Shown here in pieces: positions 1 through 64,000 of a DNA stretch of 64,000 bases. The DNA lies in NCBI GenBank assembly GCA_018222765.1, contig JAAEZT010000004.1, positions 62,001 through 126,000 on the forward strand, read 5' to 3'. This DNA is from a bacterium (GTDB lineage: Bacteria; Verrucomicrobiota; Verrucomicrobiia; Verrucomicrobiales; Akkermansiaceae). A model generated the notes under the pieces. The model did no database searches. It was not told the DNA's origin and saw nothing but the letters and a program-made list of their open reading frames with translations. The first letter of the stretch is position 1. Every line of letters starts with the position of its first letter. Both the position numbers and the translations under genes were made by a program.

Positions 1-1074
1 GGTGTCAGATTGGGCCTTTGCACCTGCGAGTTCACGGAAGGTCGGGGAGAGATCCCAGAAGGCGGACGGATGCGCGGAGGTCTGGGCAGCTTTGATTTTC
101 CCAGGCCACCAGGCGATGGTGGGCACGCGGATCCCACCTTCATAAAGGTCGCGCTTTCCACCGCGGAGTTTTCCACTTGAATTGAAGCTGTCGCGTCGAT
201 GTCCGCCTTCCTGCATCGCTCCGTTGTCGCTAGAAAATATGACGAGGGTGTTGTCGGCGATGCCGAGTTCGTCGAGTTTTTTGAGAAGGAGTCCGACGTT
301 GTGATCCATGTAGGAAATCATAGCGGCGAAGGTCGTCTTGGGTTCGCGCTCGTAGGAATAGTGGGGATGCTTGTCGCGGGCTGGGAGAAGTTCCTCTTTG
401 AGGATAGGGCGGTATTTTTCCTTCCACTCTTCCTTGGCGCGCAGACTGGCATGCGGGACTTGCAGGGCGAGGTGGAGGAAGAAGGGGCCGTCCTTTTGCT
501 TTTCGAGATACTGGAGGGCTTCGGCGGTGACGACGGTGGAAGAGTAGTTGTCGCCGTCGTGGAGAGTATTTTTGGGGTAGGGGACTTTGTCGTGATTCCG
601 CCAGAGGTAGTTAGGATAGTAAAAGTGGGCCGCAGTGTGGGAGGTGAAGCCGAAGAAGTAATCAAAGCCCTTTTTGCCGGGGAGCGTGGAGTCGTCGGTA
701 TTACAGCCGAGGCCGGACTTCCCAATCATCGCGGTGTGGTAGCCTGCTTCCTTCATCGCGCGGGGAAGAATTGGCTCATGCGGATCTTCACGCATCTGAA
801 GGCTGCCATTCCCACGGACGTAAATGTGTCCGGTGTGTTTGCCTTCGAGAAAGCAGCTCCGAGATGGTGCGCAAACGGTACTCCCGGCATAGTGACGGGT
901 GAATTTCATCCCCTCGGCCGCCATGCGATCGAGGTTGGGGGTTTTGATGACCTTCTGTCCGTAACACCCGAGATCACCGTAGCCGAGATCGTCAGCGAGG
1001 ATGTAAATGATATTGGGCTTCTTGGCTGGGGCCGGGAGGGCAAAAAGGAAGAAGATGGCGAAAAGGCGAGTCAT
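1..1074 (-). CDS. Secreted sulfatase, C-terminus beyond the left edge
   Basis: The reverse strand reads open from an ATG at 1074 to the window edge (358 codons), so the 3' end is missing. Residues 1-17 form a hydrophobic signal peptide ending at PAPA/K. The metal-binding ADDLGYGD motif follows near residue 27, then CAPSR with Cys68, which in type I sulfatases is converted to formylglycine. The motifs GKSGLG, PFFLHLALQVPH and FSSDNGA complete the arylsulfatase fold. The protein should hydrolyse sulfate esters, probably on polysaccharide, outside the cytoplasm after Cys maturation by a formylglycine-generating enzyme that is not in this window. The exact substrate cannot be read. A long open frame on the opposite strand here is a shadow. 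Confidence 0.93.
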   Translation of the reverse strand, partial: MTRLFAIFFLFALPAPAKKPNIIYILADDLGYGDLGCYGQKVIKTPNLDRMAAEGMKFTRHYAGSTVCAPSRSCFLEGKHTGHIYVRGNGSLQMREDPHEPILPRAMKEAGYHTAMIGKSGLGCNTDDSTLPGKKGFDYFFGFTSHTAAHFYYPNYLWRNHDKVPYPKNTLHDGDNYSSTVVTAEALQYLEKQKDGPFFLHLALQVPHASLRAKEEWKEKYRPILKEELLPARDKHPHYSYEREPKTTFAAMISYMDHNVGLLLKKLDELGIADNTLVIFSSDNGAMQEGGHRRDSFNSSGKLRGGKRDLYEGGIRVPTIAWWPGKIKAAQTSAHPSAFWDLSPTFRELAGAKAQSDT

Positions 1075-1474
1075 GGGGGGGCTACGTTCGTTGAGGGTGA
1101 AATTATTCGGGAAAAGGGAATTATTCAGGTCGATTTCTCGAATCTTCAATGCAAGCTTGGAAGAGTTAACTTTTGTTGCGCTCGGCAATTTTGAATTGCC
1201 GAGCGATGACTGGTTAAGGGTGTGTTTCCCAGTCGTTTGTCAGGAGTTCGTCGATCCTTCGTAAGGTTTCATTGCCGAACTCCAACGAATTCGGGGACAA
1301 AATATCATCGGATGTAGTTTCAGTGATCGGAGCGAGCCATGAACTGACGGAAGGTTTTTTTAATGGCAACTGCTGGTGACGCCGAGCTATTGACAGACAA
1401 ATGGGCATAGTGGTGCAAATAAACTCTCCAAGCGTTTCCGCGCCGGCCTTTTGAGGGGGTTGGGTTGGTACGCC
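1075..1474. other. Intergenic region with a perfect 12-bp hairpin at 1179-1205
   Basis: No convincing gene. Positions 1179-1205 form a perfect inverted repeat (CGCTCGGCAATT / AATTGCCGAGCG) around a 3-nt loop, about 105 bp upstream of the sulfatase start and 270 bp beyond the stop of the heme-binding gene, both on the minus strand. No T-run follows on either strand, so it is not a textbook terminator. It could be an operator, an attenuator or an mRNA-stabilising hairpin. A 64-codon frame at 1214-1408 (minus) has no recognisable features and I do not call it. Confidence 0.5.
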
Positions 1475-3943
1475 TTACTTCGCGAACATATGGTGCTTGG
1501 GGTCGCCCGCGGAGAGGACGTAGGCGGTGAGGTCAAGGATGTCTTCGTCGCTCAGGGTGTTGAGGAGACCCGGAGGCATCATGGAGATTTTTGAGGGCTC
1601 GACGGATTTGACTTTTTTGCTGTCGATGATTGTCATTTCGCCGGGGGCAAAGAGATTGGTAATGATGCGGTAGTCGTCGCCTTTGAGGTTGGCGATGCGG
1701 CCGACGATGATGGAACCGTCTTTCATGGTGAAGGTCATGGAGCCATATTGATCGCTAATCTCCTTATTGGGCTCGATGATTTGCTCGAGAAAATCATGCG
1801 GGCTGAACTTGCCGGCGGCGCTGGTGAGGTCGGGACCGATGGCTCCACCTTCCTGGCCGAAGCGGTGGCAGGCGAAGCAGGTGGTCTGGCCGAAAGCGTC
1901 GCGTCCGTTCTTGAAGTTTCGCCCGCCTTCGAGTCCGGAAGCCAAGAGTGGCTTGAGATCAGCCATGGTCCAGTTTCGGACAAACTTACGCGGCTTAGCG
2001 GCGAAGACGGGGCCACTTTTCGCGGGCTTGGCATTGAGGATGGGAGCGAGGGCCTTTTTGCGTTCCTTGCTGACGTTTTTGAGAGCATCCTTTTTGATCT
2101 CCTCCATGAACTGGCCGAAGCTCGCTCCCCCTTTGTAGTTGGCGGCGCGGGTGAACCATTTGAAGAAGCGCTCCCGCAATTTGGGTGTCCAACCGTCCTT
2201 GAGGTTACGGATGGTTTTGGCCATCGCGATTTGCTCCTCTTGGGTCGGGGCGGTGTCCATGATTTCGATAGCGCGAGCCACGACGTTTGGAGCGTTGAGA
2301 TAGGCAAGAAGATTCGAAAGCTCGATATTTTCCGCGCGATTGTCGGCGGGGAAGTGTTGATCGATTTGGGCGATAACCGCGGCCTTTTGTTTGTCGGTCG
2401 GCGGAGCGAGGCGGATGAAGATAAGGGCGTGGGCGCGGAGGAGATCGAAGCGGGTTTGCAGATCGAGCTCGCGGTAGTTGAGCTCAAGAAGAGAACGGGT
2501 GGCTCCTTCCTGATGTTTCTTTTCGCCGAGGCGGGCGAGGGAAAGAAGGGCTGCGGTTTTCGAGACGGGATTGCTTTCGCGAATGGCGCGGTCAGCCCAA
2601 ATATCGAGTGGTTGTTTCTCGATGGCGGTGCGGGCTGCGAAGCGCATCGCGCGGTCCTTGTTGTCTAGGTGTTCCCAGGCGATGTTGACGGTATTCGGGT
2701 TCTTGGTGAGATGGAATTTTTCGAGTGAATGGCGTTTCGCGAGGGCTTTATTCGGAGAGTGTTTCACGGGAGCGGTGCTTTCGTCGCCGGTGTAAGTGAC
2801 ACGATAAAGCCCGGACTGGACGCGGCGGCCGCCGACGGCGAAGTAAAGCGCGCCGTCGTTTCCGACGGTGAGGTCGGTGAGTGGGAGAGGTTGTCCGGCG
2901 ATGAATTCTTCGAAGTCCGCGGTGTAAGTCGAGCCGCTGGGTTTGAGGTGGACGGCATAGAGTTTGCCGTAGGACCAGTCGGCGATGAAGAAGGCCTTTT
3001 GGTATTTCTCGGGGAACTTGGCTCCGGTGCCAAAGGCCACGCCGGTGGGTGAGCCGGGTCCGATGTCGGTGACGGCTCCGAAGCTATCGCTGTAGTAATC
3101 GGGCCACTTGGCCGAACCATTTCGCCAGCCAAATTCAGCGCCGCTAATGACGTGGTTGACGCGGGTGGGGCGATACCACGGAGTGTTGAGGTCCCATTCC
3201 ATGTCGGCGTCGTAGGTGAACATTTCACCGTCGGCATTGAAGTCGATGTCGTATTGGTTGCGGAATCCGGTGGCGACAACTTCCCACTTTTTTCCTTCGG
3301 GATCGGTTTTGCAAATCCATCCGCGGGGAGCTTCCGAACCTTTCATGAAGCCGCGGCCATAAACGCGTGGCATGAGCGAGTCTTCGCCCCAGCATTCCGT
3401 GACCCGGCTGGCGTCGTATTTAGGCAACTCGGTTTGGTTGCCGCAAACGACGTGGAGGGATTTGCCATCGGGGCTTGGGACGACGGCATGAGGTCCGTGC
3501 TCGCCGCCGTTTTCCTGAAATTTTCGGAGGAGTTTGACGGAGTCGAATTTGTCATCGCCATCGGTGTCTTTGAGACGATAGAGGCCGCGGCCTCCATGGG
3601 CCTTGTCGTTGACTACGACGTAGAGGGAATCGAAGGCGTAGCACATTCCCCAGGCGTGACCGATATCGAGATCGATCTTCTCGACGTCGGAGTCCTGGAG
3701 AGTTTTTCCAGGAGCGGGGGCCTCGAAGCGGTAGATGGCACCGTATTGGTCACCGGCGAGGAGGCGGCCTTTGTCGTCTTTGCAAAGCACGACCCAGGAA
3801 CCGAATTTCTCCTTGGGAACTGAATAAAGGCGTTCTACAAGGAAACCTTTCTTAACAGTGAGTCGCTCAACGGGTGTGGATTCGGCTGTCAGTCCAATTG
3901 CGCAACTGGCCCCGAGGACGGAAGTAATAAGTCTTCTTAGCAT
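1475..3943 (-). CDS. Secreted propeller-HEAT-cytochrome c protein (Pirellula/Verrucomicrobium heme-binding type)
   Basis: 822 residues starting with a signal peptide (about 1-19, SCAIGLTAES). Residues about 25-390 form the N-terminal propeller typical of planctomycete/verrucomicrobial 'membrane-bound dehydrogenase' proteins, with motifs such as WGMCYAFDSLY and GFRNQYDIDFNADGE. Residues about 400-640 look like HEAT repeats. A C-terminal cytochrome c domain carries CFACH (689-693) and a possible axial Met in MMPPGL. The family is thought to act in periplasmic oxidation of sugars or related compounds, with electrons leaving through the heme; the substrate is unknown. The domain order and length are usual for the family. 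Confidence 0.88.
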   Translation of the reverse strand: MLRRLITSVLGASCAIGLTAESTPVERLTVKKGFLVERLYSVPKEKFGSWVVLCKDDKGRLLAGDQYGAIYRFEAPAPGKTLQDSDVEKIDLDIGHAWGMCYAFDSLYVVVNDKAHGGRGLYRLKDTDGDDKFDSVKLLRKFQENGGEHGPHAVVPSPDGKSLHVVCGNQTELPKYDASRVTECWGEDSLMPRVYGRGFMKGSEAPRGWICKTDPEGKKWEVVATGFRNQYDIDFNADGEMFTYDADMEWDLNTPWYRPTRVNHVISGAEFGWRNGSAKWPDYYSDSFGAVTDIGPGSPTGVAFGTGAKFPEKYQKAFFIADWSYGKLYAVHLKPSGSTYTADFEEFIAGQPLPLTDLTVGNDGALYFAVGGRRVQSGLYRVTYTGDESTAPVKHSPNKALAKRHSLEKFHLTKNPNTVNIAWEHLDNKDRAMRFAARTAIEKQPLDIWADRAIRESNPVSKTAALLSLARLGEKKHQEGATRSLLELNYRELDLQTRFDLLRAHALIFIRLAPPTDKQKAAVIAQIDQHFPADNRAENIELSNLLAYLNAPNVVARAIEIMDTAPTQEEQIAMAKTIRNLKDGWTPKLRERFFKWFTRAANYKGGASFGQFMEEIKKDALKNVSKERKKALAPILNAKPAKSGPVFAAKPRKFVRNWTMADLKPLLASGLEGGRNFKNGRDAFGQTTCFACHRFGQEGGAIGPDLTSAAGKFSPHDFLEQIIEPNKEISDQYGSMTFTMKDGSIIVGRIANLKGDDYRIITNLFAPGEMTIIDSKKVKSVEPSKISMMPPGLLNTLSDEDILDLTAYVLSAGDPKHHMFAK

Positions 3944-4008
3944 ATAGTCTGGGAGACCCTACGAATGGGGGCCGTGATCTCAATCGAGAAAATGTAATTT
4001 CCTGATTT

Positions 4009-7000
4009 TTATGAGGAATGGGACAGGAGGGAGGCCCGGCCGTGGCGGTGGGTTGTTTCGGAGATCGATTGTTCGTGCAGGTAGTGCAGGAGTTCGAGGC
4101 GTCCGTTGGCCAAGGGTTCGTGGGTGAGTTTTTTTGCGAGGGGATGGGTTGAATGAGGAACGATTTTCGTGCCGACAGTGGCTGCCGCGATCTGCATGAG
4201 TGGCGTAGGATTGGAGTGCACAAGTTCGGGAGCGGGAAGATAGCGGAAGTGGTTACTTTGTCCAAGGAGTGGCTCGAATTCGTGTTCGCGGGAGAATTCG
4301 TGTTTCCACCAATGGGCGTAACTCCGGGCGGCGGCGAGGAGGCGAGGGCATTTTGCGAGGGACTTGAGCAGTTTTTGAACTTCGGCCGAGGGCTCGGCTT
4401 GCCGTGTTGGCAGGGTGTCCTCTCTCCAGGTGGAAAACTGGGTAAGGTAGTTGGGACCACCTGCTTTGGCTCCGGGGCCGACGGAGGAGCGCTTCCATCC
4501 ACCGAAAGGTTGGCGTTGCACGATGGCGCCGGTGATGGCTCGGTTGATGTAGGCATTTCCGACTTCGACTTGCTCGCGCCATTGTGAAATTTCGTCAGGG
4601 TCGAGGGAGTGAATGCCCCCGGTGAGGCCAAAGTCGGAGGAGTTTTGGATTTGAAGTCCTTCTTCAAGATTCTCGATCCGAATGATGGAAAGGACGGGGC
4701 CGAAGAGTTCGGTGCGATGAATCCATGAGCCGGATTTGACGCCGAGGCGAATGCCGGGAGACCACAAGGTGGGTCCCAGTTGGCGGGGTTCGAGGAGCCA
4801 GCTTTCGCCATCGTCGAGTTGAGTGAGTCCGCGGAGAAGATGCGGGCTGGGTTCGCTGATCAAGGGAGTGACGAAGGTGGCGGGATCGTCGGCTGGCCCG
4901 ACATGAAGCGAGGCAGCGGCGTCGCGAAGCTGATCAAGGAAGCGGGGCGAGTCGTAAAGGTTGGCCTCGATGAGCGCGAGGGAAGCGGCGGAGCATTTCT
5001 GTCCGGCGTGTCCGAAGGCGGAGTGAACGAGATCCTTGATGGCGAGGTCGGAGTCGGCGGTGTCGGTGATGATGAGGGCGTTTTTTCCGGAGGTTTCGGC
5101 GAAGAGGGCAAGGTCGGGACGCCACGACTTGAAAAGTTCCGCTGTTTCGGAAGCGCCGGTTAGGATGACTCCGTGAACTTCGGGTGCGGTGATGAGACCC
5201 TGGCCGATTTCGTTGTCGGGACAGGGGAAAAATTGCAGGGCGTCCCGGGGGATGCCGGCCTGCCAGAGGCACTTCACCATTTCCCAGGCAGTGAGAACGG
5301 TTTCGGGTGCTGGTTTGATGATGACGCAATTTCCGGCAGCGAGGGCGGCTAGAATTCCACCGCAAGGGATGGCGCAAGGGAAGTTCCAGGGCGGGGTGAT
5401 GACAATCGTGCCGAGCGGAGTCGGAGTGGAGCCGTCGAGGATGCCCTCGGTCGAAATGTGCTTCCCGTAGTAGTTGGCGAAATCGGCTGCTTCGGAAATT
5501 TCGACGTCGGCTTCGAAAGGACGCTTCTCGGCCTCATGACGCATCACCGCGATGAGGCGACCGCGGGCGGCTTCCAGTTGGTTGGCGACACGGTAGAGAA
5601 GATCGGCACGGCTGGCGGGAGCGGTTTGAGACCACTCCGAGGACCTGGCGATTTGCAGGACCTCTTCCAGCTTCGGGCAGGGAGGCGGAGAGTCGGGCTG
5701 AAAGTTTTGAATTTCTCGGGCGAGCCATTGGCGGTTGGCGGGGAGGACCCAGTCGGTGTCGGGAGAATTGCGGAAATCCGATCCAGCAGGCTGAGGCGGG
5801 AGTGCGCGGTTTTGTTGGCGATTGGGCTTGGAGGTAGCGCAGTCGATTCGCTGGCAGGCCCTGCGGAATCGTTCTTCTTGTTCCTGCCATTCGGAGTCGC
5901 CCGGGGTCATCGAGAAGACATGAGGGAGGAAGTTTTCGGGAGAGGTGTTCTCGTCGAGGCGTCGCACAAGGTAGGCGATGGCGGAGTGGAAATCTTTCTC
6001 GCGCACGATCGGCGAGTAGAAGAGGACGGGCGAGTCGTGTTCTTCAAGAACACGGGCCTGATCGTTGGACATGCCTTCGAGCATTTCCAATTCGATGCGG
6101 TCTTCGACTCCGTATCGGGAGCGGAGTAAGAGGGCGTAGGCGATATCGAAGAGATTGTGAGAAGCGACGCCGATGCGGACGGCGGCGGCGTTTTCAGGAC
6201 GGCAGGCGTAGTGGAGCATCCGTTTGAAATTGGCATCGACGTCGGCTTTGTCGGAATAGGGTGCTTGTGGCCAGTCGTGCAGGGAGGCTTCGACTTTTTC
6301 CATGGCGAGATTGGCTCCTTTGACAAGGCGGACCTTAATGGAAGTCTTGCGGGTTTTGGCCCACTCGGTGAGTTCCTTGAGAACCTGATACGAGTCGGGG
6401 AGATAGGCCTGTAGGACGATTCCAGCTTCGAGGGATTGAAACTCCTCTTCGTCGAGAGTGCGGCGGAAGGCTTCGCACGTGAGGTTAAGGTCGCGGTATT
6501 CCTCCATGTCGAGATTGATGAATTTCCCGGTTCGGTAGAGTTTTCGAAGTCGTTCCTGGATGGCGGTGAGGGTGCCTTCTTCATCAAGGAGATTGATTTG
6601 GGAGAAGATGGCGGAGATTTTTACCGAGAGGTAATTGCACTCGGGCTTGCTGAGGAGAGTGAGGTTTTCCCGGAGGCGGTTTTCGGCTTCTTCCTCGCCA
6701 AGGATGGCCTCACCGAGGAGGTTGAGATTGACGCGATTCCGGGAGGCAAAGTAGCGGGTGAGTTTGTCGTCTTCGCGGGGGAGAATGACGCGTTGGGAAT
6801 CGCGGCGGATCTGGGCGGTGACGGCGGGCATCACGAGCTTTGGGAAGAGGTGAGAGGCCAGGGCGCCCACGCGCATCATGATTTTTTGATGTGGCTTGAG
6901 GTAGGCCGGGATGCCGTGCCGTGCGATGAGTTGGCGAAAGACTTGGGCTTGGGCGTTGGCCGTGGGCGGACGGAACACTTCGTCGGCGAGATGGAAGGTG

Positions 7001-7185
7001 AGTTCCTTTCCGGCGGAGTCGGTGAGGAGGCGGGTCATCTTGTGAGCTTCGCTTTTTTCGACCGGAGTCCGGGCCGTGCGGGCGGCGGTGAGGAGTTCGG
7101 CGGCCAGGGTGCAGGCCTCGTCGACGAGGCCGGTGGTGATCGAATCGCTGGTGATTTCCGAATGCGATAGCTGTGGAGACGACAT
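4009..7185 (-). CDS. putA: Bifunctional proline dehydrogenase / P5C dehydrogenase
   Basis: 1058 residues from the ATG at 7185, chosen because an upstream in-frame start (7278) would overlap the divergent regulator. The enzyme oxidises proline to P5C (FAD) and then glutamate semialdehyde to glutamate (NAD). The PRODH barrel spans about 95-425, with RLVKGA (286-291), the motif YLVRRLDENTS (405-415) and EMLEGM. The aldehyde dehydrogenase domain spans about 480-930, with PPWNFP (598-603), FAETSGK (Glu697) and the catalytic Cys731 in GQKCSAAS. A C-terminal region of about 120 residues has GQSNHFRYLP, as in several PutA proteins. The N-terminal ribbon-helix-helix repressor domain of enterobacterial PutA is absent, so regulation probably comes from elsewhere, plausibly the adjacent PAS-AraC gene. 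Confidence 0.95.
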   Translation of the reverse strand: MSSPQLSHSEITSDSITTGLVDEACTLAAELLTAARTARTPVEKSEAHKMTRLLTDSAGKELTFHLADEVFRPPTANAQAQVFRQLIARHGIPAYLKPHQKIMMRVGALASHLFPKLVMPAVTAQIRRDSQRVILPREDDKLTRYFASRNRVNLNLLGEAILGEEEAENRLRENLTLLSKPECNYLSVKISAIFSQINLLDEEGTLTAIQERLRKLYRTGKFINLDMEEYRDLNLTCEAFRRTLDEEEFQSLEAGIVLQAYLPDSYQVLKELTEWAKTRKTSIKVRLVKGANLAMEKVEASLHDWPQAPYSDKADVDANFKRMLHYACRPENAAAVRIGVASHNLFDIAYALLLRSRYGVEDRIELEMLEGMSNDQARVLEEHDSPVLFYSPIVREKDFHSAIAYLVRRLDENTSPENFLPHVFSMTPGDSEWQEQEERFRRACQRIDCATSKPNRQQNRALPPQPAGSDFRNSPDTDWVLPANRQWLAREIQNFQPDSPPPCPKLEEVLQIARSSEWSQTAPASRADLLYRVANQLEAARGRLIAVMRHEAEKRPFEADVEISEAADFANYYGKHISTEGILDGSTPTPLGTIVITPPWNFPCAIPCGGILAALAAGNCVIIKPAPETVLTAWEMVKCLWQAGIPRDALQFFPCPDNEIGQGLITAPEVHGVILTGASETAELFKSWRPDLALFAETSGKNALIITDTADSDLAIKDLVHSAFGHAGQKCSAASLALIEANLYDSPRFLDQLRDAAASLHVGPADDPATFVTPLISEPSPHLLRGLTQLDDGESWLLEPRQLGPTLWSPGIRLGVKSGSWIHRTELFGPVLSIIRIENLEEGLQIQNSSDFGLTGGIHSLDPDEISQWREQVEVGNAYINRAITGAIVQRQPFGGWKRSSVGPGAKAGGPNYLTQFSTWREDTLPTRQAEPSAEVQKLLKSLAKCPRLLAAARSYAHWWKHEFSREHEFEPLLGQSNHFRYLPAPELVHSNPTPLMQIAAATVGTKIVPHSTHPLAKKLTHEPLANGRLELLHYLHEQSISETTHRHGRASLLSHSS

Positions 7186-7270
7186 TGACGCCAAAGATAA
7201 CAAGTAATTCGGGCGACGTCTTGACCGTGTGACTTGCCACGGGCGTAGGAATCGGTGAAAAGGAGTCGAG

Positions 7271-7969
7271 ATGACCACCGAAACCGTAGATCGAATATTT
7301 CGTGTGATTCCGGATATCGTCTATTGCGTGAAGGATGTGGAGCGGGTGTACCGATCGGTGAACCCGGCATTCGCAGAGCGTTTGGGGTTGAAATCGGAGG
7401 CCCAGGTGATCGGACGGAGGGCAGAGGAGTTGTTTCCTGAGACACTGGCCGAGGTGTATCGGAAGCAGGATGAAGCGGTGCTTCAGGGAGGTGGTGAGGT
7501 GGTGGATCGTTTGGAGCTGATCACGAATCGCGATGGTTCCTTGGGGTGGTATCTCGCGAGTAAGTTTCCGCTGACTGATGAAGCGGGGGTGGTGACGGGC
7601 CTCGTCTCGATCTCGAGGGATCTACAAAGTCCCAGCGTGGGGGATTTGAAAATGGCGGGCCTTCGTAAGGTGGTCGATTGGGTGCATGATCATCTTGATG
7701 AGGAAATTAAAGTTCCCGACCTGGCAAAGATCGCCGGAATGAATGGTTCCCAACTGGAGCGCCGCATGAAGCGGATTTTTAAATTGAGCGTCGGTCAGTA
7801 TGTTCGAAAGCTTCGCGTTGATCGTGCCGCCGTGCTTTTGCGGGACACTGATTTGGGGATCACGGAAATCGCTCTGCAATGTGGTTACAGCGAGCAGTCA
7901 TCGCTGACCCGTCAGTTTAAAGCAGCGGTGGGGTGCCCGCCGGGAGAATTCCGCCGCCGGGAAGAATAA
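7271..7969 (+). CDS. PAS domain - AraC-type transcriptional regulator
   Basis: 232 residues, preceded by a good ribosome site (AAGGAG at 7259-7264, 6 nt before the ATG). Residues about 5-118 form a PAS fold (IPDIVYCVKDVERVY... then SISRDLQ), likely a small-molecule or redox sensor. Residues about 130-230 are an AraC/XylS double helix-turn-helix: LAKIAGMNGSQLERRMKR, then ITEIALQCGYSEQSSLTRQF. The gene is divergent from putA, with 85 bp between the starts. The local inference is that it controls putA or itself; its ligand is unknown. PAS-AraC architecture without a kinase is less common than cupin-AraC. Confidence 0.88.
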   Translation: MTTETVDRIFRVIPDIVYCVKDVERVYRSVNPAFAERLGLKSEAQVIGRRAEELFPETLAEVYRKQDEAVLQGGGEVVDRLELITNRDGSLGWYLASKFPLTDEAGVVTGLVSISRDLQSPSVGDLKMAGLRKVVDWVHDHLDEEIKVPDLAKIAGMNGSQLERRMKRIFKLSVGQYVRKLRVDRAAVLLRDTDLGITEIALQCGYSEQSSLTRQFKAAVGCPPGEFRRREE

Positions 7970-8055
7970 GCGGTTTATTTTTCGACGATGCGCCGAGATC
8001 GAGATATTCGCTTCCCAGAAGCTCGCGTCGGTCAGTTATCCGATACTTTCAATGC

Positions 8056-8472
8056 TCAGGCCTTCTTGGGCCGGCGGCTTTGCCAAAGCTGGAAGAAGAC
8101 GGCGGCGAGGGCAATGAGCGCTCCGAAGAATTCGCGGCTGAGCTCGACGCGTGGGTCTTCGGCAGACATCGAGTTTTGGGCCATGGTGGCGGGTTTGTCT
8201 CCGAAGATGTTTTCCCAGAGGCCGGGGCCGGAGATGGCCATCTCGAAGAAGCAGGCGACGATGGCGACCACGAAATACCACTTGGGGAGTTTTCGGAAAG
8301 AGACCACAACGAAGCCGACGGCGATGATGAGATAGAAGATGAGCCAGAGGGCCGAATCCAGGGCTGGATTGTCCATGAAGGGGTCGCTGTAGATCGAGGG
8401 GTCGATGTCGTTGCGCTGGACCCAGGCAAAGAAGGCGAAGAGGGCGGCGAGGAGGTAATTGGCGATTTTCAT
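8056..8472 (-). CDS. TMEM220-like small membrane protein
   Basis: 138 residues from the ATG at 8472; longer in-frame extensions upstream would overlap the divergent phosphatase gene. Four hydrophobic segments are seen (about 3-18, 38-55, 60-77 and 112-127). The AWVQRNDIDP motif after the first helix and SREFFGALIAL near the end resemble the TMEM220 family, whose function is not established. The tail is basic (QSRRPKKA). It stands alone, convergent with the PAS-AraC gene. Confidence 0.65.
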   Translation of the reverse strand: MKIANYLLAALFAFFAWVQRNDIDPSIYSDPFMDNPALDSALWLIFYLIIAVGFVVVSFRKLPKWYFVVAIVACFFEMAISGPGLWENIFGDKPATMAQNSMSAEDPRVELSREFFGALIALAAVFFQLWQSRRPKKA

Positions 8473-8524
8473 CTGAGTTGAATTGCTTATTGAGAGATAC
8501 CGGAGAGGAGCTAGCGTCCTCTCC

Positions 8525-8989
8525 ATGCCTCGGAAGATTTTGTTTGTTTGCACTGGGAATACCTGTCGGAGCCCGATGGCGGAAGGAATTTTTCGCAAGG
8601 CCGTCGGAAACACCGGTTATGAGGTGAGCTCGGCAGGCGTGGCCGCCCAGCCGGGATGTTCGGCCAGCCGTGAGACTTTGGAGGTGCTGAGGGACCAGGG
8701 GGTTGAGTTGCCGGGGTTCCGGAGTCGCATGGTGGACGAGGAGATTTTGAAGGATGCGGAGGCCGTTTTCTGCATGACGGCGAGCCATCTCGAGATGCTG
8801 GAGATGATGTTTCCGGAGTTTGAGGAGAAGTATCATCTCGCTTGTGACTTCGTGGAATTCAACGGCCAGGTCGGCGTGGATGTGCCTGATCCCATCGGGA
8901 TGGGGAGGCAGGCCTACGACTCGGTCTCGCGCGTCATGAACGAGGCGATGGGTGGGATTATCGGCTTTCTCGATGAGAGGGCGGAATAA
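8525..8989 (+). CDS. Low-molecular-weight protein tyrosine phosphatase
   Basis: 154 residues. The phosphate-binding loop CTGNTCRS (C-x5-R-S) lies at the N-terminus in KILFVCTGNTCRSPMAEG. The general acid is in VPDPIGMG near residue 120, the usual DPxG position. Length matches the family. The ATG at 8525 is chosen because the preceding in-frame codons precede the conserved start of the fold. Members dephosphorylate phosphotyrosine on proteins, or arsenate in the ArsC-Trx branch. This one lacks the extra cysteine pair expected of the thioredoxin-linked arsenate reductases, so a protein phosphatase is favoured. It is followed 64 bp later by the RpiB-GlyA fusion. Confidence 0.92.
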   Translation: MPRKILFVCTGNTCRSPMAEGIFRKAVGNTGYEVSSAGVAAQPGCSASRETLEVLRDQGVELPGFRSRMVDEEILKDAEAVFCMTASHLEMLEMMFPEFEEKYHLACDFVEFNGQVGVDVPDPIGMGRQAYDSVSRVMNEAMGGIIGFLDERAE

Positions 8990-9053
8990 GGCTTTCTTTT
9001 CTCAGTGAGCGCTTGCCATTTGTCCTCCAAGGATGCAGGGAAGGGGCGTCCTT

Positions 9054-10727
9054 ATGAGTGCTGAGTCTTACCGCATTGCAGTTGGAGCCGATCACGGCGG
9101 AGTTGAATTGAAAAACGCGATCGTGGAGGCGCTGAAAGGCACCGCCCATGAAGTGATTGATTACGGGACGCACGGGACGGATTCGGTCGACTATCCAGAC
9201 TTCGCCAATGAGGTGGGACGGGCCGTTCATGAAGAGCGCAGCGACCGGGGAATCCTTGTTTGCACCTCGGGCGTGGGAGTTTGCCTCGTGGCAAATCGCT
9301 TCCGTGATGTCCGGGCAGCCAACGTTCGTACCGTGGAGGAGACCAAGACGACCCGCTCACACAATGATGCCAATGTGCTCTGCCTCGGCCAGACCGTGGT
9401 GTCGGCTGAAACCGCTCTCGAAATGGTGGAGGCCTTTCTGTCCAGCGACTATGAAGGTGGGCGTCACGACGCGCGGCTTTGCAAGGCTTCGGGAAGTCGA
9501 CTCGCGATGACGGACTCGGAAGTCTTCGACGCGATTCGCGGTGAGGAAAAACGTCAGCGCAGTCACATTGAGTTGATTGCTTCGGAAAACTTTTGCAGCC
9601 CGGCGGTCATGGAGGCCCAAGGTTCGCTTCTCACCAACAAGTATGCCGAGGGCTATCCCGGACGTCGTTGGTATGGAGGATGTGAGAATGTCGACGTCGT
9701 CGAAGAGCTTGCGATCAGCCGACTTAAGGAGGTTTTTGGAGCGGACCACGCTAACGTGCAGCCTCACTCCGGAAGTCAGGCCAACACGGCGGTTTACTTC
9801 GCGGTGCTTCAGCCCGGCGACAAGATCCTCACCATGGATCTCGCGCATGGTGGTCACCTCACGCACGGACACCCGGCCAATTTCTCGGGACGTCTTTACG
9901 ATGTGACGCACTATGGAGTGAGTGCGGAGGATGAGGCAATCGATTACGATGCGCTCGAAATCCAGGCCAAGGAAGTGCAGCCGAAGCTGATTACCTGCGG
10001 GGCGAGTGCTTACTCCCGGACGATCGATTTCGAACGCATGGGAAAGATTGCCGAAGCGGTGGGAGCGTATCTCTTCGTCGACATGGCACACATCGCCGGA
10101 CTTGTCGCTGCCGGAGTGCATCCCAGTCCGGTGCCGCATGCTGATTTCGTGACGACCACAACCCACAAATCACTTCGTGGTCCTCGTGGTGGTATCATTC
10201 TTTGCAAAGAGAAATACGCCAAGAAGATCGACGGTCGCGTTTTCCCCGGAGTCCAAGGTGGCCCGCTCATGCACGTCATCGCAGCCAAGGCGGTTTGCTT
10301 TGGCGAGGCTCTCAAGCCCGGTTTCAAGGAGTATCAAGCACAGGTCGTTAAGAACGCCCGTGCCATGTCGGCGCGTCTTGCGGAAAATGGTTACCGTATC
10401 GTTTCCGGCGGCACCGATAACCATGTCTTCATGGTTGATCTTCGCCCGGTGGGGCTCGACGGTTCCATCGTTTCCGACACTCTCGACAAGGTGGGCATCA
10501 CGGTGAACAAGAACTCCATTCCTTTCGACGAGGCCGGACCCATGAAGCCCAGCGGTATCCGCATTGGAACTCCAGCTGTCACCACCCGTGGTATGAAGGA
10601 AGACGATGTCATCGCGGTGGCGGATCTCATTCACGAAGCGCTGAAGGCGCGGGAGGATGAAACCCAGCTAGCAAAAATCCGTGAGAAGGTCTTTGCCTTC
10701 AACGCGGGTTTCCCACTTCCGTGGTAA
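9054..10727 (+). CDS. Ribose-5-phosphate isomerase B fused to serine hydroxymethyltransferase
   Basis: One uninterrupted 557-codon frame from the ATG at 9054 (AAGGGG upstream). Residues 1-145 are a complete RpiB: GADHGG, catalytic Cys70 in [17 protein letters not shown] (His103) and YEGGRH. After a linker of only about 8 residues, 152-557 is a complete [43 protein letters not shown] lysine 372 in [22 protein letters not shown] and the C-terminal GFPLPW. RpiB interconverts ribose- and ribulose-5-phosphate; SHMT makes glycine and 5,10-methylene-THF. An internal ATG at 9507, with GGGAAG about 10 nt upstream, would give a free-standing GlyA, so both fusion and separate GlyA may be made. Confidence 0.93.
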
Positions 10728-10733
10728 AGTGAT

Positions 10734-10868
10734 TTACATGGCATCCTCCGAGCTAATGAATTCACAGACGAGGGCTCCGATGACGCCACCAATGATTGGC
10801 GCGATCCAGAGGAGCCAGAGTTGCCTTGCCATTCCCCAAGCGTCACCATTCTCTTCGCGACGAATCAT
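10734..10868 (-). pseudogene. Remnant of an aquaporin C-terminus
   Basis: The reverse strand from an ATG at 10868 to a TAA at 10734-10736 encodes 44 residues, including RQLWLLWIAPIIGGVIGALV. This matches the last transmembrane helix of the AqpZ/MIP family (E. coli AqpZ ends with a QLWFFWVVPIVGGIIGGL-type sequence). The rest of the channel, including both NPA motifs, is absent: upstream of the fragment the frame meets a stop, and the next gene begins at 10935. I read it as a decayed 3' end left after a deletion. A short functional membrane peptide is possible but unlikely. Confidence 0.72.
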
Positions 10869-10934
10869 TGATGAAAAATCGGATTTAGAGTTAGTTCACT
10901 TCACATTTCCATTTTCTCTCTTCACTCTTCCGCC

Positions 10935-11153
10935 GTGCCTGTGGAACCGATTACGACGACTGGTGAGATTCTCGCCGTATTGAGCGATCGTGCCTTCACG
11001 GTGCGTCTGCCTAATGGCAAGGAAGTGATCGGGCATCCGGCGAAGGCGATGAACCTGCGCAAGCCCGAGTTGGTGGTGGGGGTGAAGGTCGCTTTGGAAA
11101 TGACGCCCTTCGATTTTGAAAAAGCGCGAATTGCTGATATCGTCTCGCCGTAG
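10935..11153 (+). CDS. IF-1-like S1/OB-fold protein
   Basis: 72 residues, the size of translation initiation factor IF-1. GEILAVLSDRAFTVRLPNGKEVIGH and the later LEMTPFDFEKARI align with the IF-1 pattern (GTVLE..N..FRVEL.NG..V.AH, then VELTPYDL.KGRI). The central KMR.NYIRIL stretch is replaced by AKAMNLRKPELVVG, with fewer basic residues, so RNA or ribosome binding may differ. It lies 8 nt before selB and is probably co-transcribed with it. It may be the organism's infA or a second, diverged copy; the window does not say which. Confidence 0.8.
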   Translation: MPVEPITTTGEILAVLSDRAFTVRLPNGKEVIGHPAKAMNLRKPELVVGVKVALEMTPFDFEKARIADIVSP

Positions 11154-11161
11154 TTCATCTA

Positions 11162-13105
11162 ATGTCCCGCAATTACATCATCGGCACGGCCGGCCATATT
11201 GACCACGGAAAGTCGACCTTGGTTCAAACTCTCACCGGTACCAATCCCGACCGACTCCCGGAAGAGAAGGAACGAGGCGTTACCATTGAATTGGGTTTCG
11301 CGCATTTTTCTCTGCCGGTGCCCAAGACATCAGATGACACCTTCGAACTCGGAGTGGTGGATGTCCCGGGGCACGCCGATTTCGTGAACAACATGGTCGC
11401 GGGCGTGGGTACGATTGACCTGGGGATTTTTGTGGTGGCGGCGGATGATTCGTGGATGCCGCAGTCGGAGGAGCACTTACAGATTTTGACTTACCTGGGG
11501 ATCAGCAATTTCATCGTTGCACTGACCAAGGCAGACCTTTGCGAGGATTTGGAATTTGTGACGGAGATGCTGGCAGATGATCTTCAGGGAACCGCTCTCG
11601 AGGGCGCGCCCATCGTGCCGGTTTCCGCGCCGACCGGCTTTGGGATGGAGCTTTTGAAGGAGACGATTGCCAATACGCTGCTGGAGACTCCGGCGCCTCG
11701 GAATTTCGGACATCCGAGATTAGCAGTGGACCGGGCTTTCTCACCCAAGGGCGTGGGCACGGTGGTGACGGGGACATTGGCCGGTGGGGAGTTGAAAACG
11801 GGAGATTCCTTGATTGCCTATCCATCGGGCTTGAAGACGAGTGTGCGTGCCATTCAAAACCATTCCTCGTCGGTGGATCATGCCATGCCGGGAATGCGGA
11901 CGGCGCTCAATCTTCCCGACCTTACGCTGACGTCAAAAGGCAAAAAGGGCGTCTCGCGGGGGAATCTTCTCGTGGGAGGATCGCTGGCTGAGGCATCTTA
12001 CGAAGTGGATGCCGAGTTGATTCGTTCGGCTCGTCCCATTCCGGGGCAGAAGGGAACACTGCGGCCTTTGAAATCGAATCATCGCATCTATGTGCACCAT
12101 GGATCGGGGAGAACGCAGGCGCGCGTTTTGTTCCCGGAGGGAAATACCCTGCATCCCGGCGAATCAACGATTGCGCAGCTGCGCTTTGATCATCCGGTGC
12201 ATAGTCTTGTAGGAGAGCGGATTGTTATTCGCGAGCTTTCGGGAGAGGCCACGATTGCGGGAGGGACCATTCTCGATGCGCATCCTTCGCGGCGGAATTT
12301 CAGGGGAGTGGACCGGCAGCTTTTTCTGACCGAGCGGGCGACCGCGCCTGATGATTTACAGCTCTTATTGCGGACGCATTTGGTTCGGGATCATTTCCTG
12401 ACTGAAGGGAGCTTGGTGCAAGCTTTGCCATTTTCTGTTGCGGAGATTAAGGCGGCCCTGAAGAAGATGACGAAAGCCAATGAGGTGGTGGCTTTGGGCG
12501 AGAAGTATCTTTCGTTCGCTCCCTACTGGAAAAGCTTGGTTAAAGAGAGCTCTCAGCTGGTGCAGGAATATCACAAGAAGCATCCGGATCAGATTGGCAT
12601 GACGACGGAGTTGTTTAAGAAGAGCATGGGAGCTCCGATGGGAATCCCGGGACTGCTCGATGCCTTGTTGATTCAGTTGAGTGAGAAGAATTTCAAAGTG
12701 GGAGACAACTTGATCTGCCACAATTCGCACTCGCTGGAACTTCCTCCCGAGTTGGAAACGCCGGCGGCGGAGATTTTGAAGACCCTCGACAATGCCGGGT
12801 TGAATCCGCCGCTTCCGGGTGAGCTGCAAGGGACACCGTCGCACACGGCGGCCTATAAGTTTCTGTCGCGTACGAGACAGATTATTCCGCTGGAGCCTAA
12901 GGTGACTTTGGGAGGGGAGGTTTTTCAGTCAGCGGTCGCCAAGGTGACGGCTTTTCTCGAGGAGAATGGTCAGGCCACGGTTTCAGAATTGCGACAGGAA
13001 CTCGATACCTCGCGGAAGGTGATCATGCCGCTGCTGGATCGTCTCGATCGGGATAAGGTCACTATTCGGAATGGTGACTATCGGACCTTGGTGCCTCAGA
13101 GTTAG
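11162..13105 (+). CDS. selB: Selenocysteine-specific elongation factor
   Basis: 647 residues. The GTPase domain starts at once with G1 AGHIDHGKST, then ERGVTIELGF, the G3 motif DVPGH and ALTKAD. EF-Tu-like domains 2 and 3 follow (KGVGTVVTGTLAGG; VRAIQNHSSSVDHAMPGMR; GERIVIREL). The C-terminal third is the winged-helix array that binds the SECIS hairpin, ending with the SelB signature ELDTSRKVIMPLLDRLDRD and TIRNGDYRTL. It delivers Sec-tRNA to in-frame UGA codons. selA, selD and selC are not in the window. A probable client, the TGA-containing ArsC-family gene, lies 3.4 kb downstream. Its stop overlaps the convergent next gene by 4 bp. Confidence 0.97.
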   Translation: MSRNYIIGTAGHIDHGKSTLVQTLTGTNPDRLPEEKERGVTIELGFAHFSLPVPKTSDDTFELGVVDVPGHADFVNNMVAGVGTIDLGIFVVAADDSWMPQSEEHLQILTYLGISNFIVALTKADLCEDLEFVTEMLADDLQGTALEGAPIVPVSAPTGFGMELLKETIANTLLETPAPRNFGHPRLAVDRAFSPKGVGTVVTGTLAGGELKTGDSLIAYPSGLKTSVRAIQNHSSSVDHAMPGMRTALNLPDLTLTSKGKKGVSRGNLLVGGSLAEASYEVDAELIRSARPIPGQKGTLRPLKSNHRIYVHHGSGRTQARVLFPEGNTLHPGESTIAQLRFDHPVHSLVGERIVIRELSGEATIAGGTILDAHPSRRNFRGVDRQLFLTERATAPDDLQLLLRTHLVRDHFLTEGSLVQALPFSVAEIKAALKKMTKANEVVALGEKYLSFAPYWKSLVKESSQLVQEYHKKHPDQIGMTTELFKKSMGAPMGIPGLLDALLIQLSEKNFKVGDNLICHNSHSLELPPELETPAAEILKTLDNAGLNPPLPGELQGTPSHTAAYKFLSRTRQIIPLEPKVTLGGEVFQSAVAKVTAFLEENGQATVSELRQELDTSRKVIMPLLDRLDRDKVTIRNGDYRTLVPQS

Positions 13106-13587
13106 GCCTTTGGCCCATCGGTTTTCTCCGCGAGGCGGCCTTCGAGGGCTTTTTTGAGGAGGGGACGTTGTTTTGCGAGGATGGGCTTGAGTGAAAGGAT
13201 TGCTCCAGAGCTTTCTTCGGTATCGCGATGGAGTTTGGCCAGAGTGAGGTCTTCGTTGAAATCGGCGTGATCGAGTTCGGTCCAGTAGATCAAGTTGAGG
13301 TTTTTCTCGGGCTTGAGGAGTGGGAAAATCTCGACGCCCATCGGGGTAAGGATGATGTAGGCGTGGCGGGTGCAGTGGAGCGCGACTCTGGCGAGGAGCC
13401 AGGCTATGACGAGGAAAGGAAGTGGCATCCACCAACGGAAATCCGGGTGGCCCATAAACCAGGTGATGGTGACAAGAAGGGAAAAGGCGAAAGCTACGGT
13501 GGCAGCAATAAACATTCCCTGAGCTTGTCCGGCGCGGGTGAAGCGGAGTTCCTTGTGGGGTTCGGCGACTGTTTTTGGGGCGGCCAT
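13102..13587 (-). CDS. Two-helix membrane protein with a PH-like soluble domain
   Basis: 161 residues of unknown function. Two transmembrane segments (about 24-44 and 52-70) are followed by a segment starting HAYIILTPMGVEIFPLLKPEK and YWTELDHADF. This resembles the bacterial PH-like/DUF-type domains that sit after a hairpin of membrane helices. A Lys/Arg-rich tail (LAKQRPLLKKALEGRLAEK) ends it. The 3' end overlaps the selB stop by 4 bp on the opposite strand, so there is no space for a terminator between them. Confidence 0.72.
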   Translation of the reverse strand: MAAPKTVAEPHKELRFTRAGQAQGMFIAATVAFAFSLLVTITWFMGHPDFRWWMPLPFLVIAWLLARVALHCTRHAYIILTPMGVEIFPLLKPEKNLNLIYWTELDHADFNEDLTLAKLHRDTEESSGAILSLKPILAKQRPLLKKALEGRLAEKTDGPKA

Positions 13588-13650
13588 GTTTAATGAGACT
13601 CTCTGGTTTGGAAACAGTTCAGTGTTGGGGAAAATTCTGTCTGCTTGACG

Positions 13651-14100
13651 TTAGACGTCGATGACCTTGCCGTCGTCGAGTTTCGAGGGAGGGTCGGATT
13701 CTTCTTCGGCTTGTGAAGGGAAGCCGGGGGTGACGACCTTGATTTTGCCTTTAAGGCGTGAGGCGAGGGAATTTCGGACGAGGGCCCGGATCGGTGGGAT
13801 GAGGAGGAGAAAGCCGATGGTATCGGTGAGAAAGCCGGGGGTTAGGAGGACCGCTCCTGCGAGGAGAATCATGAGACCGTCGAGCGCTTCCTTGTGGGGC
13901 ATGCGCCCTTCGCTGGTGGCCTGCTGGAATTTTGCCATGGCGAGGCGGCCCTGGGATTTGGTCAGGGCAGCGCCGATGATCGCAGTGATAATGATGATTG
14001 CGATGGTGTTGGGAAACCCAAGTTGGGCGCCCAGGGTCATGAAGAGGTAGAGCTCGCCGAGGGGGACGAGGATGAAGAGAAGGAGGAGCTTTCCAAACAC
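13651..14100 (-). CDS. fxsA: FxsA family membrane protein
   Basis: 149 residues from a GTG at 14100. FGKLLLLFILVPLGELYLF at the start matches the normal FxsA beginning, followed by a second helix (IAIIIITAIIGAALTKSQGR), EALDGLMILLAGAVLLTPGFLTD and a third helix ending IPPIRALVR. FxsA is a cytoplasmic-membrane protein linked in E. coli to suppression of phage F exclusion; its biochemical role is unknown. A longer reading to an ATG at 14199 is rejected: the extra 33 codons lack similarity to FxsA and run straight through a strong rho-independent terminator at 14156-14196. No clear ribosome site is visible. Confidence 0.88.
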   Translation of the reverse strand: MFGKLLLLFILVPLGELYLFMTLGAQLGFPNTIAIIIITAIIGAALTKSQGRLAMAKFQQATSEGRMPHKEALDGLMILLAGAVLLTPGFLTDTIGFLLLIPPIRALVRNSLASRLKGKIKVVTPGFPSQAEEESDPPSKLDDGKVIDV

Positions 14101-14155
14101 GATAGCTTCGACAGAATAGTGCGAGTCGCTGGCATTTCCACCACAATTAGTCCAT

Positions 14156-14196
14156 AAAAACAGTGCGGCCAATCTCCCCCCCGAAAGATTGGCCGC
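14156..14196 (-). terminator. Rho-independent terminator upstream of fxsA
   Basis: Read on the minus strand, a perfect 11-bp stem (GCGGCCAATCT / AGATTGGCCGC) with a G-rich loop is followed after 4 nt by a run of five T. It lies between the HMA-domain gene and fxsA, so it should end transcripts from the HMA gene, and it supports the shorter start of fxsA. Confidence 0.75.
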
Positions 14197-14306
14197 CATT
14201 GGGGCTTCTTGTAATAAAAAGCCGCAATGTTGGTGGAGCCTACCTTCGGAAATCCGTTTCGCAGAAGTTTTTGCAAAAAAGATGAATTATTTTCACGCGG
14301 CGAAAG

Positions 14307-14340
14307 AAACGGCCAAGCCCCTGGAGGAACTTGACCGTTT
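14307..14340 (-). terminator. Terminator-like hairpin after the HMA-domain gene
   Basis: An inverted repeat of 11 bp with one mismatch (AAACGGTCAAG / CTTGGCCGTTT on the minus strand) and a 12-nt loop, beginning 25 nt after the stop codon of the HMA gene and followed by a T/C-rich stretch. It is weaker than the second hairpin further downstream; the two may work in series. Confidence 0.5.
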
Positions 14341-14364
14341 ATTTCAACCTTCCAGAAAAAAGGA

Positions 14365-14853
14365 TTAGGATGTGGATTTGGGGGGAAGTGCCTTGATCAC
14401 CTTGTAGCGGGTGGTGTTCACCGCTGCTTCGATCTTGGTTTGGGTGGTTTCATTGGGGTCGAAAGAAATATCTGCTTGTCCATCGAGATGGGAAATGCTG
14501 TTGACGTAAATGACGCCTTTCTCTTTGGCGAGGAGGCTGGTGAGAACGTTGGAACAGCTGCTGCATACGAGGCCTTTGATTTTGAAGAAAGCTTTTTGGC
14601 CGGTGATGTTGAGGCCGGAAGCGGTGAGGGTCTTTTTGAGGGACGCCTCGGTTACCTTGGCGGGATCGAATTCGATGGAGATGGACTTTGGAGTGATTTG
14701 AAGGACCTTGGCTCCCTCGATCCCATTAACAACGGATTGGACTTGCGTAGAGACATCCTCCTTGCTCAGTCCGCCTGCGAGCAGAACGAGACGCTCTTTG
14801 GCGGAGAGGCTTCCGCATAGGCAAGTGAGAATTATTGAGAGAAGAGATCGCAT
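14365..14853 (-). CDS. Secreted protein with two HMA-like domains
   Basis: 162 residues with a signal peptide (about 1-18). Two ferredoxin-like, heavy-metal-associated repeats follow: the first (about 20-85) has no CxxC, and the second (about 88-155) has VCSSC (97-100), a metal-binding pair. This suggests a periplasmic copper or other soft-metal binding protein in which the first domain is structural or degenerate. No transporter gene is adjacent. The neighbour at 14961 is a divergent sulfatase. Metal choice cannot be told from sequence. Confidence 0.75.
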   Translation of the reverse strand: MRSLLSIILTCLCGSLSAKERLVLLAGGLSKEDVSTQVQSVVNGIEGAKVLQITPKSISIEFDPAKVTEASLKKTLTASGLNITGQKAFFKIKGLVCSSCSNVLTSLLAKEKGVIYVNSISHLDGQADISFDPNETTQTKIEAAVNTTRYKVIKALPPKSTS

Positions 14854-14960
14854 GGTTAGGAATAAAGACGCTTAGGGACTGAAAATATTCCTAAAAATCG
14901 TTTCCGCGACATATTTTTTGGATGAGTTGTCATCGGCGGGCAGTCTGTCAGGATAACGGC

Positions 14961-16505
14961 ATGATGAATCAAGGGGTTGTCAGGTTAATGGTCGTTTGGA
15001 TTTTTGTGGTGTTGGGGACCGCTCGGGCGGCGAAGCGGCCGAATATCTTGGTAATTCTCACCGATGACCATCGATACGATGCGATGGGCTTTCTAGGGCA
15101 TCCTTTTCTGAAGACTCCGAATTTTGACCGATTGGCGGCTGAGGGGGTTCATTTTAAAAATGCCTACGTCACGACCTCGCTGTGCTCGCCGAGCCGGGCC
15201 TCGATTCTGACCGGGCTCTACGCGCACAACCATCATGTTGTGGATAATTACAATCCGGTGAGCAAGTCGCTGACTTTTTTTCCCGAGCTTCTGCAGAAGG
15301 CCGGATACCAAACGGCCTTCATTGGTAAATGGCACATGGGCGACAGCGAGGAAAAGCAGCGGGGCTTTGATCACTGGATCAGCTTTAAGGGACAGGGAGT
15401 CTACGTGCCCGACCCCAAGATGCTCAAAGCGAAAGGACGGTTCGTGCCCCAAGCGATCAACTCCGGCTACAATATTAACGGAAAGAAAGTTCCGCAAAAG
15501 GGATATATCACTGACGAGCTGACCGACTTTGCCGAAGAGTGGTTGGAGGCGAAAGACGAGGAGAACCCCTTCCTGCTGTATGTCTCACACAAAGGCGTGC
15601 ATGCCGATTTTCTTCCGCCGGATCGTCATGCCTTTAAATACGACAAAGTGGATATTCCCACTCCTCCAACGCCCACCGCGAATCCGGATATGTTCCAAGA
15701 CCCGCCGATGTGGGTGCGCAACCAAAGCAACAGCCGCCACGGTGTGGAGTTTGCATATTACACCGGAGTGGACATGAAGAAATACTATCGTCGCTACTGC
15801 GAAGCGCTTCTCGCGGTTGACGATAGTGTGGGTCGTCTTTTGGATAATCTCGAGAAGAGCGGAGAATTGGAGAACACGGTGGTTTTGTATCTCGGCGATA
15901 ACGGATTTATTTTCGGAGAGCACGGGCTCATCGATAAACGATGTGCCTATGACGAGTCAGTGAAGGTTCCCATGCTGATGCGTTATCCCAAGGCAATCAA
16001 AGGCGGAACGACCGTGGAGAAAATTGTCGCCAACATTGATGTCGCTCCTACCTTGTTGGAGGTGGCTGGCTTGAAGGGCACGGGGGAAATGAATGGAGCA
16101 AGTTTCTGGCCTCTTGCCAAGGGAGAGAAGCTTGCTGATTGGCGGAAGTATTTGCTCTACGAATATTACTGGGAGCGCAACTACCCGCAGACCCCCACGA
16201 CCCATGCCGTGATTGGCGAGGACTATAAATACATCCGCTATCACGGGGTGTGGGATGTCGATGAGCTCTACGATCTCAAATCTGATCCCAAAGAGCGGAT
16301 CAATCTTTTCAATGATTCTACGCAGGCCGCCCGGGTCACCGAAATGAACAAGGCGCTTTTTTCCCTGCTCAAGGAATCAGGCGGCGAGGCAATGCCCTTG
16401 ATGCCCGATCGGGGGAACAAGTATTTTCACCGCAAGATCAAGGGGACCAAGGGGGCACCCTTCCCGGATAATTTCTACCGGAAGGCTGGCACAACCGGAA
16501 AATAA
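14961..16505 (+). CDS. Secreted type I sulfatase
   Basis: 514 residues from the ATG at 14961, which gives a clean signal peptide ending near ARAAKRP. Key residues are the metal-binding LTDDH, formylglycine site Cys75 in LCSPSRAS, IGKWHMG, SHKGVH, YLGDNGF and the C-terminal DELYDLKSDPKER. The length and these motifs resemble sulfatases acting on uronic or hexosamine sulfates. The substrate is not determinable. It ends 5 bp from the convergent ArsC-family selenoprotein gene. Confidence 0.95.
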   Translation: MMNQGVVRLMVVWIFVVLGTARAAKRPNILVILTDDHRYDAMGFLGHPFLKTPNFDRLAAEGVHFKNAYVTTSLCSPSRASILTGLYAHNHHVVDNYNPVSKSLTFFPELLQKAGYQTAFIGKWHMGDSEEKQRGFDHWISFKGQGVYVPDPKMLKAKGRFVPQAINSGYNINGKKVPQKGYITDELTDFAEEWLEAKDEENPFLLYVSHKGVHADFLPPDRHAFKYDKVDIPTPPTPTANPDMFQDPPMWVRNQSNSRHGVEFAYYTGVDMKKYYRRYCEALLAVDDSVGRLLDNLEKSGELENTVVLYLGDNGFIFGEHGLIDKRCAYDESVKVPMLMRYPKAIKGGTTVEKIVANIDVAPTLLEVAGLKGTGEMNGASFWPLAKGEKLADWRKYLLYEYYWERNYPQTPTTHAVIGEDYKYIRYHGVWDVDELYDLKSDPKERINLFNDSTQAARVTEMNKALFSLLKESGGEAMPLMPDRGNKYFHRKIKGTKGAPFPDNFYRKAGTTGK

Positions 16506-16510
16506 GTGAT

Positions 16511-16867
16511 TTAGGACAAAAAGTCGTAAATCCGAACCTTCGGACGGCCGATGATGGCTTTCTTGCCTTTGATTAAAACCGGGCGCTGGAGGAGCTGCTT
16601 GTGTTTGACGAGAATATCGACCACGGCCTTCGGATTGTCGACGTAGTCGTCGGGATCGAGCTCTAGTTTCTTGAATTTCGAATCCTTGCGGACGAGATCT
16701 TCGACGGGGTCTTCAAGCGCCTCCACGATCTTGGTGAGCTCGGCTTCGCCCGGTGGTGTTTTAATGTAGACGATGACTTCGTAGTCAACTCCCAGTTCCT
16801 TGGCGACCGCCAAGGCATTGTCAGAGGAGCCTCAATGATTGAAATGGTAGATCGTGACTTTGGACAT
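16511..16867 (-). CDS. ArsC-family selenoprotein; TGA at 16832-16834 read as selenocysteine
   Basis: The minus-strand frame from the ATG at 16867 reads MSKVTIYHFNH-TGA-GSSDNALA and continues to a TAA at 16511: 118 residues, the usual ArsC length. TGA is codon 12, exactly where plasmid R773 ArsC has catalytic Cys12 (TIYHNPACGTSRN). The three arginines that hold arsenate (R60, R94, R107 in R773) are present as R60 (LVRKD), R95 (QRPVLI) and R108 (GRPKVR). A SECIS-like hairpin starts 16 nt after the TGA, and selB is in the same window. A start downstream of the TGA would leave about 100 residues without the active site. Expected role: glutaredoxin/thiol-linked reduction of arsenate or a related substrate using selenol chemistry; arsenate itself is inferred. 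Confidence 0.9.
16798..16815 (-). promoter_or_regulatory. Bacterial SECIS-like hairpin
   Basis: On the minus strand, 16 nt after the TGA, CCTTGGC-GGTC-GCCAAGG forms a perfect 7-bp stem with a GGUC apical loop. Bacterial SECIS elements lie inside the coding region a short distance after UGA; in E. coli fdhF the SelB-contacted loop also contains GGUC. Position, stem and loop all fit. Further base pairing towards the UGA is not obvious by eye. Confidence 0.8.
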
Positions 16868-16946
16868 GCGGGGAATTTAGAAGAGAGAAATGAAGGGGCA
16901 ACTGCAATCTGATTGGATTGCGGGTTTATATGCGTTAAAAAGAATT

Positions 16947-17681
16947 ATGCTTAAAAAATTTTTCCTCCCAGTAGGGTTTGTGATGAGCATTGCTTCGCTT
17001 TCAGTGGCGGAAGAAAAAATGGATCTTTATCTGCTCATCGGCCAGTCGAATATGGCGGGCCGTGCGCCGATTTTGAAGAAAGATGAAGGAGTCATCGAGA
17101 GGTGTTTTCTTTTGAATGGTGAAGACAAATTTGAGCCTGCAAAAAATCCCCTCAATCGATACTCTACAATTCGGAAAGGGTTGAACATGCAGAAGATGAA
17201 TCCGGGCTATTCATTTTCAAAAGCGATGCTTAAAGAGGATTCCAGGATGACGATTGGTCTCGTGGTGAATGCCAAAGGAGGATCGAGTATCAAGGAGTGG
17301 GTGCGTGACGCTAAATTTTATCAAGAGGCTCTTCGCCGGATGAAGACGGCGATGGGAAAAGGAAAGCTCAAAGGGGTGCTTTGGCATCAGGGTGAGACCG
17401 ATCACAAGGACCCCGAGTATCTCGATAAGTTGAAAGAGCTGGTGAAAAATTTGCGCAAGGATTTGAAGTTGCCCAAGTTGCCCTTTGTCGCGGGGCAGGT
17501 GAACAATGCTAAGGAGGTGAATGATCAAATCGCGAGGCTGTCATCGGAAGTTCCCCACACCGGAGTGGTCAAGTCGGAGGGCCTGACGGCGATGGACCGG
17601 TGGCATTTCGATACCAAGAGTATTAAGATTCTTGGTGAGCGATACGCGGCGGAAATGTTGAAGATTCAACGAGGGCAATGA
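16947..17681 (+). CDS. Secreted SASA-type carbohydrate esterase
   Basis: 244 residues from the ATG at 16947, giving a signal peptide to about residue 21. The SGNH/sialate O-acetylesterase (PF03629-like) pattern is complete: nucleophile Ser34 in LLIGQSNMAGR, oxyanion NAKGGSSI, LWHQGET, and the catalytic Asp-His in MDRWHFD. It should remove acetyl groups from sugars in the periplasm. It diverges from the ArsC-family gene with 79 bp between the starts. A second, distant member is at 48910. Confidence 0.88.
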   Translation: MLKKFFLPVGFVMSIASLSVAEEKMDLYLLIGQSNMAGRAPILKKDEGVIERCFLLNGEDKFEPAKNPLNRYSTIRKGLNMQKMNPGYSFSKAMLKEDSRMTIGLVVNAKGGSSIKEWVRDAKFYQEALRRMKTAMGKGKLKGVLWHQGETDHKDPEYLDKLKELVKNLRKDLKLPKLPFVAGQVNNAKEVNDQIARLSSEVPHTGVVKSEGLTAMDRWHFDTKSIKILGERYAAEMLKIQRGQ

Positions 17682-17768
17682 ATCGGCGGCCACTTAAAGT
17701 GGGACAATTGACTCCCAACTCAAAGTAGCCTTGCCCTTGTCGGGAGTCTGGTTTACCTCGCTCCCGAC

Positions 17769-18533
17769 ATGAGGAAGCCCATTATCGCCGCCAACTGGAA
17801 GCTGAACAAAGGACCATCGGACACCGAGGACTTTATCCAAAGTTTTGAGAGTAAACTCAACGACCTCCCCAAAGGCGTCGATATCGTATTGGCGCCTCCC
17901 TACATTTCTCTTCCGAAAGCGACTGAGCTTCTGGCGCATTCACGAGTTCGTGTCTCGGCCCAGAATATGAGCGAGCAAGATAGTGGCGCTTACACCGGCG
18001 AGATCAGTGCGCTTATGTTGAAGGAGGTTTTCGTGAACTATGTCATCCTGGGGCACTCCGAACGTCGTGCGATTTATGGCGAGAGCGATGCCCTTATAAA
18101 CGCGAAAGTTCTCAAAGCACATGATCTGGAATTAAAGCCGATCTTCTGTATCGGTGAAACTTTGCAAGAGCGTGAAGATGGAAAGCTTGAAGATGTTTTG
18201 CGCACTCAAATCACCGAAGGTCTCAAGGATGTTTCTGAAAAACAGATGCTTGATACGGTGATTGCTTACGAGCCTGTTTGGGCTATCGGAACCGGAGTGA
18301 CGGCTTCGCCTCAACAGGCACAGGATGCCCACGAATTTGTGCGTTCTGTTCTCACTGACCTCTACGGAGTTTCCGTCTCCGAAAAAGTGCGTATTCAGTA
18401 TGGTGGATCGGTTAAGCCCGATAACGCTAAGGAGCTCCTCGGTCAAAAAGACATCGATGGAGCACTCGTGGGTGGAGCCGGACTGGAAGTGTCCAGCTTT
18501 GCCGAGATCATCCGTAACGGAGTTGGAGAGTAG
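17769..18533 (+). CDS. tpiA: Triose-phosphate isomerase
   Basis: 254 residues, full length. AANWKLNKG (catalytic Lys), ILGHSERR (catalytic His), AYEPVWAIGTG (catalytic Glu) and the phosphate-binding IQYGGSVKPDNA and GALVGGAGL are all present. It interconverts dihydroxyacetone phosphate and glyceraldehyde 3-phosphate in glycolysis. It opens a close-packed run with the next four plus-strand genes. An imperfectly spaced 7-bp inverted repeat (GACTCCC/GGGAGTC, 17710-17748) lies just upstream and might be regulatory. Confidence 0.98.
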   Translation: MRKPIIAANWKLNKGPSDTEDFIQSFESKLNDLPKGVDIVLAPPYISLPKATELLAHSRVRVSAQNMSEQDSGAYTGEISALMLKEVFVNYVILGHSERRAIYGESDALINAKVLKAHDLELKPIFCIGETLQEREDGKLEDVLRTQITEGLKDVSEKQMLDTVIAYEPVWAIGTGVTASPQQAQDAHEFVRSVLTDLYGVSVSEKVRIQYGGSVKPDNAKELLGQKDIDGALVGGAGLEVSSFAEIIRNGVGE

Positions 18534-18540
18534 GCACGTC

Positions 18541-19518
18541 ATGGAACGTGCGGTTTTTGGAACCAGAACCGGCGAAGTGCTCGTGGGTTACGGTCCTTTT
18601 ACCGCACAGCCCGAGGCTCCTTCGGCGGGAGTGGCGTTTTATAAGAACAATTTTTCGCTTAGTCAGGAAAAGCCCTGGCTGATTCCGGACCACGTTGAGG
18701 TGCTTGAGTCCGTAAAGGAATCCCGCCCAGCTGAGATAAGCTGGGAGGAAGCCGACGCGGAACCATTTGCCGAAGTCTTTCGGGAGGTTTCATCCGCGAT
18801 TTCGCAGGGAGTGATCGAAAAGTCGGTGCCTGTGGTTACGGTGAGCGGGCAGGGGGAAGTGTCACCGGATGCTCTTCTTGGACGATTGCTGAATCTTCCG
18901 GCCAATTTGCGACCTTATGGCTGGATTGGCGAAGATGAGGGGTTCTTGGGAGCCACCCCCGAGGTGCTATTCCGATATTTCGATGGGCGGATCTACACCA
19001 TGGCGCTGGCTGGAACGGCGGGGAGGGATGAGAGCGCCTTGTTTGCGATTGATGATAAAGAAATCCGCGAACATGAGTTTGTGGCACAGACCTTGATTGC
19101 GAAGCTCTCGGATCTGGGAATGGTGACCCGTCAGGAGCGGGGGATTTTGGATCTGGGCGAATTGATCCATTTTCAAACGCTCATCAAAGTGGAGCTTTAT
19201 CGCTACGAGTTGATACAAACGTTGATTGATCGCCTTCATCCGACGCCTGCACTGGGGCCGTTACCCCGCACGCAGGAGACGATGTCCTTATTGAATGATT
19301 GGCGGAAACGATTGGGCTGTCCGCCGGAATTTGGGGCTCCCTTTGGATTATATCGTGATGGCGATTTCGAAGCGCTGGTCGCGATTCGCATGACAGCCTG
19401 GAAGGGGGATCAATTTCAATTGCCAAGTGGTTGCGGCGTGATTCAGGAATCGCGCCTGATAAGCGAATGGCGCGAACTTGCATTGAAACGTGCGGCGGTG
19501 AAAAAGCTCTTTTCCTAA
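18541..19518 (+). CDS. Chorismate-binding enzyme, isochorismate synthase (MenF)-like
   Basis: 325 residues, starting 7 bp after the tpiA stop. The C-terminal chorismate-utilising domain is complete: GATPEVLFRY, MALAGTAGRD, KEIREHEFV, LHPTPALG, GAPFGLYRDG and GCGVIQESR...EW. The LHPTPAxG and GTAGR motifs are nearest the isochorismate/salicylate synthase branch, not TrpE/PabB, and the usual N-terminal TrpE domain is missing. It probably converts chorismate to isochorismate for menaquinone. No other men gene is visible, so the exact reaction remains open. Confidence 0.75.
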   Translation: MERAVFGTRTGEVLVGYGPFTAQPEAPSAGVAFYKNNFSLSQEKPWLIPDHVEVLESVKESRPAEISWEEADAEPFAEVFREVSSAISQGVIEKSVPVVTVSGQGEVSPDALLGRLLNLPANLRPYGWIGEDEGFLGATPEVLFRYFDGRIYTMALAGTAGRDESALFAIDDKEIREHEFVAQTLIAKLSDLGMVTRQERGILDLGELIHFQTLIKVELYRYELIQTLIDRLHPTPALGPLPRTQETMSLLNDWRKRLGCPPEFGAPFGLYRDGDFEALVAIRMTAWKGDQFQLPSGCGVIQESRLISEWRELALKRAAVKKLFS

Positions 19519-19519
19519 G

Positions 19520-20026
19520 ATGAATTTCTCGGCCTTGGTATGTCTTGGGGAATTGTTAGATGAGGTGGCTCATCTTGTGATTTGCGATGAGGAATCTGCG
19601 CTCGTTGAAGTCATCGCAATGAGGAAGGGAAATGAATTGCTCGATGCCTTTCCGCTCCCGATAGAGGTGCAATGCGCGGCTGTTGAAGTGGCGCAGAAGT
19701 TTTCAATGGAGCCCAACTGGTTGAACATCAAGACGGCCGGCCGATTGGAGTTGGATCAGTTGCCAGAAGATTTTTGGGAGGGCGTTGAAGAGCGCCCGGT
19801 TGGTGAGAATCTTACCGTGACCTTTTTGGGTCGGGCCGGGAGAAAATATCTTCATTTCTATCGGGCGGTGCGGGAAGAAGGGAAAGGTGACTTGGATGAT
19901 TTGAAGCGTCTCGCCTTGAAGCCGCCGGAGTTGGCGCAAGTCACGCAGTGGATCCGGGTCGAAGGGCTTTTTGATCACCGGAGTGGTGAGACAATTATGA
20001 AAATTCTCACTGAATTGGGTTCGTAG
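19520..20026 (+). CDS. Hypothetical protein
   Basis: 168 residues with no recognised motif, no signal peptide and no membrane helix; a soluble cytoplasmic protein is likely. It starts 1 bp after the preceding stop and ends 9 bp before the GNAT gene, so it is almost surely co-transcribed and translationally linked. Mixed alpha/beta composition with an acidic C-terminal half. Confidence 0.72.
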   Translation: MNFSALVCLGELLDEVAHLVICDEESALVEVIAMRKGNELLDAFPLPIEVQCAAVEVAQKFSMEPNWLNIKTAGRLELDQLPEDFWEGVEERPVGENLTVTFLGRAGRKYLHFYRAVREEGKGDLDDLKRLALKPPELAQVTQWIRVEGLFDHRSGETIMKILTELGS

Positions 20027-20035
20027 AAAATAGTC

Positions 20036-20524
20036 ATGCCGTCGATTGTCTCCTATCTTGAAATGAAATCCCGGAAGGAATTCTCTCCGGTGGATGCGCC
20101 AGCCGGGTTTGAGGTGAGGAAAGTGGATGCGCCAGATGGTTCGGTGAATCAGAGAATGTATCGTGAGGTCGGTGGTGATTGGGATTGGACGGATCGTTTG
20201 GTTTGGAGTGAGGAACAGTGGAAAGCGTTTGCGGTGCAGGAGGGGTTGGAAACCTGGCTGGCCTATTGGGAGGGAGAAGTGGCGGGATACTTTGAGTTGG
20301 AAGTGCAGGATGGTGGTGATGTTGAGATTGCCCTTTTTGGTTTGCTGCCACAGATGTTTGGAAAAGGGCTGGGGTCGGCAATGTTGAGTTTTGCCGTAGC
20401 GCAGGCCTGGTCGCGGACGAACACGACGCGGGTGTGGCTTCATACCTGCACCGAAGATCATCCGCACGCCTTGGCGAATTACCAGAAGCGGGGCTTTCGT
20501 TTGTTCAAGACGGTAGAAGAATAG
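20036..20524 (+). CDS. GNAT-family acetyltransferase
   Basis: 162 residues. The acetyl-CoA-binding motif A is seen as [23 protein letters not shown] (G-K-G-L-G), followed by motif [23 protein letters not shown], typical of N-acetyltransferases. The acceptor is unknown. It sits in the tpiA-helicase gene run, 44 bp before the helicase. Confidence 0.82.
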
Positions 20525-20568
20525 CCGAGGGCTTTACATGTTGCGGCACTCCTTCAGGGTCTCCGGCC

Positions 20569-22680
20569 ATGGCTGATCTCGATCCCAGTGTCATCTCTGA
20601 TCCCTCTGATAGTAGCGAGGTTTTGGATGTCTTTCTCGAGTATCTTATCGAGGCGGGGATTGAGCCCTATGATCATCAGGAAGAGGCGATTTTGGAATTG
20701 TTCGAAGGGAAGAATGTCATTCTCAATACGCCGACTGGTTCGGGGAAATCCCTCGTGGCGCTGGCTTTGCACTTTCGCGCCATTTGCCAGAAGCGGCGAT
20801 CCTTTTACACCGTGCCAATCAAGGCCTTGGCGAATGAGAAGTTTCTCTCACTTTGCGAAACCTTCGGCGCGGACAATGTCGGCATGATCACCGGCGACGC
20901 CACCGTGAATGCCGGGGCGCCGGTAATATGCTGCACCGCGGAGATTCTCTCGAACCTGGCGCTCCGTGAAGGGTCAAATGCTCAGGTCGATGAGGTGATC
21001 ATGGACGAGTTTCATTACTACTCCGATCATGAACGTGGGGTAGCGTGGCAGGTGCCATTGCTGACGATGCCACAGGCGCGATTTTTGTTAATGTCGGCGA
21101 CACTGGGAGAGACTGAGTTTTTTCAGAGGGAGATCACGGACCTCACCGGAGCGGAAACAGTTTTGGTGAAGTCGGAGGACCGGCCAGTGCCTTTGGAGTT
21201 CGAATACAGCACGACGGCGCTGGAAGACAAAGTAGAAGAGCTTGTGGAGTCTGGCCGGGCGCCGATTTATCTGGTTCATTTCACGCAACTTGCTTGTGCG
21301 CGGACGGCGCAGAATTTGATGAGTCGTAATTTTTGCACCAAGGGCGAGAAAGCGGAAATTGCGAAGGTGTTGGAAGATGCCGATTTCAAAAGTCCCTATG
21401 GTAAGGAGGTAAAGAAGCTCCTTAGGCATGGCCTTGGAATTCACCATGCCGGACTCTTGCCGAAGTATCGTGTCCTGGTCGAGAAGTTGGCGCAGCGCGG
21501 ATTGATGAAGGTGATCTGCGGAACGGATACTTTGGGCGTGGGAGTGAATGTTCCCATTACGACTGTTCTGTTCACCCAGCTTTTCAAATACGGTGGGCAG
21601 ACTACCAAGATCCTCGCGGTGCGTGACTTTCGTCAGATCAGCGGACGAGCCGGGAGGCGGGGCTTTGACGAGATAGGATACGTCGTGGCGCAGGCTCCGG
21701 AATATGTCATTGAGAATATCAAAGCCGAGGAAAAGGCGGCGGCGAAGGGGAAGAAGAGCAAGGCTCAAAAGAAGCGTCCACCGGAGAAGGGGTTTGTGAA
21801 TTGGGATGAGAAAACCTTTCTTAAATTACAGACCGCACCGCCGGAGAAGCTCACATCGAGTTTTAATCTCCGCCATGGCACTTTGCTTAATGTGCTTTCA
21901 CGTGAGCATGAAGATGGTTGTGCCGAGTTGAGGCGACTGATCGGGGTTTGTCATGAGACATCGGTGAGGAAGAAAGGATTGCGGAAGAAAGCCTTCGCGC
22001 TTTTTAAGGGTCTGGTCGAAGGAAAAGTGCTTACGATCATTCCAAAGGAGGAACGTGCTGGGCCAGCTAAAGTGAAGTTGAATGTCGAACTGCAGGACGA
22101 TTTCACGATGAATCAGGCTCTTGGGCTTTACTTGATCGAGACTGTTTTAAAACTTGATCCCGAGGAACCGAAATACGTCTTGAACATACTCTCGTTGATT
22201 GAAGCAATTGTCGAGGATCCCACTGCGGTGCTTCGCAAGCAAACCGATAAAATCAAGACGGCCTTGATGGCGCAGTTGAAAGAAGAAGGGATGGATTACG
22301 AGGATCGTCTGGAGGCTCTGGATGAGGTCGAGCATCCGAAGCCAGGGAAGGATTTTATCTACGCAACCTACAATGAGTTTGTTTTGGCAAACCCTTGGGC
22401 GAAAGAGGCGGGAGTGCGGCCGAAATCGATCGTGAGGGAAATGGTGGAAGACTGGACTTCCTTCGAAGACTACGTGAAGTCTTATCAACTCGAGCGAAGC
22501 GAGGCTGTGCTGCTGCGTCACCTGTCGGAGGTCTACAAAGTCCTCGTGCAAACCGTTCCCCCGACAGCGAAGACCCAAGAGGTCGCCGAAGCCGAAGAGT
22601 TTCTGAGCGGGATGATCAGGCAGATTGATTCCAGCTTGATTGATGAATGGGAGAAATTGCGGGAGATGGAGAATTCATGA
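20569..22680 (+). CDS. DEFH-box superfamily II RNA helicase (DUF3516-like)
   Basis: 703 residues from the ATG at 20569. Motif [10 protein letters not shown], Ib-like [10 protein letters not shown], motif II MDEFHYY (DEFH), motif III MSATLG and motif [15 protein letters not shown] are all present, with [12 protein letters not shown] and [11 protein letters not shown]. The Ski2/Mtr4-like core is followed by a helical C-terminal domain of about 300 residues. DEFHYY plus this C-terminus matches the DUF3516 helicases known mainly from Actinobacteria. Expected role is RNA unwinding or turnover; a client is not known. The insert [14 protein letters not shown] is very basic and could contact RNA. Confidence 0.87.
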
Positions 22681-22852
22681 GGCTTGGGGATACCGTGTTG
22701 TTGAATAGGTTCTTGAGCAAAAAGGAATTATTGGGGACAGGGTTTGAATTGATGGAGCAGGGCTCTGGTCCAATAGTAAAACTTTCTGCTGCTATTTTAT
22801 TCGTTGAAACTGAAGCTTGCTTGCTTGGGGGGAGTTGGGAAACTTGGGGGTG

Positions 22853-23896
22853 ATGAATCGACGTCAGTTTATTGGGAGTTCGTTGGGGGCTTCGGCCGGG
22901 GTTGCCTTGGCGGATGAGGTCAAGAATCCTCTTCTTTTGGGGTATGATAATTTCGCGGTGCGTGCGATGGGATGGAAGGCCAAGGAGTTGATTGACTACG
23001 CGGTGAAGCTGAAGGTCGATACGGTGTTTATTACCGATCTCGACGCCTTTGAGACTCTGGACCTGAAGGCGCTGGGCGGTATTAAGAAGTATGCCGACGA
23101 CAAAGGGATGAAGATTTTTCTGGGAACATGGAGTATTTGTCCGTCCTCGGTTTCCTTCAAAGACAAGTGGGGGACGGCCGACGAGCATTTGCAGTTAGGT
23201 CTTCGTGCGGCCAAGGCCTTGGGCTCTTCGGTTTTGAGAGTGGTGCTCGGAAATAGCCGGGATCGCCAGACCGAAGGCGGGATTGAAGCGCGTATCGATG
23301 ACACGGTTAAAGTGCTGAAGAGAAACAAGAGTTTGTGCCAGGATCTGGGAGTGAAAGTGGCAATGGAGAATCATGCCGGCGACATGCATTCGCTGGAGGT
23401 GAAGAGCTTAGTCGAAAAGGCCGGGTCGGATTTTGTAGGTGTGAACTTGGATGCCGGGAATGCGGTGTGGACGTTCGAAACTCCGCTCGAGAATCTTGAG
23501 AATCTTGGAAAGTATACCCTGACGACGAGCCTTCGTGATTCCCGGATTTGGGAAAGCGAGAAAGGCGTGACCGTGCAGTGGACTGCGATGGGCGAAGGGA
23601 TGGTGGATTGGAAAACTTACTTCAAGCGATTCGCTGAGCTGTGTCCCAATGCGCCGGTGCAGATCGAAACAATTTCGGGATTCAATAAGGAGTTCGCGAT
23701 TGAGGACGAGGAGATGTGGAAGAAGTGGGGCAAGAAGCCTGCGAGTCTGGAGGCCTTCAAGAAGTGGGCCGTCGGCGGTAGGAAGAAGGCTCCCTTCAAA
23801 GGGAAGTCGAAGGAGGAAACCCAGAAGTATCAGTTGGGTGACATCGAGCGAAGTATCGCCTATTGCAAGAAGATCGGTCTGGGTAAGAAGAAATGA
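22853..23896 (+). CDS. Secreted TIM-barrel sugar phosphate isomerase/epimerase-like protein
   Basis: 347 residues from the ATG at 22853 (GGGGGTG upstream). The N-terminus MNRRQFIGSSLGASAG is a Tat-type signal. The body is an AP-endonuclease-2/xylose isomerase-like barrel with metal-site segments VAMENHAGD, VGVNLDAGNAV and VQIETISGF. In Verrucomicrobia and Planctomycetes such proteins usually lie by oxidoreductases or cytochromes. Here its stop overlaps the next gene's start by 4 bp (ATGA), indicating translational coupling with the di-heme protein. The substrate is unknown. Confidence 0.85.
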   Translation: MNRRQFIGSSLGASAGVALADEVKNPLLLGYDNFAVRAMGWKAKELIDYAVKLKVDTVFITDLDAFETLDLKALGGIKKYADDKGMKIFLGTWSICPSSVSFKDKWGTADEHLQLGLRAAKALGSSVLRVVLGNSRDRQTEGGIEARIDDTVKVLKRNKSLCQDLGVKVAMENHAGDMHSLEVKSLVEKAGSDFVGVNLDAGNAVWTFETPLENLENLGKYTLTTSLRDSRIWESEKGVTVQWTAMGEGMVDWKTYFKRFAELCPNAPVQIETISGFNKEFAIEDEEMWKKWGKKPASLEAFKKWAVGGRKKAPFKGKSKEETQKYQLGDIERSIAYCKKIGLGKKK

Positions 23897-25071
23897 AATG
23901 GTTCACGTTAATCATGATAACTCTGGGGTGTCTTGCCCGGGCGGAGGAGGTCTCTTCGGTGGTGATTGGGCGGAAGATTTTCATGGATACCAATCTGTCC
24001 CAGCCGGTCGGGCAGGGATGTGTGTCCTGTCATGATCCGAAGGCGGCCTTTGCGGATTCGCGTCGGGTGTCGCCGGGAGCGGTGAAAGGGCGGAAAGGCC
24101 GACGGAATGCGCCGACCTTAATGTATGCCGCGCTCATTCCGCCGATAGCGGCGGAGGATTTTTATGATGAGGAAGGGGAGTTGATTTATGTTCTGGAGGG
24201 AGGCTTGTTCCTTGATGGCCGGGCGCACAATCAGTTCGAGCAAGTGCAGATGCCTTTCTTTAATAAGAATGAAATGAACCTGTCCGGCCCGGCTGATTTG
24301 GCAGACCGGATTCGTAAATCGGAATATGCCTCGGATTTCAAGAAGTTGGTTGGCGGGAAGGTCTGGGGGGATGACGGAAAGTTGGTGGGTCAGGTGTATC
24401 ATTCACTGGTAGCCTTTTTGCGTGAGCCTATGTTTCGTCCTTTCAATGCGCGGATTGATGATTTCTGGAAAGGAGATGTGAAGGCGCTTAATGACTCCGA
24501 ATTGCGGGGTCTTGCGCTTTTTCAAAGCAAGGCGGGCTGCGCGCAGTGCCATCCCCTCGGGGTGGGAAGCTGGCCGGAACCGCTTTTGAGTGACTTTGGG
24601 TATGATAATCTCGGCGCGCCTTCGCTCGGAGAAAAGGATCCGGGCCTCGGAGGGGTTTCGGGCCGGAAAAACGAGATGGGCCAATTCCGCTCACCGACTT
24701 TGCGGAATATCGCCTTGACTGCGCCTTATCTGCACAATGGTTCGATCAAGACGCTGAAAGAGGTGATCGAGTTTTATAACAAACGCGATGTCGAGCCGGA
24801 GCGCTGGGGTAAGCCCGACTTTCCCGAGACAGTGAATCACGACGATATGGGGGATTTGAAGCTGACGGATCAGGAGGTTGATGACCTGGTGGCCCTGATG
24901 CACACCTTTACTGATAAGAATCTCTTGGAGATGAAAGAGGGCGATGAGCTTCCAAAGGCACCAGAGGGAGTGCCTTCGACGGAGTCGCGGAGGGCCTTTT
25001 TCCAGAATCGGCCACGGCTGGTCGATCCCAAGGCGAAACAGCGGGTGCCGGAGGAGAAGATACAGGAGTGA
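23893..25071 (+). CDS. Di-heme cytochrome c peroxidase/MauG-family protein
   Basis: 392 residues with a signal peptide (1-17). Two heme-binding motifs, CVSCH (43-47) and CAQCH (216-220), and the family signatures FLDGRA, FRSPTLRNIALTAPYLHNGS and LVALMHTFTD are present. Such periplasmic enzymes reduce hydrogen peroxide or oxidise organic substrates. It is coupled to the upstream isomerase-like gene. The roughly 50-residue C-terminal tail is Lys/Glu-rich and beyond the usual fold. Confidence 0.92.
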   Translation: MKWFTLIMITLGCLARAEEVSSVVIGRKIFMDTNLSQPVGQGCVSCHDPKAAFADSRRVSPGAVKGRKGRRNAPTLMYAALIPPIAAEDFYDEEGELIYVLEGGLFLDGRAHNQFEQVQMPFFNKNEMNLSGPADLADRIRKSEYASDFKKLVGGKVWGDDGKLVGQVYHSLVAFLREPMFRPFNARIDDFWKGDVKALNDSELRGLALFQSKAGCAQCHPLGVGSWPEPLLSDFGYDNLGAPSLGEKDPGLGGVSGRKNEMGQFRSPTLRNIALTAPYLHNGSIKTLKEVIEFYNKRDVEPERWGKPDFPETVNHDDMGDLKLTDQEVDDLVALMHTFTDKNLLEMKEGDELPKAPEGVPSTESRRAFFQNRPRLVDPKAKQRVPEEKIQE

Positions 25072-25271
25072 GGTCGAGGAGGGTCAAATCAAGGTGGTTA
25101 CAGGGCTGGAGGGAGAAATTCGGCTCAAAATGAATGGTTCTAAAAATTTGTAACTTTGCGGCTCTTTTCAGATTGACTCCGAGGGGGTCACGAGATGAAC
25201 ATAATGGGCAACTCCGGTATGGTTTAGTGCTCGTCCGGTTCAATCAGCTTTTCCAACCCCAAAAAATGCTA

Positions 25272-25913
25272 ATGAAAATAACAACAAAAGCCCTATCGTT
25301 TGTCGCGCTTGCAGCTTGCTCTGCATCGGCAGCGACGATCACTTGGGACACGGCGGTGATCAATACCACGGCTGCGGATATCATCACAGACGGTTCGCTA
25401 CATATCGCTGTTGACGCTGCAAGTAGCAACGACAATACAATCAACGGTGTCACTTTCGCTGGAGGAAATCCGCTGATTCAGAATGCCGAAGGCAGTTTCT
25501 GGACAGACGGGGGTGTCACAACAGGTGATGCTGGTTTGGACGATTTGCTGAACAGTCATTCCTATGCTGGAGGAACTCCATCGTTGGCATCCTTCGATAT
25601 TAATAGCTTAACCGTCGGCGACTCCTATGCGATTCAGATCATTGCGGTTGGGGATACCCGTGGTTGCTGTGCGGGCCGGACGCAGAACTATGACGGTGGT
25701 GGAGGGATCAGTGCTGATCTTACCCGTTCTGATCCAGCTTCGGTTGTCGGGTTTTTTGTGGCAGATGGCGTCACCCAAACGATCACTGTGAACGGATCAC
25801 AAGACGGTGGCCTTTCGGGCTACCAAGTGCGAAATGTGACGATTCCCGAGCCAAGCTCAGCCCTGCTTTCGCTGGTTGGACTTCTTGGATTGACGGCTCG
25901 CCGTCGCCGATAG
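25272..25913 (+). CDS. PEP-CTERM protein with the 'RGCC' domain
   Basis: 213 residues from an ATG at 25272 (an ATG 6 bp earlier is equally possible). A signal peptide (about 1-20) precedes one domain of about 165 residues containing SHSYAGG and GDTRGCCAGR. The C-terminus is a sorting tag: IPEPSSALLSLVGLLG then TARRRR, the PEP-CTERM pattern processed by exosortase. The domain also forms the N-terminus of the two large secreted proteins at 25976 and 31202. Its function is unknown. A strong terminator follows the stop. Confidence 0.85.
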   Translation: MKITTKALSFVALAACSASAATITWDTAVINTTAADIITDGSLHIAVDAASSNDNTINGVTFAGGNPLIQNAEGSFWTDGGVTTGDAGLDDLLNSHSYAGGTPSLASFDINSLTVGDSYAIQIIAVGDTRGCCAGRTQNYDGGGGISADLTRSDPASVVGFFVADGVTQTITVNGSQDGGLSGYQVRNVTIPEPSSALLSLVGLLGLTARRRR

Positions 25914-25930
25914 CCTTTCTGAAATTTGCA

Positions 25931-25964
25931 AACCGTGGTGCTTTGAATGGCACCGCGGTTTTTT
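25931..25964 (+). terminator. Rho-independent terminator after the PEP-CTERM gene
   Basis: An 11-bp stem with one G-T pair (AACCGTGGTGC / GCACCGCGGTT) and an 8-nt loop runs straight into six T on the plus strand, starting 17 nt after the stop codon. It ends just before the convergent 1715-residue gene. Confidence 0.88.
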
Positions 25965-25975
25965 GTGCCATCGTT

Positions 25976-28900
25976 CTACTGCTGGGTCGCCATGAGTCTG
26001 ACGAAGGCTTGGGTCTTGATGCTCATGGGCGAGGCGCTGCGGTAAGAGACGGTGGCGGTGCCATCGAGGTTGTCGCTTTCGGAGAGGAAGACCAACTCGG
26101 TTTCGGTATCCCAGGTGACCAGGTCGTATGAGAGTTGTGGAATCAGGGTCGCGGCATTTTGCGTGTAGAGGTTTCTCTCGAAGGTGATCACGTAATAGTC
26201 ATCGGTTTCTTCGCCTACGGTGAGTGAGGTGGGGGAGGCGTCGATTTTTGTCTGCGCATCTCCAAAGATGAGGTCGCTGGTTCCGAGGGCGTATTCGAAA
26301 AGGGCGGAATAGCGATCGCCGTCACTGTCTGCGGTGCTGTTACCGACAAAGCCGGCTTCGGTTTCTGATCCCGGAGCTCCATTGGGATTGTTGGAGCCGA
26401 TCCAACTGGCAGCGAGGCCGTGATCCGGGATGGGTAATGCCGGGGATTTCAGCACGAGGGTAAACGAACTGCCGTCGGCGAGAGGCCAGGGGAGATCGTC
26501 GTCGTAGCTGAAGTTGTGGATGGCGATATCATTTGCATCGAGGAGGAGGAGTTGTTCGCCCTCGTTGGCGAGGCGTCCGCTGTAGTCATTGCCGCCGAGA
26601 ACATCGTTGGCGATATTGATAGTGCCTGAGAGTCCGGGATAGCGGGCGTCGAAGGCGGCTTTATTTTTCACTAGAACCAGACGTGCTCCGGGAGCAATCA
26701 GGGTGTTGTCGGCGAAGGCGAAGGTGATCCCGAGGGTAAAGCGGACATTGGTTAGATCGATGGTCGACGTGCTGACGTTCATGAGTTCGATAAACTCGTA
26801 GTCATCGCGATCGGTCGAGATCGCCAGTTCTCCTGGAGTGGATGGCTCACCGGGGTGATAGTTTATTTCGGAGATGACCAGGTTGCTAGCGTCAGCTGGC
26901 ACGGTATCCGGAGTGAAGAATGCGGTATTGAGGGCACTCCATTCTCCGGTGGCGCTATTGTGAGAACGAGAGAAGAGCCAGCCGGGTTCGGTGAGAGAGA
27001 GAGGGTCTGATGAGTGGGTGTCACCACCGCCCACGCCGGGAGGGAAGCCGGTGAGGTCGAGATCGAAGCTGATGTCCGAACTGCTAGAAGAGGCTTGGTG
27101 AATTTCGACGGCAATAGTGTTGGTGCCGCTGACGAAGGTGTTCGGGGACAAGCTGATTGAATCTGTGTCGTTATCATCACTGGTAGTTCCAGCGTATTCA
27201 TCGAAGGAGGGATTGTTTCCCAGGTTCTGACCATCGACGCGGTTGCCGTTGACATAGACGACAATGCCATCGTCGTAGACATAATTTAGAGTGAAGGTTT
27301 CAAAGACGGAAGGGTCGGCGATATTGATGGTGGTGCGGAAATAGGTGGTGGCATTTTTTTGATCTCCATTTGTAGCGGGATCGACATCGATAAAATCGAC
27401 CTCGGTGGTTTCATCACCATCACCATATCCCAGGGGAGAAGCTCCGGAATCCCATGAGGCATCATTGAATCCTACTCCCCGCCAGGCGGTGCCTTGGTCG
27501 GAACCGTCGTCGAGGTAACTCCAAGTGTGGCCGCTTTCAATATAGCGGGTGGTGGTGGGGCCCCCGCCTCCACCGCCGTCACCCAAGGTGACCAAGGTGG
27601 CAGAGGGATTAATTCCTCCGCCGACAAGGCGTGGGTCGAGGGAGTGTGCGTAGTCGGTGAGGTCATTGTCACCATCTCCGAAGATGTAGTAGACTTTGTC
27701 TACGGTGGTCGGGGTGATGAAGGAAGGACCGGAGCCGGAAGGGATGGAGCCACCATGCTGACTGTAGGTCGGTGCGGCAAGATCAGGGTAGAGGTTGGCC
27801 GCGCGGAGGCTGCTTAAGAAGAGATCCGGCCGCTCGGGGAACCAGTCACTGACGATGCGATTGTATTCGCCCTCCCAGTCGCTGAGGGATCGGTTGCCGC
27901 CATGTTGATCTCCCCAGCGTGCCGCTTCGGGGTTAAGAATGCTCCGGTGATCGGCGGTGACTTCTTCGTAGCGGGCCAGGGCCGCGGCGGGAGTGAGGGG
28001 GCCGTTGTTGAAAAAGGCGCGGTGGACCCGGTCACCAAAGCGGAGACGAAATTCAGGGCTATCTTGTAGCCGGTCATTGGCGGCGGCGATGCCGCTGTAG
28101 TTGGTAATGCGGTTGTAGTTTGTGTTGGAACGAAGGAAGAGGGACCATTCGGAATCCCACATGAAGTACTTGTAGCCGTGACGGGGAGCCTGGGACTGAA
28201 TGCCGCCGTAGTAGTTTTTGTTGGGCCAGTCGCTGTTGCCGCCATACCAGTTGGTGATGAAGTAATCGGCATTGTTGGAAGGATCACACCAGACGGGGAA
28301 GCTGGCATTACGTGTGCCGTCGGGATTAAACCCGCAGGCTTTTAAGAAAGCGGCGTCGCGTTGAACGTTGGTGCCGGAAATCTCATTGACGGCAGAGCGG
28401 AGGCTATTCCAGTTATTGAGATTGGCAGAGCTGTTAATGGGAGTGCCTGAATTTTGACCTTCCCATTCTTCGCGAACGGCATCTTCGATATAGCTCTCGG
28501 CGAAGCCTGAATCGGGACGCTCAACAACGTTGTAGAGCCCCCAATACACGCCGTTGATATAGAGGTGAAGGTAGCGTCCGCGTGGGGCTGGCTGGCCAAG
28601 GGCGAGCTGGGTGCGGCGACCAAATTCATCGCGAGCGTATTGCGGTTGGCTTCCCGCGCCGGACCATTGCCAGCCGTCGTTTGATTCCATGCGGAAAACA
28701 AGAGTTTGGAATTCCCGGGCGACTCCTGGTTCGGTGCCGAAGAGAGGGAACTTGAGCGATCCAGGACCATCTGTGGGTTGGTTGCTGGTGCCGTATTCCG
28801 ATTTGAAGAGAACGCGGAAGGACTTCTTGCGAGTGAGGCCAAAGCTGCGGAAGGCGCCGCCTTGGATTCTGATGGCGCAGTTTTGTTGGAAGTTGCTTTC

Positions 28901-31123
28901 TCCGGTAGGGTCGTCGGGATCAACGAGTTCGAGAGATGTTTTGCGCTCCCATGAGGAGCCGGATGAACCAGGATTGGAGTAGATTCCGGAGGAGCCGAAC
29001 ATGTCGTCAACATCCATCGCGATCGAAAGGCTGGGGACAGTGGTGAGGTCATCCTCCATGGTGGGGTGTGTAGCGGGGTTGGCATTGGAATTGTTGTTCA
29101 TGCCGTAGTAGGAGCCTTGTCCGCCCCAGCTTGAGGGCAGACCGTAGAGGCTCTGCGTGTTGGCGTTCGTTTGATCGAGCACCGTGCTGGGGATGATGTA
29201 GGTGTGGGTGTCGGTGTTAGTCGAGACGTAGCCGGAGCGATAGCCGATGGCCTTGACGGCCATGGTGCGGTTGACCGTGATCGGGCCGGTGTAAATTGTG
29301 CCGCTGGTTTCGCTGGGCCAGCTTCCGTCGGTAGTGTAACGGATGGAGGCGCCGGGAGTGGCGGTTGAGATGGTGAGTGAGAAGGGGCTTCCGAAAATTC
29401 CGCGGGAGACGCTGAAGTTGGTGTCGGCGACAAATCCCGAGACGCCATTTCCGCTTGCGTTGGATCCATCAGGAGTGGGATTGAGAAGAAAGCCCACCTG
29501 AAGAGGATCGCCGAAGAAGCCATAAGAGATGTTTCCTTTTTGGTCGGGGTAGTCTGTGGTGTCGGTGCCAAATTCCGAAAGGACAGTGGTGCCATCCGGG
29601 CTGACGAGAGCAAGGTATTCCCCATTGGCGGAGAGTTTGAAGGTGGTGTGGAGTTCGTCGCCATTGGTGGGGCGGCGATCCTTACCGGAGGCGAAGATGA
29701 GAAGGTAGCCGTTCCCGGAAATCGAGATGTTTGGGAATTGCCACTTATTGAGCTGGTCCGGGTCATCGGTGAGGTAGTATCCACTGAGGCTGATCGATCC
29801 TCCGTCGGGATTGTGAAGTTCGACCCAGTCCGAGGTTTCGCCATCTTCGTCCTGAAGGCTGGAGGCGTTGGGGTTGGCGAGGAATTCGTTAATGCGAAGT
29901 GAGTTTCCCACGACGGTGAGCGAGAAGGTTTGCTCAATGGACAGCCCGGAGAGATCGGTACTGCGGACGCGGAAATTGAGAGTAGAACCGAGGCCGGGTA
30001 AGGCGGCGGCGGTTTGGAGGGTGTTACCGGAGATCGTGAAGGAGGCATTGTCGGTATCCCCTGCACCGGAGACAAGCTGATAGCTATGAGCGTCGGCGGT
30101 ATTGGGGTCCTCGGTGGCGAAATCGGCGACGGTTGATCCGGAAGGAGTGCCGAGGAGAACGGTATTTGAGGGGAAGGAGAGCGCGGTGGGCGCCATGGCC
30201 GCTTCGACACTGAGGGTGAACGTTTCTTCGTAAGTAAGAGTGTCGGTGTCGGTCGTGCGGAGACGGATCGAGTAGCTCGCACCGAAGCTACCGAGAGCGG
30301 AATCGGCACGGAGCTCATCACCGTTGGCGATGGTGAAGAGGTTGTTGTCGGGGAAGTTTCCGGTGTCGACGAAGCTATAGGTATGGTCGTTGTCACCGTT
30401 GGGGTCGGAAGTAGTTAGCGTTCCGACGAGGGTGCCTGCAGCAGAGTCTGGTGCGAGGTCGGTATTGCTCAGTGCGATATCGGTGGGCGGCTGGGGAGTG
30501 GGTGGTGCGGTGGCGCGGAGAATGTAGGCGCTGAGACCGGGATCCACTCCGTTGTTGACTCCGCCGAGGAGGTTGATCGTTTGGGTGGTGCCGCCGGCCG
30601 TGAAGGTCCCGATGACCGAGCCTACTCCGCTGCGGGAGAAATCGCTGCTAATATTCTCGGGTGATTCGTCGTCGCCGGCCCGTTGATTCCGGGAGGAACA
30701 ACAACCCCGGGTGTCGGCTGCCCCAATGAGTTGAATTTGATAGTCTGCACCTCCGGTGAGTCCGGTAAGTTGGAAAGTCCATCCACCTCCGGCATAGGAG
30801 TGGCTGTTGAGGACGGTGTTGAGTTGGGGATTGCCAGAGTCGCCTCCTCCTCCAGTGAAAAAAGTTCCCGTGCTGGTATTGTTGGGAGCGATTGCCTCGG
30901 CTGCAAAGACGATGTTTTCTCCACCGATGTTTACGGTTGTGCTGTCTCCGCCGCTTGTCGCGTTGACTGCTTTGACGAGAGTTCCGTTGGTATCCACCTG
31001 ATTGGCATTGGTAAGATTGAAGGTGGGTTGCCAGGCGATTTCAGCGGCAGATAGTAATAAGGCGCTGGAGATCAAAGAGGCGATGAGAACCAGTGAAAGG
31101 TGGCGCCGATAGAGTTTTTTCAT
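25976..31123 (-). CDS. Giant secreted CotH-kinase / lamin-tail multidomain protein
   Basis: 1715 residues with a signal peptide (about 1-27). In order: the shared 'RGCC' domain (about 28-205, ADTRGCCSSR); two cadherin-like repeats (about 210-405); a lamin-tail domain (about 408-530, RINEFLANPNAS...DWVELHN); a chitobiase-type segment (about 585-650, SIRYTTDGSWPSE); a CotH-like region (about 690-1100, IRIQGGAFR, YINGVYWGLYNVVERPD, KYFMWDSEWSLF); a jelly-roll module (about 1235-1390, VYDDGIVVYVNG); and a second lamin-tail domain (about 1440-1590, ISEINYHP). CotH proteins include spore-coat protein kinases; bacterial secreted forms are widespread and uncharacterised. It is likely surface-exposed. 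Confidence 0.88.
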   Translation of the reverse strand: MKKLYRRHLSLVLIASLISSALLLSAAEIAWQPTFNLTNANQVDTNGTLVKAVNATSGGDSTTVNIGGENIVFAAEAIAPNNTSTGTFFTGGGGDSGNPQLNTVLNSHSYAGGGWTFQLTGLTGGADYQIQLIGAADTRGCCSSRNQRAGDDESPENISSDFSRSGVGSVIGTFTAGGTTQTINLLGGVNNGVDPGLSAYILRATAPPTPQPPTDIALSNTDLAPDSAAGTLVGTLTTSDPNGDNDHTYSFVDTGNFPDNNLFTIANGDELRADSALGSFGASYSIRLRTTDTDTLTYEETFTLSVEAAMAPTALSFPSNTVLLGTPSGSTVADFATEDPNTADAHSYQLVSGAGDTDNASFTISGNTLQTAAALPGLGSTLNFRVRSTDLSGLSIEQTFSLTVVGNSLRINEFLANPNASSLQDEDGETSDWVELHNPDGGSISLSGYYLTDDPDQLNKWQFPNISISGNGYLLIFASGKDRRPTNGDELHTTFKLSANGEYLALVSPDGTTVLSEFGTDTTDYPDQKGNISYGFFGDPLQVGFLLNPTPDGSNASGNGVSGFVADTNFSVSRGIFGSPFSLTISTATPGASIRYTTDGSWPSETSGTIYTGPITVNRTMAVKAIGYRSGYVSTNTDTHTYIIPSTVLDQTNANTQSLYGLPSSWGGQGSYYGMNNNSNANPATHPTMEDDLTTVPSLSIAMDVDDMFGSSGIYSNPGSSGSSWERKTSLELVDPDDPTGESNFQQNCAIRIQGGAFRSFGLTRKKSFRVLFKSEYGTSNQPTDGPGSLKFPLFGTEPGVAREFQTLVFRMESNDGWQWSGAGSQPQYARDEFGRRTQLALGQPAPRGRYLHLYINGVYWGLYNVVERPDSGFAESYIEDAVREEWEGQNSGTPINSSANLNNWNSLRSAVNEISGTNVQRDAAFLKACGFNPDGTRNASFPVWCDPSNNADYFITNWYGGNSDWPNKNYYGGIQSQAPRHGYKYFMWDSEWSLFLRSNTNYNRITNYSGIAAANDRLQDSPEFRLRFGDRVHRAFFNNGPLTPAAALARYEEVTADHRSILNPEAARWGDQHGGNRSLSDWEGEYNRIVSDWFPERPDLFLSSLRAANLYPDLAAPTYSQHGGSIPSGSGPSFITPTTVDKVYYIFGDGDNDLTDYAHSLDPRLVGGGINPSATLVTLGDGGGGGGPTTTRYIESGHTWSYLDDGSDQGTAWRGVGFNDASWDSGASPLGYGDGDETTEVDFIDVDPATNGDQKNATTYFRTTINIADPSVFETFTLNYVYDDGIVVYVNGNRVDGQNLGNNPSFDEYAGTTSDDNDTDSISLSPNTFVSGTNTIAVEIHQASSSSSDISFDLDLTGFPPGVGGGDTHSSDPLSLTEPGWLFSRSHNSATGEWSALNTAFFTPDTVPADASNLVISEINYHPGEPSTPGELAISTDRDDYEFIELMNVSTSTIDLTNVRFTLGITFAFADNTLIAPGARLVLVKNKAAFDARYPGLSGTINIANDVLGGNDYSGRLANEGEQLLLLDANDIAIHNFSYDDDLPWPLADGSSFTLVLKSPALPIPDHGLAASWIGSNNPNGAPGSETEAGFVGNSTADSDGDRYSALFEYALGTSDLIFGDAQTKIDASPTSLTVGEETDDYYVITFERNLYTQNAATLIPQLSYDLVTWDTETELVFLSESDNLDGTATVSYRSASPMSIKTQAFVRLMATQQ

Positions 31124-31129
31124 GATGGC

Positions 31130-31167
31130 AAAAGAGAAAATCAGCCCTCTTCAGGAGAGGGCTGATT
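31130..31167 (-). terminator. Rho-independent terminator between the two large secreted-protein genes
   Basis: On the minus strand a perfect 12-bp stem (AATCAGCCCTCT / AGAGGGCTGATT) with a 5-nt loop is followed by TTTTCTCTTTTG. It lies 35 nt after the stop of the gene at 31202-33427 and just before the start of the next gene on that strand, so the two large genes are probably separate transcripts. Confidence 0.82.
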
Positions 31168-31201
31168 GGTTGATTTTGAAAAAAGGAGGTGAAAACCGTA
31201 A

Positions 31202-33427
31202 TTAGTTTTCGACGACCTTGAAGAATTGTTGGTCAGACCCGGGGTTGGGATTCGGGAATTCATAGGTGGTGAGATCTCCGCCGGAAGGAACGGAATCGTT
31301 TACATCAGCATCGAAGACACCTAGGTCGGTGTTCGTGAAGACAGTGTAGGTCCTCCCAGGCTTGGAGGTCCAAACGAGGGTCACTCGATTCGTGTCTGTA
31401 TTGTAACTGATGTCCGTGACTTTCAGCGGAGTGGTGCCGGCGTCGCCGAAGTACTCGATTTCACCCAGAGCGTGCTGCGTGCCATTGCCTGTGGTGTTGA
31501 CCTGATAACGGATAAACTTGTAGCTTACTGCTGGTGTTTCCAGGAGAAAGAGGGCGGTTTGATTACGGGCAGTCCAAATTGCCGGGTTCGTGCTGCGATA
31601 AATTGGGGTGAAATCTACACCGTCGTCAGATCCCTGAATTTCCCATTCGACTGGGTCACGAAGCGGAGAGTCGTTGCTGGAAGTCAGGGTAAAGTGAGTG
31701 ATGGAGATGGGATCTTCGAATTCTACCGTGAGGTCCTGAGGCGGAGCGTCGCAGCACCATTTGAAGTGGCCTCCTCCGACATTGTTGTCGAAGACATCGA
31801 AGGCTCCTTCGTTCAAGCCACCCGCAGTCGCATCGGTGAAGAAGGATTTCGAACTGGAAGTGATGCTGACCCAGTTGAAGTTGGTGCCGGCAGTGCCTTC
31901 GGTATCAATGCCGTCGTTTTCAGGGTCGGTCAAGTCGCCTCCAAGAAGTCCAGGGAGGAAAGAGACTTCGGGAAGAGCGGTGAAGCTACCTGGGTCGGTG
32001 GGGTCTGAGTTGTTGGTGATTTCAAATCCGTCGCTGCGGAGGTCTTCATCAGTATCTCGGAGATGTGGATTGGTGCCAGTTTGGGTGGCGTTTAGAAAGG
32101 GAAGGTCGGGATTTTCCGCACCGTCGAGAAGCCCGTCGTTATCGGTGTCATTGTCGAGAGGATTTGTTCCGGTATTGGTCGCACTCACCCAAGCTCCAGT
32201 GTTGGTTTCGACACCGTCGAGGTAGCCATCATCGTCGGAGTCGTCGTCGGCAATGTCGGTGCCATTGGCGAGTTCGCTGCCGTTGGTAGAACCATCAGAG
32301 TCGAAGTCCTCATCCCCGTCGAGGATCAGGTTGCCGTCTGTATCATCGTCGTTTGGATTGTAGCCAATACCAACTTCCACGTCGTCGGGAAGGTTATCGC
32401 TATCAGTATCGGTAACGTTGGGGTCGGAGCCCGTTTGGTTTTCATCGACGAAGGGAAGGTCGGGATTTTCGACGCCATCGGAGAGGCTGTCGCCATCGGA
32501 ATCTCCAATGAGAGGATGGGTGCCGGTGTCTGAGGTGCCATTCCAGATTCCGGTGTTTGTTTCGTCACCATCCAGAAGGGTGTCATCATCGGTGTCTTCG
32601 TCTGCAGGATCGGTCCCGGCAGTCTGTTCTCCAAGGTTGTCGAGGCCGTCATTGTCTTCGTCTTCGTCACCATCGAGGATCAGATCCCCGTCGGAGTCAT
32701 TGCTGTTGGGATTTAGGCCGTGAATATTTTCCCAGCTGTTGGTGAGTCCGTCCAAATCGTTGTCCTCGGAATCGGGAAGTTCGATCACTACGATCCCGGA
32801 AAACCCGGCGTCGCTGTTGCCCGTTAAGCCGCCAAGAGATCTCCAGAGGATGTTTTGGTCAACGGCGTCGGCAGTGAAGGTTCCTAAAACGCTGGCAAAG
32901 TCGCCTCGCGGCATTTCAATTCCAGTGTTGTAGTTTCCCAAGCCGTCATCGGGTTCGTAGGTACGGCCTGCGCAGCAGCCCCGCGCGTCGGCGACTCCGA
33001 TGAGCTGCACTTGGTAATTTGTTCCTGCTTGCAGACCATTGATGGTCAGGGTGATTTCAGTAGGGCTCCCTTGGTTATAGGCATGGCTGTCGAGAAGGGT
33101 GTCTAAATCGGCATCGCCCGTAGCTCCCGTGAAGAAATTGGTCCCGTGAGTCGGTCCAGTGGTCATGCTGGTGAGAATATTTCCGGTCCCTGCCGCTGCT
33201 GAGATTGTGAAGGTGATGCCGTTGATCGTGAGATCGTCTCCCGCACCTGCCCCCGTGGCACTGTTGAAGTCGAGTGCCTCGTGAATGATACTTCCCGGGG
33301 GATTCGAAATGTCTTCCGGAGCGGCGATTGAGAAGGCTGTGCCCCAAGTGATTTGGGAGCCCTGGGTTGTTGCAGGCAGTGCTGCCAAGAGCCCGAGTGA
33401 GAGGATTTTATGTCGAGTGTTTTTCAT
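31202..33427 (-). CDS. Secreted protein: RGCC domain, calcium-binding repeats, discoidin-like domain
   Basis: 741 residues from the ATG at 33427 (MKNTRHKILS gives a signal peptide; a longer frame upstream does not). The RGCC domain occupies about 25-225 (ADARGCCAGR). A region of about 230-470 consists of thrombospondin type 3-like Asp-rich repeats (DSDGD, DEDNDG, DTDNDGLLDGAEN), expected to bind calcium. Residues about 510-665 resemble an F5/8-type discoidin domain that binds carbohydrate (VEWEIQGSDDGVDF, YKFIRYQVN). The last 75 residues form a small C-terminal domain (TNRVTLVWTSKPGRTYTVF) common in verrucomicrobial secreted proteins. It is likely an extracellular glycan-binding or matrix protein. 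Confidence 0.85.
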   Translation of the reverse strand: MKNTRHKILSLGLLAALPATTQGSQITWGTAFSIAAPEDISNPPGSIIHEALDFNSATGAGAGDDLTINGITFTISAAAGTGNILTSMTTGPTHGTNFFTGATGDADLDTLLDSHAYNQGSPTEITLTINGLQAGTNYQVQLIGVADARGCCAGRTYEPDDGLGNYNTGIEMPRGDFASVLGTFTADAVDQNILWRSLGGLTGNSDAGFSGIVVIELPDSEDNDLDGLTNSWENIHGLNPNSNDSDGDLILDGDEDEDNDGLDNLGEQTAGTDPADEDTDDDTLLDGDETNTGIWNGTSDTGTHPLIGDSDGDSLSDGVENPDLPFVDENQTGSDPNVTDTDSDNLPDDVEVGIGYNPNDDDTDGNLILDGDEDFDSDGSTNGSELANGTDIADDDSDDDGYLDGVETNTGAWVSATNTGTNPLDNDTDNDGLLDGAENPDLPFLNATQTGTNPHLRDTDEDLRSDGFEITNNSDPTDPGSFTALPEVSFLPGLLGGDLTDPENDGIDTEGTAGTNFNWVSITSSSKSFFTDATAGGLNEGAFDVFDNNVGGGHFKWCCDAPPQDLTVEFEDPISITHFTLTSSNDSPLRDPVEWEIQGSDDGVDFTPIYRSTNPAIWTARNQTALFLLETPAVSYKFIRYQVNTTGNGTQHALGEIEYFGDAGTTPLKVTDISYNTDTNRVTLVWTSKPGRTYTVFTNTDLGVFDADVNDSVPSGGDLTTYEFPNPNPGSDQQFFKVVEN

Positions 33428-33590
33428 GGCGGGAATGATAAGAAAACACCATTGTGGCCATCTCGCAAGATGGAACTCAAGTGACCAGGGTTTTCTTATA
33501 GTCAAGATCGCAACGAAATAGAGCTGTCTGACAGCGGGTGAGTTTCTGGCTTATCCAGTTGTCGGGAAGGATTGTTGCGCCTTTTCCCGA

Positions 33591-34802
33591 TCAGTTTCCG
33601 ATACAAAATAGATGCTCCTTTCCCCGGAGAAACCACTGGCCGTTGACGATTACGGGGGAGGTGGAGAGGTCTTCACCAAGAGACATTTGGGAGGTTTGTT
33701 TGTATTCCGCGCCGGGTTTGACAACCGTGATGATACCCTTTTCGGACCCAAAAATAACGTGGTCTTGCATTACGACGAGAGAGGCGGAGTGTTCGCGGCC
33801 GATCTTTTGTTTCCAAAGCCGTTCGCCTTTTTGGGCCTTGTAACAAGAGCCGGTTCCTTTGTCGGAGACCACGAGGTAGTAGCCATTGGTGACGACGGGG
33901 CTGGGGACGTAGGAAGGGTCTTTGCGAGTGTGCCAGACAACGTGGGTGTCGGTGACATTGCCGCTGCCGGTTGGATCAATGGCCATCATGTGGAGGGTCG
34001 GAAAGCCGCAGGTCATGTAGATGTATTTCCCGTCGTAAACCGGGGAGGCGACGTATTGATCGGTGGGCCCGTCGATGATCCAGTGCTGCTTGCCGGTATC
34101 GGGATCGTAGGAGGCGACGCATTTGCTCCCGGAGATGACCAATTGGTTTCGTCCTTCAATAGTGCGGATGATGGGGGTGCAGTAGCTGCGGGTTTTGTTG
34201 GGACGCGGTGTTTTCCAAATCGTCTTGCCGGTCTTTCTGTTGAGACCGACCAGGTAGGCGTCGCCGTCGTGGTCTCCGTTTACGATGACCTTGTCTTCCC
34301 AAAGAATCGGGCTGGAGCAATAGCCGTGGCGGCTTGAGAAGATACCGGGACGAGCTTCCCAGACTTTTTTGCCATCGAAGTCGTAGGCGGCGACGAACAT
34401 GTCTTCTTTATCGAGGAAAGAGACATAGACCAGCTGTCCATCGGTGGCGGGAGTGCTGGAAGCACGGCTATTTTTGCGGTGGATTTTTTCGATGGGAGAT
34501 TTGAGGACTGTTTGTTGCCAAAGTAATTTCCCGGTCTTGCGATCGAGCTTGAGGAGGAGGCGCTCACCACTTTCTTCATCGGCGGAGACGAGAAAAATGG
34601 CGTCGTCCCAAATGATGGGCGAGGCGTGGCCGATACCGGGGATCTCGGTTTTCCACTTGAGGTTTTTTTCGAGTGTCCATGAGAGTGGCGCCTTCTTATC
34701 GGGGCAAATGCCATCGCCGCTTGGGCCACGCCATCCTGGCCAATTGTCGGCGAGGAGGGGTGTCGTGAAGCAGGCCAAGAGGAGCGCAATTCTTAGGTTC
34801 AT
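33591..34802 (-). CDS. Secreted PQQ-like beta-propeller protein
   Basis: 403 residues with a signal peptide (1-18, LLACFTTPLLA). It starts with NWPGWRGPSGDG, the usual start of verrucomicrobial/planctomycetal BamB-like propellers, then repeats of the PQQ type (GKLLWQQTV, GKKVWEARPG, GKTIWKTPRP, GERLWKQKIG). No catalytic residues are evident; such propellers are scaffolds or substrate-binding proteins in the periplasm. A paralogue of like length lies at 38223 on the other side of the GH13 gene. Confidence 0.87.
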   Translation of the reverse strand: MNLRIALLLACFTTPLLADNWPGWRGPSGDGICPDKKAPLSWTLEKNLKWKTEIPGIGHASPIIWDDAIFLVSADEESGERLLLKLDRKTGKLLWQQTVLKSPIEKIHRKNSRASSTPATDGQLVYVSFLDKEDMFVAAYDFDGKKVWEARPGIFSSRHGYCSSPILWEDKVIVNGDHDGDAYLVGLNRKTGKTIWKTPRPNKTRSYCTPIIRTIEGRNQLVISGSKCVASYDPDTGKQHWIIDGPTDQYVASPVYDGKYIYMTCGFPTLHMMAIDPTGSGNVTDTHVVWHTRKDPSYVPSPVVTNGYYLVVSDKGTGSCYKAQKGERLWKQKIGREHSASLVVMQDHVIFGSEKGIITVVKPGAEYKQTSQMSLGEDLSTSPVIVNGQWFLRGKEHLFCIGN

Positions 34803-34940
34803 TTTGGAAAGTGGAGAAGACGGTGGTTGGAGGAGTTGGCGAAGCCAAGGGCTAAAAAGAATAGGGTAAGAAAAAATCTCATCCAGGTCACAGAACGGAG
34901 TCTGAGATTGGGATCTTTCTTTTCGGCAGAGAAGAGATGA

Positions 34941-35078
34941 GCTGGGAGGGTCCTCCCTGCATCGAATCCTGTTCAGGATGATGTGACCGATCCGTTCAGT
35001 AAAGATGAGTTACAAGGATTGCGTAATACGCACAAATCGTGGATTGAGAGTTGGACGGTGGAACAATTAAAAGAGTAG
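34941..35078 (+). pseudogene. Possible coding remnant upstream of the GH13 gene
   Basis: This frame is open for 45 codons after a TGA and ends at a TAG, with the protein-like end VTDPFSKDELQGLRNTHK then SWIESWTVEQLKE. It has no ATG; only an internal GTG could start a 31-residue peptide. The composition looks like a real protein C-terminus, but I do not recognise the family. It may be a decayed gene end, or chance. Confidence 0.3.
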
Positions 35079-35090
35079 AGTTAATTTTAG

Positions 35091-38000
35091 ATGACGACTC
35101 GAAGAGCTTCTTTGCTGGTCACCGCCCTGGTGTCCCGAGTGATGGCTGATGGTGATTTGACGGTGGAGGCGCCTGGGTATCCGGTGCGGAGCGGAGAATA
35201 CACCACGTCACATGTCTACATTGATGAAGTGCGGGAGGAGAGTGTCGATCTGACGTTTTACTTCGACCCTCCCGGCGGGGGCGCGGTTCATGAGGTGGAG
35301 GTCTTCACCAATCTGAATCGCCGAGATCTCGCTCGGATGGACAAGAACAACGATGGGGTTCCCGATGGGATCGTGGCGGTGAATGGAAACACGATTAGCT
35401 CAAGCGCGGCTGATGCCGATCCGGTGACGGGGCATTATTACGCGGGATTTACGATGACTTATGATGCGGGTGAGGATCGCTACGAATTGACGATTCCCGC
35501 AAATCGCACGGGCGCGTATCGCGTGACCACGCGCTATCGGACTTCGGCGGGAGGAGCGTGGATTTGGTATGGCTTGCGGGATCATTGCGTGGTGGTTTCG
35601 CCCAGCTCGTCGCGGAAAATCAACCTCTACGAGGTGAATGTGTTTAATATCGAGGCCGATGGCGACGGGATGGATGACCGGTCGACTTTGGAGGATCTGC
35701 ATAACGCTCCAGGAGCTCCGCACAATGCGAACAATCGCTGGGATCTGGATTACCTGACGGGCTTGGGATGCAATTGGTTGTGGTTTCAGCCGATTCATCC
35801 CAATGGCATCGATGGTCGGGAGCCGGTGGCGGGATATGGCAATGGCGGGCCGCTCTACGAACCAGGAAGCCCGTATGCTGTGAAAAATTTCTTCGAAGTC
35901 AACGAGTTGATGACGAAGAATTACAGCGCAGGAAACAGCGTGGCCGCCAATCGGGCCTTGGCGATGACGGCTTGGCAGAATTTTGTATCGGCCGCGGATG
36001 CCAAGGAGGTGGGGATCATGCTCGATGCTCCATTCAATCATACTTCCTTTGATGTCGAATTCGCGCAGCAGGGGGTTGATCTTTTCCAGCCCGATGGATC
36101 AATCTGGCAGCCAACGGATGAGATTCGAAATCGTGAGGCACGCCTCTTTTCGCGGGAGGGAAACTATGGGAATCGTGCCAGCAGCGCGGATACGATTGCG
36201 CCGGGTCCTGATCGTTTCGATTTTGGAAAATGGAATGACGTCAAGGATGTCTTCTTTGGTCGGTATGATGCCTTGGTGGAATTTAACTCAGCGCCGGAAA
36301 ACACCAGTCACACTAGTGAAGGGGATTGGTTCGATACCAGTGATTCGGATTGGACCTCCATCGATTTCACACAAGGAGGAGAGGGAAGAAATGTAACTCA
36401 CCGGGTGTGGGATTACTTTGCGGAGTATGCCTTGCATTGGTTGGAGCAGACGCGGGCGGTTAATCGGAATTCAACGGCGACGGACGGAGATGCAGCGGCG
36501 CGTTATCTGATTGATGATGCGGGAATCGATGGATTGCGGTGTGACTTTGGGCAAGGGCTGCCGCCGAGAGCCTGGGAATACATCATCAATGTAGCGCGCG
36601 GCAGGAAGTGGAATTTTGTGATGATGGCTGAGTCGCTCGATGGAGGCGCGGTGACCTATCGGTCAGCGCGGCACTTTGATATTCTGAATGAGAACATCGT
36701 TTTTCCACTTCAGAGTGCCACGAATAAGTATTCCTATCGCGATATTTTTGAGTCACGTCGTAGCGCTTACGGACAGTCTTTGGTGTTGATGAATACGACC
36801 TCACACGATGAAGAGAACTACGCCGATCCCTGGGAAGCTTTGGTGAGGACTTCGGTGGCTTGCACCAATGATGGCTTGCCGATGGTTTTTCCGGGGCAGG
36901 AATTGGGAGTGAGTCGTATTACCGGTTACCAGCATTACGAGACGAATTTTGGGAAAGAGATCGCGCATTTCAAGCGGTGGAATTCCATGATGCCGATTTG
37001 GAATGATACCGACTTTGGGAATGATCAGCTTTATCCGGTTTATTCGGGAATGTTGAGCGCGCGTCGTGAAAGCCCGGCCTTGCGGAGTAGCCTGAGGTGG
37101 TTTCTTGATGGCAATGGCAACAACGATCAGATCCATGCTGTAGCGAAGTATGAGGAAGCAGGAGTTTCTCCGGCGTATCAGGATGTCGTGATCGCTTTTG
37201 CGAATCTGGATCGGGATAATGACCAAAGTGATCGCTTTAAGATTCCCTCGGGATTGGGTGGCCTGTTGGGGATTGCGGACAGAAGGACCTACAATGTGAA
37301 GAATATCGCGGCCTATAGTCGTCCTCCGACGGTGGTGGGTCGCGATGAGCTTTGGTTGTGGGGTAGCGGAATCAGCGGTGAAGATTTGGTGGTTTCAGGC
37401 TTCGATGTCTTTCTAAAAAAAGTTCCCCTGAGTGTTGGGGCCTGGGATAGTGCGCCTTTTGAGGCACAGTATTTGAAGCTTTACGATGTCACGCCGCCGC
37501 CCTCGCCGATTCCCTTGACCGGGGACTACCAGTTGGGTGCTGAAGTTGTTTTCACTTGGGTTCCAAATAGTGGTCCTGATGATCACATTGCCAGTTTTCA
37601 GGTCATGGTTAGCGATGGGGATGGAGCGGTGGTTTCTATAGGGGAGGTGTCGGATAACTCGAACCAATATTCGCTCGCGGGAGTTCCCGGGACTAATTAC
37701 GAGGCGACGGTGACGGCAGTCAGTGTCGCCGGAGTGGCTTCGACTTCGCCGGAAACTTCATCGAGTGTGATACTCTTGGCGTTTGAGGGAGATGAAGATG
37801 GAGACGGCCGCTCGAATGGAGATGAAGATATTGCGGGCACCGATCCTTTGGATAGGGCGTCCGCATTTCAGGTGACCTCGGTGATGGTTTTTGACGGAGA
37901 TAGTGAGGTGACGTTTTCATCGGTCACTGGTCGTTATTACCATCTCGAGGTTAGTGATGACCTTGGGGTGACAGATGCTTGGACTTTGGTAGCTGGGAAT

Positions 38001-38102
38001 TATCAGGCAGTCGGGAATTCAGCTACTCTCACTCACCAGGGGGGAGGGGAAGGCGATGAGCGATTCTATCGAGTGAAGGTGACTAAGAGCCCGCTGCCAT
38101 AG
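35091..38102 (+). CDS. Secreted GH13 alpha-amylase-type enzyme
   Basis: 1003 residues with an N-terminal signal. An N-terminal beta domain (about 20-175) precedes the GH13 barrel: region I GIMLDAPFNHTS near residue 307; region II GIDGLRCDFG with the nucleophile Asp near 486; region III MMAESLDGG with the acid Glu near 513; and region IV TTSHDEE near 570. A fibronectin-like module (about 800-890), a calcium-binding segment (EGDEDGDGRSNGDED) and a C-terminal domain of about 65 residues follow. It should hydrolyse alpha-glucans outside the cell. It lies between two PQQ-type propellers. Confidence 0.92.
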   Translation: MTTRRASLLVTALVSRVMADGDLTVEAPGYPVRSGEYTTSHVYIDEVREESVDLTFYFDPPGGGAVHEVEVFTNLNRRDLARMDKNNDGVPDGIVAVNGNTISSSAADADPVTGHYYAGFTMTYDAGEDRYELTIPANRTGAYRVTTRYRTSAGGAWIWYGLRDHCVVVSPSSSRKINLYEVNVFNIEADGDGMDDRSTLEDLHNAPGAPHNANNRWDLDYLTGLGCNWLWFQPIHPNGIDGREPVAGYGNGGPLYEPGSPYAVKNFFEVNELMTKNYSAGNSVAANRALAMTAWQNFVSAADAKEVGIMLDAPFNHTSFDVEFAQQGVDLFQPDGSIWQPTDEIRNREARLFSREGNYGNRASSADTIAPGPDRFDFGKWNDVKDVFFGRYDALVEFNSAPENTSHTSEGDWFDTSDSDWTSIDFTQGGEGRNVTHRVWDYFAEYALHWLEQTRAVNRNSTATDGDAAARYLIDDAGIDGLRCDFGQGLPPRAWEYIINVARGRKWNFVMMAESLDGGAVTYRSARHFDILNENIVFPLQSATNKYSYRDIFESRRSAYGQSLVLMNTTSHDEENYADPWEALVRTSVACTNDGLPMVFPGQELGVSRITGYQHYETNFGKEIAHFKRWNSMMPIWNDTDFGNDQLYPVYSGMLSARRESPALRSSLRWFLDGNGNNDQIHAVAKYEEAGVSPAYQDVVIAFANLDRDNDQSDRFKIPSGLGGLLGIADRRTYNVKNIAAYSRPPTVVGRDELWLWGSGISGEDLVVSGFDVFLKKVPLSVGAWDSAPFEAQYLKLYDVTPPPSPIPLTGDYQLGAEVVFTWVPNSGPDDHIASFQVMVSDGDGAVVSIGEVSDNSNQYSLAGVPGTNYEATVTAVSVAGVASTSPETSSSVILLAFEGDEDGDGRSNGDEDIAGTDPLDRASAFQVTSVMVFDGDSEVTFSSVTGRYYHLEVSDDLGVTDAWTLVAGNYQAVGNSATLTHQGGGEGDERFYRVKVTKSPLP

Positions 38103-38222
38103 TCCAACGGGGCGAGGGTGGAGAATGGTTTCACCATTGGGGTGGATGCGATCGGCTCTAAGAAATGGTTACAATGATACTTTTTGATCACCGTTTTTTA
38201 AAGATCCTGCTAGGAATCCCTC

Positions 38223-39476
38223 ATGAGATTGTCCCTTCCTGTTTTAGTTTCTGCATTTGTCGCTGGATCGATCTGTGCCCAGGAAAATTGGCCCCGCTTT
38301 CGGGGTGTCGATGGGCGTGGCGTTTCTGAGGCGAAATTACCTGAGGAGATTGGGAAGCAAAACCTTCGTTGGTCGGCCCGGTTACCGGGGCCGGGATCCA
38401 GTTCGCCGGTGATTTGGGGAGATTCCTTGTTTGTCACCGGAGAGGATCGCAAAAAGGGTAAGGTCACCCTCACCTGCCTAGATGCAATAAGTGGAAAGAA
38501 GCGTTGGGCGAAGAGTCTGGATGTGGGGGAATATCACCTGCATCGATACAACAATACGGCGGCGGCCAGTCCGGCAGTGAACGAGGACATGGTGGTTGTG
38601 TGTTGGTATAGTGCGAAGAAGGAATCGGCCATGATGTCTGCCTATGACCATGAAGGAAATAGTCTGTGGATCCATGAAATTGGCTCCGGAAAAAGTCAAC
38701 ATGGTCTCAATATTCACCCCGAGATCCACGGAGACAAAATCCTAGTGTGTCATCTGCACATGAATGTCGGATATGTGGGTGCGGTTGGTGCGAAAGATGG
38801 CAAGTCGCTTTGGAAGACCGAGTTTCCAGGAGGTAAGACAAGTTATGTGACTCCTCTCGTTCGAGAATTGCCTGACGGCGGGAAGGAAGTGGTCGTGGCA
38901 AGTCAGAGCATTGGTGTTGTTGGATTGGACCTAAAGGACGGGAAAGTTCGCTGGGAGATTTCCGGGTCGATGAAGCAGCGAACGATTGTTTCGCCGATCA
39001 ATGTTCTTGCCGGGTCGAATTCGCAAGATGTGCAAATTGCGGTTGGCTGTAAAAGTGGTGTTTACTTCACGGTGCGTCCTCCGGCGAAAGCGGGTGGTGA
39101 GGCGAAGATTGTCTGGAGAATGAAAGGCAACACGCCTTACGTGCCGACGCCTGTCTCCGACGGGAAGATGTTTTACTCCGTTTCAGATGGCGGAATGCTC
39201 GTCGCGCTCGATGCCTCCAGCGGTGAGAAGAGGTGGGAGGAAAAGCTCATGGCGAATTTTTATGCCTCGCCGCTGATCGTGGGCGGGCGCCTGATTTGCC
39301 TGTCCCGGGAAGGCGAATTGATCGTCGCGGAAATTGGCGCGTCCTACAAAGAGATCTCACGTGTCAGCCTGGAACTGGGGGAGGGAATCGAGTGGGCCGA
39401 TGTGACTCCGGCCGTGGCTCACGACCGGCTTTATGTGCGCATCGGCGCGCGCCTCGATTGTTTTGGCGAAAAGTAA
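38223..39476 (+). CDS. Secreted PQQ-like beta-propeller protein
   Basis: 417 residues; signal peptide (1-19, AGSICAQ) followed by NWPRFRGVDGRGV and PQQ-type blades (GKKRWAKSLD, GNSLWIHEIG, GKSLWKTEFP, GKVRWEISG, GEKRWEEKLM). It is a clear paralogue of the protein at 33591. No enzyme residues are visible. It is likely a periplasmic propeller of unknown ligand. It follows the GH13 gene by 120 bp in the same direction. Confidence 0.87.
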   Translation: MRLSLPVLVSAFVAGSICAQENWPRFRGVDGRGVSEAKLPEEIGKQNLRWSARLPGPGSSSPVIWGDSLFVTGEDRKKGKVTLTCLDAISGKKRWAKSLDVGEYHLHRYNNTAAASPAVNEDMVVVCWYSAKKESAMMSAYDHEGNSLWIHEIGSGKSQHGLNIHPEIHGDKILVCHLHMNVGYVGAVGAKDGKSLWKTEFPGGKTSYVTPLVRELPDGGKEVVVASQSIGVVGLDLKDGKVRWEISGSMKQRTIVSPINVLAGSNSQDVQIAVGCKSGVYFTVRPPAKAGGEAKIVWRMKGNTPYVPTPVSDGKMFYSVSDGGMLVALDASSGEKRWEEKLMANFYASPLIVGGRLICLSREGELIVAEIGASYKEISRVSLELGEGIEWADVTPAVAHDRLYVRIGARLDCFGEK

Positions 39477-39483
39477 GCCAGAC

Positions 39484-39933
39484 TTACTTGATCTCGAAAA
39501 GCTCCACGTCGAAGACGAGGAGTCCGCCCGGCCGTCCACCGACGGGGTTGTTGCCGTAGGCGAGTTCGGCGGGGATCCAGAAGCGACGCTTCTCGCCCAC
39601 GACCATGAGCTGAAGTCCTTCGGTCCAGCCTTTGATCACGCGGTTGAGAGGGAAACTGGCTTTCTTGTTCCGCTTGTATGAGCTATCAAACAATTTTCCG
39701 TCGGTGGTCCAACCGGAATAGTGTACGGTCACGGTGTCAGTGGCTGCAGGATTCTTTTCGCCGGTGCCTTTTTTGATGACTTTTGATTTCAAGCCTGAAG
39801 CGGTGGCTTTGGCATTAGCAGGAGCTGCAGCGACGTCGGAGGGTGCTTTGAGCGGATCTACCTTTTCTTTTCCTAAAGCGACGGGAGAGGAGAGAGCGAT
39901 GCCAACGGCGAGGAGTGTCGATTTGATTTTCAT
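39484..39933 (-). CDS. Exported FKBP-type peptidyl-prolyl isomerase
   Basis: 149 residues: signal peptide (1-21), an Ala/Pro-rich linker to about 45, then one FKBP domain. VTVHYSGWTTDGKLFDSSY, VIKGWTEGLQLM, GEKRRFWIPAELAYG and LLVFDVELFEI are the usual FKBP motifs, including the active-site Tyr, Phe-Asp and Trp. It should speed prolyl isomerisation of secreted proteins in the periplasm, plausibly the many exported proteins around it. Confidence 0.94.
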   Translation of the reverse strand: MKIKSTLLAVGIALSSPVALGKEKVDPLKAPSDVAAAPANAKATASGLKSKVIKKGTGEKNPAATDTVTVHYSGWTTDGKLFDSSYKRNKKASFPLNRVIKGWTEGLQLMVVGEKRRFWIPAELAYGNNPVGGRPGGLLVFDVELFEIK

Positions 39934-40048
39934 AACTGGCTGAGTTTAGAGAGAGGGATTTCGGTTGGGCGATCACAAAAGGGCGGAGATGCTGTTTTCG
40001 CTTGTGAGCTTTGGCATTGATCCGTTCCGAGGTTCCAATTATTCTTCC

Positions 40049-40948
40049 ATGAGTGTGAGATTACCACTTCTCCTGCCCGAGTTGGCGCTCGCAATATTAT
40101 TTTGCGGGTCGTTGATCTCGGCCCCGATCGTGGTGGACGACTTTGAGTATATCGTTCTCAGTGATGATTGGGATAATCCTGTCGTTAATACGGATCTTGA
40201 ATCGGGAGTGGGCGCCCAAGGCTCGCCAAAGTTTGCCAGAATCAAGCCTGCTACTGGTATTCTGGGAGCGATATTTGAAGGAGGTGCGAGTGACTTTTTT
40301 GTCGATTGTTTTCTGCGGCTCCATCCCGGGGAGCGACAGTTTAATTTCATGGTGATGACCAGGGAGGAGGTGGCCTACGAGGGTGCGACGATCAACCTTC
40401 GTCACCAAGGAGATACTTGGTGGGCGTATAATGGAGGGTGGCAGGAGCTGCCCCTTCCCGGTTTGGCCGTTGATGTTTGGTATCATTTGAGAATCACTTG
40501 CAACGGCTGGGGGGGGAGCGGGGCGAGTTATGACCTTGAATTATCCGATGCCGGCGGAACCGAATTTACCAGTTCGGTAATGGATCTTGGTTTGTTTGAG
40601 GATGGTGATCCAACTACGACAACTGCGGGGGCATTTAGCTTCAGTGCCCACTGGGGAAACAGTCCGGGATTTGATCTCGATAACGTGACTGTTGAAACCG
40701 TTGAGCCAGTAGTTGGCGGGCCCCCCTTGGCCATCACGAACCTCGAATATGATCCGGCGGATTTGACCTCAGCGATTACCTGGAATGCTGTTCCGGGAAC
40801 GCGCTATTTTGTTTATGCTTCCTCTGATTTGGTCAATTGGGAAGAGATTGGTATACGCATCGCTTCCGGCTCTGAGGAGACATTGACGGAAGAGGAGGTT
40901 TCGGGAGGATTCCGGTCGTACCGCGTGCAGGATCATCCCGAGCCCTAA
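40049..40948 (+). CDS. Secreted LamG-like hypothetical protein
   Basis: 300 residues less stop from the ATG at 40049; residues 1-25 form a signal peptide ending near LISAP. The middle (about 30-220) looks like a concanavalin/LamG-type jelly roll (VVDDFEY, NFMVMTREE, WYHLRITCNGWGG, GFDLDNVTV). The last 70 residues (ITWNAVPGTRYFVYASSDL) form a small C-terminal domain of the type seen at the end of the protein at 31202. No enzyme residues are seen; a glycan-binding role is only a guess. Confidence 0.75.
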   Translation: MSVRLPLLLPELALAILFCGSLISAPIVVDDFEYIVLSDDWDNPVVNTDLESGVGAQGSPKFARIKPATGILGAIFEGGASDFFVDCFLRLHPGERQFNFMVMTREEVAYEGATINLRHQGDTWWAYNGGWQELPLPGLAVDVWYHLRITCNGWGGSGASYDLELSDAGGTEFTSSVMDLGLFEDGDPTTTTAGAFSFSAHWGNSPGFDLDNVTVETVEPVVGGPPLAITNLEYDPADLTSAITWNAVPGTRYFVYASSDLVNWEEIGIRIASGSEETLTEEEVSGGFRSYRVQDHPEP

Positions 40949-40995
40949 AAGCGGAGTCTTTACCCGGGGCGGGGAACACGCTAGGGAAGTCCCTG

Positions 40996-41652
40996 ATGAA
41001 AGTGCTCCTAGCGATACTGTGTTTGGTGACTTGTGCCCAGGCCTTGGATTACAAGCGCGACGTGATGCCGATTTTCAAGGCGAAGTGCTACGATTGTCAC
41101 AGCGAAGAGGGGGACAAGATCAAGGGTGGTCTTCGTTTGGATGACGAGGAGCATTTCTTGAAGCGTTTCAGCAAGAACGAGGTGGTCGTTCCTGGAGATT
41201 GGGATGCTAGTTATTTATTTGTTACCCTTGTTCGCCCGCAGCATGAGAAGGGGGCAATGCCTCCGAAGAACAAGGGTGAGCGATTAACCGAGGAGGAGAT
41301 TATGACGGTGGCGCAGTGGATTCACGAAGGGGCAAAAATTGATGGGAAGAGGGGAAAGAAAGGACCGGACAAGTGGGATCCCAAGAAGCTACTCAAGTTC
41401 AAAGATGGTCGTATTGTCACGGAGCAATTCGGACCCGCTCCGGTTGTGGTGGAGCCTGCCTGGCAAAAGTGGACGAATGCCAAGGGGATCGAAATCATTG
41501 CTCGTTTTCATGGGCTTTCCAAAGGGAAGGTGAGCTTCGAATTGAAAAGTGGAAAGAGGGTGGCTTATCCGCTCGAGCAGCTTTCCAAAGAGAGCCAGTC
41601 CAAGGTGAAAAATCTCACCGCTCCCTCAATGATGGAAATGGAAGGCGAGTGA
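40996..41652 (+). CDS. Small secreted cytochrome c with an SHD1 domain
   Basis: 218 residues: signal peptide (1-16), then a planctomycete-type cytochrome c domain (PSCyt1-like) with CYDCH (31-35), GGLRLDD and the possible Met ligand in GAMPPKNKG. The C-terminal part (about 150-205, WTNAKGIEIIARFHG...YPLEQLSKESQ) is an SLA1-homology domain. SHD1 and PSCyt1 are often found together in these phyla; the partner is unknown. It could pass electrons from the oxidases or di-heme proteins elsewhere in the window. Confidence 0.85.
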   Translation: MKVLLAILCLVTCAQALDYKRDVMPIFKAKCYDCHSEEGDKIKGGLRLDDEEHFLKRFSKNEVVVPGDWDASYLFVTLVRPQHEKGAMPPKNKGERLTEEEIMTVAQWIHEGAKIDGKRGKKGPDKWDPKKLLKFKDGRIVTEQFGPAPVVVEPAWQKWTNAKGIEIIARFHGLSKGKVSFELKSGKRVAYPLEQLSKESQSKVKNLTAPSMMEMEGE

Positions 41653-41700
41653 TCTTGCTGCCCGCTGCCTGCCAGAGACAGTCAAAAGAAGAGCCTTTGA

Positions 41701-42267
41701 CTACGGAGTCAGAGTCACTCTCTCGAGTCGGAGGAGTTCTTCTCCGATGAGTTTTGTTCCTTTCAGGGTGAGGGTGTGAGTTCCGGCGGGAAGCTCCACT
41801 TCACCAAGGTCGAGGTTTCTCCATGAGTTGGGGCCTTCGGTATTTTCTAGAGTTCCAAGGAAGGTGTCTTTGTCGAGGGTGGCTTGAATTTGACCACCCG
41901 CTGAATCGGAGGAATACGTGAACGAGAGTTGATATTTCTGTGGGGAATCAGTGGCGAAGGTCCAGGTGAGGGAGTCTTTCAGGCCCATCCATTTTCCGGC
42001 TTTGCGGCTTTGTTGCTCCTCGAGAATCTTATTGCCGTGCTCATAGGAGAAATCCTCTTTCTGGTCCTCAACGGTGGTGGGATAGAGTTGGATATCTCCT
42101 TCAATGGTTGCGTCGATGGGCAGGAGGTCGATGGTGGACTCCTTTGCGTAGCTCAGGGGCGGCTTCGCGTGGGTTTGGGCCCAGTGGGTGAGGCCGCCGA
42201 TGATGGTTCCCACAACAATAAGGGAAGCGAGGAAATCTAAGAGATCGGAGAGCTTGAATAGTTTCAT
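41701..42267 (-). CDS. Membrane-anchored carbohydrate-binding-like protein
   Basis: 188 residues. A single N-terminal transmembrane segment (about 10-28, FLASLIVVGTIIGGLTHWA) is followed by an extracytoplasmic beta-rich domain (about 95-188, QKYQLSFTYSSDSAGGQIQ, LPAGTHTLTLKGTKL). This looks like the carbohydrate-binding jelly roll often appended to glycosidases. The gene starts 3 bp after the stop of the acyltransferase upstream on the same strand, so the two are probably co-expressed and may work on the same glycan. Confidence 0.72.
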   Translation of the reverse strand: MKLFKLSDLLDFLASLIVVGTIIGGLTHWAQTHAKPPLSYAKESTIDLLPIDATIEGDIQLYPTTVEDQKEDFSYEHGNKILEEQQSRKAGKWMGLKDSLTWTFATDSPQKYQLSFTYSSDSAGGQIQATLDKDTFLGTLENTEGPNSWRNLDLGEVELPAGTHTLTLKGTKLIGEELLRLERVTLTP

Positions 42268-42270
42268 GGC

Positions 42271-43803
42271 TTAGGCGCGGAGGAAGGTTTTCTTGCGGAA
42301 GAGATAGAAGAGGAGGATCCATTCGATGATGATTGTTCCCAGTGCGAGAGTGAATTCGGCGGGGTGATCCGAAAGGGTGCCAGCGTAGCCTCCGAGGATA
42401 TTTTCGGAAATGGTGCGGAAGCTCACGAATCGTACGAGGACGTAAATCGTGATGGCATTCATGCCGATCGGGAGCCAAATGTAGCCGAGCCAGCGTTGCT
42501 TCCAGACATCGATGACGAGGTAGAAAAGGAAGAGTAAAACGAGGCTGCATCCGGTGCAGAAGAGAACGTAGGAGCTGGTCCAGAGCGGCTTGATGATGGG
42601 GAAGGTCATTCCCCAGGCCCAGCCGACACCAAGGGCGGCGGCACCCGCAAGGAGGAGTTTGAAGGCGGTGGCGTGATTGGCTTTTTCCTCGGATTTCAGA
42701 AGTGATCCGGTAGCCGACCCCAAGAGGGCCATGGCGGCGGCTGGGAGGAAGCGCACGGGTCCTTCGGGATCGAAGACGCCCATGTAGAGTTTGCCGGGAA
42801 GAAGGCGATCAAGGTAGGCGGCGAGGTTTCCAGACGGAGTGAGTTGTCCTGCTTCGCCTCCCGGAACGGGAATGAAGGTGAGGGTGAGCCAGTATCCCAC
42901 GAGGATACCGAGAGCCCAGATGAATTGGGATCGGGCTGGTCGATGGATCGCGATGATGGCGGCGATTAAGTAACCGCCGGCGATGAGTTGTAGGACGCCG
43001 GGGATTCGGAATTGCCCGGGATCGAAGCTGAGGAAGGTGAAGGAAAGTCCCAGCGCAGTGAGAAGAATAAATCGACGGATGACGCGGAAATAAGCACGTG
43101 GTTTCGAAATGGTGCCATTGGCGATCTTCGAGGTAATGGCGTAGGGGATGGTGACCCCGGACATGAAGACGAAGAGCGGAAAGATGAGGTCGTAGGCGGT
43201 GAATCCGATCCAGGGAGTGTGCGTGGTTTGTTCGGTGGCGTGCTTGATGAATTCCTCGGAGCCAGACCAATTGGCAATGGCGCGCAGGAGGGCGGCTCCG
43301 CCGATAATCCAGAACATGTCGAAGCCGCGAAGGGCATCGAGGGAAATGAGGCGGGAGGGTTTGGCCGGTGCTTCCGCGGGAGCATCTGCAGAGACCTCTA
43401 CAGGAGCTTTCGGAATTTCGGCAGCGGGTGGTGGCAAGCTTACCCGAGGTTGACTGGGAGCGACTGGAGCGATGGATCCTCCGACGGGTTTATTGAAGGT
43501 TGAGGATGCTGAGGGAGGCCGGGGAGCTTGCGGGTTCCTTTTTGGCGAGGTGAGGGGGTCCAAAGCGCCCGGGTGTTTGCTCGAGACCGGATCATCCGAG
43601 AGTTTCGTTTGCTCCGTGCTGGGAGTCTTGGGGAAGTCTGTTTTTCCGGTCCCACGAATCTGGTCGGAGAGGGGAAGTTTGACAAACGCGGTTTCTTTTT
43701 TGACAGGCGCACCGGAGGGGTCTGGGGATTTGTTCGGTTGGTTCGCCAATGGGAGTTTTCTGGCGCCGTGGGCAGATTTTTTTGGTGGAAGATCTGATTT
43801 CAT
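42271..43803 (-). CDS. HGSNAT-like membrane acyltransferase with a Pro-rich N-terminal extension
   Basis: 510 residues. Residues 1-170 are Pro/Ser/Lys-rich and unstructured-looking (PPKKSAHGARK, KPVGGSIAPVAPSQPR). From about 170, SLDALRGFDMFWIIGG starts a membrane domain of about ten helices, with FPLFVFMSGVTIPYA, LQLIAGGYLIAA and IGMNAITIYVLVRF. This matches the heparan-alpha-glucosaminide N-acetyltransferase-like/DUF5009 family, which transfers acetyl groups across the membrane to glycans. The extension is not usual for the family and may be cytosolic. Confidence 0.82.
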   Translation of the reverse strand: MKSDLPPKKSAHGARKLPLANQPNKSPDPSGAPVKKETAFVKLPLSDQIRGTGKTDFPKTPSTEQTKLSDDPVSSKHPGALDPLTSPKRNPQAPRPPSASSTFNKPVGGSIAPVAPSQPRVSLPPPAAEIPKAPVEVSADAPAEAPAKPSRLISLDALRGFDMFWIIGGAALLRAIANWSGSEEFIKHATEQTTHTPWIGFTAYDLIFPLFVFMSGVTIPYAITSKIANGTISKPRAYFRVIRRFILLTALGLSFTFLSFDPGQFRIPGVLQLIAGGYLIAAIIAIHRPARSQFIWALGILVGYWLTLTFIPVPGGEAGQLTPSGNLAAYLDRLLPGKLYMGVFDPEGPVRFLPAAAMALLGSATGSLLKSEEKANHATAFKLLLAGAAALGVGWAWGMTFPIIKPLWTSSYVLFCTGCSLVLLFLFYLVIDVWKQRWLGYIWLPIGMNAITIYVLVRFVSFRTISENILGGYAGTLSDHPAEFTLALGTIIIEWILLFYLFRKKTFLRA

Positions 43804-44195
43804 TTGGAATTTTTTGGAGGGGTGCCGTGGGAGCGATGTATTTCGAAGCTATTTTCGAGAGGATTTTGAGCATGTGGGTCGTTGGTTTTACTCATCCAGT
43901 TTCTTACGCGAGTCTTGAGTTTTGAGGGATTCTGACTGAATTTTGGGTCGGACGCAACATTGCGGATTTGATCGGGGTCGGAGGGAAGATGAAAAAGTTC
44001 TTCCGGAGGGCGTTTGGCGAAGTCGAGATCGAAGAAGGGGCGTATTTCTGGGTCATTAACATTGGCGAGGGCCTGAACGAGGGTTTGGTAGACTTTGAAG
44101 AGGGCGGGATCAAAGCATTCCAAGCCCTGGCTTGGATGCACTTACCGCGACAAGTGGAAATTTTAGGGCGAGTCCTCGAAGGGGACATGATAGAG
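43800..44195 (-). pseudogene. Sulfatase C-terminal remnant
   Basis: On the minus strand the frame carries YLYHVPFEDSP, two in-frame stops, then about 110 residues including KRPPEELFHLPSDPDQIRN, PSKLKTRVRNWMSKTNDP. The (K/R)RP.EEL(Y/F).L..DP..I.N pattern is the end of heparan N-sulfatase-like enzymes. The metal-binding site and the formylglycine site are absent because an intact sulfatase starts on the other strand at 44203. The last 4 bp overlap the acyltransferase start. A 113-residue product from a GTG at 44141 is formally possible but would have no active site. Confidence 0.72.
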
Positions 44196-44202
44196 GTAGC
44201 CC

Positions 44203-45717
44203 ATGAAAGTTTTCAGATGCTTGGCTGCTTCCCTGTTGTTCGTTCAGAGCGCCTTGGCGGACACCCCGCCGAATATCGTCTTCATCCTCGCCGATGATTT
44301 GGGCTACGGGGATGTCGGGTGTTATAACCCGACCTCTAAAGTCCCGACTCCGAATTTGGATCGGCTGGCGAAGGAAGGAATGCGCTTCACCGATGCGCAC
44401 AGTCCGGCGACGGTGTGCTCGCCGACTCGTTATAGCTTGCTGACCGGCAGAATGTGTTTTCGGACAGGTCGTTCGAGGGTTTTTTCGGGAGTGGGTGGCC
44501 CTTGTTTGATTGAAAATGGTCGTTTGACTCTGCCGCAAATGTTGAAGGACAAGGGCTACGCTACCGCGATGTTTGGAAAGTGGCATGTCGGGATGAGCTT
44601 CTTTGACAAGGATGGAAAGCGGATTGAGAAGCAGGGGTTGCAGGCGGTTAAGGAGATCGATTTTTCCCGCGAAGTTGGCGGCTCGCCGGTCGATTATGGC
44701 TTTGATCAGTTTTATGGCACCGCTTGTTGTCCAACGACGGATTGGCTCTATGCCTACATCGATGGGAAACGCATTCCGGTGCCGCCGGTGAAGCAGGTTG
44801 ATAAGAGTACATTGCCAAAGCATCCTTATGCCAATGATTGCCGGGGAGGAATGGTGGCGCCGAATTTTAATTTAGAGGAGGTTGATCTGGTGTTCTTGAA
44901 GAAGAGCCAGGAGTTCTTGAACAAGCGGGAAAAAGGAAAGCCCTTCTTCTTGTTTCATTCGATGCAGGCGGTTCACCTGCCGTCATTTCCGGCGAAACAA
45001 TTTCAAGGGAAGTCGGGTCAAGGCCCGCACGGAGATTTCATCTACCAGATGGATTGGACGGTGGGGGAATTGATGAAAACTCTCGAAGAACAGGGGCTTA
45101 CCGAAAATACCATCGTAATGTTTGGTTCAGACAACGGGCCGGAAGTTCCGACGATCATCGCGATGCGCCGGGACCATCAACACGATGGCGCGAGGCCTTG
45201 GCGGGGGGTGAAACGTGACCAGTGGGAAGGCGGGCATCGGACTCCGTTTATCGTGAAGTGGCCCGGAGTGGCCAAACCGGGTTCGGAGAGCGATGAGCTT
45301 GTTAGCCTGACTGATGTTTTTGCGACCTGTGCGGCAATCAATGGAGTTAAGTTCCCCAGAGATGCCGGTGAGGATAGTTTTGATCTCACGGGAACGTTGA
45401 GGGGGGATGTGCGGAATGCACCCGTGCGACCTTACCTTCTTCAGCAGACCTTCGCGATGAAGTTGTCGATTCGGAAAGGAAATTGGAAATATATCGATCA
45501 TAAAGGGTCGGGCGGAAATAATTACGAAAAGCCCGGTGAATGGGGGATGAGGCAATATGCCCTTCCTGATACTGATCCCGATGCGCCAGGGCAGTTGTAC
45601 AATCTCGCCAGGGATCCCGGTGAGACGACGAATCTCTACTCCAAGAATCCCGAAAAAGTCGCGGAACTGAAGGGCTTGTTAGAAAAGTCGAAGGCCTCGG
45701 GAAGAACGGCGAATTGA
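44203..45717 (+). CDS. Secreted type I sulfatase (arylsulfatase A-like)
   Basis: 504 residues with a signal peptide (1-19). ILADDLGYGDVGCYNP, formylglycine site Cys72 in VCSPTRYSLLTGR, FGKWHVG, FHSMQAVHLP and MFGSDNGPE are all present, with the C-terminal QLYNLARDPGETTNLY. These fit arylsulfatase A-type enzymes on sulfated glycans; the substrate is unknown. It starts directly beside the remnant of another sulfatase on the opposite strand. Confidence 0.95.
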   Translation: MKVFRCLAASLLFVQSALADTPPNIVFILADDLGYGDVGCYNPTSKVPTPNLDRLAKEGMRFTDAHSPATVCSPTRYSLLTGRMCFRTGRSRVFSGVGGPCLIENGRLTLPQMLKDKGYATAMFGKWHVGMSFFDKDGKRIEKQGLQAVKEIDFSREVGGSPVDYGFDQFYGTACCPTTDWLYAYIDGKRIPVPPVKQVDKSTLPKHPYANDCRGGMVAPNFNLEEVDLVFLKKSQEFLNKREKGKPFFLFHSMQAVHLPSFPAKQFQGKSGQGPHGDFIYQMDWTVGELMKTLEEQGLTENTIVMFGSDNGPEVPTIIAMRRDHQHDGARPWRGVKRDQWEGGHRTPFIVKWPGVAKPGSESDELVSLTDVFATCAAINGVKFPRDAGEDSFDLTGTLRGDVRNAPVRPYLLQQTFAMKLSIRKGNWKYIDHKGSGGNNYEKPGEWGMRQYALPDTDPDAPGQLYNLARDPGETTNLYSKNPEKVAELKGLLEKSKASGRTAN

Positions 45718-45802
45718 GATTACGAGAGGAGCCTGAATTCACCGCATGCGCTGCATGCCGAAGTTCTGCGAATGGGTTTTCAAGCAGAGGTCCTAAGCAG
45801 GT

Positions 45803-47260
45803 TCAGGGCTTGATGCCGGAACCCGAGGCTTTGGTGAGTTTGGAGAGCTTTTTAATGAGCCCGGCATGAGCGGGGTCGGCCGCAACGTTTTTGTGGGGAT
45901 TGCCCTGGAAGTCGATGAGGGTGATGTCTTCGAGTGAGCCCGTGTGATCGTTTTTGCGCCATTCGGTGTAGCGGTAGCGGTCGGTGCGGATGCTGGTGCC
46001 AAGGACTTTTCCAACGCCGGGTTTACTTTTGAAGTATTGGCTGAAGGCACCTTTTTTCCATGGTGTCTTTGGTTTGGAGAGGAGGGGTTTTAGGGAAACA
46101 CCGTGGAGGTTTTTGGGAGTTGGGATTTCCGTGAGATCGCAGAGAGTGGGGAAGAGATCGACGAGTTCGGCGAGGGCCTTGGTGCGTTGTCCTTTCTTTT
46201 GGCCGGGAGCAACAATGACGAGAGGGACTTTCGCGGCCACTTCGTAGGTGGTATGCTTGCACCATTCGCCGTAGTCGCCGAGGTAGTATCCGTGATCCCC
46301 CCATAGGACGATGATGGTGTTCTTGGCGAGACCGTTTTCCTCGAGGCCTTTTATCAGTCGTCCGATTTGTGCGTCCACGTAGCTGACGCTGGCGCGGTAG
46401 CCATGAATGAGTTCGCGCGTTTTTGCATCGTCGAGTCTCTTGGCCTTTTTGGGAATGTCGGAATAGTTTTTCAATTCACCCCAACTGGAACCATCATAGG
46501 GAAGTCCGTTGATAGCCTTGCTGCGTGAGGGGACTTTGATCTTCGGGCGATCGTAGAGGTCCCAGTATTTTTTCGGGGCGTTGAAAGGGAGGTGGGGCTT
46601 GTTGAATCCGACGGCGAGGAAGAAGGGCGCATTTGAGCTCGCGAGTTTCTTCATGCGTTCAACGGCGGTTTTGGCAACCATGCCGTCGTTGTAGGCGTCG
46701 TCGCTGACCTCTCCGCCATTCTCACTTGCTGGGCCATTGGTGCGAACTCCGGTTTCCCGTTGAATGCGGCGGGCTTTGGTCGAGGCGGCCATCCCTGCGG
46801 GAGAAGCGTATGCCGGACCGAGTCCGCGGAGGGGCTTTTCGGACCAGCCCTGGGGGAAGTCGTCGTTCGAGGCGTGATAGATTTTCCCGATGGAGAGGGT
46901 GGTGTAGCCTTGGGCTTTGAAATGTTGGGGCATGGAAAGTGCGTCGGGGTTTTTCTCACGCATGGGCGTTTTGTAATTCCAGCACCGTGTGGTCTGGGGG
47001 CGGAGCCCGGTCATGAGGCTGGCGCGGGAGGCTCCGCAGACTGCGACCTGGCAATAGGTTCGCTCGAAGAGAGTTCCCTTTGCGGCGAGCGCGTCGATGT
47101 TGGGTGATTTGATTTCCGTGCGGCCGTAACAGTTGAGCTCCGGACGGAGATCGTCGACAGCGATGAAGAGGACGTTTGACCGCTCTGCGGTGAATCCTGA
47201 ATTCGAAAAGAGGAGAAGTCCGGTGCCGGAGAGGAGGAGTTTTTTCAGGGAAAGAGTCAT
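45803..47260 (-). CDS. Secreted sulfatase, iduronate-2-sulfatase type
   Basis: 485 residues from the ATG at 47260; the upstream in-frame extension overlaps the neighbouring CBS gene and lacks similarity. Signal peptide (about 1-25). FIAVDDLRPELNCYG and Cys75 in AVCGASRASLMTGLRP (C-x-A-x-R, the iduronate-sulfatase variant of the formylglycine motif) are diagnostic, with SIGKIYH, LWGDHGYYLGDYGEWCKHTTYE and the late RTDRYRYTEWR. It likely removes 2-sulfates from uronic acids or related sugars. It is convergent with the sulfatase at 44203, with 85 bp between stops. Confidence 0.95.
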   Translation of the reverse strand: MTLSLKKLLLSGTGLLLFSNSGFTAERSNVLFIAVDDLRPELNCYGRTEIKSPNIDALAAKGTLFERTYCQVAVCGASRASLMTGLRPQTTRCWNYKTPMREKNPDALSMPQHFKAQGYTTLSIGKIYHASNDDFPQGWSEKPLRGLGPAYASPAGMAASTKARRIQRETGVRTNGPASENGGEVSDDAYNDGMVAKTAVERMKKLASSNAPFFLAVGFNKPHLPFNAPKKYWDLYDRPKIKVPSRSKAINGLPYDGSSWGELKNYSDIPKKAKRLDDAKTRELIHGYRASVSYVDAQIGRLIKGLEENGLAKNTIIVLWGDHGYYLGDYGEWCKHTTYEVAAKVPLVIVAPGQKKGQRTKALAELVDLFPTLCDLTEIPTPKNLHGVSLKPLLSKPKTPWKKGAFSQYFKSKPGVGKVLGTSIRTDRYRYTEWRKNDHTGSLEDITLIDFQGNPHKNVAADPAHAGLIKKLSKLTKASGSGIKP

Positions 47261-47276
47261 TGCTGGGTGCAAAGAT

Positions 47277-48347
47277 TTAAGTATTTTGCTCCGGCGGGGG
47301 AATGCCCATTTTTTCGGCGCGCTTTTTCCAAAGATCCCTGGCCATCTGTTGCATGTCGTCGATGTCGTCAACTTCATCGACAATTTCGGTTCCCAGGAGA
47401 GTCTCGATGACGTCTTCGAGGGTGATGATTCCCGAGAAGGAGCCATACTCATCGAGAATGGCTGCAATGTGAATCCGGTCTGCGATCATATCATTGAAGA
47501 GGATCGAGAGGTTTTGCGTTCGCGGGACGGTGTGGATGGCGCGTCTGAAGTCAGAAAGCGTCTTGTCTCCCTCGCCTTGGGCATGGGCCTGAAGGAGTTC
47601 GATTTGTAGGACGAAACCATCGAGGTCATCCAAGGTTTCTTTGTAGATGGGAATCCGTGAAAAGGGACGGTCGGAGTGCCCTTCCATAAACTCATTGATC
47701 GTGCAGCTGGCCGGGAGGGCGAAGACCACGGTGCGTGGGGTGGCGGCATGGCGGGCCATGGTGTCGCGGAGGCCGAAGAGGTTCTTCACGATGCGGCCCT
47801 CGTTCTCTTCAATCGAGCCTTCCTTCTCGCCGATGTCGGCCATCGCGACAAACTCCGCGCGGCTAAAGGCGCCTTTCTTTTGACCGTGGGAAATTCCACT
47901 GGTGATTTTCTCCGTGATCCAAATGAGGGGAGACATCAGCCGGGTCAGCGAGGTCAGCATGACTCCGGTGGCGGGAGCGAGTTGCTTCCAGAAGACTGCG
48001 CCAAGGGTTTTTGGAATGATCTCCGAGAGGATGAGAATAAGCAGGGTAAGAATGCCGGAGATGATTCCGGTGGTGAGGGCTCCGTCGCCAAAAACTTTCA
48101 TGGCCTGCGCTCCTACTCCGGCGGCTCCGACGGTATGAGCCACGGTGTTGAGGATCAGGATGGCCGAGAGGGGACGGTTGATGTCGGCGGAAAGCTTCTG
48201 CCAGACCTCGGCGTTTTTTGGTTTCGTTTCCCTCTGGGTGAGAATGTAGGGCTGACGAATGCTCAGGAGGACGGCTTCAAAGACCGAGCAGAGGAATGAA
48301 AAAACCAACGCGATGAGGAGATAGACAATGAGTAAGGTGATGCCCAC
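47277..48347 (-). CDS. CNNM (DUF21) and CBS-pair membrane protein
   Basis: 356 residues. Helices at about 4-24, 57-75 and 88-110 form the CNNM/DUF21 membrane domain (SFLCSVFEAVLLSIRQ, ILSEIIPKTLG), followed by two CBS motifs (about 205-330; TPRTVVFALP, RIPIYKETLDDLDG, ILDEYGSFSGIITLEDVIE). The terminal CorC-like domain of longer members is missing. Family members are associated with divalent cation (magnesium/cobalt) export. It ends 16 bp before the sulfatase start on the same strand. Confidence 0.9.
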   Translation of the reverse strand: MGITLLIVYLLIALVFSFLCSVFEAVLLSIRQPYILTQRETKPKNAEVWQKLSADINRPLSAILILNTVAHTVGAAGVGAQAMKVFGDGALTTGIISGILTLLILILSEIIPKTLGAVFWKQLAPATGVMLTSLTRLMSPLIWITEKITSGISHGQKKGAFSRAEFVAMADIGEKEGSIEENEGRIVKNLFGLRDTMARHAATPRTVVFALPASCTINEFMEGHSDRPFSRIPIYKETLDDLDGFVLQIELLQAHAQGEGDKTLSDFRRAIHTVPRTQNLSILFNDMIADRIHIAAILDEYGSFSGIITLEDVIETLLGTEIVDEVDDIDDMQQMARDLWKKRAEKMGIPPPEQNT

Positions 48348-48408
48348 GGAACTTCAACAAACGCTAGATTCCGGGAAACGAAAGGAAAAAGTTTTTCGAG
48401 GGTGATCC

Positions 48409-48846
48409 TCAGTCGTTGGAGTAGGTCTTTTTGACAACGATGCCGTCTTTCATTTTCAGGAAAATGCCTTCACAATTTGGCTCACGATAGTCTTCGGGAT
48501 TCATAAAAAAGCCCAGTTGATCTTCGTCGTCGCTCCTGACGATGGGACGGTCCCGGACTCCGTCTCTGGGGTAGTGTTTGATCAAGATCTCGATAACTTG
48601 TTGTCGGGTCATGCCTTCCTCAATCTCGCAGTAGAAGCTGCGATAGGTCCGGAATCGTGGATCAATGATCCAGGAATTGAGAGCGAGGAAAAAGAAGACC
48701 GAAGGGATGAGGATACCACTTCCGGTGAGGATGAGCAGGATGCGGGGCCATCCGTATTTCCGAATTCCAAATACGAAAAAGAAGAAGGCGACAAGGACTC
48801 CGAAGAGGCAGAGATAAGAGAGTGGGGGACTAAGAGAAGTTTCCAT
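48409..48846 (-). CDS. Hypothetical two-helix membrane protein
   Basis: 145 residues from the ATG at 48846, chosen so that the first hydrophobic segment lies near the start. Two helices (about 9-27 and 35-56) are followed by a soluble part with EEGMTRQQVIEILIKHYPRD and GIFLKMKDGIVVKKTY. This resembles BamE/SmpA-like folds (MT..QV..ilG...) but is too short to be certain. Function unknown. Confidence 0.65.
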   Translation of the reverse strand: METSLSPPLSYLCLFGVLVAFFFFVFGIRKYGWPRILLILTGSGILIPSVFFFLALNSWIIDPRFRTYRSFYCEIEEGMTRQQVIEILIKHYPRDGVRDRPIVRSDDEDQLGFFMNPEDYREPNCEGIFLKMKDGIVVKKTYSND

Positions 48847-48909
48847 CTCGATGGGAGCGTGCCTTTCAAGCAAGTGGCTTTTGCTGAAGAATACCCTGCC
48901 GGGACTTAA

Positions 48910-49620
48910 TTACTTGGTCTTCTTGTTGACCAGTTCAATTGATTTTTCGGCGAGGCGCTTCCCGAAGGTTTCGTAGCCTTTGATCGAGTAGTGGAGGTCG
49001 TTTTTGATTTCCCTGCCGCGCTTGTTTTTTCCGTCGTTCAGATCATCGGTGTCGACCCAGGCTCCCCGGGGGCTGGCCTCGGCAGCGGCGACTTGGGCTT
49101 TTCGGACGGCCGTCCAGTGCGGGTAGCGCTTGTTGGTCATATCAAAATCACTAAGGCGGCCGATAACGAAATTGACGTCATCGCGGCCGAGGTCTTTGGC
49201 GAGTTGATCGAGCAAGCCCTTCATGCTGGCCTGGTAAACAGATCCGTGTTTTTCCTTGGCATCCCGTTCGCCCTGCATCCAGAGGAAGGTGACCGAGGTC
49301 AGCTTTTCTCCTTTGGTCGCGGCGTTGACCGACTTCATCAGGACATCATAGAGATCGCCGGTGGCTTTTGGTTCATCGCCATTTTCGGGTTTCCATTGTT
49401 TATACCAACGTCTGATCGGTTGACCGCCTTGAGCGCTCTTGACCACGATGACTTTGTCTTTGCCAAAGGCGGTTTCGACAGCGGGCGTGAAAGAAATTTT
49501 GGGATCCAATCCCGCCATATTCGATTGACCGGAGAGGATGAAGAGGTGCTTTCCATCCTCCGAGGCGTGAGCTAAGAACGAGAGTAGAGAGGGCAGAAGG
49601 ATGAGAGTGAATTTTTTCAT
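48910..49620 (-). CDS. Secreted SASA-type esterase, divergent
   Basis: 236 residues with a signal peptide (1-19). Nucleophile Ser33 lies in LSGQSNMAGLD; SAQGGQPIRRW carries the oxyanion Gly; FLWMQGERDA replaces the usual HQGE His with Met; and the Asp-His pair may be in NDLHYSIKGY. It belongs to the PF03629-like SGNH esterases with the protein at 16947 but is clearly diverged. Expected role: de-acetylation of sugars in the periplasm. Confidence 0.82.
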   Translation of the reverse strand: MKKFTLILLPSLLSFLAHASEDGKHLFILSGQSNMAGLDPKISFTPAVETAFGKDKVIVVKSAQGGQPIRRWYKQWKPENGDEPKATGDLYDVLMKSVNAATKGEKLTSVTFLWMQGERDAKEKHGSVYQASMKGLLDQLAKDLGRDDVNFVIGRLSDFDMTNKRYPHWTAVRKAQVAAAEASPRGAWVDTDDLNDGKNKRGREIKNDLHYSIKGYETFGKRLAEKSIELVNKKTK

Positions 49621-50073
49621 TTGGTTGTTTGTGGCGATTCTACGAGCGGAGTCAATTCAAGTTGGGATTTTTTAGGCGTTCTCTTTGCTTTTTTGAATTC
49701 GACTAATCCATGCCCCAAGGAATCAGAAAATGGTCTGTCCCCACCTGTCCTTCCGGAAGAGCGATCGCCATTTACTCAGGGGGCTATGGTGACCATTTGT
49801 GGCTAGCGGTTAGATTAGTCGTATGGCTGGAGGCGGCCCTTCTATTTTCCGTAACTCGGTTCACCCTGCTTGAGTGCTTTTTATTTGTCTATCGATATGC
49901 TTCGCGGGCCTTGTCGGCATGCGGGTGGCCCTAAGTTGGAAATGCGCTTGCGAGATCAGCGCTGAGAACCGCTGCTTGGTGACTTCACAAACGGTTTGGG
50001 GGAGTGTGTTTCAAAAGATCCCTAGAAGAAACTTGCAACAAATTAGAATGGCACGAATCTGTGGGTTGTGACG
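49621..50073. other. Intergenic region, nothing supported
   Basis: 453 bp between the divergent esterase and rhomboid genes. Short open frames (up to about 75 codons) have no recognisable sequence, no ribosome site and no consistent reading on either strand. No tRNA cloverleaf or long inverted repeat is evident by eye. It probably holds the two divergent promoters. Confidence 0.6.
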
Positions 50074-50964
50074 ATGAAGGTAGAGACTGACCCGAAGACC
50101 AGCGATTACGCTCCGGTGGCGTATTTTGAGGAGGTAGGGGCGGCAAATGAGTATGCGCTGGTGGTGCTGGCGATGAATCTTGATTGCCTGATCACGATTG
50201 AGAAGGGGGGATATCAGCTTTACGCCAATGGGGCCTTTACGACGGCGATTCACGAGGAATTCCGTCTGTATGCCGAGGAGCAAAAGTTCAAGCCGGAGCC
50301 GCTGCATGTGCCGGTCTTTTCGTCTGGGCTGGAAATTGCTCTGGTGTGGGTGGCGGCGGTCTTCTTTTGCTTCATCTCGCAGCAGGAAGATGCGGGAGTG
50401 ACGGAGATGTATCTCAACTCTTCTCAGGGAGTGGTTGAGGGCTTGGAGCTGTATCGTCCTTTCACCGCGCTCTTTTTGCATGGAGATTTTGAGCATTTAT
50501 TGGGGAATGTCGTATTTGGGGTGATCTTTTTTCTCCTGGTGTCCAATTCCTTCGGTCCGCTGCGCGGGTGGGTATTGGTTATGCTGAGCGGCTTTCTGGG
50601 AAACACGCTCAATGCGGTGATTCATCATCCTGATGTTTTCCGTTCGCTGGGAGCATCGACAGCGGTCTTTGGAGCGCTGGGATTGCTGGTGGGAACCGGG
50701 CTCGATGTGGCCTGGCGCGAGCGTTCGTATCGTCGGGGTCTGCAGGCTTTTGTGCCGCTTTTGGCGGGGCTAATGTTGTTTTCCATTCATGGAATTGGAG
50801 GACCGGGGACTGATGTGATGGCGCACCTTCTTGGCTTTTTCTTTGGAGTTGCCCTCGGATTCCCGGCCTCGAGATATGAGCGGGTGATTTCGGCTTGGGG
50901 AGTCCGAATGAGGGAAGGACTGCGGCGATTGGTTCGGGGGGCTGATCCTCGCGCGAGCCTCTGA
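50074..50964 (+). CDS. Rhomboid-family intramembrane serine protease
   Basis: 296 residues from the ATG at 50074 (a GTG at 50068 is also possible). A cytoplasmic N-terminal domain of about 85 residues (LDCLITIEKGGYQLYANG) precedes six or seven helices. LHGDFEHLLGN is the conserved loop/helix 2 motif, GASTAVFG holds the catalytic Ser (GxSx), and MAHLLGFFFG the catalytic His. It should cleave membrane proteins within the bilayer; substrates are unknown. The Cys- and His-rich N-domain of some rhomboids is not seen. Confidence 0.92.
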   Translation: MKVETDPKTSDYAPVAYFEEVGAANEYALVVLAMNLDCLITIEKGGYQLYANGAFTTAIHEEFRLYAEEQKFKPEPLHVPVFSSGLEIALVWVAAVFFCFISQQEDAGVTEMYLNSSQGVVEGLELYRPFTALFLHGDFEHLLGNVVFGVIFFLLVSNSFGPLRGWVLVMLSGFLGNTLNAVIHHPDVFRSLGASTAVFGALGLLVGTGLDVAWRERSYRRGLQAFVPLLAGLMLFSIHGIGGPGTDVMAHLLGFFFGVALGFPASRYERVISAWGVRMREGLRRLVRGADPRASL

Positions 50965-51014
50965 TCCGGGAGGATTATCTTGCTAGATGAGACGGCTTGC
51001 GGCGTAGTTGGAGC

Positions 51015-52166
51015 ATGCGTTTTTTCATTTGTTCTCTGTTCGCTGTCGGTTCGCTGCATGCCTACACTCCGGTGCCTCTGATCGAGGACGCCAAGGCTCC
51101 TGATTTCTCCCTTCCCGGCGTGGATGGAAAGACCTATACCTTGAACGATTTCTCCGGCGGCAAGGCGCTCGCGGTGATCTTTACGACGAATCATTGTCCC
51201 GATGCGATCTCATCGCATGGTCGCATGGTTGCGTTGGTTGACCATTTCAAAGGAAAGCCCGTCAAATTTGTCGCGATCAATAGTAATTCTCCCGAAGGGC
51301 TGCATTTGCCCGAGTTGGGCTGGACGGTTTATGACGACAGCTTTGAGGATATGAAACTCATTTCCAAGGATACCGGATTTAACCTGCCGTATCTTTACGA
51401 TGGCGAGACCCAGGGAACGGCCAAGGCTTACGGTGCGATAGCGACTCCACATATCTTTGTTTTCGATGGCGATCTGAAGCTTCGTTACAATGGCCGAATG
51501 GACAATGGCCGCCGCCGTCTCGGTCCAGTGGAGAAGAACGAGGGCCGTGATGCCATCGAGGCAATTCTTGCCGGAAAGAAGCCTGTCGTGGTGAAGACGC
51601 GCCCGGTTGGATGTACTACGAAGTGGAAGGAAAAGGCCGGCAAGGTGGCGGAGGAGAATCGCAAGTGGAAGGAGCAGAAAATCACGGTGGAGATGGCAGG
51701 TGCGGATGCCATTGGGAAGATCTACGCCAACAAAGGGCGCAAGGGAATGCGACTCATCAATTTTTGGTCCACGACCTGCGGACCGTGCATTGCGGAGTTT
51801 CCCGATCTCGCAGAGATTTGCCGTCAGTATTCGTGGCATGATTTCGAATTCATTTCGTTGAGTTTTGATGAAGAGAGCGACAAAGAAAAGGTGAGCAAGT
51901 TCCTCAAGCAGCAGGAAGTGGGAATGTCACATCGCAATCGGGGATTACTGAAAGAGGACGGTCGGACGACGAGTCACTTCATTTTCAAAGGCGACACCGA
52001 GGAACTAGCTAAGGTTTTCAAGGACAAGTGGAATGGAGCCCTGCCATTTACCATTCTCGTGGGAGCGAACGGAGAGGTGCTCTATGAACATTCGGGGAAA
52101 GTTAATCCCTTGTTATTGAAAAAGAAGATCGTGGCTCAGATTTGGAAGAAATCGGAGGAGAAATAG
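51015..52166 (+). CDS. Secreted protein with two thioredoxin-fold domains
   Basis: 383 residues from the ATG at 51015, with a signal peptide (1-17). Domain 1 (about 20-190) is AhpC/TSA-like with a single Cys in FTTNHCPDA, as in the NHCP group of exported peroxiredoxin-like proteins. Domain 2 (about 215-383) is TlpA/ResA-like with FWSTTCGPCIAEFPDL, a redox-active CGPC. Joining a peroxidase-like and a thiol-oxidoreductase domain could let the second reduce the first. It may also serve cytochrome c maturation. Confidence 0.85.
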   Translation: MRFFICSLFAVGSLHAYTPVPLIEDAKAPDFSLPGVDGKTYTLNDFSGGKALAVIFTTNHCPDAISSHGRMVALVDHFKGKPVKFVAINSNSPEGLHLPELGWTVYDDSFEDMKLISKDTGFNLPYLYDGETQGTAKAYGAIATPHIFVFDGDLKLRYNGRMDNGRRRLGPVEKNEGRDAIEAILAGKKPVVVKTRPVGCTTKWKEKAGKVAEENRKWKEQKITVEMAGADAIGKIYANKGRKGMRLINFWSTTCGPCIAEFPDLAEICRQYSWHDFEFISLSFDEESDKEKVSKFLKQQEVGMSHRNRGLLKEDGRTTSHFIFKGDTEELAKVFKDKWNGALPFTILVGANGEVLYEHSGKVNPLLLKKKIVAQIWKKSEEK

Positions 52167-52301
52167 CGAGATGTTTTCTGTTTGGACCGAAGTTCAGTCC
52201 CCGTAGGTTGGAGGCTTAAGAGTAATGGTGAATTTTCTTTTATTCTTTTGTTCCCTTTAGCGGGAGACTGTGGCAACTCTGAAAATCTAACTGCAACCGC
52301 C

Positions 52302-53213
52302 ATGTCGCAATCGATTGAAGATCTTACCACTCTCCTTGAAGGGAAACCTGAATTTGTTGTTACCGAACCCGAGCCAGGTTTTCCGGTCATTGAAGTCACC
52401 ACGCCTGTCTCTGCTGGGACGGTGGCTTTGCATGGTGCCCAGGTATTGACTTGGGCGCCGACCGAGCATCCGCCTGTTCTCTATGTCAGCCCGAAAGCCA
52501 AAATGGTCCCGGGGCAGCCTGTTCGCGGAGGCGTTCCCATTTGCTGGCCTTGGTTTAGTGCCCATCCTGAAGATCCGCTGAAACCTTCGCACGGGTTTGC
52601 CCGCACGCGTTTCTGGGAGCTCCTCTCCGGCGATGTGGATGGAAAGGTAGTAACGCTGGTGTTTCGTCTGTTGCCTGACGAGGAAACGAAAGCGCTTTTC
52701 CCTCATGACTTCGAATTGACTGCGACAATCCGCATGGCGGACAAATTACGTATTGCTCTGAAGATGAGGAATACTGGCGACGACGTCTACAAGGTCAGCT
52801 CGGCGCTGCACACCTATCTTTCGGTGGGGCATATTGATCGGATTCAGCTCGAGGGGGTAAAGGGCTCACATTATATCGATCAGCTGACCAGCACGGAAGA
52901 GGAAGATGTTTATCAGGAGAAGAATCTTCAAATCAAAGGTGAGATTGATCGCATTTATAAATCAATGTCTTCGGTATTGATCCGCGACCTGGATCGTCAT
53001 CGCTCTGTCTTCGTCGATAAGGCGGGTTCGCGTTCCACCGTGATCTGGAATCCGTGGAAGGAGAAATCAAAATCTATCAAAGACCTTCCGGACAAAGGGT
53101 ATCATGAGTTTGTGTGTGTTGAGGCGGCCAATGCCGGAACGGATAAACCAACCCTAAGCCCCGGAAGTTCCCACACCATTCAAACCGTGATTGGTTTGAG
53201 GCCTTTGGGGTAA
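52302..53213 (+). CDS. D-hexose-6-phosphate mutarotase
   Basis: 303 residues from the ATG at 52302; an upstream extension has no similarity to the family. HGAQVLTW, RGGVPICWPWFSAHP, SHGFARTRFWEL (catalytic His) and FVCVEAAN (catalytic Glu) match the YeaD/aldose-1-epimerase-like family. It interconverts alpha- and beta-anomers of glucose-6-phosphate. It may help feed sugars released by the secreted hydrolases into glycolysis. Confidence 0.93.
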   Translation: MSQSIEDLTTLLEGKPEFVVTEPEPGFPVIEVTTPVSAGTVALHGAQVLTWAPTEHPPVLYVSPKAKMVPGQPVRGGVPICWPWFSAHPEDPLKPSHGFARTRFWELLSGDVDGKVVTLVFRLLPDEETKALFPHDFELTATIRMADKLRIALKMRNTGDDVYKVSSALHTYLSVGHIDRIQLEGVKGSHYIDQLTSTEEEDVYQEKNLQIKGEIDRIYKSMSSVLIRDLDRHRSVFVDKAGSRSTVIWNPWKEKSKSIKDLPDKGYHEFVCVEAANAGTDKPTLSPGSSHTIQTVIGLRPLG

Positions 53214-53220
53214 GCCTGTT

Positions 53221-53268
53221 CTAAAAAAGAACCCCGCCAGGGTAGCACCGAATGACCGTGGCGAGGTT
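53221..53268 (-). terminator. Rho-independent terminator for the thioredoxin-like gene
   Basis: On the minus strand AACCTCGCCA pairs with TGGCGGGGTT (10 bp, one mismatch) around a 19-nt loop and is followed directly by CTTTTTT. It lies about 60 nt after the stop of the gene at 53329. The stem may also slow transcription arriving from the mutarotase gene on the plus strand, but no T-run follows there. Confidence 0.72.
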
Positions 53269-53328
53269 GGGATTCCCGGCTTCGCGGACTACGAGGCAGG
53301 AAAATCATTCAAAGTGGACGAGCTTTTC

Positions 53329-53772
53329 CTAGAAGAAACGGCGGGCCTTCAATGAGCTCTGTAGCATTTTGAGGTAAGCCTTTACCGAGTTGGGTCGGTC
53401 GGCGGTTTTGAAGACATTGCCTTTGGCGTCCATAAGAAGGACGGTAGGGTAGCCTCTGATCTTGTATTTCTTGGCGAGTTCCTTGTTTTGCTTTTTCAAG
53501 GCGTCGGTTTGTTCCTTCTTGCGCGGGTAGTCGAGTTCGACGATCACAAAGTCCTTCTCAGCTTCTTTGACGAATTCCTCCTTGGAAAAAATGTTTTTGT
53601 GAAGCGCTTTGCAGGGTGGGCACCAGTCGGAACCGGTGAAGATGACGAGCATCGACTTCTTGTTTTTGGCGGCCTCGGCTTTGGCAGCAGCGAAGTCGGT
53701 TTTGAATTCACCGGCGGAAGCGATTCCGATAACGGCAGTTGAGATCATCGTGATGGCGAGTTTCTTTATCAT
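53329..53772 (-). CDS. Exported thioredoxin-like protein (thioredoxin_7 type)
   Basis: 147 residues: signal peptide (1-20), then a thioredoxin fold with SDWCPPCKALHKNIF (Cys-Pro-Pro-Cys), VIVELDYPRK and the cis-Pro loop IRGYPTVLLMD. The W-C-P-P-C site and long lysine-rich helix resemble DsbD-gamma/SoxW-like periplasmic thiol reductases. It should reduce or isomerise disulfides of exported proteins. It is divergent from rdgB, with 75 bp between starts in an A/T-rich stretch. Confidence 0.9.
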   Translation of the reverse strand: MIKKLAITMISTAVIGIASAGEFKTDFAAAKAEAAKNKKSMLVIFTGSDWCPPCKALHKNIFSKEEFVKEAEKDFVIVELDYPRKKEQTDALKKQNKELAKKYKIRGYPTVLLMDAKGNVFKTADRPNSVKAYLKMLQSSLKARRFF

Positions 53773-53847
53773 GGTTATTAAGCGTTTTTTGGAGAGGTTT
53801 TATTCCAAATTAATCGAAATTAATTTTTCAGCTGCTAGAAATAGCTG

Positions 53848-54435
53848 ATGACAAAACGATTGGTAGTCGCGACTCGCAATGTACACAAGGTGGAAGAAAT
53901 CCGGGCGATTTTGACGGATTACGAGGTTTGTGATTTATCGGTGATTTCAGACCCTCCGATTGTTGAGGAAACGGGAACGACATTTTTAGCCAACGCCACT
54001 TTGAAGGCCCTTGCCATTAGCGAGCTGACCGATGCTTTGGTGCTTTCCGACGATTCGGGGCTGGAAGTGGATGCTCTGGGCGGAGATCCGGGGGTGTTTT
54101 CATCGAGGTATGGAGGTGAGGACGGCAACGATGCTCTCAATAATGCCAAGCTTTTGCGGGAGTTAGAAGAGGAGTCTAATCGAAGGGCGCGCTTTCGTTG
54201 TGTCATCGTGCTGGCGCGGAGCGGGGAGAGTCTGGCAGACTTTTCGGGAGCGGTCGAAGGCTTGATCTTGAAGGCGGCCCAGGAGGGTGAAGGGGGATTT
54301 GGTTATGATCCTTTGTTCGTTCCTGATGGGCACGAAGAGAGCTTTGCCCGATTGGGAGAAGAGGTGAAACATACCATGAGTCATCGCGCGCGGGCTCTTG
54401 ATGGGGTGAAGGGTTGGCTTGCTGAGAATGGTTGA
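53848..54435 (+). CDS. rdgB: XTP/dITP diphosphatase (HAM1/RdgB)
   Basis: 195 residues, full length. VATRNVHKVEEIR (substrate loop), LSDDSGLEVDALGGDPGVFSSRY (catalytic acid/metal site), GFGYDPLFVP and SHRARAL are the family signatures. It hydrolyses ITP, dITP and XTP to monophosphates and so keeps deaminated purines out of nucleic acids. Stand-alone in this window. Confidence 0.97.
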   Translation: MTKRLVVATRNVHKVEEIRAILTDYEVCDLSVISDPPIVEETGTTFLANATLKALAISELTDALVLSDDSGLEVDALGGDPGVFSSRYGGEDGNDALNNAKLLRELEEESNRRARFRCVIVLARSGESLADFSGAVEGLILKAAQEGEGGFGYDPLFVPDGHEESFARLGEEVKHTMSHRARALDGVKGWLAENG

Positions 54436-54503
54436 TTATTAAAAAAAATTGACATCTTCGTGAGATTTAAGAGCTTGGTTTTCACCCTATCTCCCGCGCT
54501 GCC

Positions 54504-54755
54504 ATGTTCTCTCGCCTTTTCGTTCTGATTTTTTTCGGAACTTTTCTTCTCAGCTGCAGTCCGGATCCACGATGGGGGCCTCCGAGAAGCGGTCTGCGGG
54601 AACCGATGGAGTGGCAGTATCGTAATTCAAACAAGTCGACCTCAATTTCCTACGATGAGCCGGAGACCCGTCGTTCAGAGCAGGCGGTGGCATTCGTGAC
54701 TTATCGGCCGGATTCAGTCCCGGCAATTGAGTTTGTGATAAGAGAGTCTTATTAG
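54504..54755 (+). CDS. Small lipoprotein
   Basis: 83 residues. The N-terminus MFSRLFVLIFFGTFLLSC ends in a lipobox (LLSC), so Cys18 should be lipidated. The mature part is about 65 residues, Pro/Arg/Ser-rich and otherwise unrecognised. A TTGACA hexamer at 54449 could be part of its promoter, though no good -10 is seen. Its end overlaps the GH78-like gene on the other strand by 4 bp. Confidence 0.7.
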   Translation: MFSRLFVLIFFGTFLLSCSPDPRWGPPRSGLREPMEWQYRNSNKSTSISYDEPETRRSEQAVAFVTYRPDSVPAIEFVIRESY

Positions 54756-56389
54756 TTTTGCTTTACGGTGAACTTATAGGAGCCGGATTGCAGAATGTAA
54801 TTGGCTGCGGTGTCGGTTCGACTGACCTGCTCGACACCCCCGGCGTCTTTGGGTGTTTTTCCTGATTCGGTGATGACGGATCCTTTGGTGGCAGGGAGGA
54901 CGAGTTGAGCGAGGACGCCGGGAGGAACGGTGCAGTTGAATGTGAGCCCGCCCTTGTCTTCTTTTTTCCAGTGAATTTTGATGCGGCCAGCTGATGAGTC
55001 GTAGTGGGTCTTGACCCACTGGATCTTGTTGCTAGAGGGTATCTGCGGAGTTAATCGCAGCTGCCGGAATCCGGGCTGAACGCTGTTGATGCCAGCCAGG
55101 GAAGACATCATCCAATCAGTGAGCCCATTGCCGATGAAGTGTTCTTTGACTTTGCCTGACATTTGTTTGTCGACGAGTTCAAATGCGAGATCTTGATTGC
55201 CAGTGAGGTAAAGAACCGGGAGAAGGTATTCTGCTCCAAGTGGGCCGACCTTAATGCCATCTTTTTTGAGGGAGCTGATCAAGGAATTGACAATGCTCTG
55301 TTGTTGTTCCGGCATGAGAACTGCGCATCGCAGAGCGAGTAGGTGAGCGGTTTGAGTTTTGATTTTTAGGCTTCCGTTTTTGGCGATGTATTTGTTTTGA
55401 AAGCTTTCCCTGATACGCTGAGCGTAGTCTTTATAGCGGATGACATTGAGTGGTTCTCCAGCGGGAAGGGCTAATTGACGCATGATGCGAGTCGCCATTC
55501 CCATGAGGCAAATGTTGAGGTATTCAGGAGGAGTTCCGTCGATCACGCTGATCTTGGTTCCCCATTGCTTGCCGGTGAACTTGGGGTCAAATTTTTCTCG
55601 CGCAATGAGGTGTCTTTCCGCAATGGGCCAGCGCTTTTTGGCTTCCTCATCATCACCGGTCATCCACCAAAGGGCGTAGGGGAGAATAATGCCGGCATTG
55701 GCATCAATCGCATTGTAGTCGTTCTTGCCGGGTGAAGAGGGATAATGACCTTCTGCGGTGCGGTCTTCTTCGAGAGTTTTGAGATATTGTAAGAGTGAGG
55801 CTGTCGCGTCGAAGTTGTAGTAGAATTCGCGGGCCGATCGTTGCACTTCTGCGGGCGTTCCAAGTCCTTGTTGGTTCCCTGCGGAAATTTTTTTCAGTCG
55901 TTGTTCCAGCTGTGCGATGGATTCCTCGTAGAGCATGTTGAGTGGGCCATGGTTACTTTCGAAACCAGAGAGTCGAGAGGCCGGGGAGAGGCCGGCGGTC
56001 GTAAATCTGGCTGGGGTGCTCCAGTCACCCCAGGTTTTGCTTTCATCAAAAATACGAACTTTCCAGTGAACTTCCTGTCCGGTTTTGAGGGGCTTACCTG
56101 CCCACTTGCGAAGGTTGCGATTGGTGTCGGTTTCCGACTTGTGATCTAAGAGGTCGCCCTTTCCGGCAGCGAGATTCTCGGCACTGCTGGCGGCGAGAAT
56201 GTGGCAGCCGAGTTGGCGTTTGGAGCGGCCGTCGGATTTGAGGACCCAGCTGAGGCGTGGCGAGTTACTTACCCCGACGGGATTTGTCTGGTGATCAACT
56301 TTTAGCCCGGTGGCATTAATGAGGGCCCCGATGGCGGAGGTAGCAAAAAAGAGCGGGAGTAGAAGGGTGGGTAGAATGGCTCGTTTCAT
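54752..56389 (-). CDS. Shortened GH78 (alpha-L-rhamnosidase)-like protein lacking catalytic motifs
   Basis: 545 residues, against about 900 or more for the family. A signal peptide (1-21) leads to the typical N-terminal fibronectin-like domain (about 22-130, ATGLKVDHQTNPVGV, PRLSWVL, VHWKVRIFDE). Then part of the alpha-barrel (about 190-440, LPYALWWMTGD, TQTAHLLALRCAVLMPE, GPLGAEYLLPVLYLTGNQDLAFEL) and the C-terminal beta domain (AGINSVQPGFRQLRLTPQI) follow. The segment with the catalytic D..QR.E..GW.GD motif and the YPSWGY..GATT.WE motif are missing. It may be an internally deleted enzyme on the way to decay, or a sugar-binding derivative. Confidence 0.78.
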   Translation of the reverse strand: MKRAILPTLLLPLFFATSAIGALINATGLKVDHQTNPVGVSNSPRLSWVLKSDGRSKRQLGCHILAASSAENLAAGKGDLLDHKSETDTNRNLRKWAGKPLKTGQEVHWKVRIFDESKTWGDWSTPARFTTAGLSPASRLSGFESNHGPLNMLYEESIAQLEQRLKKISAGNQQGLGTPAEVQRSAREFYYNFDATASLLQYLKTLEEDRTAEGHYPSSPGKNDYNAIDANAGIILPYALWWMTGDDEEAKKRWPIAERHLIAREKFDPKFTGKQWGTKISVIDGTPPEYLNICLMGMATRIMRQLALPAGEPLNVIRYKDYAQRIRESFQNKYIAKNGSLKIKTQTAHLLALRCAVLMPEQQQSIVNSLISSLKKDGIKVGPLGAEYLLPVLYLTGNQDLAFELVDKQMSGKVKEHFIGNGLTDWMMSSLAGINSVQPGFRQLRLTPQIPSSNKIQWVKTHYDSSAGRIKIHWKKEDKGGLTFNCTVPPGVLAQLVLPATKGSVITESGKTPKDAGGVEQVSRTDTAANYILQSGSYKFTVKQN

Positions 56390-56439
56390 CTGGGGGATAA
56401 GAAAACCTTCTCTTTGCGATTTCGCAAGCAGTCTTGTGA

Positions 56440-56872
56440 TCAGGATGTGACTTCGATAAAGGTTGTTCTCTTTTTGGTGACGCGATGATCGAGGGGAACC
56501 GGGAGGGGTTGCGCGATGATGTGGCTATTTGTCAGGGTGTGATTGGAAGGGGTCACGGTGTGGAATTTCCTTGGACCGTCGGGGCCATGGGCAGGATGAG
56601 TTGTCCGGCTAGGTTGCGTCCCACCAAGTTTCCGCTGTTGAGGTAGTTGTTCATGGCCTTAACTGCGGCTTTGCCGACCTTTTCGGCACTGAGATTGTGG
56701 GAACCGAAGGTAGTGATGCACACGGTGATTTTTTTGTGGGCGATTTCCAGGGCAAAGCAGTTTCCGGGTCCCTAGGATTCGGGTTGGGAAGTGTAGTCCG
56801 GGCTATCGCGTGTGCCGCGTGCTTCGCGGACGAGTAAGGTCTCGGATGGTGAGTTGCCGGAGCATTTAAGGG
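56440..56872 (-). pseudogene. RNA 3'-terminal phosphate cyclase remnant (rtcA)
   Basis: The minus strand has GPGNCFALEIA, TTFGSHNLSAEKVGKAAVKA, NNYLNSGNLVGRNLAGQLILPMA, ending at a TGA (56553). In the next frame THPSNHT-like VTPSNHTLTNSHIIAQPLP runs to a TGA at 56440. These match the C-terminal third of RtcA in order (QGPGNTVSLEVE, VSAEVVA..., YLAS..AVGEYLADQLVLPMA, PSCHLLTNIAVVERFLP in E. coli). There is one in-frame TAG (56772-56774), one frameshift near 56553 and no N-terminal two-thirds, so the gene is dead. The rest was probably lost when the PLD gene region was joined. Confidence 0.82.
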
Positions 56873-56933
56873 AAGAGAAGCTATGAGACCTTGATTCCTC
56901 TGATTGGGTGTAGTTGGTCTTAAAGATTTAATC

Positions 56934-57605
56934 TTAGCTCAGCCGCTTCCAAAGCTCGTCGAACTTCGATTGAAAACTGTTCACGAGTTTACGGTTGTTG
57001 GTGACGATAATATTTTCGTCGTTCTCGGTGGCGGCGGAGCGTGTCCAGTTGTAACTGCCGGTGAGGAGAAGATCGTTGTCGGCGACAGCGAACTTGTGGT
57101 GCATGTGTGCGGTGGTGCGGTCGAAACGGCAGTTAATGCCAGCGCGTCGGAGGTGGTCGAGATCGGAGCCGAGGTCCTTGGATTTGTCGTCATCGGAAAT
57201 GATGCGAATGCGGATCTTACGGGCGTGGGCTTCTTCGAGTTTTTGGGTAATACGGTTATCAGTGATGGTGAAGATACAGATGTCGAGAGACTCGCGTGCT
57301 TCGCCGATGAGACGGCGGATGCGATGAAGGCAATCTTTGCCGGGGCTGAAGTAGGCGCTCGCCTTAACTTTGTTTTCTTTGGCGTAGAGGAGTTTAATGA
57401 CGTCCTGAAGCCAGTCGAGTGCGGTGATCTGGCCGAACTCGCCGATTGCGTTGTTGGCCAAACGAAAAGCGAGTTGCCGGGTCTTGGCCAGCCCGACGGG
57501 ATCGCTTCCGATTTTGGCGAGATGGACTTTGAGTCCCTTCCTCTCGGACCGGCTGAGGGCAAAGTCCTCAAGTGATTTCCGAAGAAAGGATTCCAGTTCG
57601 TCCAT
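56934..57605 (-). CDS. Single-HKD phospholipase D-family nuclease-like protein
   Basis: 223 residues from the ATG at 57605, chosen because upstream codons overlap the retropepsin gene. An N-terminal helical region (about 1-75) precedes a PLD/Nuc-type domain (about 80-220) with one HKD motif, HMHHKFAVADNDLLLTGSYNW, and CIFTITDNRI. A single HKD per chain means the active site would form by dimerisation, as in Nuc and PLD6. Expected activity is cleavage of phosphodiesters; the substrate is unknown. No signal peptide. Confidence 0.85.
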   Translation of the reverse strand: MDELESFLRKSLEDFALSRSERKGLKVHLAKIGSDPVGLAKTRQLAFRLANNAIGEFGQITALDWLQDVIKLLYAKENKVKASAYFSPGKDCLHRIRRLIGEARESLDICIFTITDNRITQKLEEAHARKIRIRIISDDDKSKDLGSDLDHLRRAGINCRFDRTTAHMHHKFAVADNDLLLTGSYNWTRSAATENDENIIVTNNRKLVNSFQSKFDELWKRLS

Positions 57606-57613
57606 TTTGGCGT

Positions 57614-59044
57614 TTATTTCTGCCTTTTCAGGAAGATGCGGCTTTCGCGGTAAGTGATAACAGCCTCGAGTTCGCGCATGTAGTCTGCTCCGAAAAGCCC
57701 GACCCACTCTTGTTGCTTGTTCTCCTGATTCCGCCTCAAGTCAGTGGCGAGAAGAATTCGGTTGGTGAGAGTGGCGTCGCCCATGGTGATCTTGTCGATA
57801 TTGGTGGCAGCGGCAGGTGCAGAGCCTCCGATGCCGTAGACTTTCTTGTTCATTGGGCCGACCTCGCAACCGGTCCTCTTGGCCCAATCGAGGTGGAGCA
57901 AGCTACTGTCAGCCCCCGTGTCGATCATCCAGAGGACCTCGTTGTCGTTCAGGGTTCCATCAACGAAGATGTGGTTCCCTTTGCGTTCGTATTGGAAAGA
58001 TTGGAAACGGCGGAGGTCGAGGAGTTCCTCAATGGTGAGGCCGCGGCAGTGTGCCATGAAGTCGGCTTTCTCTTGGCTCCAGCCGACAACATAGGCAACG
58101 TCTTCGTCGGACATTGAGAAGGTTGCAAATGATTTGCGCTTGCCGTTGAGCCCTTCAATAATGGCAGAGTTGCCCTCTTTGCCGACGAGCTTTCCACGGA
58201 ATTGCTTCTTATCCTTCATGGTGAAGATCCGGAAACTGAAGTCATCGTCGTCTTTGCCATTTCTTTCGATTTGAGCGATGTCTGAGTTGTCGGGGCGGAA
58301 GAAGATCGTGCGCTCCTTGTAGGAAATCACAGCCTCCAGCTTGATGAGGTATTCGGCACCAAGGAGGATGTCCTCATTGCGTTTAAACCCCTTGGGCATA
58401 TTGTGGTCGCGGTCTGCGGCTTGAATTTCTTCGTCCAGGAAGATGCTGCTGCCGAGCTCGAGTTTGGGGATTTCAGCGGTGCCTGCGGGCTGGAAGCCAG
58501 CAACACCCCAGATTTTTTGGTCCATGGGGCCAATCTTGCAACCGGCAGCCGTGGTGAAGGGGGCGTGGAGCAAAGTGGTTCCGGCACCTGTATCGATTTG
58601 CACTTTGGCGGGCTTTCCGTTCAGCTTTCCGGTGATCATGATGGCATTGCCTTCGAACTTGAAGGGAATGGGCTCATAACCGCGGAGTTCGAGAAGCTGG
58701 CGGATGGTCAGGCCACGGCATTTTTGCAGGAAGACTGATTTGGCTTTGGGCCACTTCTTGATGTAGGTGAGATCTTCGGGGCTGATCTTGTCAAAGGGGA
58801 TGGTAGAGGGGGTCGATCGTCCTTTGACGAGGAGCTTGAAGGTTTTCTTTTCATCGTCGCGATCGACGAGGGCAGCTTGGATCTTTTTGCCGTCCACGCT
58901 GGTAAAGAGCCGGAGTTCAGGTTTGACGCTGATCTCTTCAGCTTCTTCTTCAGTGGTGGCTTCTTCTTTTTCGGCTTCCTTCTCCTGAGCAAAGGAAAAG
59001 GGTGCGAAGAGAAGAAGGAAAAGAGTGAGTGAAAGTGATTTCAT
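57614..59044 (-). CDS. Exported tandem SHD1-retropepsin protein
   Basis: 476 residues; signal peptide (1-19), a Glu/Lys-rich stretch (20-40), then two repeats of one layout. Repeat 1 has an SHD1 domain (about 44-98), a helix-loop CRGLTIRQLLELRGY, and a retropepsin-like domain with IDTGAGTTLLH (150-160) and LLGAEYL. Repeat 2 has SHD1 (about 271-322), CRGLTIEELLDLRRF, and retropepsin with IDTGADSSLLH (374-384) and LFGADYM. Each repeat supplies one DTG, so the chain could fold into a bilobal aspartic protease. Secreted and probably periplasmic. It starts 14 bp after another SHD1 gene. Confidence 0.85.
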   Translation of the reverse strand: MKSLSLTLFLLLFAPFSFAQEKEAEKEEATTEEEAEEISVKPELRLFTSVDGKKIQAALVDRDDEKKTFKLLVKGRSTPSTIPFDKISPEDLTYIKKWPKAKSVFLQKCRGLTIRQLLELRGYEPIPFKFEGNAIMITGKLNGKPAKVQIDTGAGTTLLHAPFTTAAGCKIGPMDQKIWGVAGFQPAGTAEIPKLELGSSIFLDEEIQAADRDHNMPKGFKRNEDILLGAEYLIKLEAVISYKERTIFFRPDNSDIAQIERNGKDDDDFSFRIFTMKDKKQFRGKLVGKEGNSAIIEGLNGKRKSFATFSMSDEDVAYVVGWSQEKADFMAHCRGLTIEELLDLRRFQSFQYERKGNHIFVDGTLNDNEVLWMIDTGADSSLLHLDWAKRTGCEVGPMNKKVYGIGGSAPAAATNIDKITMGDATLTNRILLATDLRRNQENKQQEWVGLFGADYMRELEAVITYRESRIFLKRQK

Positions 59045-59058
59045 CGGTGTGACAATTC

Positions 59059-60342
59059 TTATTTGAAGCTGGTGCTCTTAACGAACTCGGTCCAGGCGGC
59101 TTGGAATTCTTCGACTGTTTCGTGGCCGAAGATTTTTGCGATCTCGATCGGTGCGGGAACCTGGTTGCTGGACTCGATGCGGGTTACCATTTCGGCGAAG
59201 GCGACAAGGCGTGCTGAGTCGCTTTCGATGTAGTAAGCGAAGGAATACATGAGAACGAGCTGTTCTGGGGTGAGGTCGGCCGAGGTGAAGGAAAGGAGTT
59301 TCTCCAGATCAGGGGTGACCTTGCCCTGTCGAACGAGCTTGCGAAGAGTCTTGGCCCAGGAGCGTCCGTCTTTAAAACCGCTGGCGGAGGAGATTTCGTC
59401 TTCTTCGCCATACTTACCGGCATCAAGGAGCTGGGTTTCTGATTTGTCGGCGAGTTGGATTTCCTTGAAGTAGGCGTGACCAGTGGTGAGGGCAAAGTAT
59501 CCGGTCGGAGAGATGTCGCTGACGCCTCCCATTTGATGGGAGATGAGCATGCCGGCGAGTCCGTGAGTGGGGAAAGGGCCGAAGACCTTTTTGTAGCTGC
59601 GATCGTTTCCATCACGAATGCGGAAGACCTTTGCCGTTTCGAAGGCGTTGAATTCTTCCTGCTCGTCTTCAGGGAGGCGGATCGAAGTTCCAGCGACGCG
59701 CATCCAGAGAGTGCTGATCCTATTAGATTGTTGCTGGGCTACATTTTCGTCGGTGATGTTGTTGCGTAGCCAGTTGGCATACCACTTGCCGAGTTCTCCG
59801 TATACGTCCTCGTCGGTGGTGACGATGATGACTTTTCTTTTGTCACCCCAGTCTTCGCGGAAGTTCATGTGCTGGAAAGCCATGCCGTGCCAGAGGCGCT
59901 CGGCCATTTCTGCGAGAGCCTTGCCGCTGAAGCGTCCGGTGGAAGCAATGAGAAAGTGCTCGGACTCAATGAGGTTGAAGGCCAGATGGGTGCTGTCGCC
60001 AAATCCCATCTTCTTTTCGAGAGTCTTGATAGTTTTTTTGTCAAAGCGGATGTCTTCCTCGGGAATACTAAGTTTTACGTCGGTGAGGATTTTTTTATCG
60101 GCTTCGGCGAAGTCGACGAGGTGGGCACGGTCGGCGAGAGAGAGGGTCGCGACCTTGACTTTGATTACCTTATTCTCCGGGGTGACCAGATGGACTTCGC
60201 CTTTATCCAATTTTTGGAATTTGGCTTTAACGGTGCTGCCGGAGGCAGAGGTCCAAACACGGACTTCGGCGGCTTGCAATGGGCTGAGGCAGGAGAGCGC
60301 GAACAGTGCGGCGAATCCTCCCAATCGATGAAGTAGTCTCAT
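59059..60342 (-). CDS. Secreted SHD1-domain protein of unknown function
   Basis: 427 residues. Signal peptide (1-24), then an SLA1-homology domain (about 27-78, VRVWTSASGSTVKAKFQ ... TLSLADRAHLVDF). The large remainder (about 95-427) is alpha/beta and recalls gluzincin-like folds in layout (KRKVIIVTTDEDVYGELG, FPTHGLAGMLISHQMGG), but no HExxH is present. It is likely co-transcribed with the downstream tandem retropepsin gene (14 bp apart) and both carry SHD1, so a shared complex or substrate is possible. Confidence 0.78.
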   Translation of the reverse strand: MRLLHRLGGFAALFALSCLSPLQAAEVRVWTSASGSTVKAKFQKLDKGEVHLVTPENKVIKVKVATLSLADRAHLVDFAEADKKILTDVKLSIPEEDIRFDKKTIKTLEKKMGFGDSTHLAFNLIESEHFLIASTGRFSGKALAEMAERLWHGMAFQHMNFREDWGDKRKVIIVTTDEDVYGELGKWYANWLRNNITDENVAQQQSNRISTLWMRVAGTSIRLPEDEQEEFNAFETAKVFRIRDGNDRSYKKVFGPFPTHGLAGMLISHQMGGVSDISPTGYFALTTGHAYFKEIQLADKSETQLLDAGKYGEEDEISSASGFKDGRSWAKTLRKLVRQGKVTPDLEKLLSFTSADLTPEQLVLMYSFAYYIESDSARLVAFAEMVTRIESSNQVPAPIEIAKIFGHETVEEFQAAWTEFVKSTSFK

Positions 60343-60542
60343 GCCGCGATGATTATCATGCGTTTTGTCAATTGGCTACCCGTAAAGTTGCTTGGGAAAC
60401 ATTAGATATTTAGTTTGTCTAAAGTAATTTTTCTCCGGTAAAACACTCTGGGACGAGTCGGTTATCGAGTGTGAGAGTAGTGGCATAACCGGAGATACGG
60501 TTCGCGTAATGGTGCGCAGGACGAGGCGCATAGCTACCATTA

Positions 60543-61472
60543 TTATTTTTTGTCCTCTTCTCCTTCCGCGGGTAGGCCGTTGATCAAATTGGTAAACTCG
60601 GTGATCCATCCGGGAGCGGAATTATGGCTGAGATGTTCCTTGAGATGAGTAAGCATCCTGAGGGCAGCCGCTTTCTCATCGCCTGCCGAGAAGAGGTCGG
60701 TTTCCATGCGCCAAACGAGATCGAGGCGGCCTTTCGCCAACCAGGCCTCCAGATCCGGGTTGCGGTCTTTGCCGACATTTCCCTCATCTCCCCAAGCCTT
60801 ATGGATCATACCGGAGTGTGTAATCCGGGCCGTCCAGGCGCTTTTGAGCTTGGCGATATTGTCGGGGTTACGAAGCGGTTTCATGATGATCAGTTCATAC
60901 ATTTGATCGATGGCCAAGGGGGCAGTGGGCCAGCTGGAAATCTTAAGTTCGTCGAGTTCATAAGCTTTGGCGAAAACAGTACTGAGAACGGAACTTCCTA
61001 GTATACCCTGATGGCCATCAAGGACTTCGGCATCGCGGAAGATGGCATCAATGGCGTTCGTCGCACGGGAGGACATCTTGTCCCGGGCTTTTGGATTTCC
61101 AGCTGCCTCAATGGTGGTGAGAAGCCAAGAGAGTTGGTGCCTGAGCGCTCGCTTAAATCCGGGATCATCGTGGCGATCTTTATAGCGACGTTTCCATTCG
61201 CGAAAATCTTGGGATTTTCGCGCTTTGTCCTGAAAAGAGATTTTTTCGTGGCATTTGAGGAACAAAGCAAGAGCCTCGCTGTCGCTATCGACCGCGTTTT
61301 TGAATGCGGCCAGCGCCACGCTATGGCGACTCTGAACGGTTTCATTGGAGGTCTCCTGGATGGCTTTGAGTCTATCTAGAAGCAACTCACGGTCGATTTC
61401 CGTCAATTCGGATTGGGCGGAGGCCATTCCGAGGGAGAAGACCCACAGGATGGATAGGATCAGAGATTTCAT
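60543..61472 (-). CDS. Secreted hypothetical protein
   Basis: 309 residues from the ATG at 61472, which gives a signal peptide (1-19, SLGMASAQS); the longer frame would reach the divergent Gfo/Idh gene. The mature part is mainly helical with charged repeats (FREWKRRYKDRHDD, AWTARITHSGMIHKAWGDEG). No known domain is recognised. It lies 200 bp before the SHD1 gene on the same strand. Confidence 0.75.
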   Translation of the reverse strand: MKSLILSILWVFSLGMASAQSELTEIDRELLLDRLKAIQETSNETVQSRHSVALAAFKNAVDSDSEALALFLKCHEKISFQDKARKSQDFREWKRRYKDRHDDPGFKRALRHQLSWLLTTIEAAGNPKARDKMSSRATNAIDAIFRDAEVLDGHQGILGSSVLSTVFAKAYELDELKISSWPTAPLAIDQMYELIIMKPLRNPDNIAKLKSAWTARITHSGMIHKAWGDEGNVGKDRNPDLEAWLAKGRLDLVWRMETDLFSAGDEKAAALRMLTHLKEHLSHNSAPGWITEFTNLINGLPAEGEEDKK

Positions 61473-61585
61473 AGGTTGAGGAACACTTTCAGAAGCTCTC
61501 GTCGCTGTCGAATCAGTTTCTGTCATTTGGCAAATTCGTTGAATTCCATGATTTCCTTCCGGATTGGACTCCGTATGTTCACAAG

Positions 61586-62872
61586 ATGACTGATTTGAAC
61601 AAGATCTCTCGCCGGAAAGCATTGGGGAATCTCGCCTCTCTCGCGACTATTTCGATCGTTCCCAGCCGGGTGTTGGGGCTGAATGGACAAACTCCTCCTT
61701 CTGAGGAGCTTACGCGGGCTCTCTTGGGCTGCGGAGGGATCAGTAATAGCCATTTGGGTATGCCGGGTCGGATTTTGGCTGTCTGTGACGTGGACTCCCA
61801 GCGCATGGCACAGCGTCACGGTCAGGCGATCAAGAAAGGGAATAAGGACGTCAAAGCGTATGCAGATTTCCGCGAAATCATCGCGCGGGACGATATCGAT
61901 ATCATTCATACCTGCACCCCGCCACATTGGCATGCCCACATGGCGATTGCGGCGGCCAAGGCAGGAAAGCACATCTGGGGAGAAAAGCCCATGTCCCGGA
62001 CTATTGGTGAGGGGCTTGCGATGAAGAAAGCGATTCAAAAGGCCGACGTGAAATTCCGAATTAACACCTGGTTTCGCTTCAAGAGCACCTTTTACGGTTC
62101 CGGTGTCACCGCGCGCGAAGTTCGCAAGGCGGTCGACGGAGGCCTGATCGGTGACGGTCCTTACAAAGTAACCTTGAGCGGCGTGACTGGCTTCAATTGG
62201 AAGTTCAACTGGGTTGGTAAAAAGAATCTCGAGGAGCAGCCGATCCCGAAGCATTTTGACTATGACACTTGGCTCGGGCCGGCACCCTACAAGCCTTACC
62301 ACCCCCACCGGACCCATGGGACCTTCCGCGGATATTGGGATTACGATGGTGGCGGACTGGGTGATATGGGGCAGCACTACCTTGATCCTATTCAGTATAT
62401 TTTAAACAAGGACGATGAACTTCCTGTTTCTGTTGAGTGTGACGCCGACCCGCAGGATCAAGATGCCGTCGGTTCCTTCCGTCGCATCACCTATACTTAT
62501 TCCGACGGAACGCAGATCATCCTCGATGGTGCGAACAAGGACAAGAGCGCCGCGCTCATCGAAGGCAGTGAAGGCAAGATTATGAGGGGCTTCAAGTCCG
62601 ATGTGAAAGGTTTCGCCGAGAAACTTAAAAAGCTTCCCGATCCTGCACCGCAGGTCACTGATTTCCATCAGGCGATTCGCGAGAAGAAGAAGTTTGCGCT
62701 CAACGAAGAGAACGGATTCAACTCCTGCACCTTGATTAACCTTGGTAAGATCGCGCATCGGACGAACCAGAACCTGAAGTTCGATCCGAAGAAGATGCAG
62801 TTCATCGATAATGCCAAAGCGAACGCGCTGGTCCACCAGAAGGATCGCGACAAGTGGAAGCTGCCGAGCTAA
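61586..62872 (+). CDS. Tat-exported Gfo/Idh/MocA-family oxidoreductase
   Basis: 428 residues. The N-terminus NKISRRKALGNLASLATISIVP is a twin-arginine signal. The Rossmann domain follows with GCGGISNSHLG, RILAVCDVDSQR, IHTCTPPHWHAHMAIAAAKAG, and EKPMSRTIGEG (catalytic Lys). The C-terminal domain has GGGLGDMGQHYLDPIQYI. Exported members are common in Planctomycetes and Verrucomicrobia and are presumed to oxidise sugars with tightly held NAD; the substrate is unknown. A strong terminator follows. Confidence 0.92.
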   Translation: MTDLNKISRRKALGNLASLATISIVPSRVLGLNGQTPPSEELTRALLGCGGISNSHLGMPGRILAVCDVDSQRMAQRHGQAIKKGNKDVKAYADFREIIARDDIDIIHTCTPPHWHAHMAIAAAKAGKHIWGEKPMSRTIGEGLAMKKAIQKADVKFRINTWFRFKSTFYGSGVTAREVRKAVDGGLIGDGPYKVTLSGVTGFNWKFNWVGKKNLEEQPIPKHFDYDTWLGPAPYKPYHPHRTHGTFRGYWDYDGGGLGDMGQHYLDPIQYILNKDDELPVSVECDADPQDQDAVGSFRRITYTYSDGTQIILDGANKDKSAALIEGSEGKIMRGFKSDVKGFAEKLKKLPDPAPQVTDFHQAIREKKKFALNEENGFNSCTLINLGKIAHRTNQNLKFDPKKMQFIDNAKANALVHQKDRDKWKLPS

Positions 62873-62891
62873 GCGCACCAGCAAATTTCAG

Positions 62892-62936
62892 AGGCCGGGT
62901 TCATTTCACGATAGAAATGATCGCGGCCTTTTTTTT
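62892..62936 (+). terminator. Rho-independent terminator after the oxidoreductase gene
   Basis: AGGCCG pairs with CGGCCT, and inside it TCATTTC pairs with GAAATGA around a 6-nt loop, with a small symmetric internal bulge; eight T follow on the plus strand. It lies 20 nt after the stop, before the convergent yidC gene. Confidence 0.88.
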
Positions 62937-62991
62937 CTGCGAATCTTCGAGAGTCGACGCAAAGTTCCAGGGCACGGTGAGTTAAATTTAC

Positions 62992-64000
62992 CTACCCACC
63001 AGTTTTCGGCCCGCGGGGCTTCCTGGGCTTTTGCTGCTGGCCACCGCCAGCTCCCGGGCGACCTTGTCCGGCTTCGCGAGCTTTTTGGGCGGCTTCAGCT
63101 TTTTCAGCAAGCTTTTGCATCCAGCTCTTTTTGCCGGCCTTTTTGTTGGTTTTTAGTTCGGGCTCAGGCATTTTCTGCATGAACCAGGTTTGCGCGATGG
63201 AGAAGATGTTCTGCGTCGTCCAGTAGAGGGCGAGAGCGGAGGCAAAGTTGTAACAGAAGAAGAAAAAGATGAGCGGCATCAGCATGAAGATGCGCTGTTG
63301 CATTTTGTCCCCGGTCTTCGGAGTGACCTTCATTTGCAAGACCATCGTGATGGCCATGAGGAAGGGCAGGGGGTTGATGGGGAGACCCATGACGTAGGCG
63401 ACGGTGTCGGGCTGGGAGAGATCGGTGACCCACCAGAGGAAGGGCTCGTTGCGGAGCTCGACGGCATACTGGAGCATGGTGAAGAAGCCGAAGAAGATGG
63501 GGATCTGCAAGAGCATGGGAAGGCAACCGCCCATCGGGTTGACTCCAAACTCGCGATAGAGCTTCATTGTCTCCTGATTCATCTTGTTAGGATCGTCGGC
63601 ATACTTCTCCTTGAGCTTGGCCATCTTGGGCTGGAGCTTCGACATCCGCTTCATGGTGCGGGTGGACTTGGCGTGCAGGGGCCACATCAAGGTGCGGATA
63701 ATGAGAGTCAGGACAACGACAGCCCATCCCCAGGACCAATCGTTGCCCTCGCCGCCGAAGAGGGCTGAGAGCTTATTGAGGGTCCAGTTGAGAATGTTAC
63801 TGATCCAGCCGAAGAACCCGTAGTCCATGACTTCGGCCTTGTTCCCATCGAGGCTGCGAATCAGGAAGTTATTTTTAGGTCCTACAAAAATATCGAATTC
63901 GACGACCTTGGTGCTCTTTCCCGCCAGGGTTTCGTTGGGAAGGGAAAGGTAGTTGTTCAGAAGAGTTGCGCCTTTTTCTTCTTTGGCGCGGGGAGGCTTA
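62992..64000 (-). CDS. yidC: Membrane protein insertase YidC, N-terminus beyond the right edge
   Basis: The minus-strand frame is open from the window edge to a stop at 62992 (336 codons seen). The visible part starts in the periplasmic domain (VEFDIFVGPKNNFLIRSL), passes DYGFFGWISNIL and enters the conserved five-helix core: MWPLHAKSTRTMKRMSKLQPKM, NPMGGCLPMLLQIPIFFGFF, and LYWTTQNIFSIAQTWFMQK. The C-terminus is very basic (KAREAGQGRPG, PRKPRGPKTGG), as in YidC forms that bind ribosomes. An ATG at 63828 is internal and not the real start. YidC inserts proteins into the cytoplasmic membrane. Confidence 0.96.
   Translation of the reverse strand, partial: KPPRAKEEKGATLLNNYLSLPNETLAGKSTKVVEFDIFVGPKNNFLIRSLDGNKAEVMDYGFFGWISNILNWTLNKLSALFGGEGNDWSWGWAVVVLTLIIRTLMWPLHAKSTRTMKRMSKLQPKMAKLKEKYADDPNKMNQETMKLYREFGVNPMGGCLPMLLQIPIFFGFFTMLQYAVELRNEPFLWWVTDLSQPDTVAYVMGLPINPLPFLMAITMVLQMKVTPKTGDKMQQRIFMLMPLIFFFFCYNFASALALYWTTQNIFSIAQTWFMQKMPEPELKTNKKAGKKSWMQKLAEKAEAAQKAREAGQGRPGAGGGQQQKPRKPRGPKTGG

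Follow-up and report, generated by a model that had tools for sequence, protein, structure and literature searches.

The window, a stretch of 64,000 nucleotides from an Akkermansiaceae genome, carries three adjacent genes for secreted proteins, here called A, B and C (Table 1). After the signal peptide each protein contains a domain of about 165–190 residues, referred to here as the RGCC domain. The different contexts described for it in the first-pass annotation, i.e. a PEP-CTERM tail in A, CotH and lamin-tail domains in B and calcium repeats with a discoidin domain in C, were all recovered. The tail of A scores 21.3 bits with its Pfam family (cut-off 20.7), and an exosortase is encoded in the genome (139 bits). 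The Asp-rich repeats that precede the discoidin domain of C are of the Ca/TSP3 type, and TSP3_bac was scored in an ortholog. The whole cluster is kept in two genomes of the same genus (G447 and G506) and in several Akkermansiaceae metagenome-assembled genomes. In these relatives A is convergent with B, C lies upstream of B, and the TIM-barrel and MauG-like genes are often found before A.

Table 1. Genes and features of the RGCC locus (positions in the window)
Feature	Position	Strand	Remarks
Upstream genes: xylose-isomerase-like TIM barrel and di-haem cytochrome c peroxidase (MauG-like)	22817..25071	+	linked to A in relatives
Protein A	25266..25913	+	signal peptide, RGCC domain, PEP-CTERM tail; ORF open from 25134, likely start 25266 or 25272
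RGCC domain of A	25332..25841	+	copy that was modelled
His76 codon of A	25557..25559	+	model numbering; invariant in the RGCC clade, aligned to malectin Glu87
Loop D-T-R-G-C-C-A-G-R of A	25653..25679	+	Cys codons 25665-25670
PEP-CTERM sorting tail of A	25839..25910	+	PF07589; tail kept in orthologs
Protein B (1715 aa)	25976..31123	-	RGCC, CHB_HEX_C_1/Fn3-associated, CotH kinase and lamin-tail domains
CotH kinase domain of B	27851..28873	-	PF08757, residues 751-1091
RGCC domain of B	30515..31042	-	
Loop D-T-R-G-C-C-S-S-R of B	30689..30715	-	Cys141-Cys142
His108 of B	30800-30802	-	
Protein C (741 aa from the likely start)	31202..33427	-	RGCC domain, Asp-rich repeats, discoidin domain; ORF open from 33505
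F5/8-type C (discoidin) domain of C	31475..31864	-	PF00754, residues 548-677
K-W-C-C-D in the discoidin domain of C	31748..31762	-	second adjacent-cysteine pair
RGCC domain of C	32783..33355	-	
Loop D-A-R-G-C-C-A-G-R of C	32963..32989	-	
His of C (RGCC domain)	33083-33085	-	

The N-terminal domains of the three proteins are homologous, as had been claimed from the sequence. BLASTP E-values are 1.8e-24 for A/B, 9.7e-30 for A/C and 4.2e-24 for B/C, and the bit scores of 89–109 are about three times the maxima of 33–37 reached by shuffled sequences (200 each). The alignment spans the whole domain and contains 39 invariant columns, among them I3, W5, H76, D108, R110-G-C-C113 and R116 (A numbering). 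Every residue named in the first-pass annotation aligns, including the Cys-Cys pair and the nearby Arg, which belong to an invariant DxRGCC..R. The domain was also rightly called unrecognised: neither in the window proteins nor in any of 49 relatives is this region assigned to a Pfam-A or NCBIfam family, the best match among the relatives having an E-value of about 0.006, and sequence searches of the PDB returned just short fibronectin-like matches to the strand motif. DUF4465 gave only a marginal match in the sequence search (E 0.1); a relation to this family was set aside, the fold search favouring malectin.

The domain is not private to the three copies. When genomes were searched with profiles, as had been proposed, 22 of 288 phylum genomes gave relatives with the three-copy profile and 80 of 384 class genomes with a 49-member profile, mostly near the N-terminus of secreted proteins. 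A PEP-CTERM-like tail stands at the end of 34 of the 44 short family proteins. Within their own genome A, B and C are the only copies found with the three-copy profile; the wider profile adds one distant relative without the cysteine pair (CC) on a different contig. The family consensus reads I-T-W ... G ... A-x-N-x-G ... V-N-G-V-x-F ... L-x-x-G-x-x-Y-x-I-Q-x-W-x-x-D-x-R ... R ... V-I-G-T-F-x-A-x-x-x-x-Q. In the tree, the domains of A, B and C group with those of their orthologs in a single 27-row clade (SH-aLRT 84, not starred), inside which the ortholog groups reach values of 97–100. The RGCC domains are one clade of a larger, unlisted Verrucomicrobiota family, most members of which lack the two cysteines, and the CC pair is a derived feature of some of its branches.

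The distribution of the cysteines is strictly both-or-none. After removal of identical sequences, CC is present in 32 of 124 domains and neither Cys in 92, while single-Cys domains number 0, and each of the 32 CC rows has the full D-x-R-x-C-C-x-x-R. With the loop columns left out of the tree, at least four changes of the CC state are required, three of them forced by starred branches. The RGCC domain contains no further Cys; in mature A the pair provides the sole cysteines, and mature C has in addition the adjacent pair of its discoidin domain. Since the cysteines occur both or not at all and the domain holds no other, they are most likely bonded to each other as a vicinal disulfide. A disulfide to a partner elsewhere, which had been suggested, is unlikely, because neither the domain nor mature A offers another Cys. 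No member of the DsbA family was found in the genome, which is 97.8% complete, and this counts against easy disulfide formation. Replacement of the family's conserved Trp/Phe at position 105 by CC was considered and abandoned, since this aromatic residue is retained in five CC domains.

The cysteines could instead bond between molecules and so tie A, B and C, or several copies of A, together in a surface layer, which would be compatible with the lack of other cysteines in mature A and with the two adjacent pairs as the only cysteines of C. A single Cys would suffice for this purpose, however, and yet no domain has just one. The K-W-C-C pair of discoidin domains is likewise nearly both-or-none among about 30 distinct matches: close relatives have CC or L-Y, Y-Y or Y-N, and a single Cys occurs in one distant match (29% identity). 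Hence, we regard cross-linking as very improbable.

For the fold prediction that had also been proposed, AlphaFold2 was given the 49-sequence alignment and yielded a model of the domain of A with a pLDDT of 96.6 and a pTM of 0.92, compared with a pLDDT of 58 for the three-sequence input. According to this model the RGCC domain has the malectin beta-sandwich fold. The top fold match (VIA) is the C-terminal domain of the B. uniformis beta-glucuronidase with a Z-score of 13.4. Human malectin (9ikp) matches with Z 13.3 over 143 aligned residues (rmsd 2.8), and the plant malectin-like ANXUR/FERONIA ectodomains with Z 12.1–13.0. Unrelated jelly rolls form the background of the fold search at Z ~8, and the bacterial binary-toxin and Cry domains (Z ~8) were judged to belong to it. 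The likeness to malectin/CBM57 concerns the fold and the strand order, with Z 12–13 over most of the domain. Judged by the gathering cut-off of Pfam, malectin (PF11721, CBM57) matched none of the window proteins, and it is not among the families listed for the 49 members, and profile homology with bacterial malectins was not significant (hhalign probability 0.6%, P 0.099). In this weak alignment the sole aligned stretch places L-L-N-S-H-S-Y on L-Y-x-x-E-R-Y of malectin, and the Y-x-I-Q strand falls on the malectin strand Y-x-V-x-L.

In Xenopus malectin, nigerose is contacted by Tyr67, Glu87, Tyr89, Tyr116, Phe117 and Asp186 (PMC13335976). Taking the weak profile alignment together with the secondary structure, His76 of the RGCC domain would correspond to Glu87 and Tyr78 to Tyr89, and the CC loop comes after the same strand as Tyr116-Phe117. 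In this proposed alignment Tyr89 is kept and, by inspection, so is Asp186 as Asp158, whereas the R-G-C-C loop takes the place of Tyr116-Phe117 and His that of Glu87. His76 is present in 27/27 rows of the RGCC clade, in 0/92 CC-free domains and in 0/5 of the other CC domains; Asp158 is found in 25/25 rows in which the position is present. Mapped in this way, clade-specific residues would lie at sugar-contact positions of malectin, and the CC pair probably sits at the likely sugar site of the predicted malectin fold. Of the common extracellular function suggested earlier, binding or anchoring, the binding part is supported by the modelled fold and the conserved putative site, but anchoring is evident solely for A, from its PEP-CTERM tail and the exosortase of the genome.

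The plant malectin-like ectodomains bound no tested sugar (PMC6038381), and since their fold scores are equal, the fold alone is no proof of sugar binding. These tandem ectodomains, like the fact that the three genes stay together in relatives, would also suit a malectin-fold protein-protein module as in the plant CrRLK1L receptors, in which the CC loop docks on a surface partner or joins A, B and C and no sugar is involved. We consider such a module rather unlikely, because the polar residues at the malectin sugar-contact positions are invariant in the clade and because the neighbouring domains (discoidin, a true F-type lectin, CHB_HEX_C) belong to kinds that bind sugars and have similar Cys pairs.

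The CC pair might also be a structural staple, a redox site oxidized by the MauG-like peroxidase, or a copper or zinc site, with the ligand located elsewhere. The di-haem peroxidase gene is linked to A in several genomes, but MauG-like peroxidases are common in the phylum, which counts against a redox role. Cysteines that are either paired or absent would be expected here as well; the position of CC on the predicted ligand loop and the invariance of D-x-R-x-CC-x-x-R, however, argue against these roles. A metal site is further disfavoured since no additional Cys/His ligands are common to all CC branches, as the His is missing from the five CC rows that do not belong to the clade. Taken together, a staple, redox or metal site appears improbable.

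Adjacent cysteines and an Arg in a loop after a jelly-roll strand are also a feature of F-type lectins (eel agglutinin AAA, FBP32, pneumococcal fucolectin-related). In these lectins fucose is held by His52, Arg79 and Arg86, with the Cys82-Cys83 disulfide in contact with the C1-C2 bond of the ring, and in viral members Phe replaces CC (PMC5712786). The eel lectin segment Y-T-I-T-S-V-T-I-T-N-R-G-D-C-C-G-E-R aligns without gaps with Y-A-I-Q-I-I-A-V-G-D-T-R-G-C-C-A-G-R of A. Counted from the strand Tyr, Cys-Cys is located at +13/+14 and Arg at +17, and this register is identical in the eel lectin, A, B and C. The likeness includes an upstream His and the co-occurrence of His/Arg/Arg with CC, CC-xxR not being found in all F-type lectins. 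Comparison of the RGCC clade with F-type lectins by hhalign gave a score of 39.5 (P 1.2e-5) along 50 columns, the His region among them, against maxima of 25.7 in 150 all-column shuffles and 32.0 in 150 shuffles with the CC block kept. The global alignment has a P of 0.0016 with a low probability, and for CC-free domains P is 0.07. Masking of CC leaves the same stretch with P 0.009, masking of the whole block gives P 0.006. Since masking reduces the signal to this extent, most of the F-type similarity is the motif itself, and the masked alignment is suggestive only.

The F-type motif HX24RXDX4(R/K) differs from H-x33-R-G-C-C-x-x-R of the RGCC domain, in which the Asp precedes the Arg. F-type lectins are further characterized by a calcium-binding h2DGx motif and by fold-clamping disulfides, whereas the RGCC domain has no Cys besides the pair. 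Consequently, we do not assign the RGCC domain to the F-type lectins; the likeness is limited to about 50 columns and is one of site design. Most family members are devoid of the motif, and it is therefore more probable that the domain converged on it in the same loop than that it is an F-type lectin. A single F-type lectin used as query across the phylum found almost nothing, and the eel lectin is not among the 50 listed fold matches, which is uninformative either way. The resemblance in site design is supported by the co-occurrence of the domains. The L042 ortholog of C retains the RGCC domain together with the repeats and its C-terminal tail, but a true F-type lectin replaces the discoidin domain; in L104, F-type lectin, KWCC discoidin and malectin-like domains are combined in single proteins.

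Vicinal disulfides that stack against the undecorated side of a sugar ring are documented, for instance in arabinofuranosidase (1wd4), and this is an established mode of sugar packing by adjacent cysteines (PMC12102755). These sites are located in another domain, and for the RGCC domain we infer both the disulfide and the ligand. Overall, the RGCC domain is in our judgement probably a malectin-fold lectin module with an F-type-like vicinal-disulfide site, which targets three secreted proteins to the same glycan. This reading starts from the homology, the predicted fold, the both-or-none cysteines, the motif register and the conserved gene cluster, and adds to them a disulfide, sugar binding, a ligand and a targeting role as deductions. 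The sugar-contact loop of the RGCC clade would be the one carrying D-x-R-x-C-C-x-x-R. The strained vicinal disulfide would pack its flat, non-polar face against the sugar ring, and Arg110, Arg116, Asp158 and the clade-specific His76 may bond hydroxyl or sulfate groups of the sugar. Such an arrangement would be comparable to the His/Arg/Arg triad and Cys82-Cys83 by which F-type lectins hold fucose. As an N-terminal module, the domain could bring the PEP-CTERM protein, the Ca-repeat/discoidin protein and the CotH/lamin-tail giant to the same glycan. Candidates are a sulfated algal polysaccharide of fucose- or galactose-like type and the coat of the cell itself.

Judged by its closest relatives, the host is a marine-type member of the Akkermansiaceae. 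Verrucomicrobiota are specialists in sulfated, fucose-rich marine polysaccharides, and marine Akkermansiaceae degrade fucose-containing sulfated polysaccharides (PMC8857213, PMC13174399). The 4.3 Mb genome contains 137 sulfatase matches, four of them within the window. GH29 and GH95 fucosidases were not found in this 97.8%-complete genome, and this weakens the idea of a fucoidan PUL. Since these fucosidases were not found, the ligand need not be fucose. An axial-hydroxyl or sulfated sugar is our guess, and a ligand of the fucose or galactose type is possible, with a chance clearly below even.

The RGCC domain provides a named fold and a testable site for a widespread, unlisted family of secreted Verrucomicrobiota proteins. 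The new element, by analogy, is a putative vicinal-disulfide site of F-type-lectin design in a loop of the malectin fold. A further reading, which we hold to be less likely than not, is that a malectin-fold domain independently evolved an F-type-like site, consisting of His, Arg, vicinal disulfide and Arg, in the loop that is equivalent in topology. In a wider sense, vicinal disulfides might serve aquatic Verrucomicrobiota to stack on sugars in no fewer than three beta-sandwich families at once (malectin-like D.R.CC..R, discoidin KWCC and F-type NR.DCC..R), often in one protein and exchanged for aromatic residues. If the site is real, different lectin folds would clearly have evolved the same unusual means of sugar binding in parallel, and the signatures D.R.CC..R, KWCC and NR.DCC..R could serve to find glycan-binding proteins in such genomes.

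A lectin-domain swap has taken place in the Akkermansiaceae WKH.23 ortholog of protein C, since an F-type lectin domain (FNRVNCCGSRL) occupies the C-terminal position of the discoidin domain, while the RGCC domain (the N-terminal domain with a predicted malectin fold), the repeats and the tail are all retained. In the discoidin domain of protein C itself the adjacent cysteines lie in KWCCD, and close homologues carry at this position either CC or a pair containing an aromatic residue (LY, YY, YN). At locus L104 two large neighbouring proteins bring together F-type lectin domains in tandem (NR.DCC..RL), discoidin domains with KWCC, TSP3 repeats and a malectin-like domain; among the cysteines of these proteins, several form adjacent pairs. 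Contig C21 of the window's own genome holds an ORF whose Asp-rich repeats have on either side a distant relative of the malectin-like domain that lacks the CC pair.

Coordinates of the features discussed (window positions unless a locus is named)
Feature	Position	Strand
TIM-barrel and MauG-like di-haem peroxidase genes	22817-25071	
KWCCD, protein C	31748-31762	-
Sulfatase	19-1017	-
Sulfatase	15039-16070	+
Sulfatase	44269-45336	+
Sulfatase	46127-47179	-
Protein C ortholog	L042:518-2341	
Two large adjacent proteins	L104:1-7060	
765-aa ORF	L116:1495-3789	

The window holds four sulfatases and the whole 4.3-Mb genome about 130, yet searches turned up neither a GH29 nor a GH95 fucosidase. Upstream of protein A, the short PEP-CTERM protein, the TIM-barrel and peroxidase genes overlap by 4 bases, and their linkage to protein A is kept across several genera.

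In G506, a genome of the same genus (loci L045/L078), the RGCC domains of A and its neighbour C are each other's nearest relatives. The same mutual kinship is seen at L039 between the RGCC domain of the short PEP-CTERM protein and that of the adjacent C-like gene. This suggests lineage-specific gene conversion, or swapping of N-terminal domains, between neighbouring genes in both cases.
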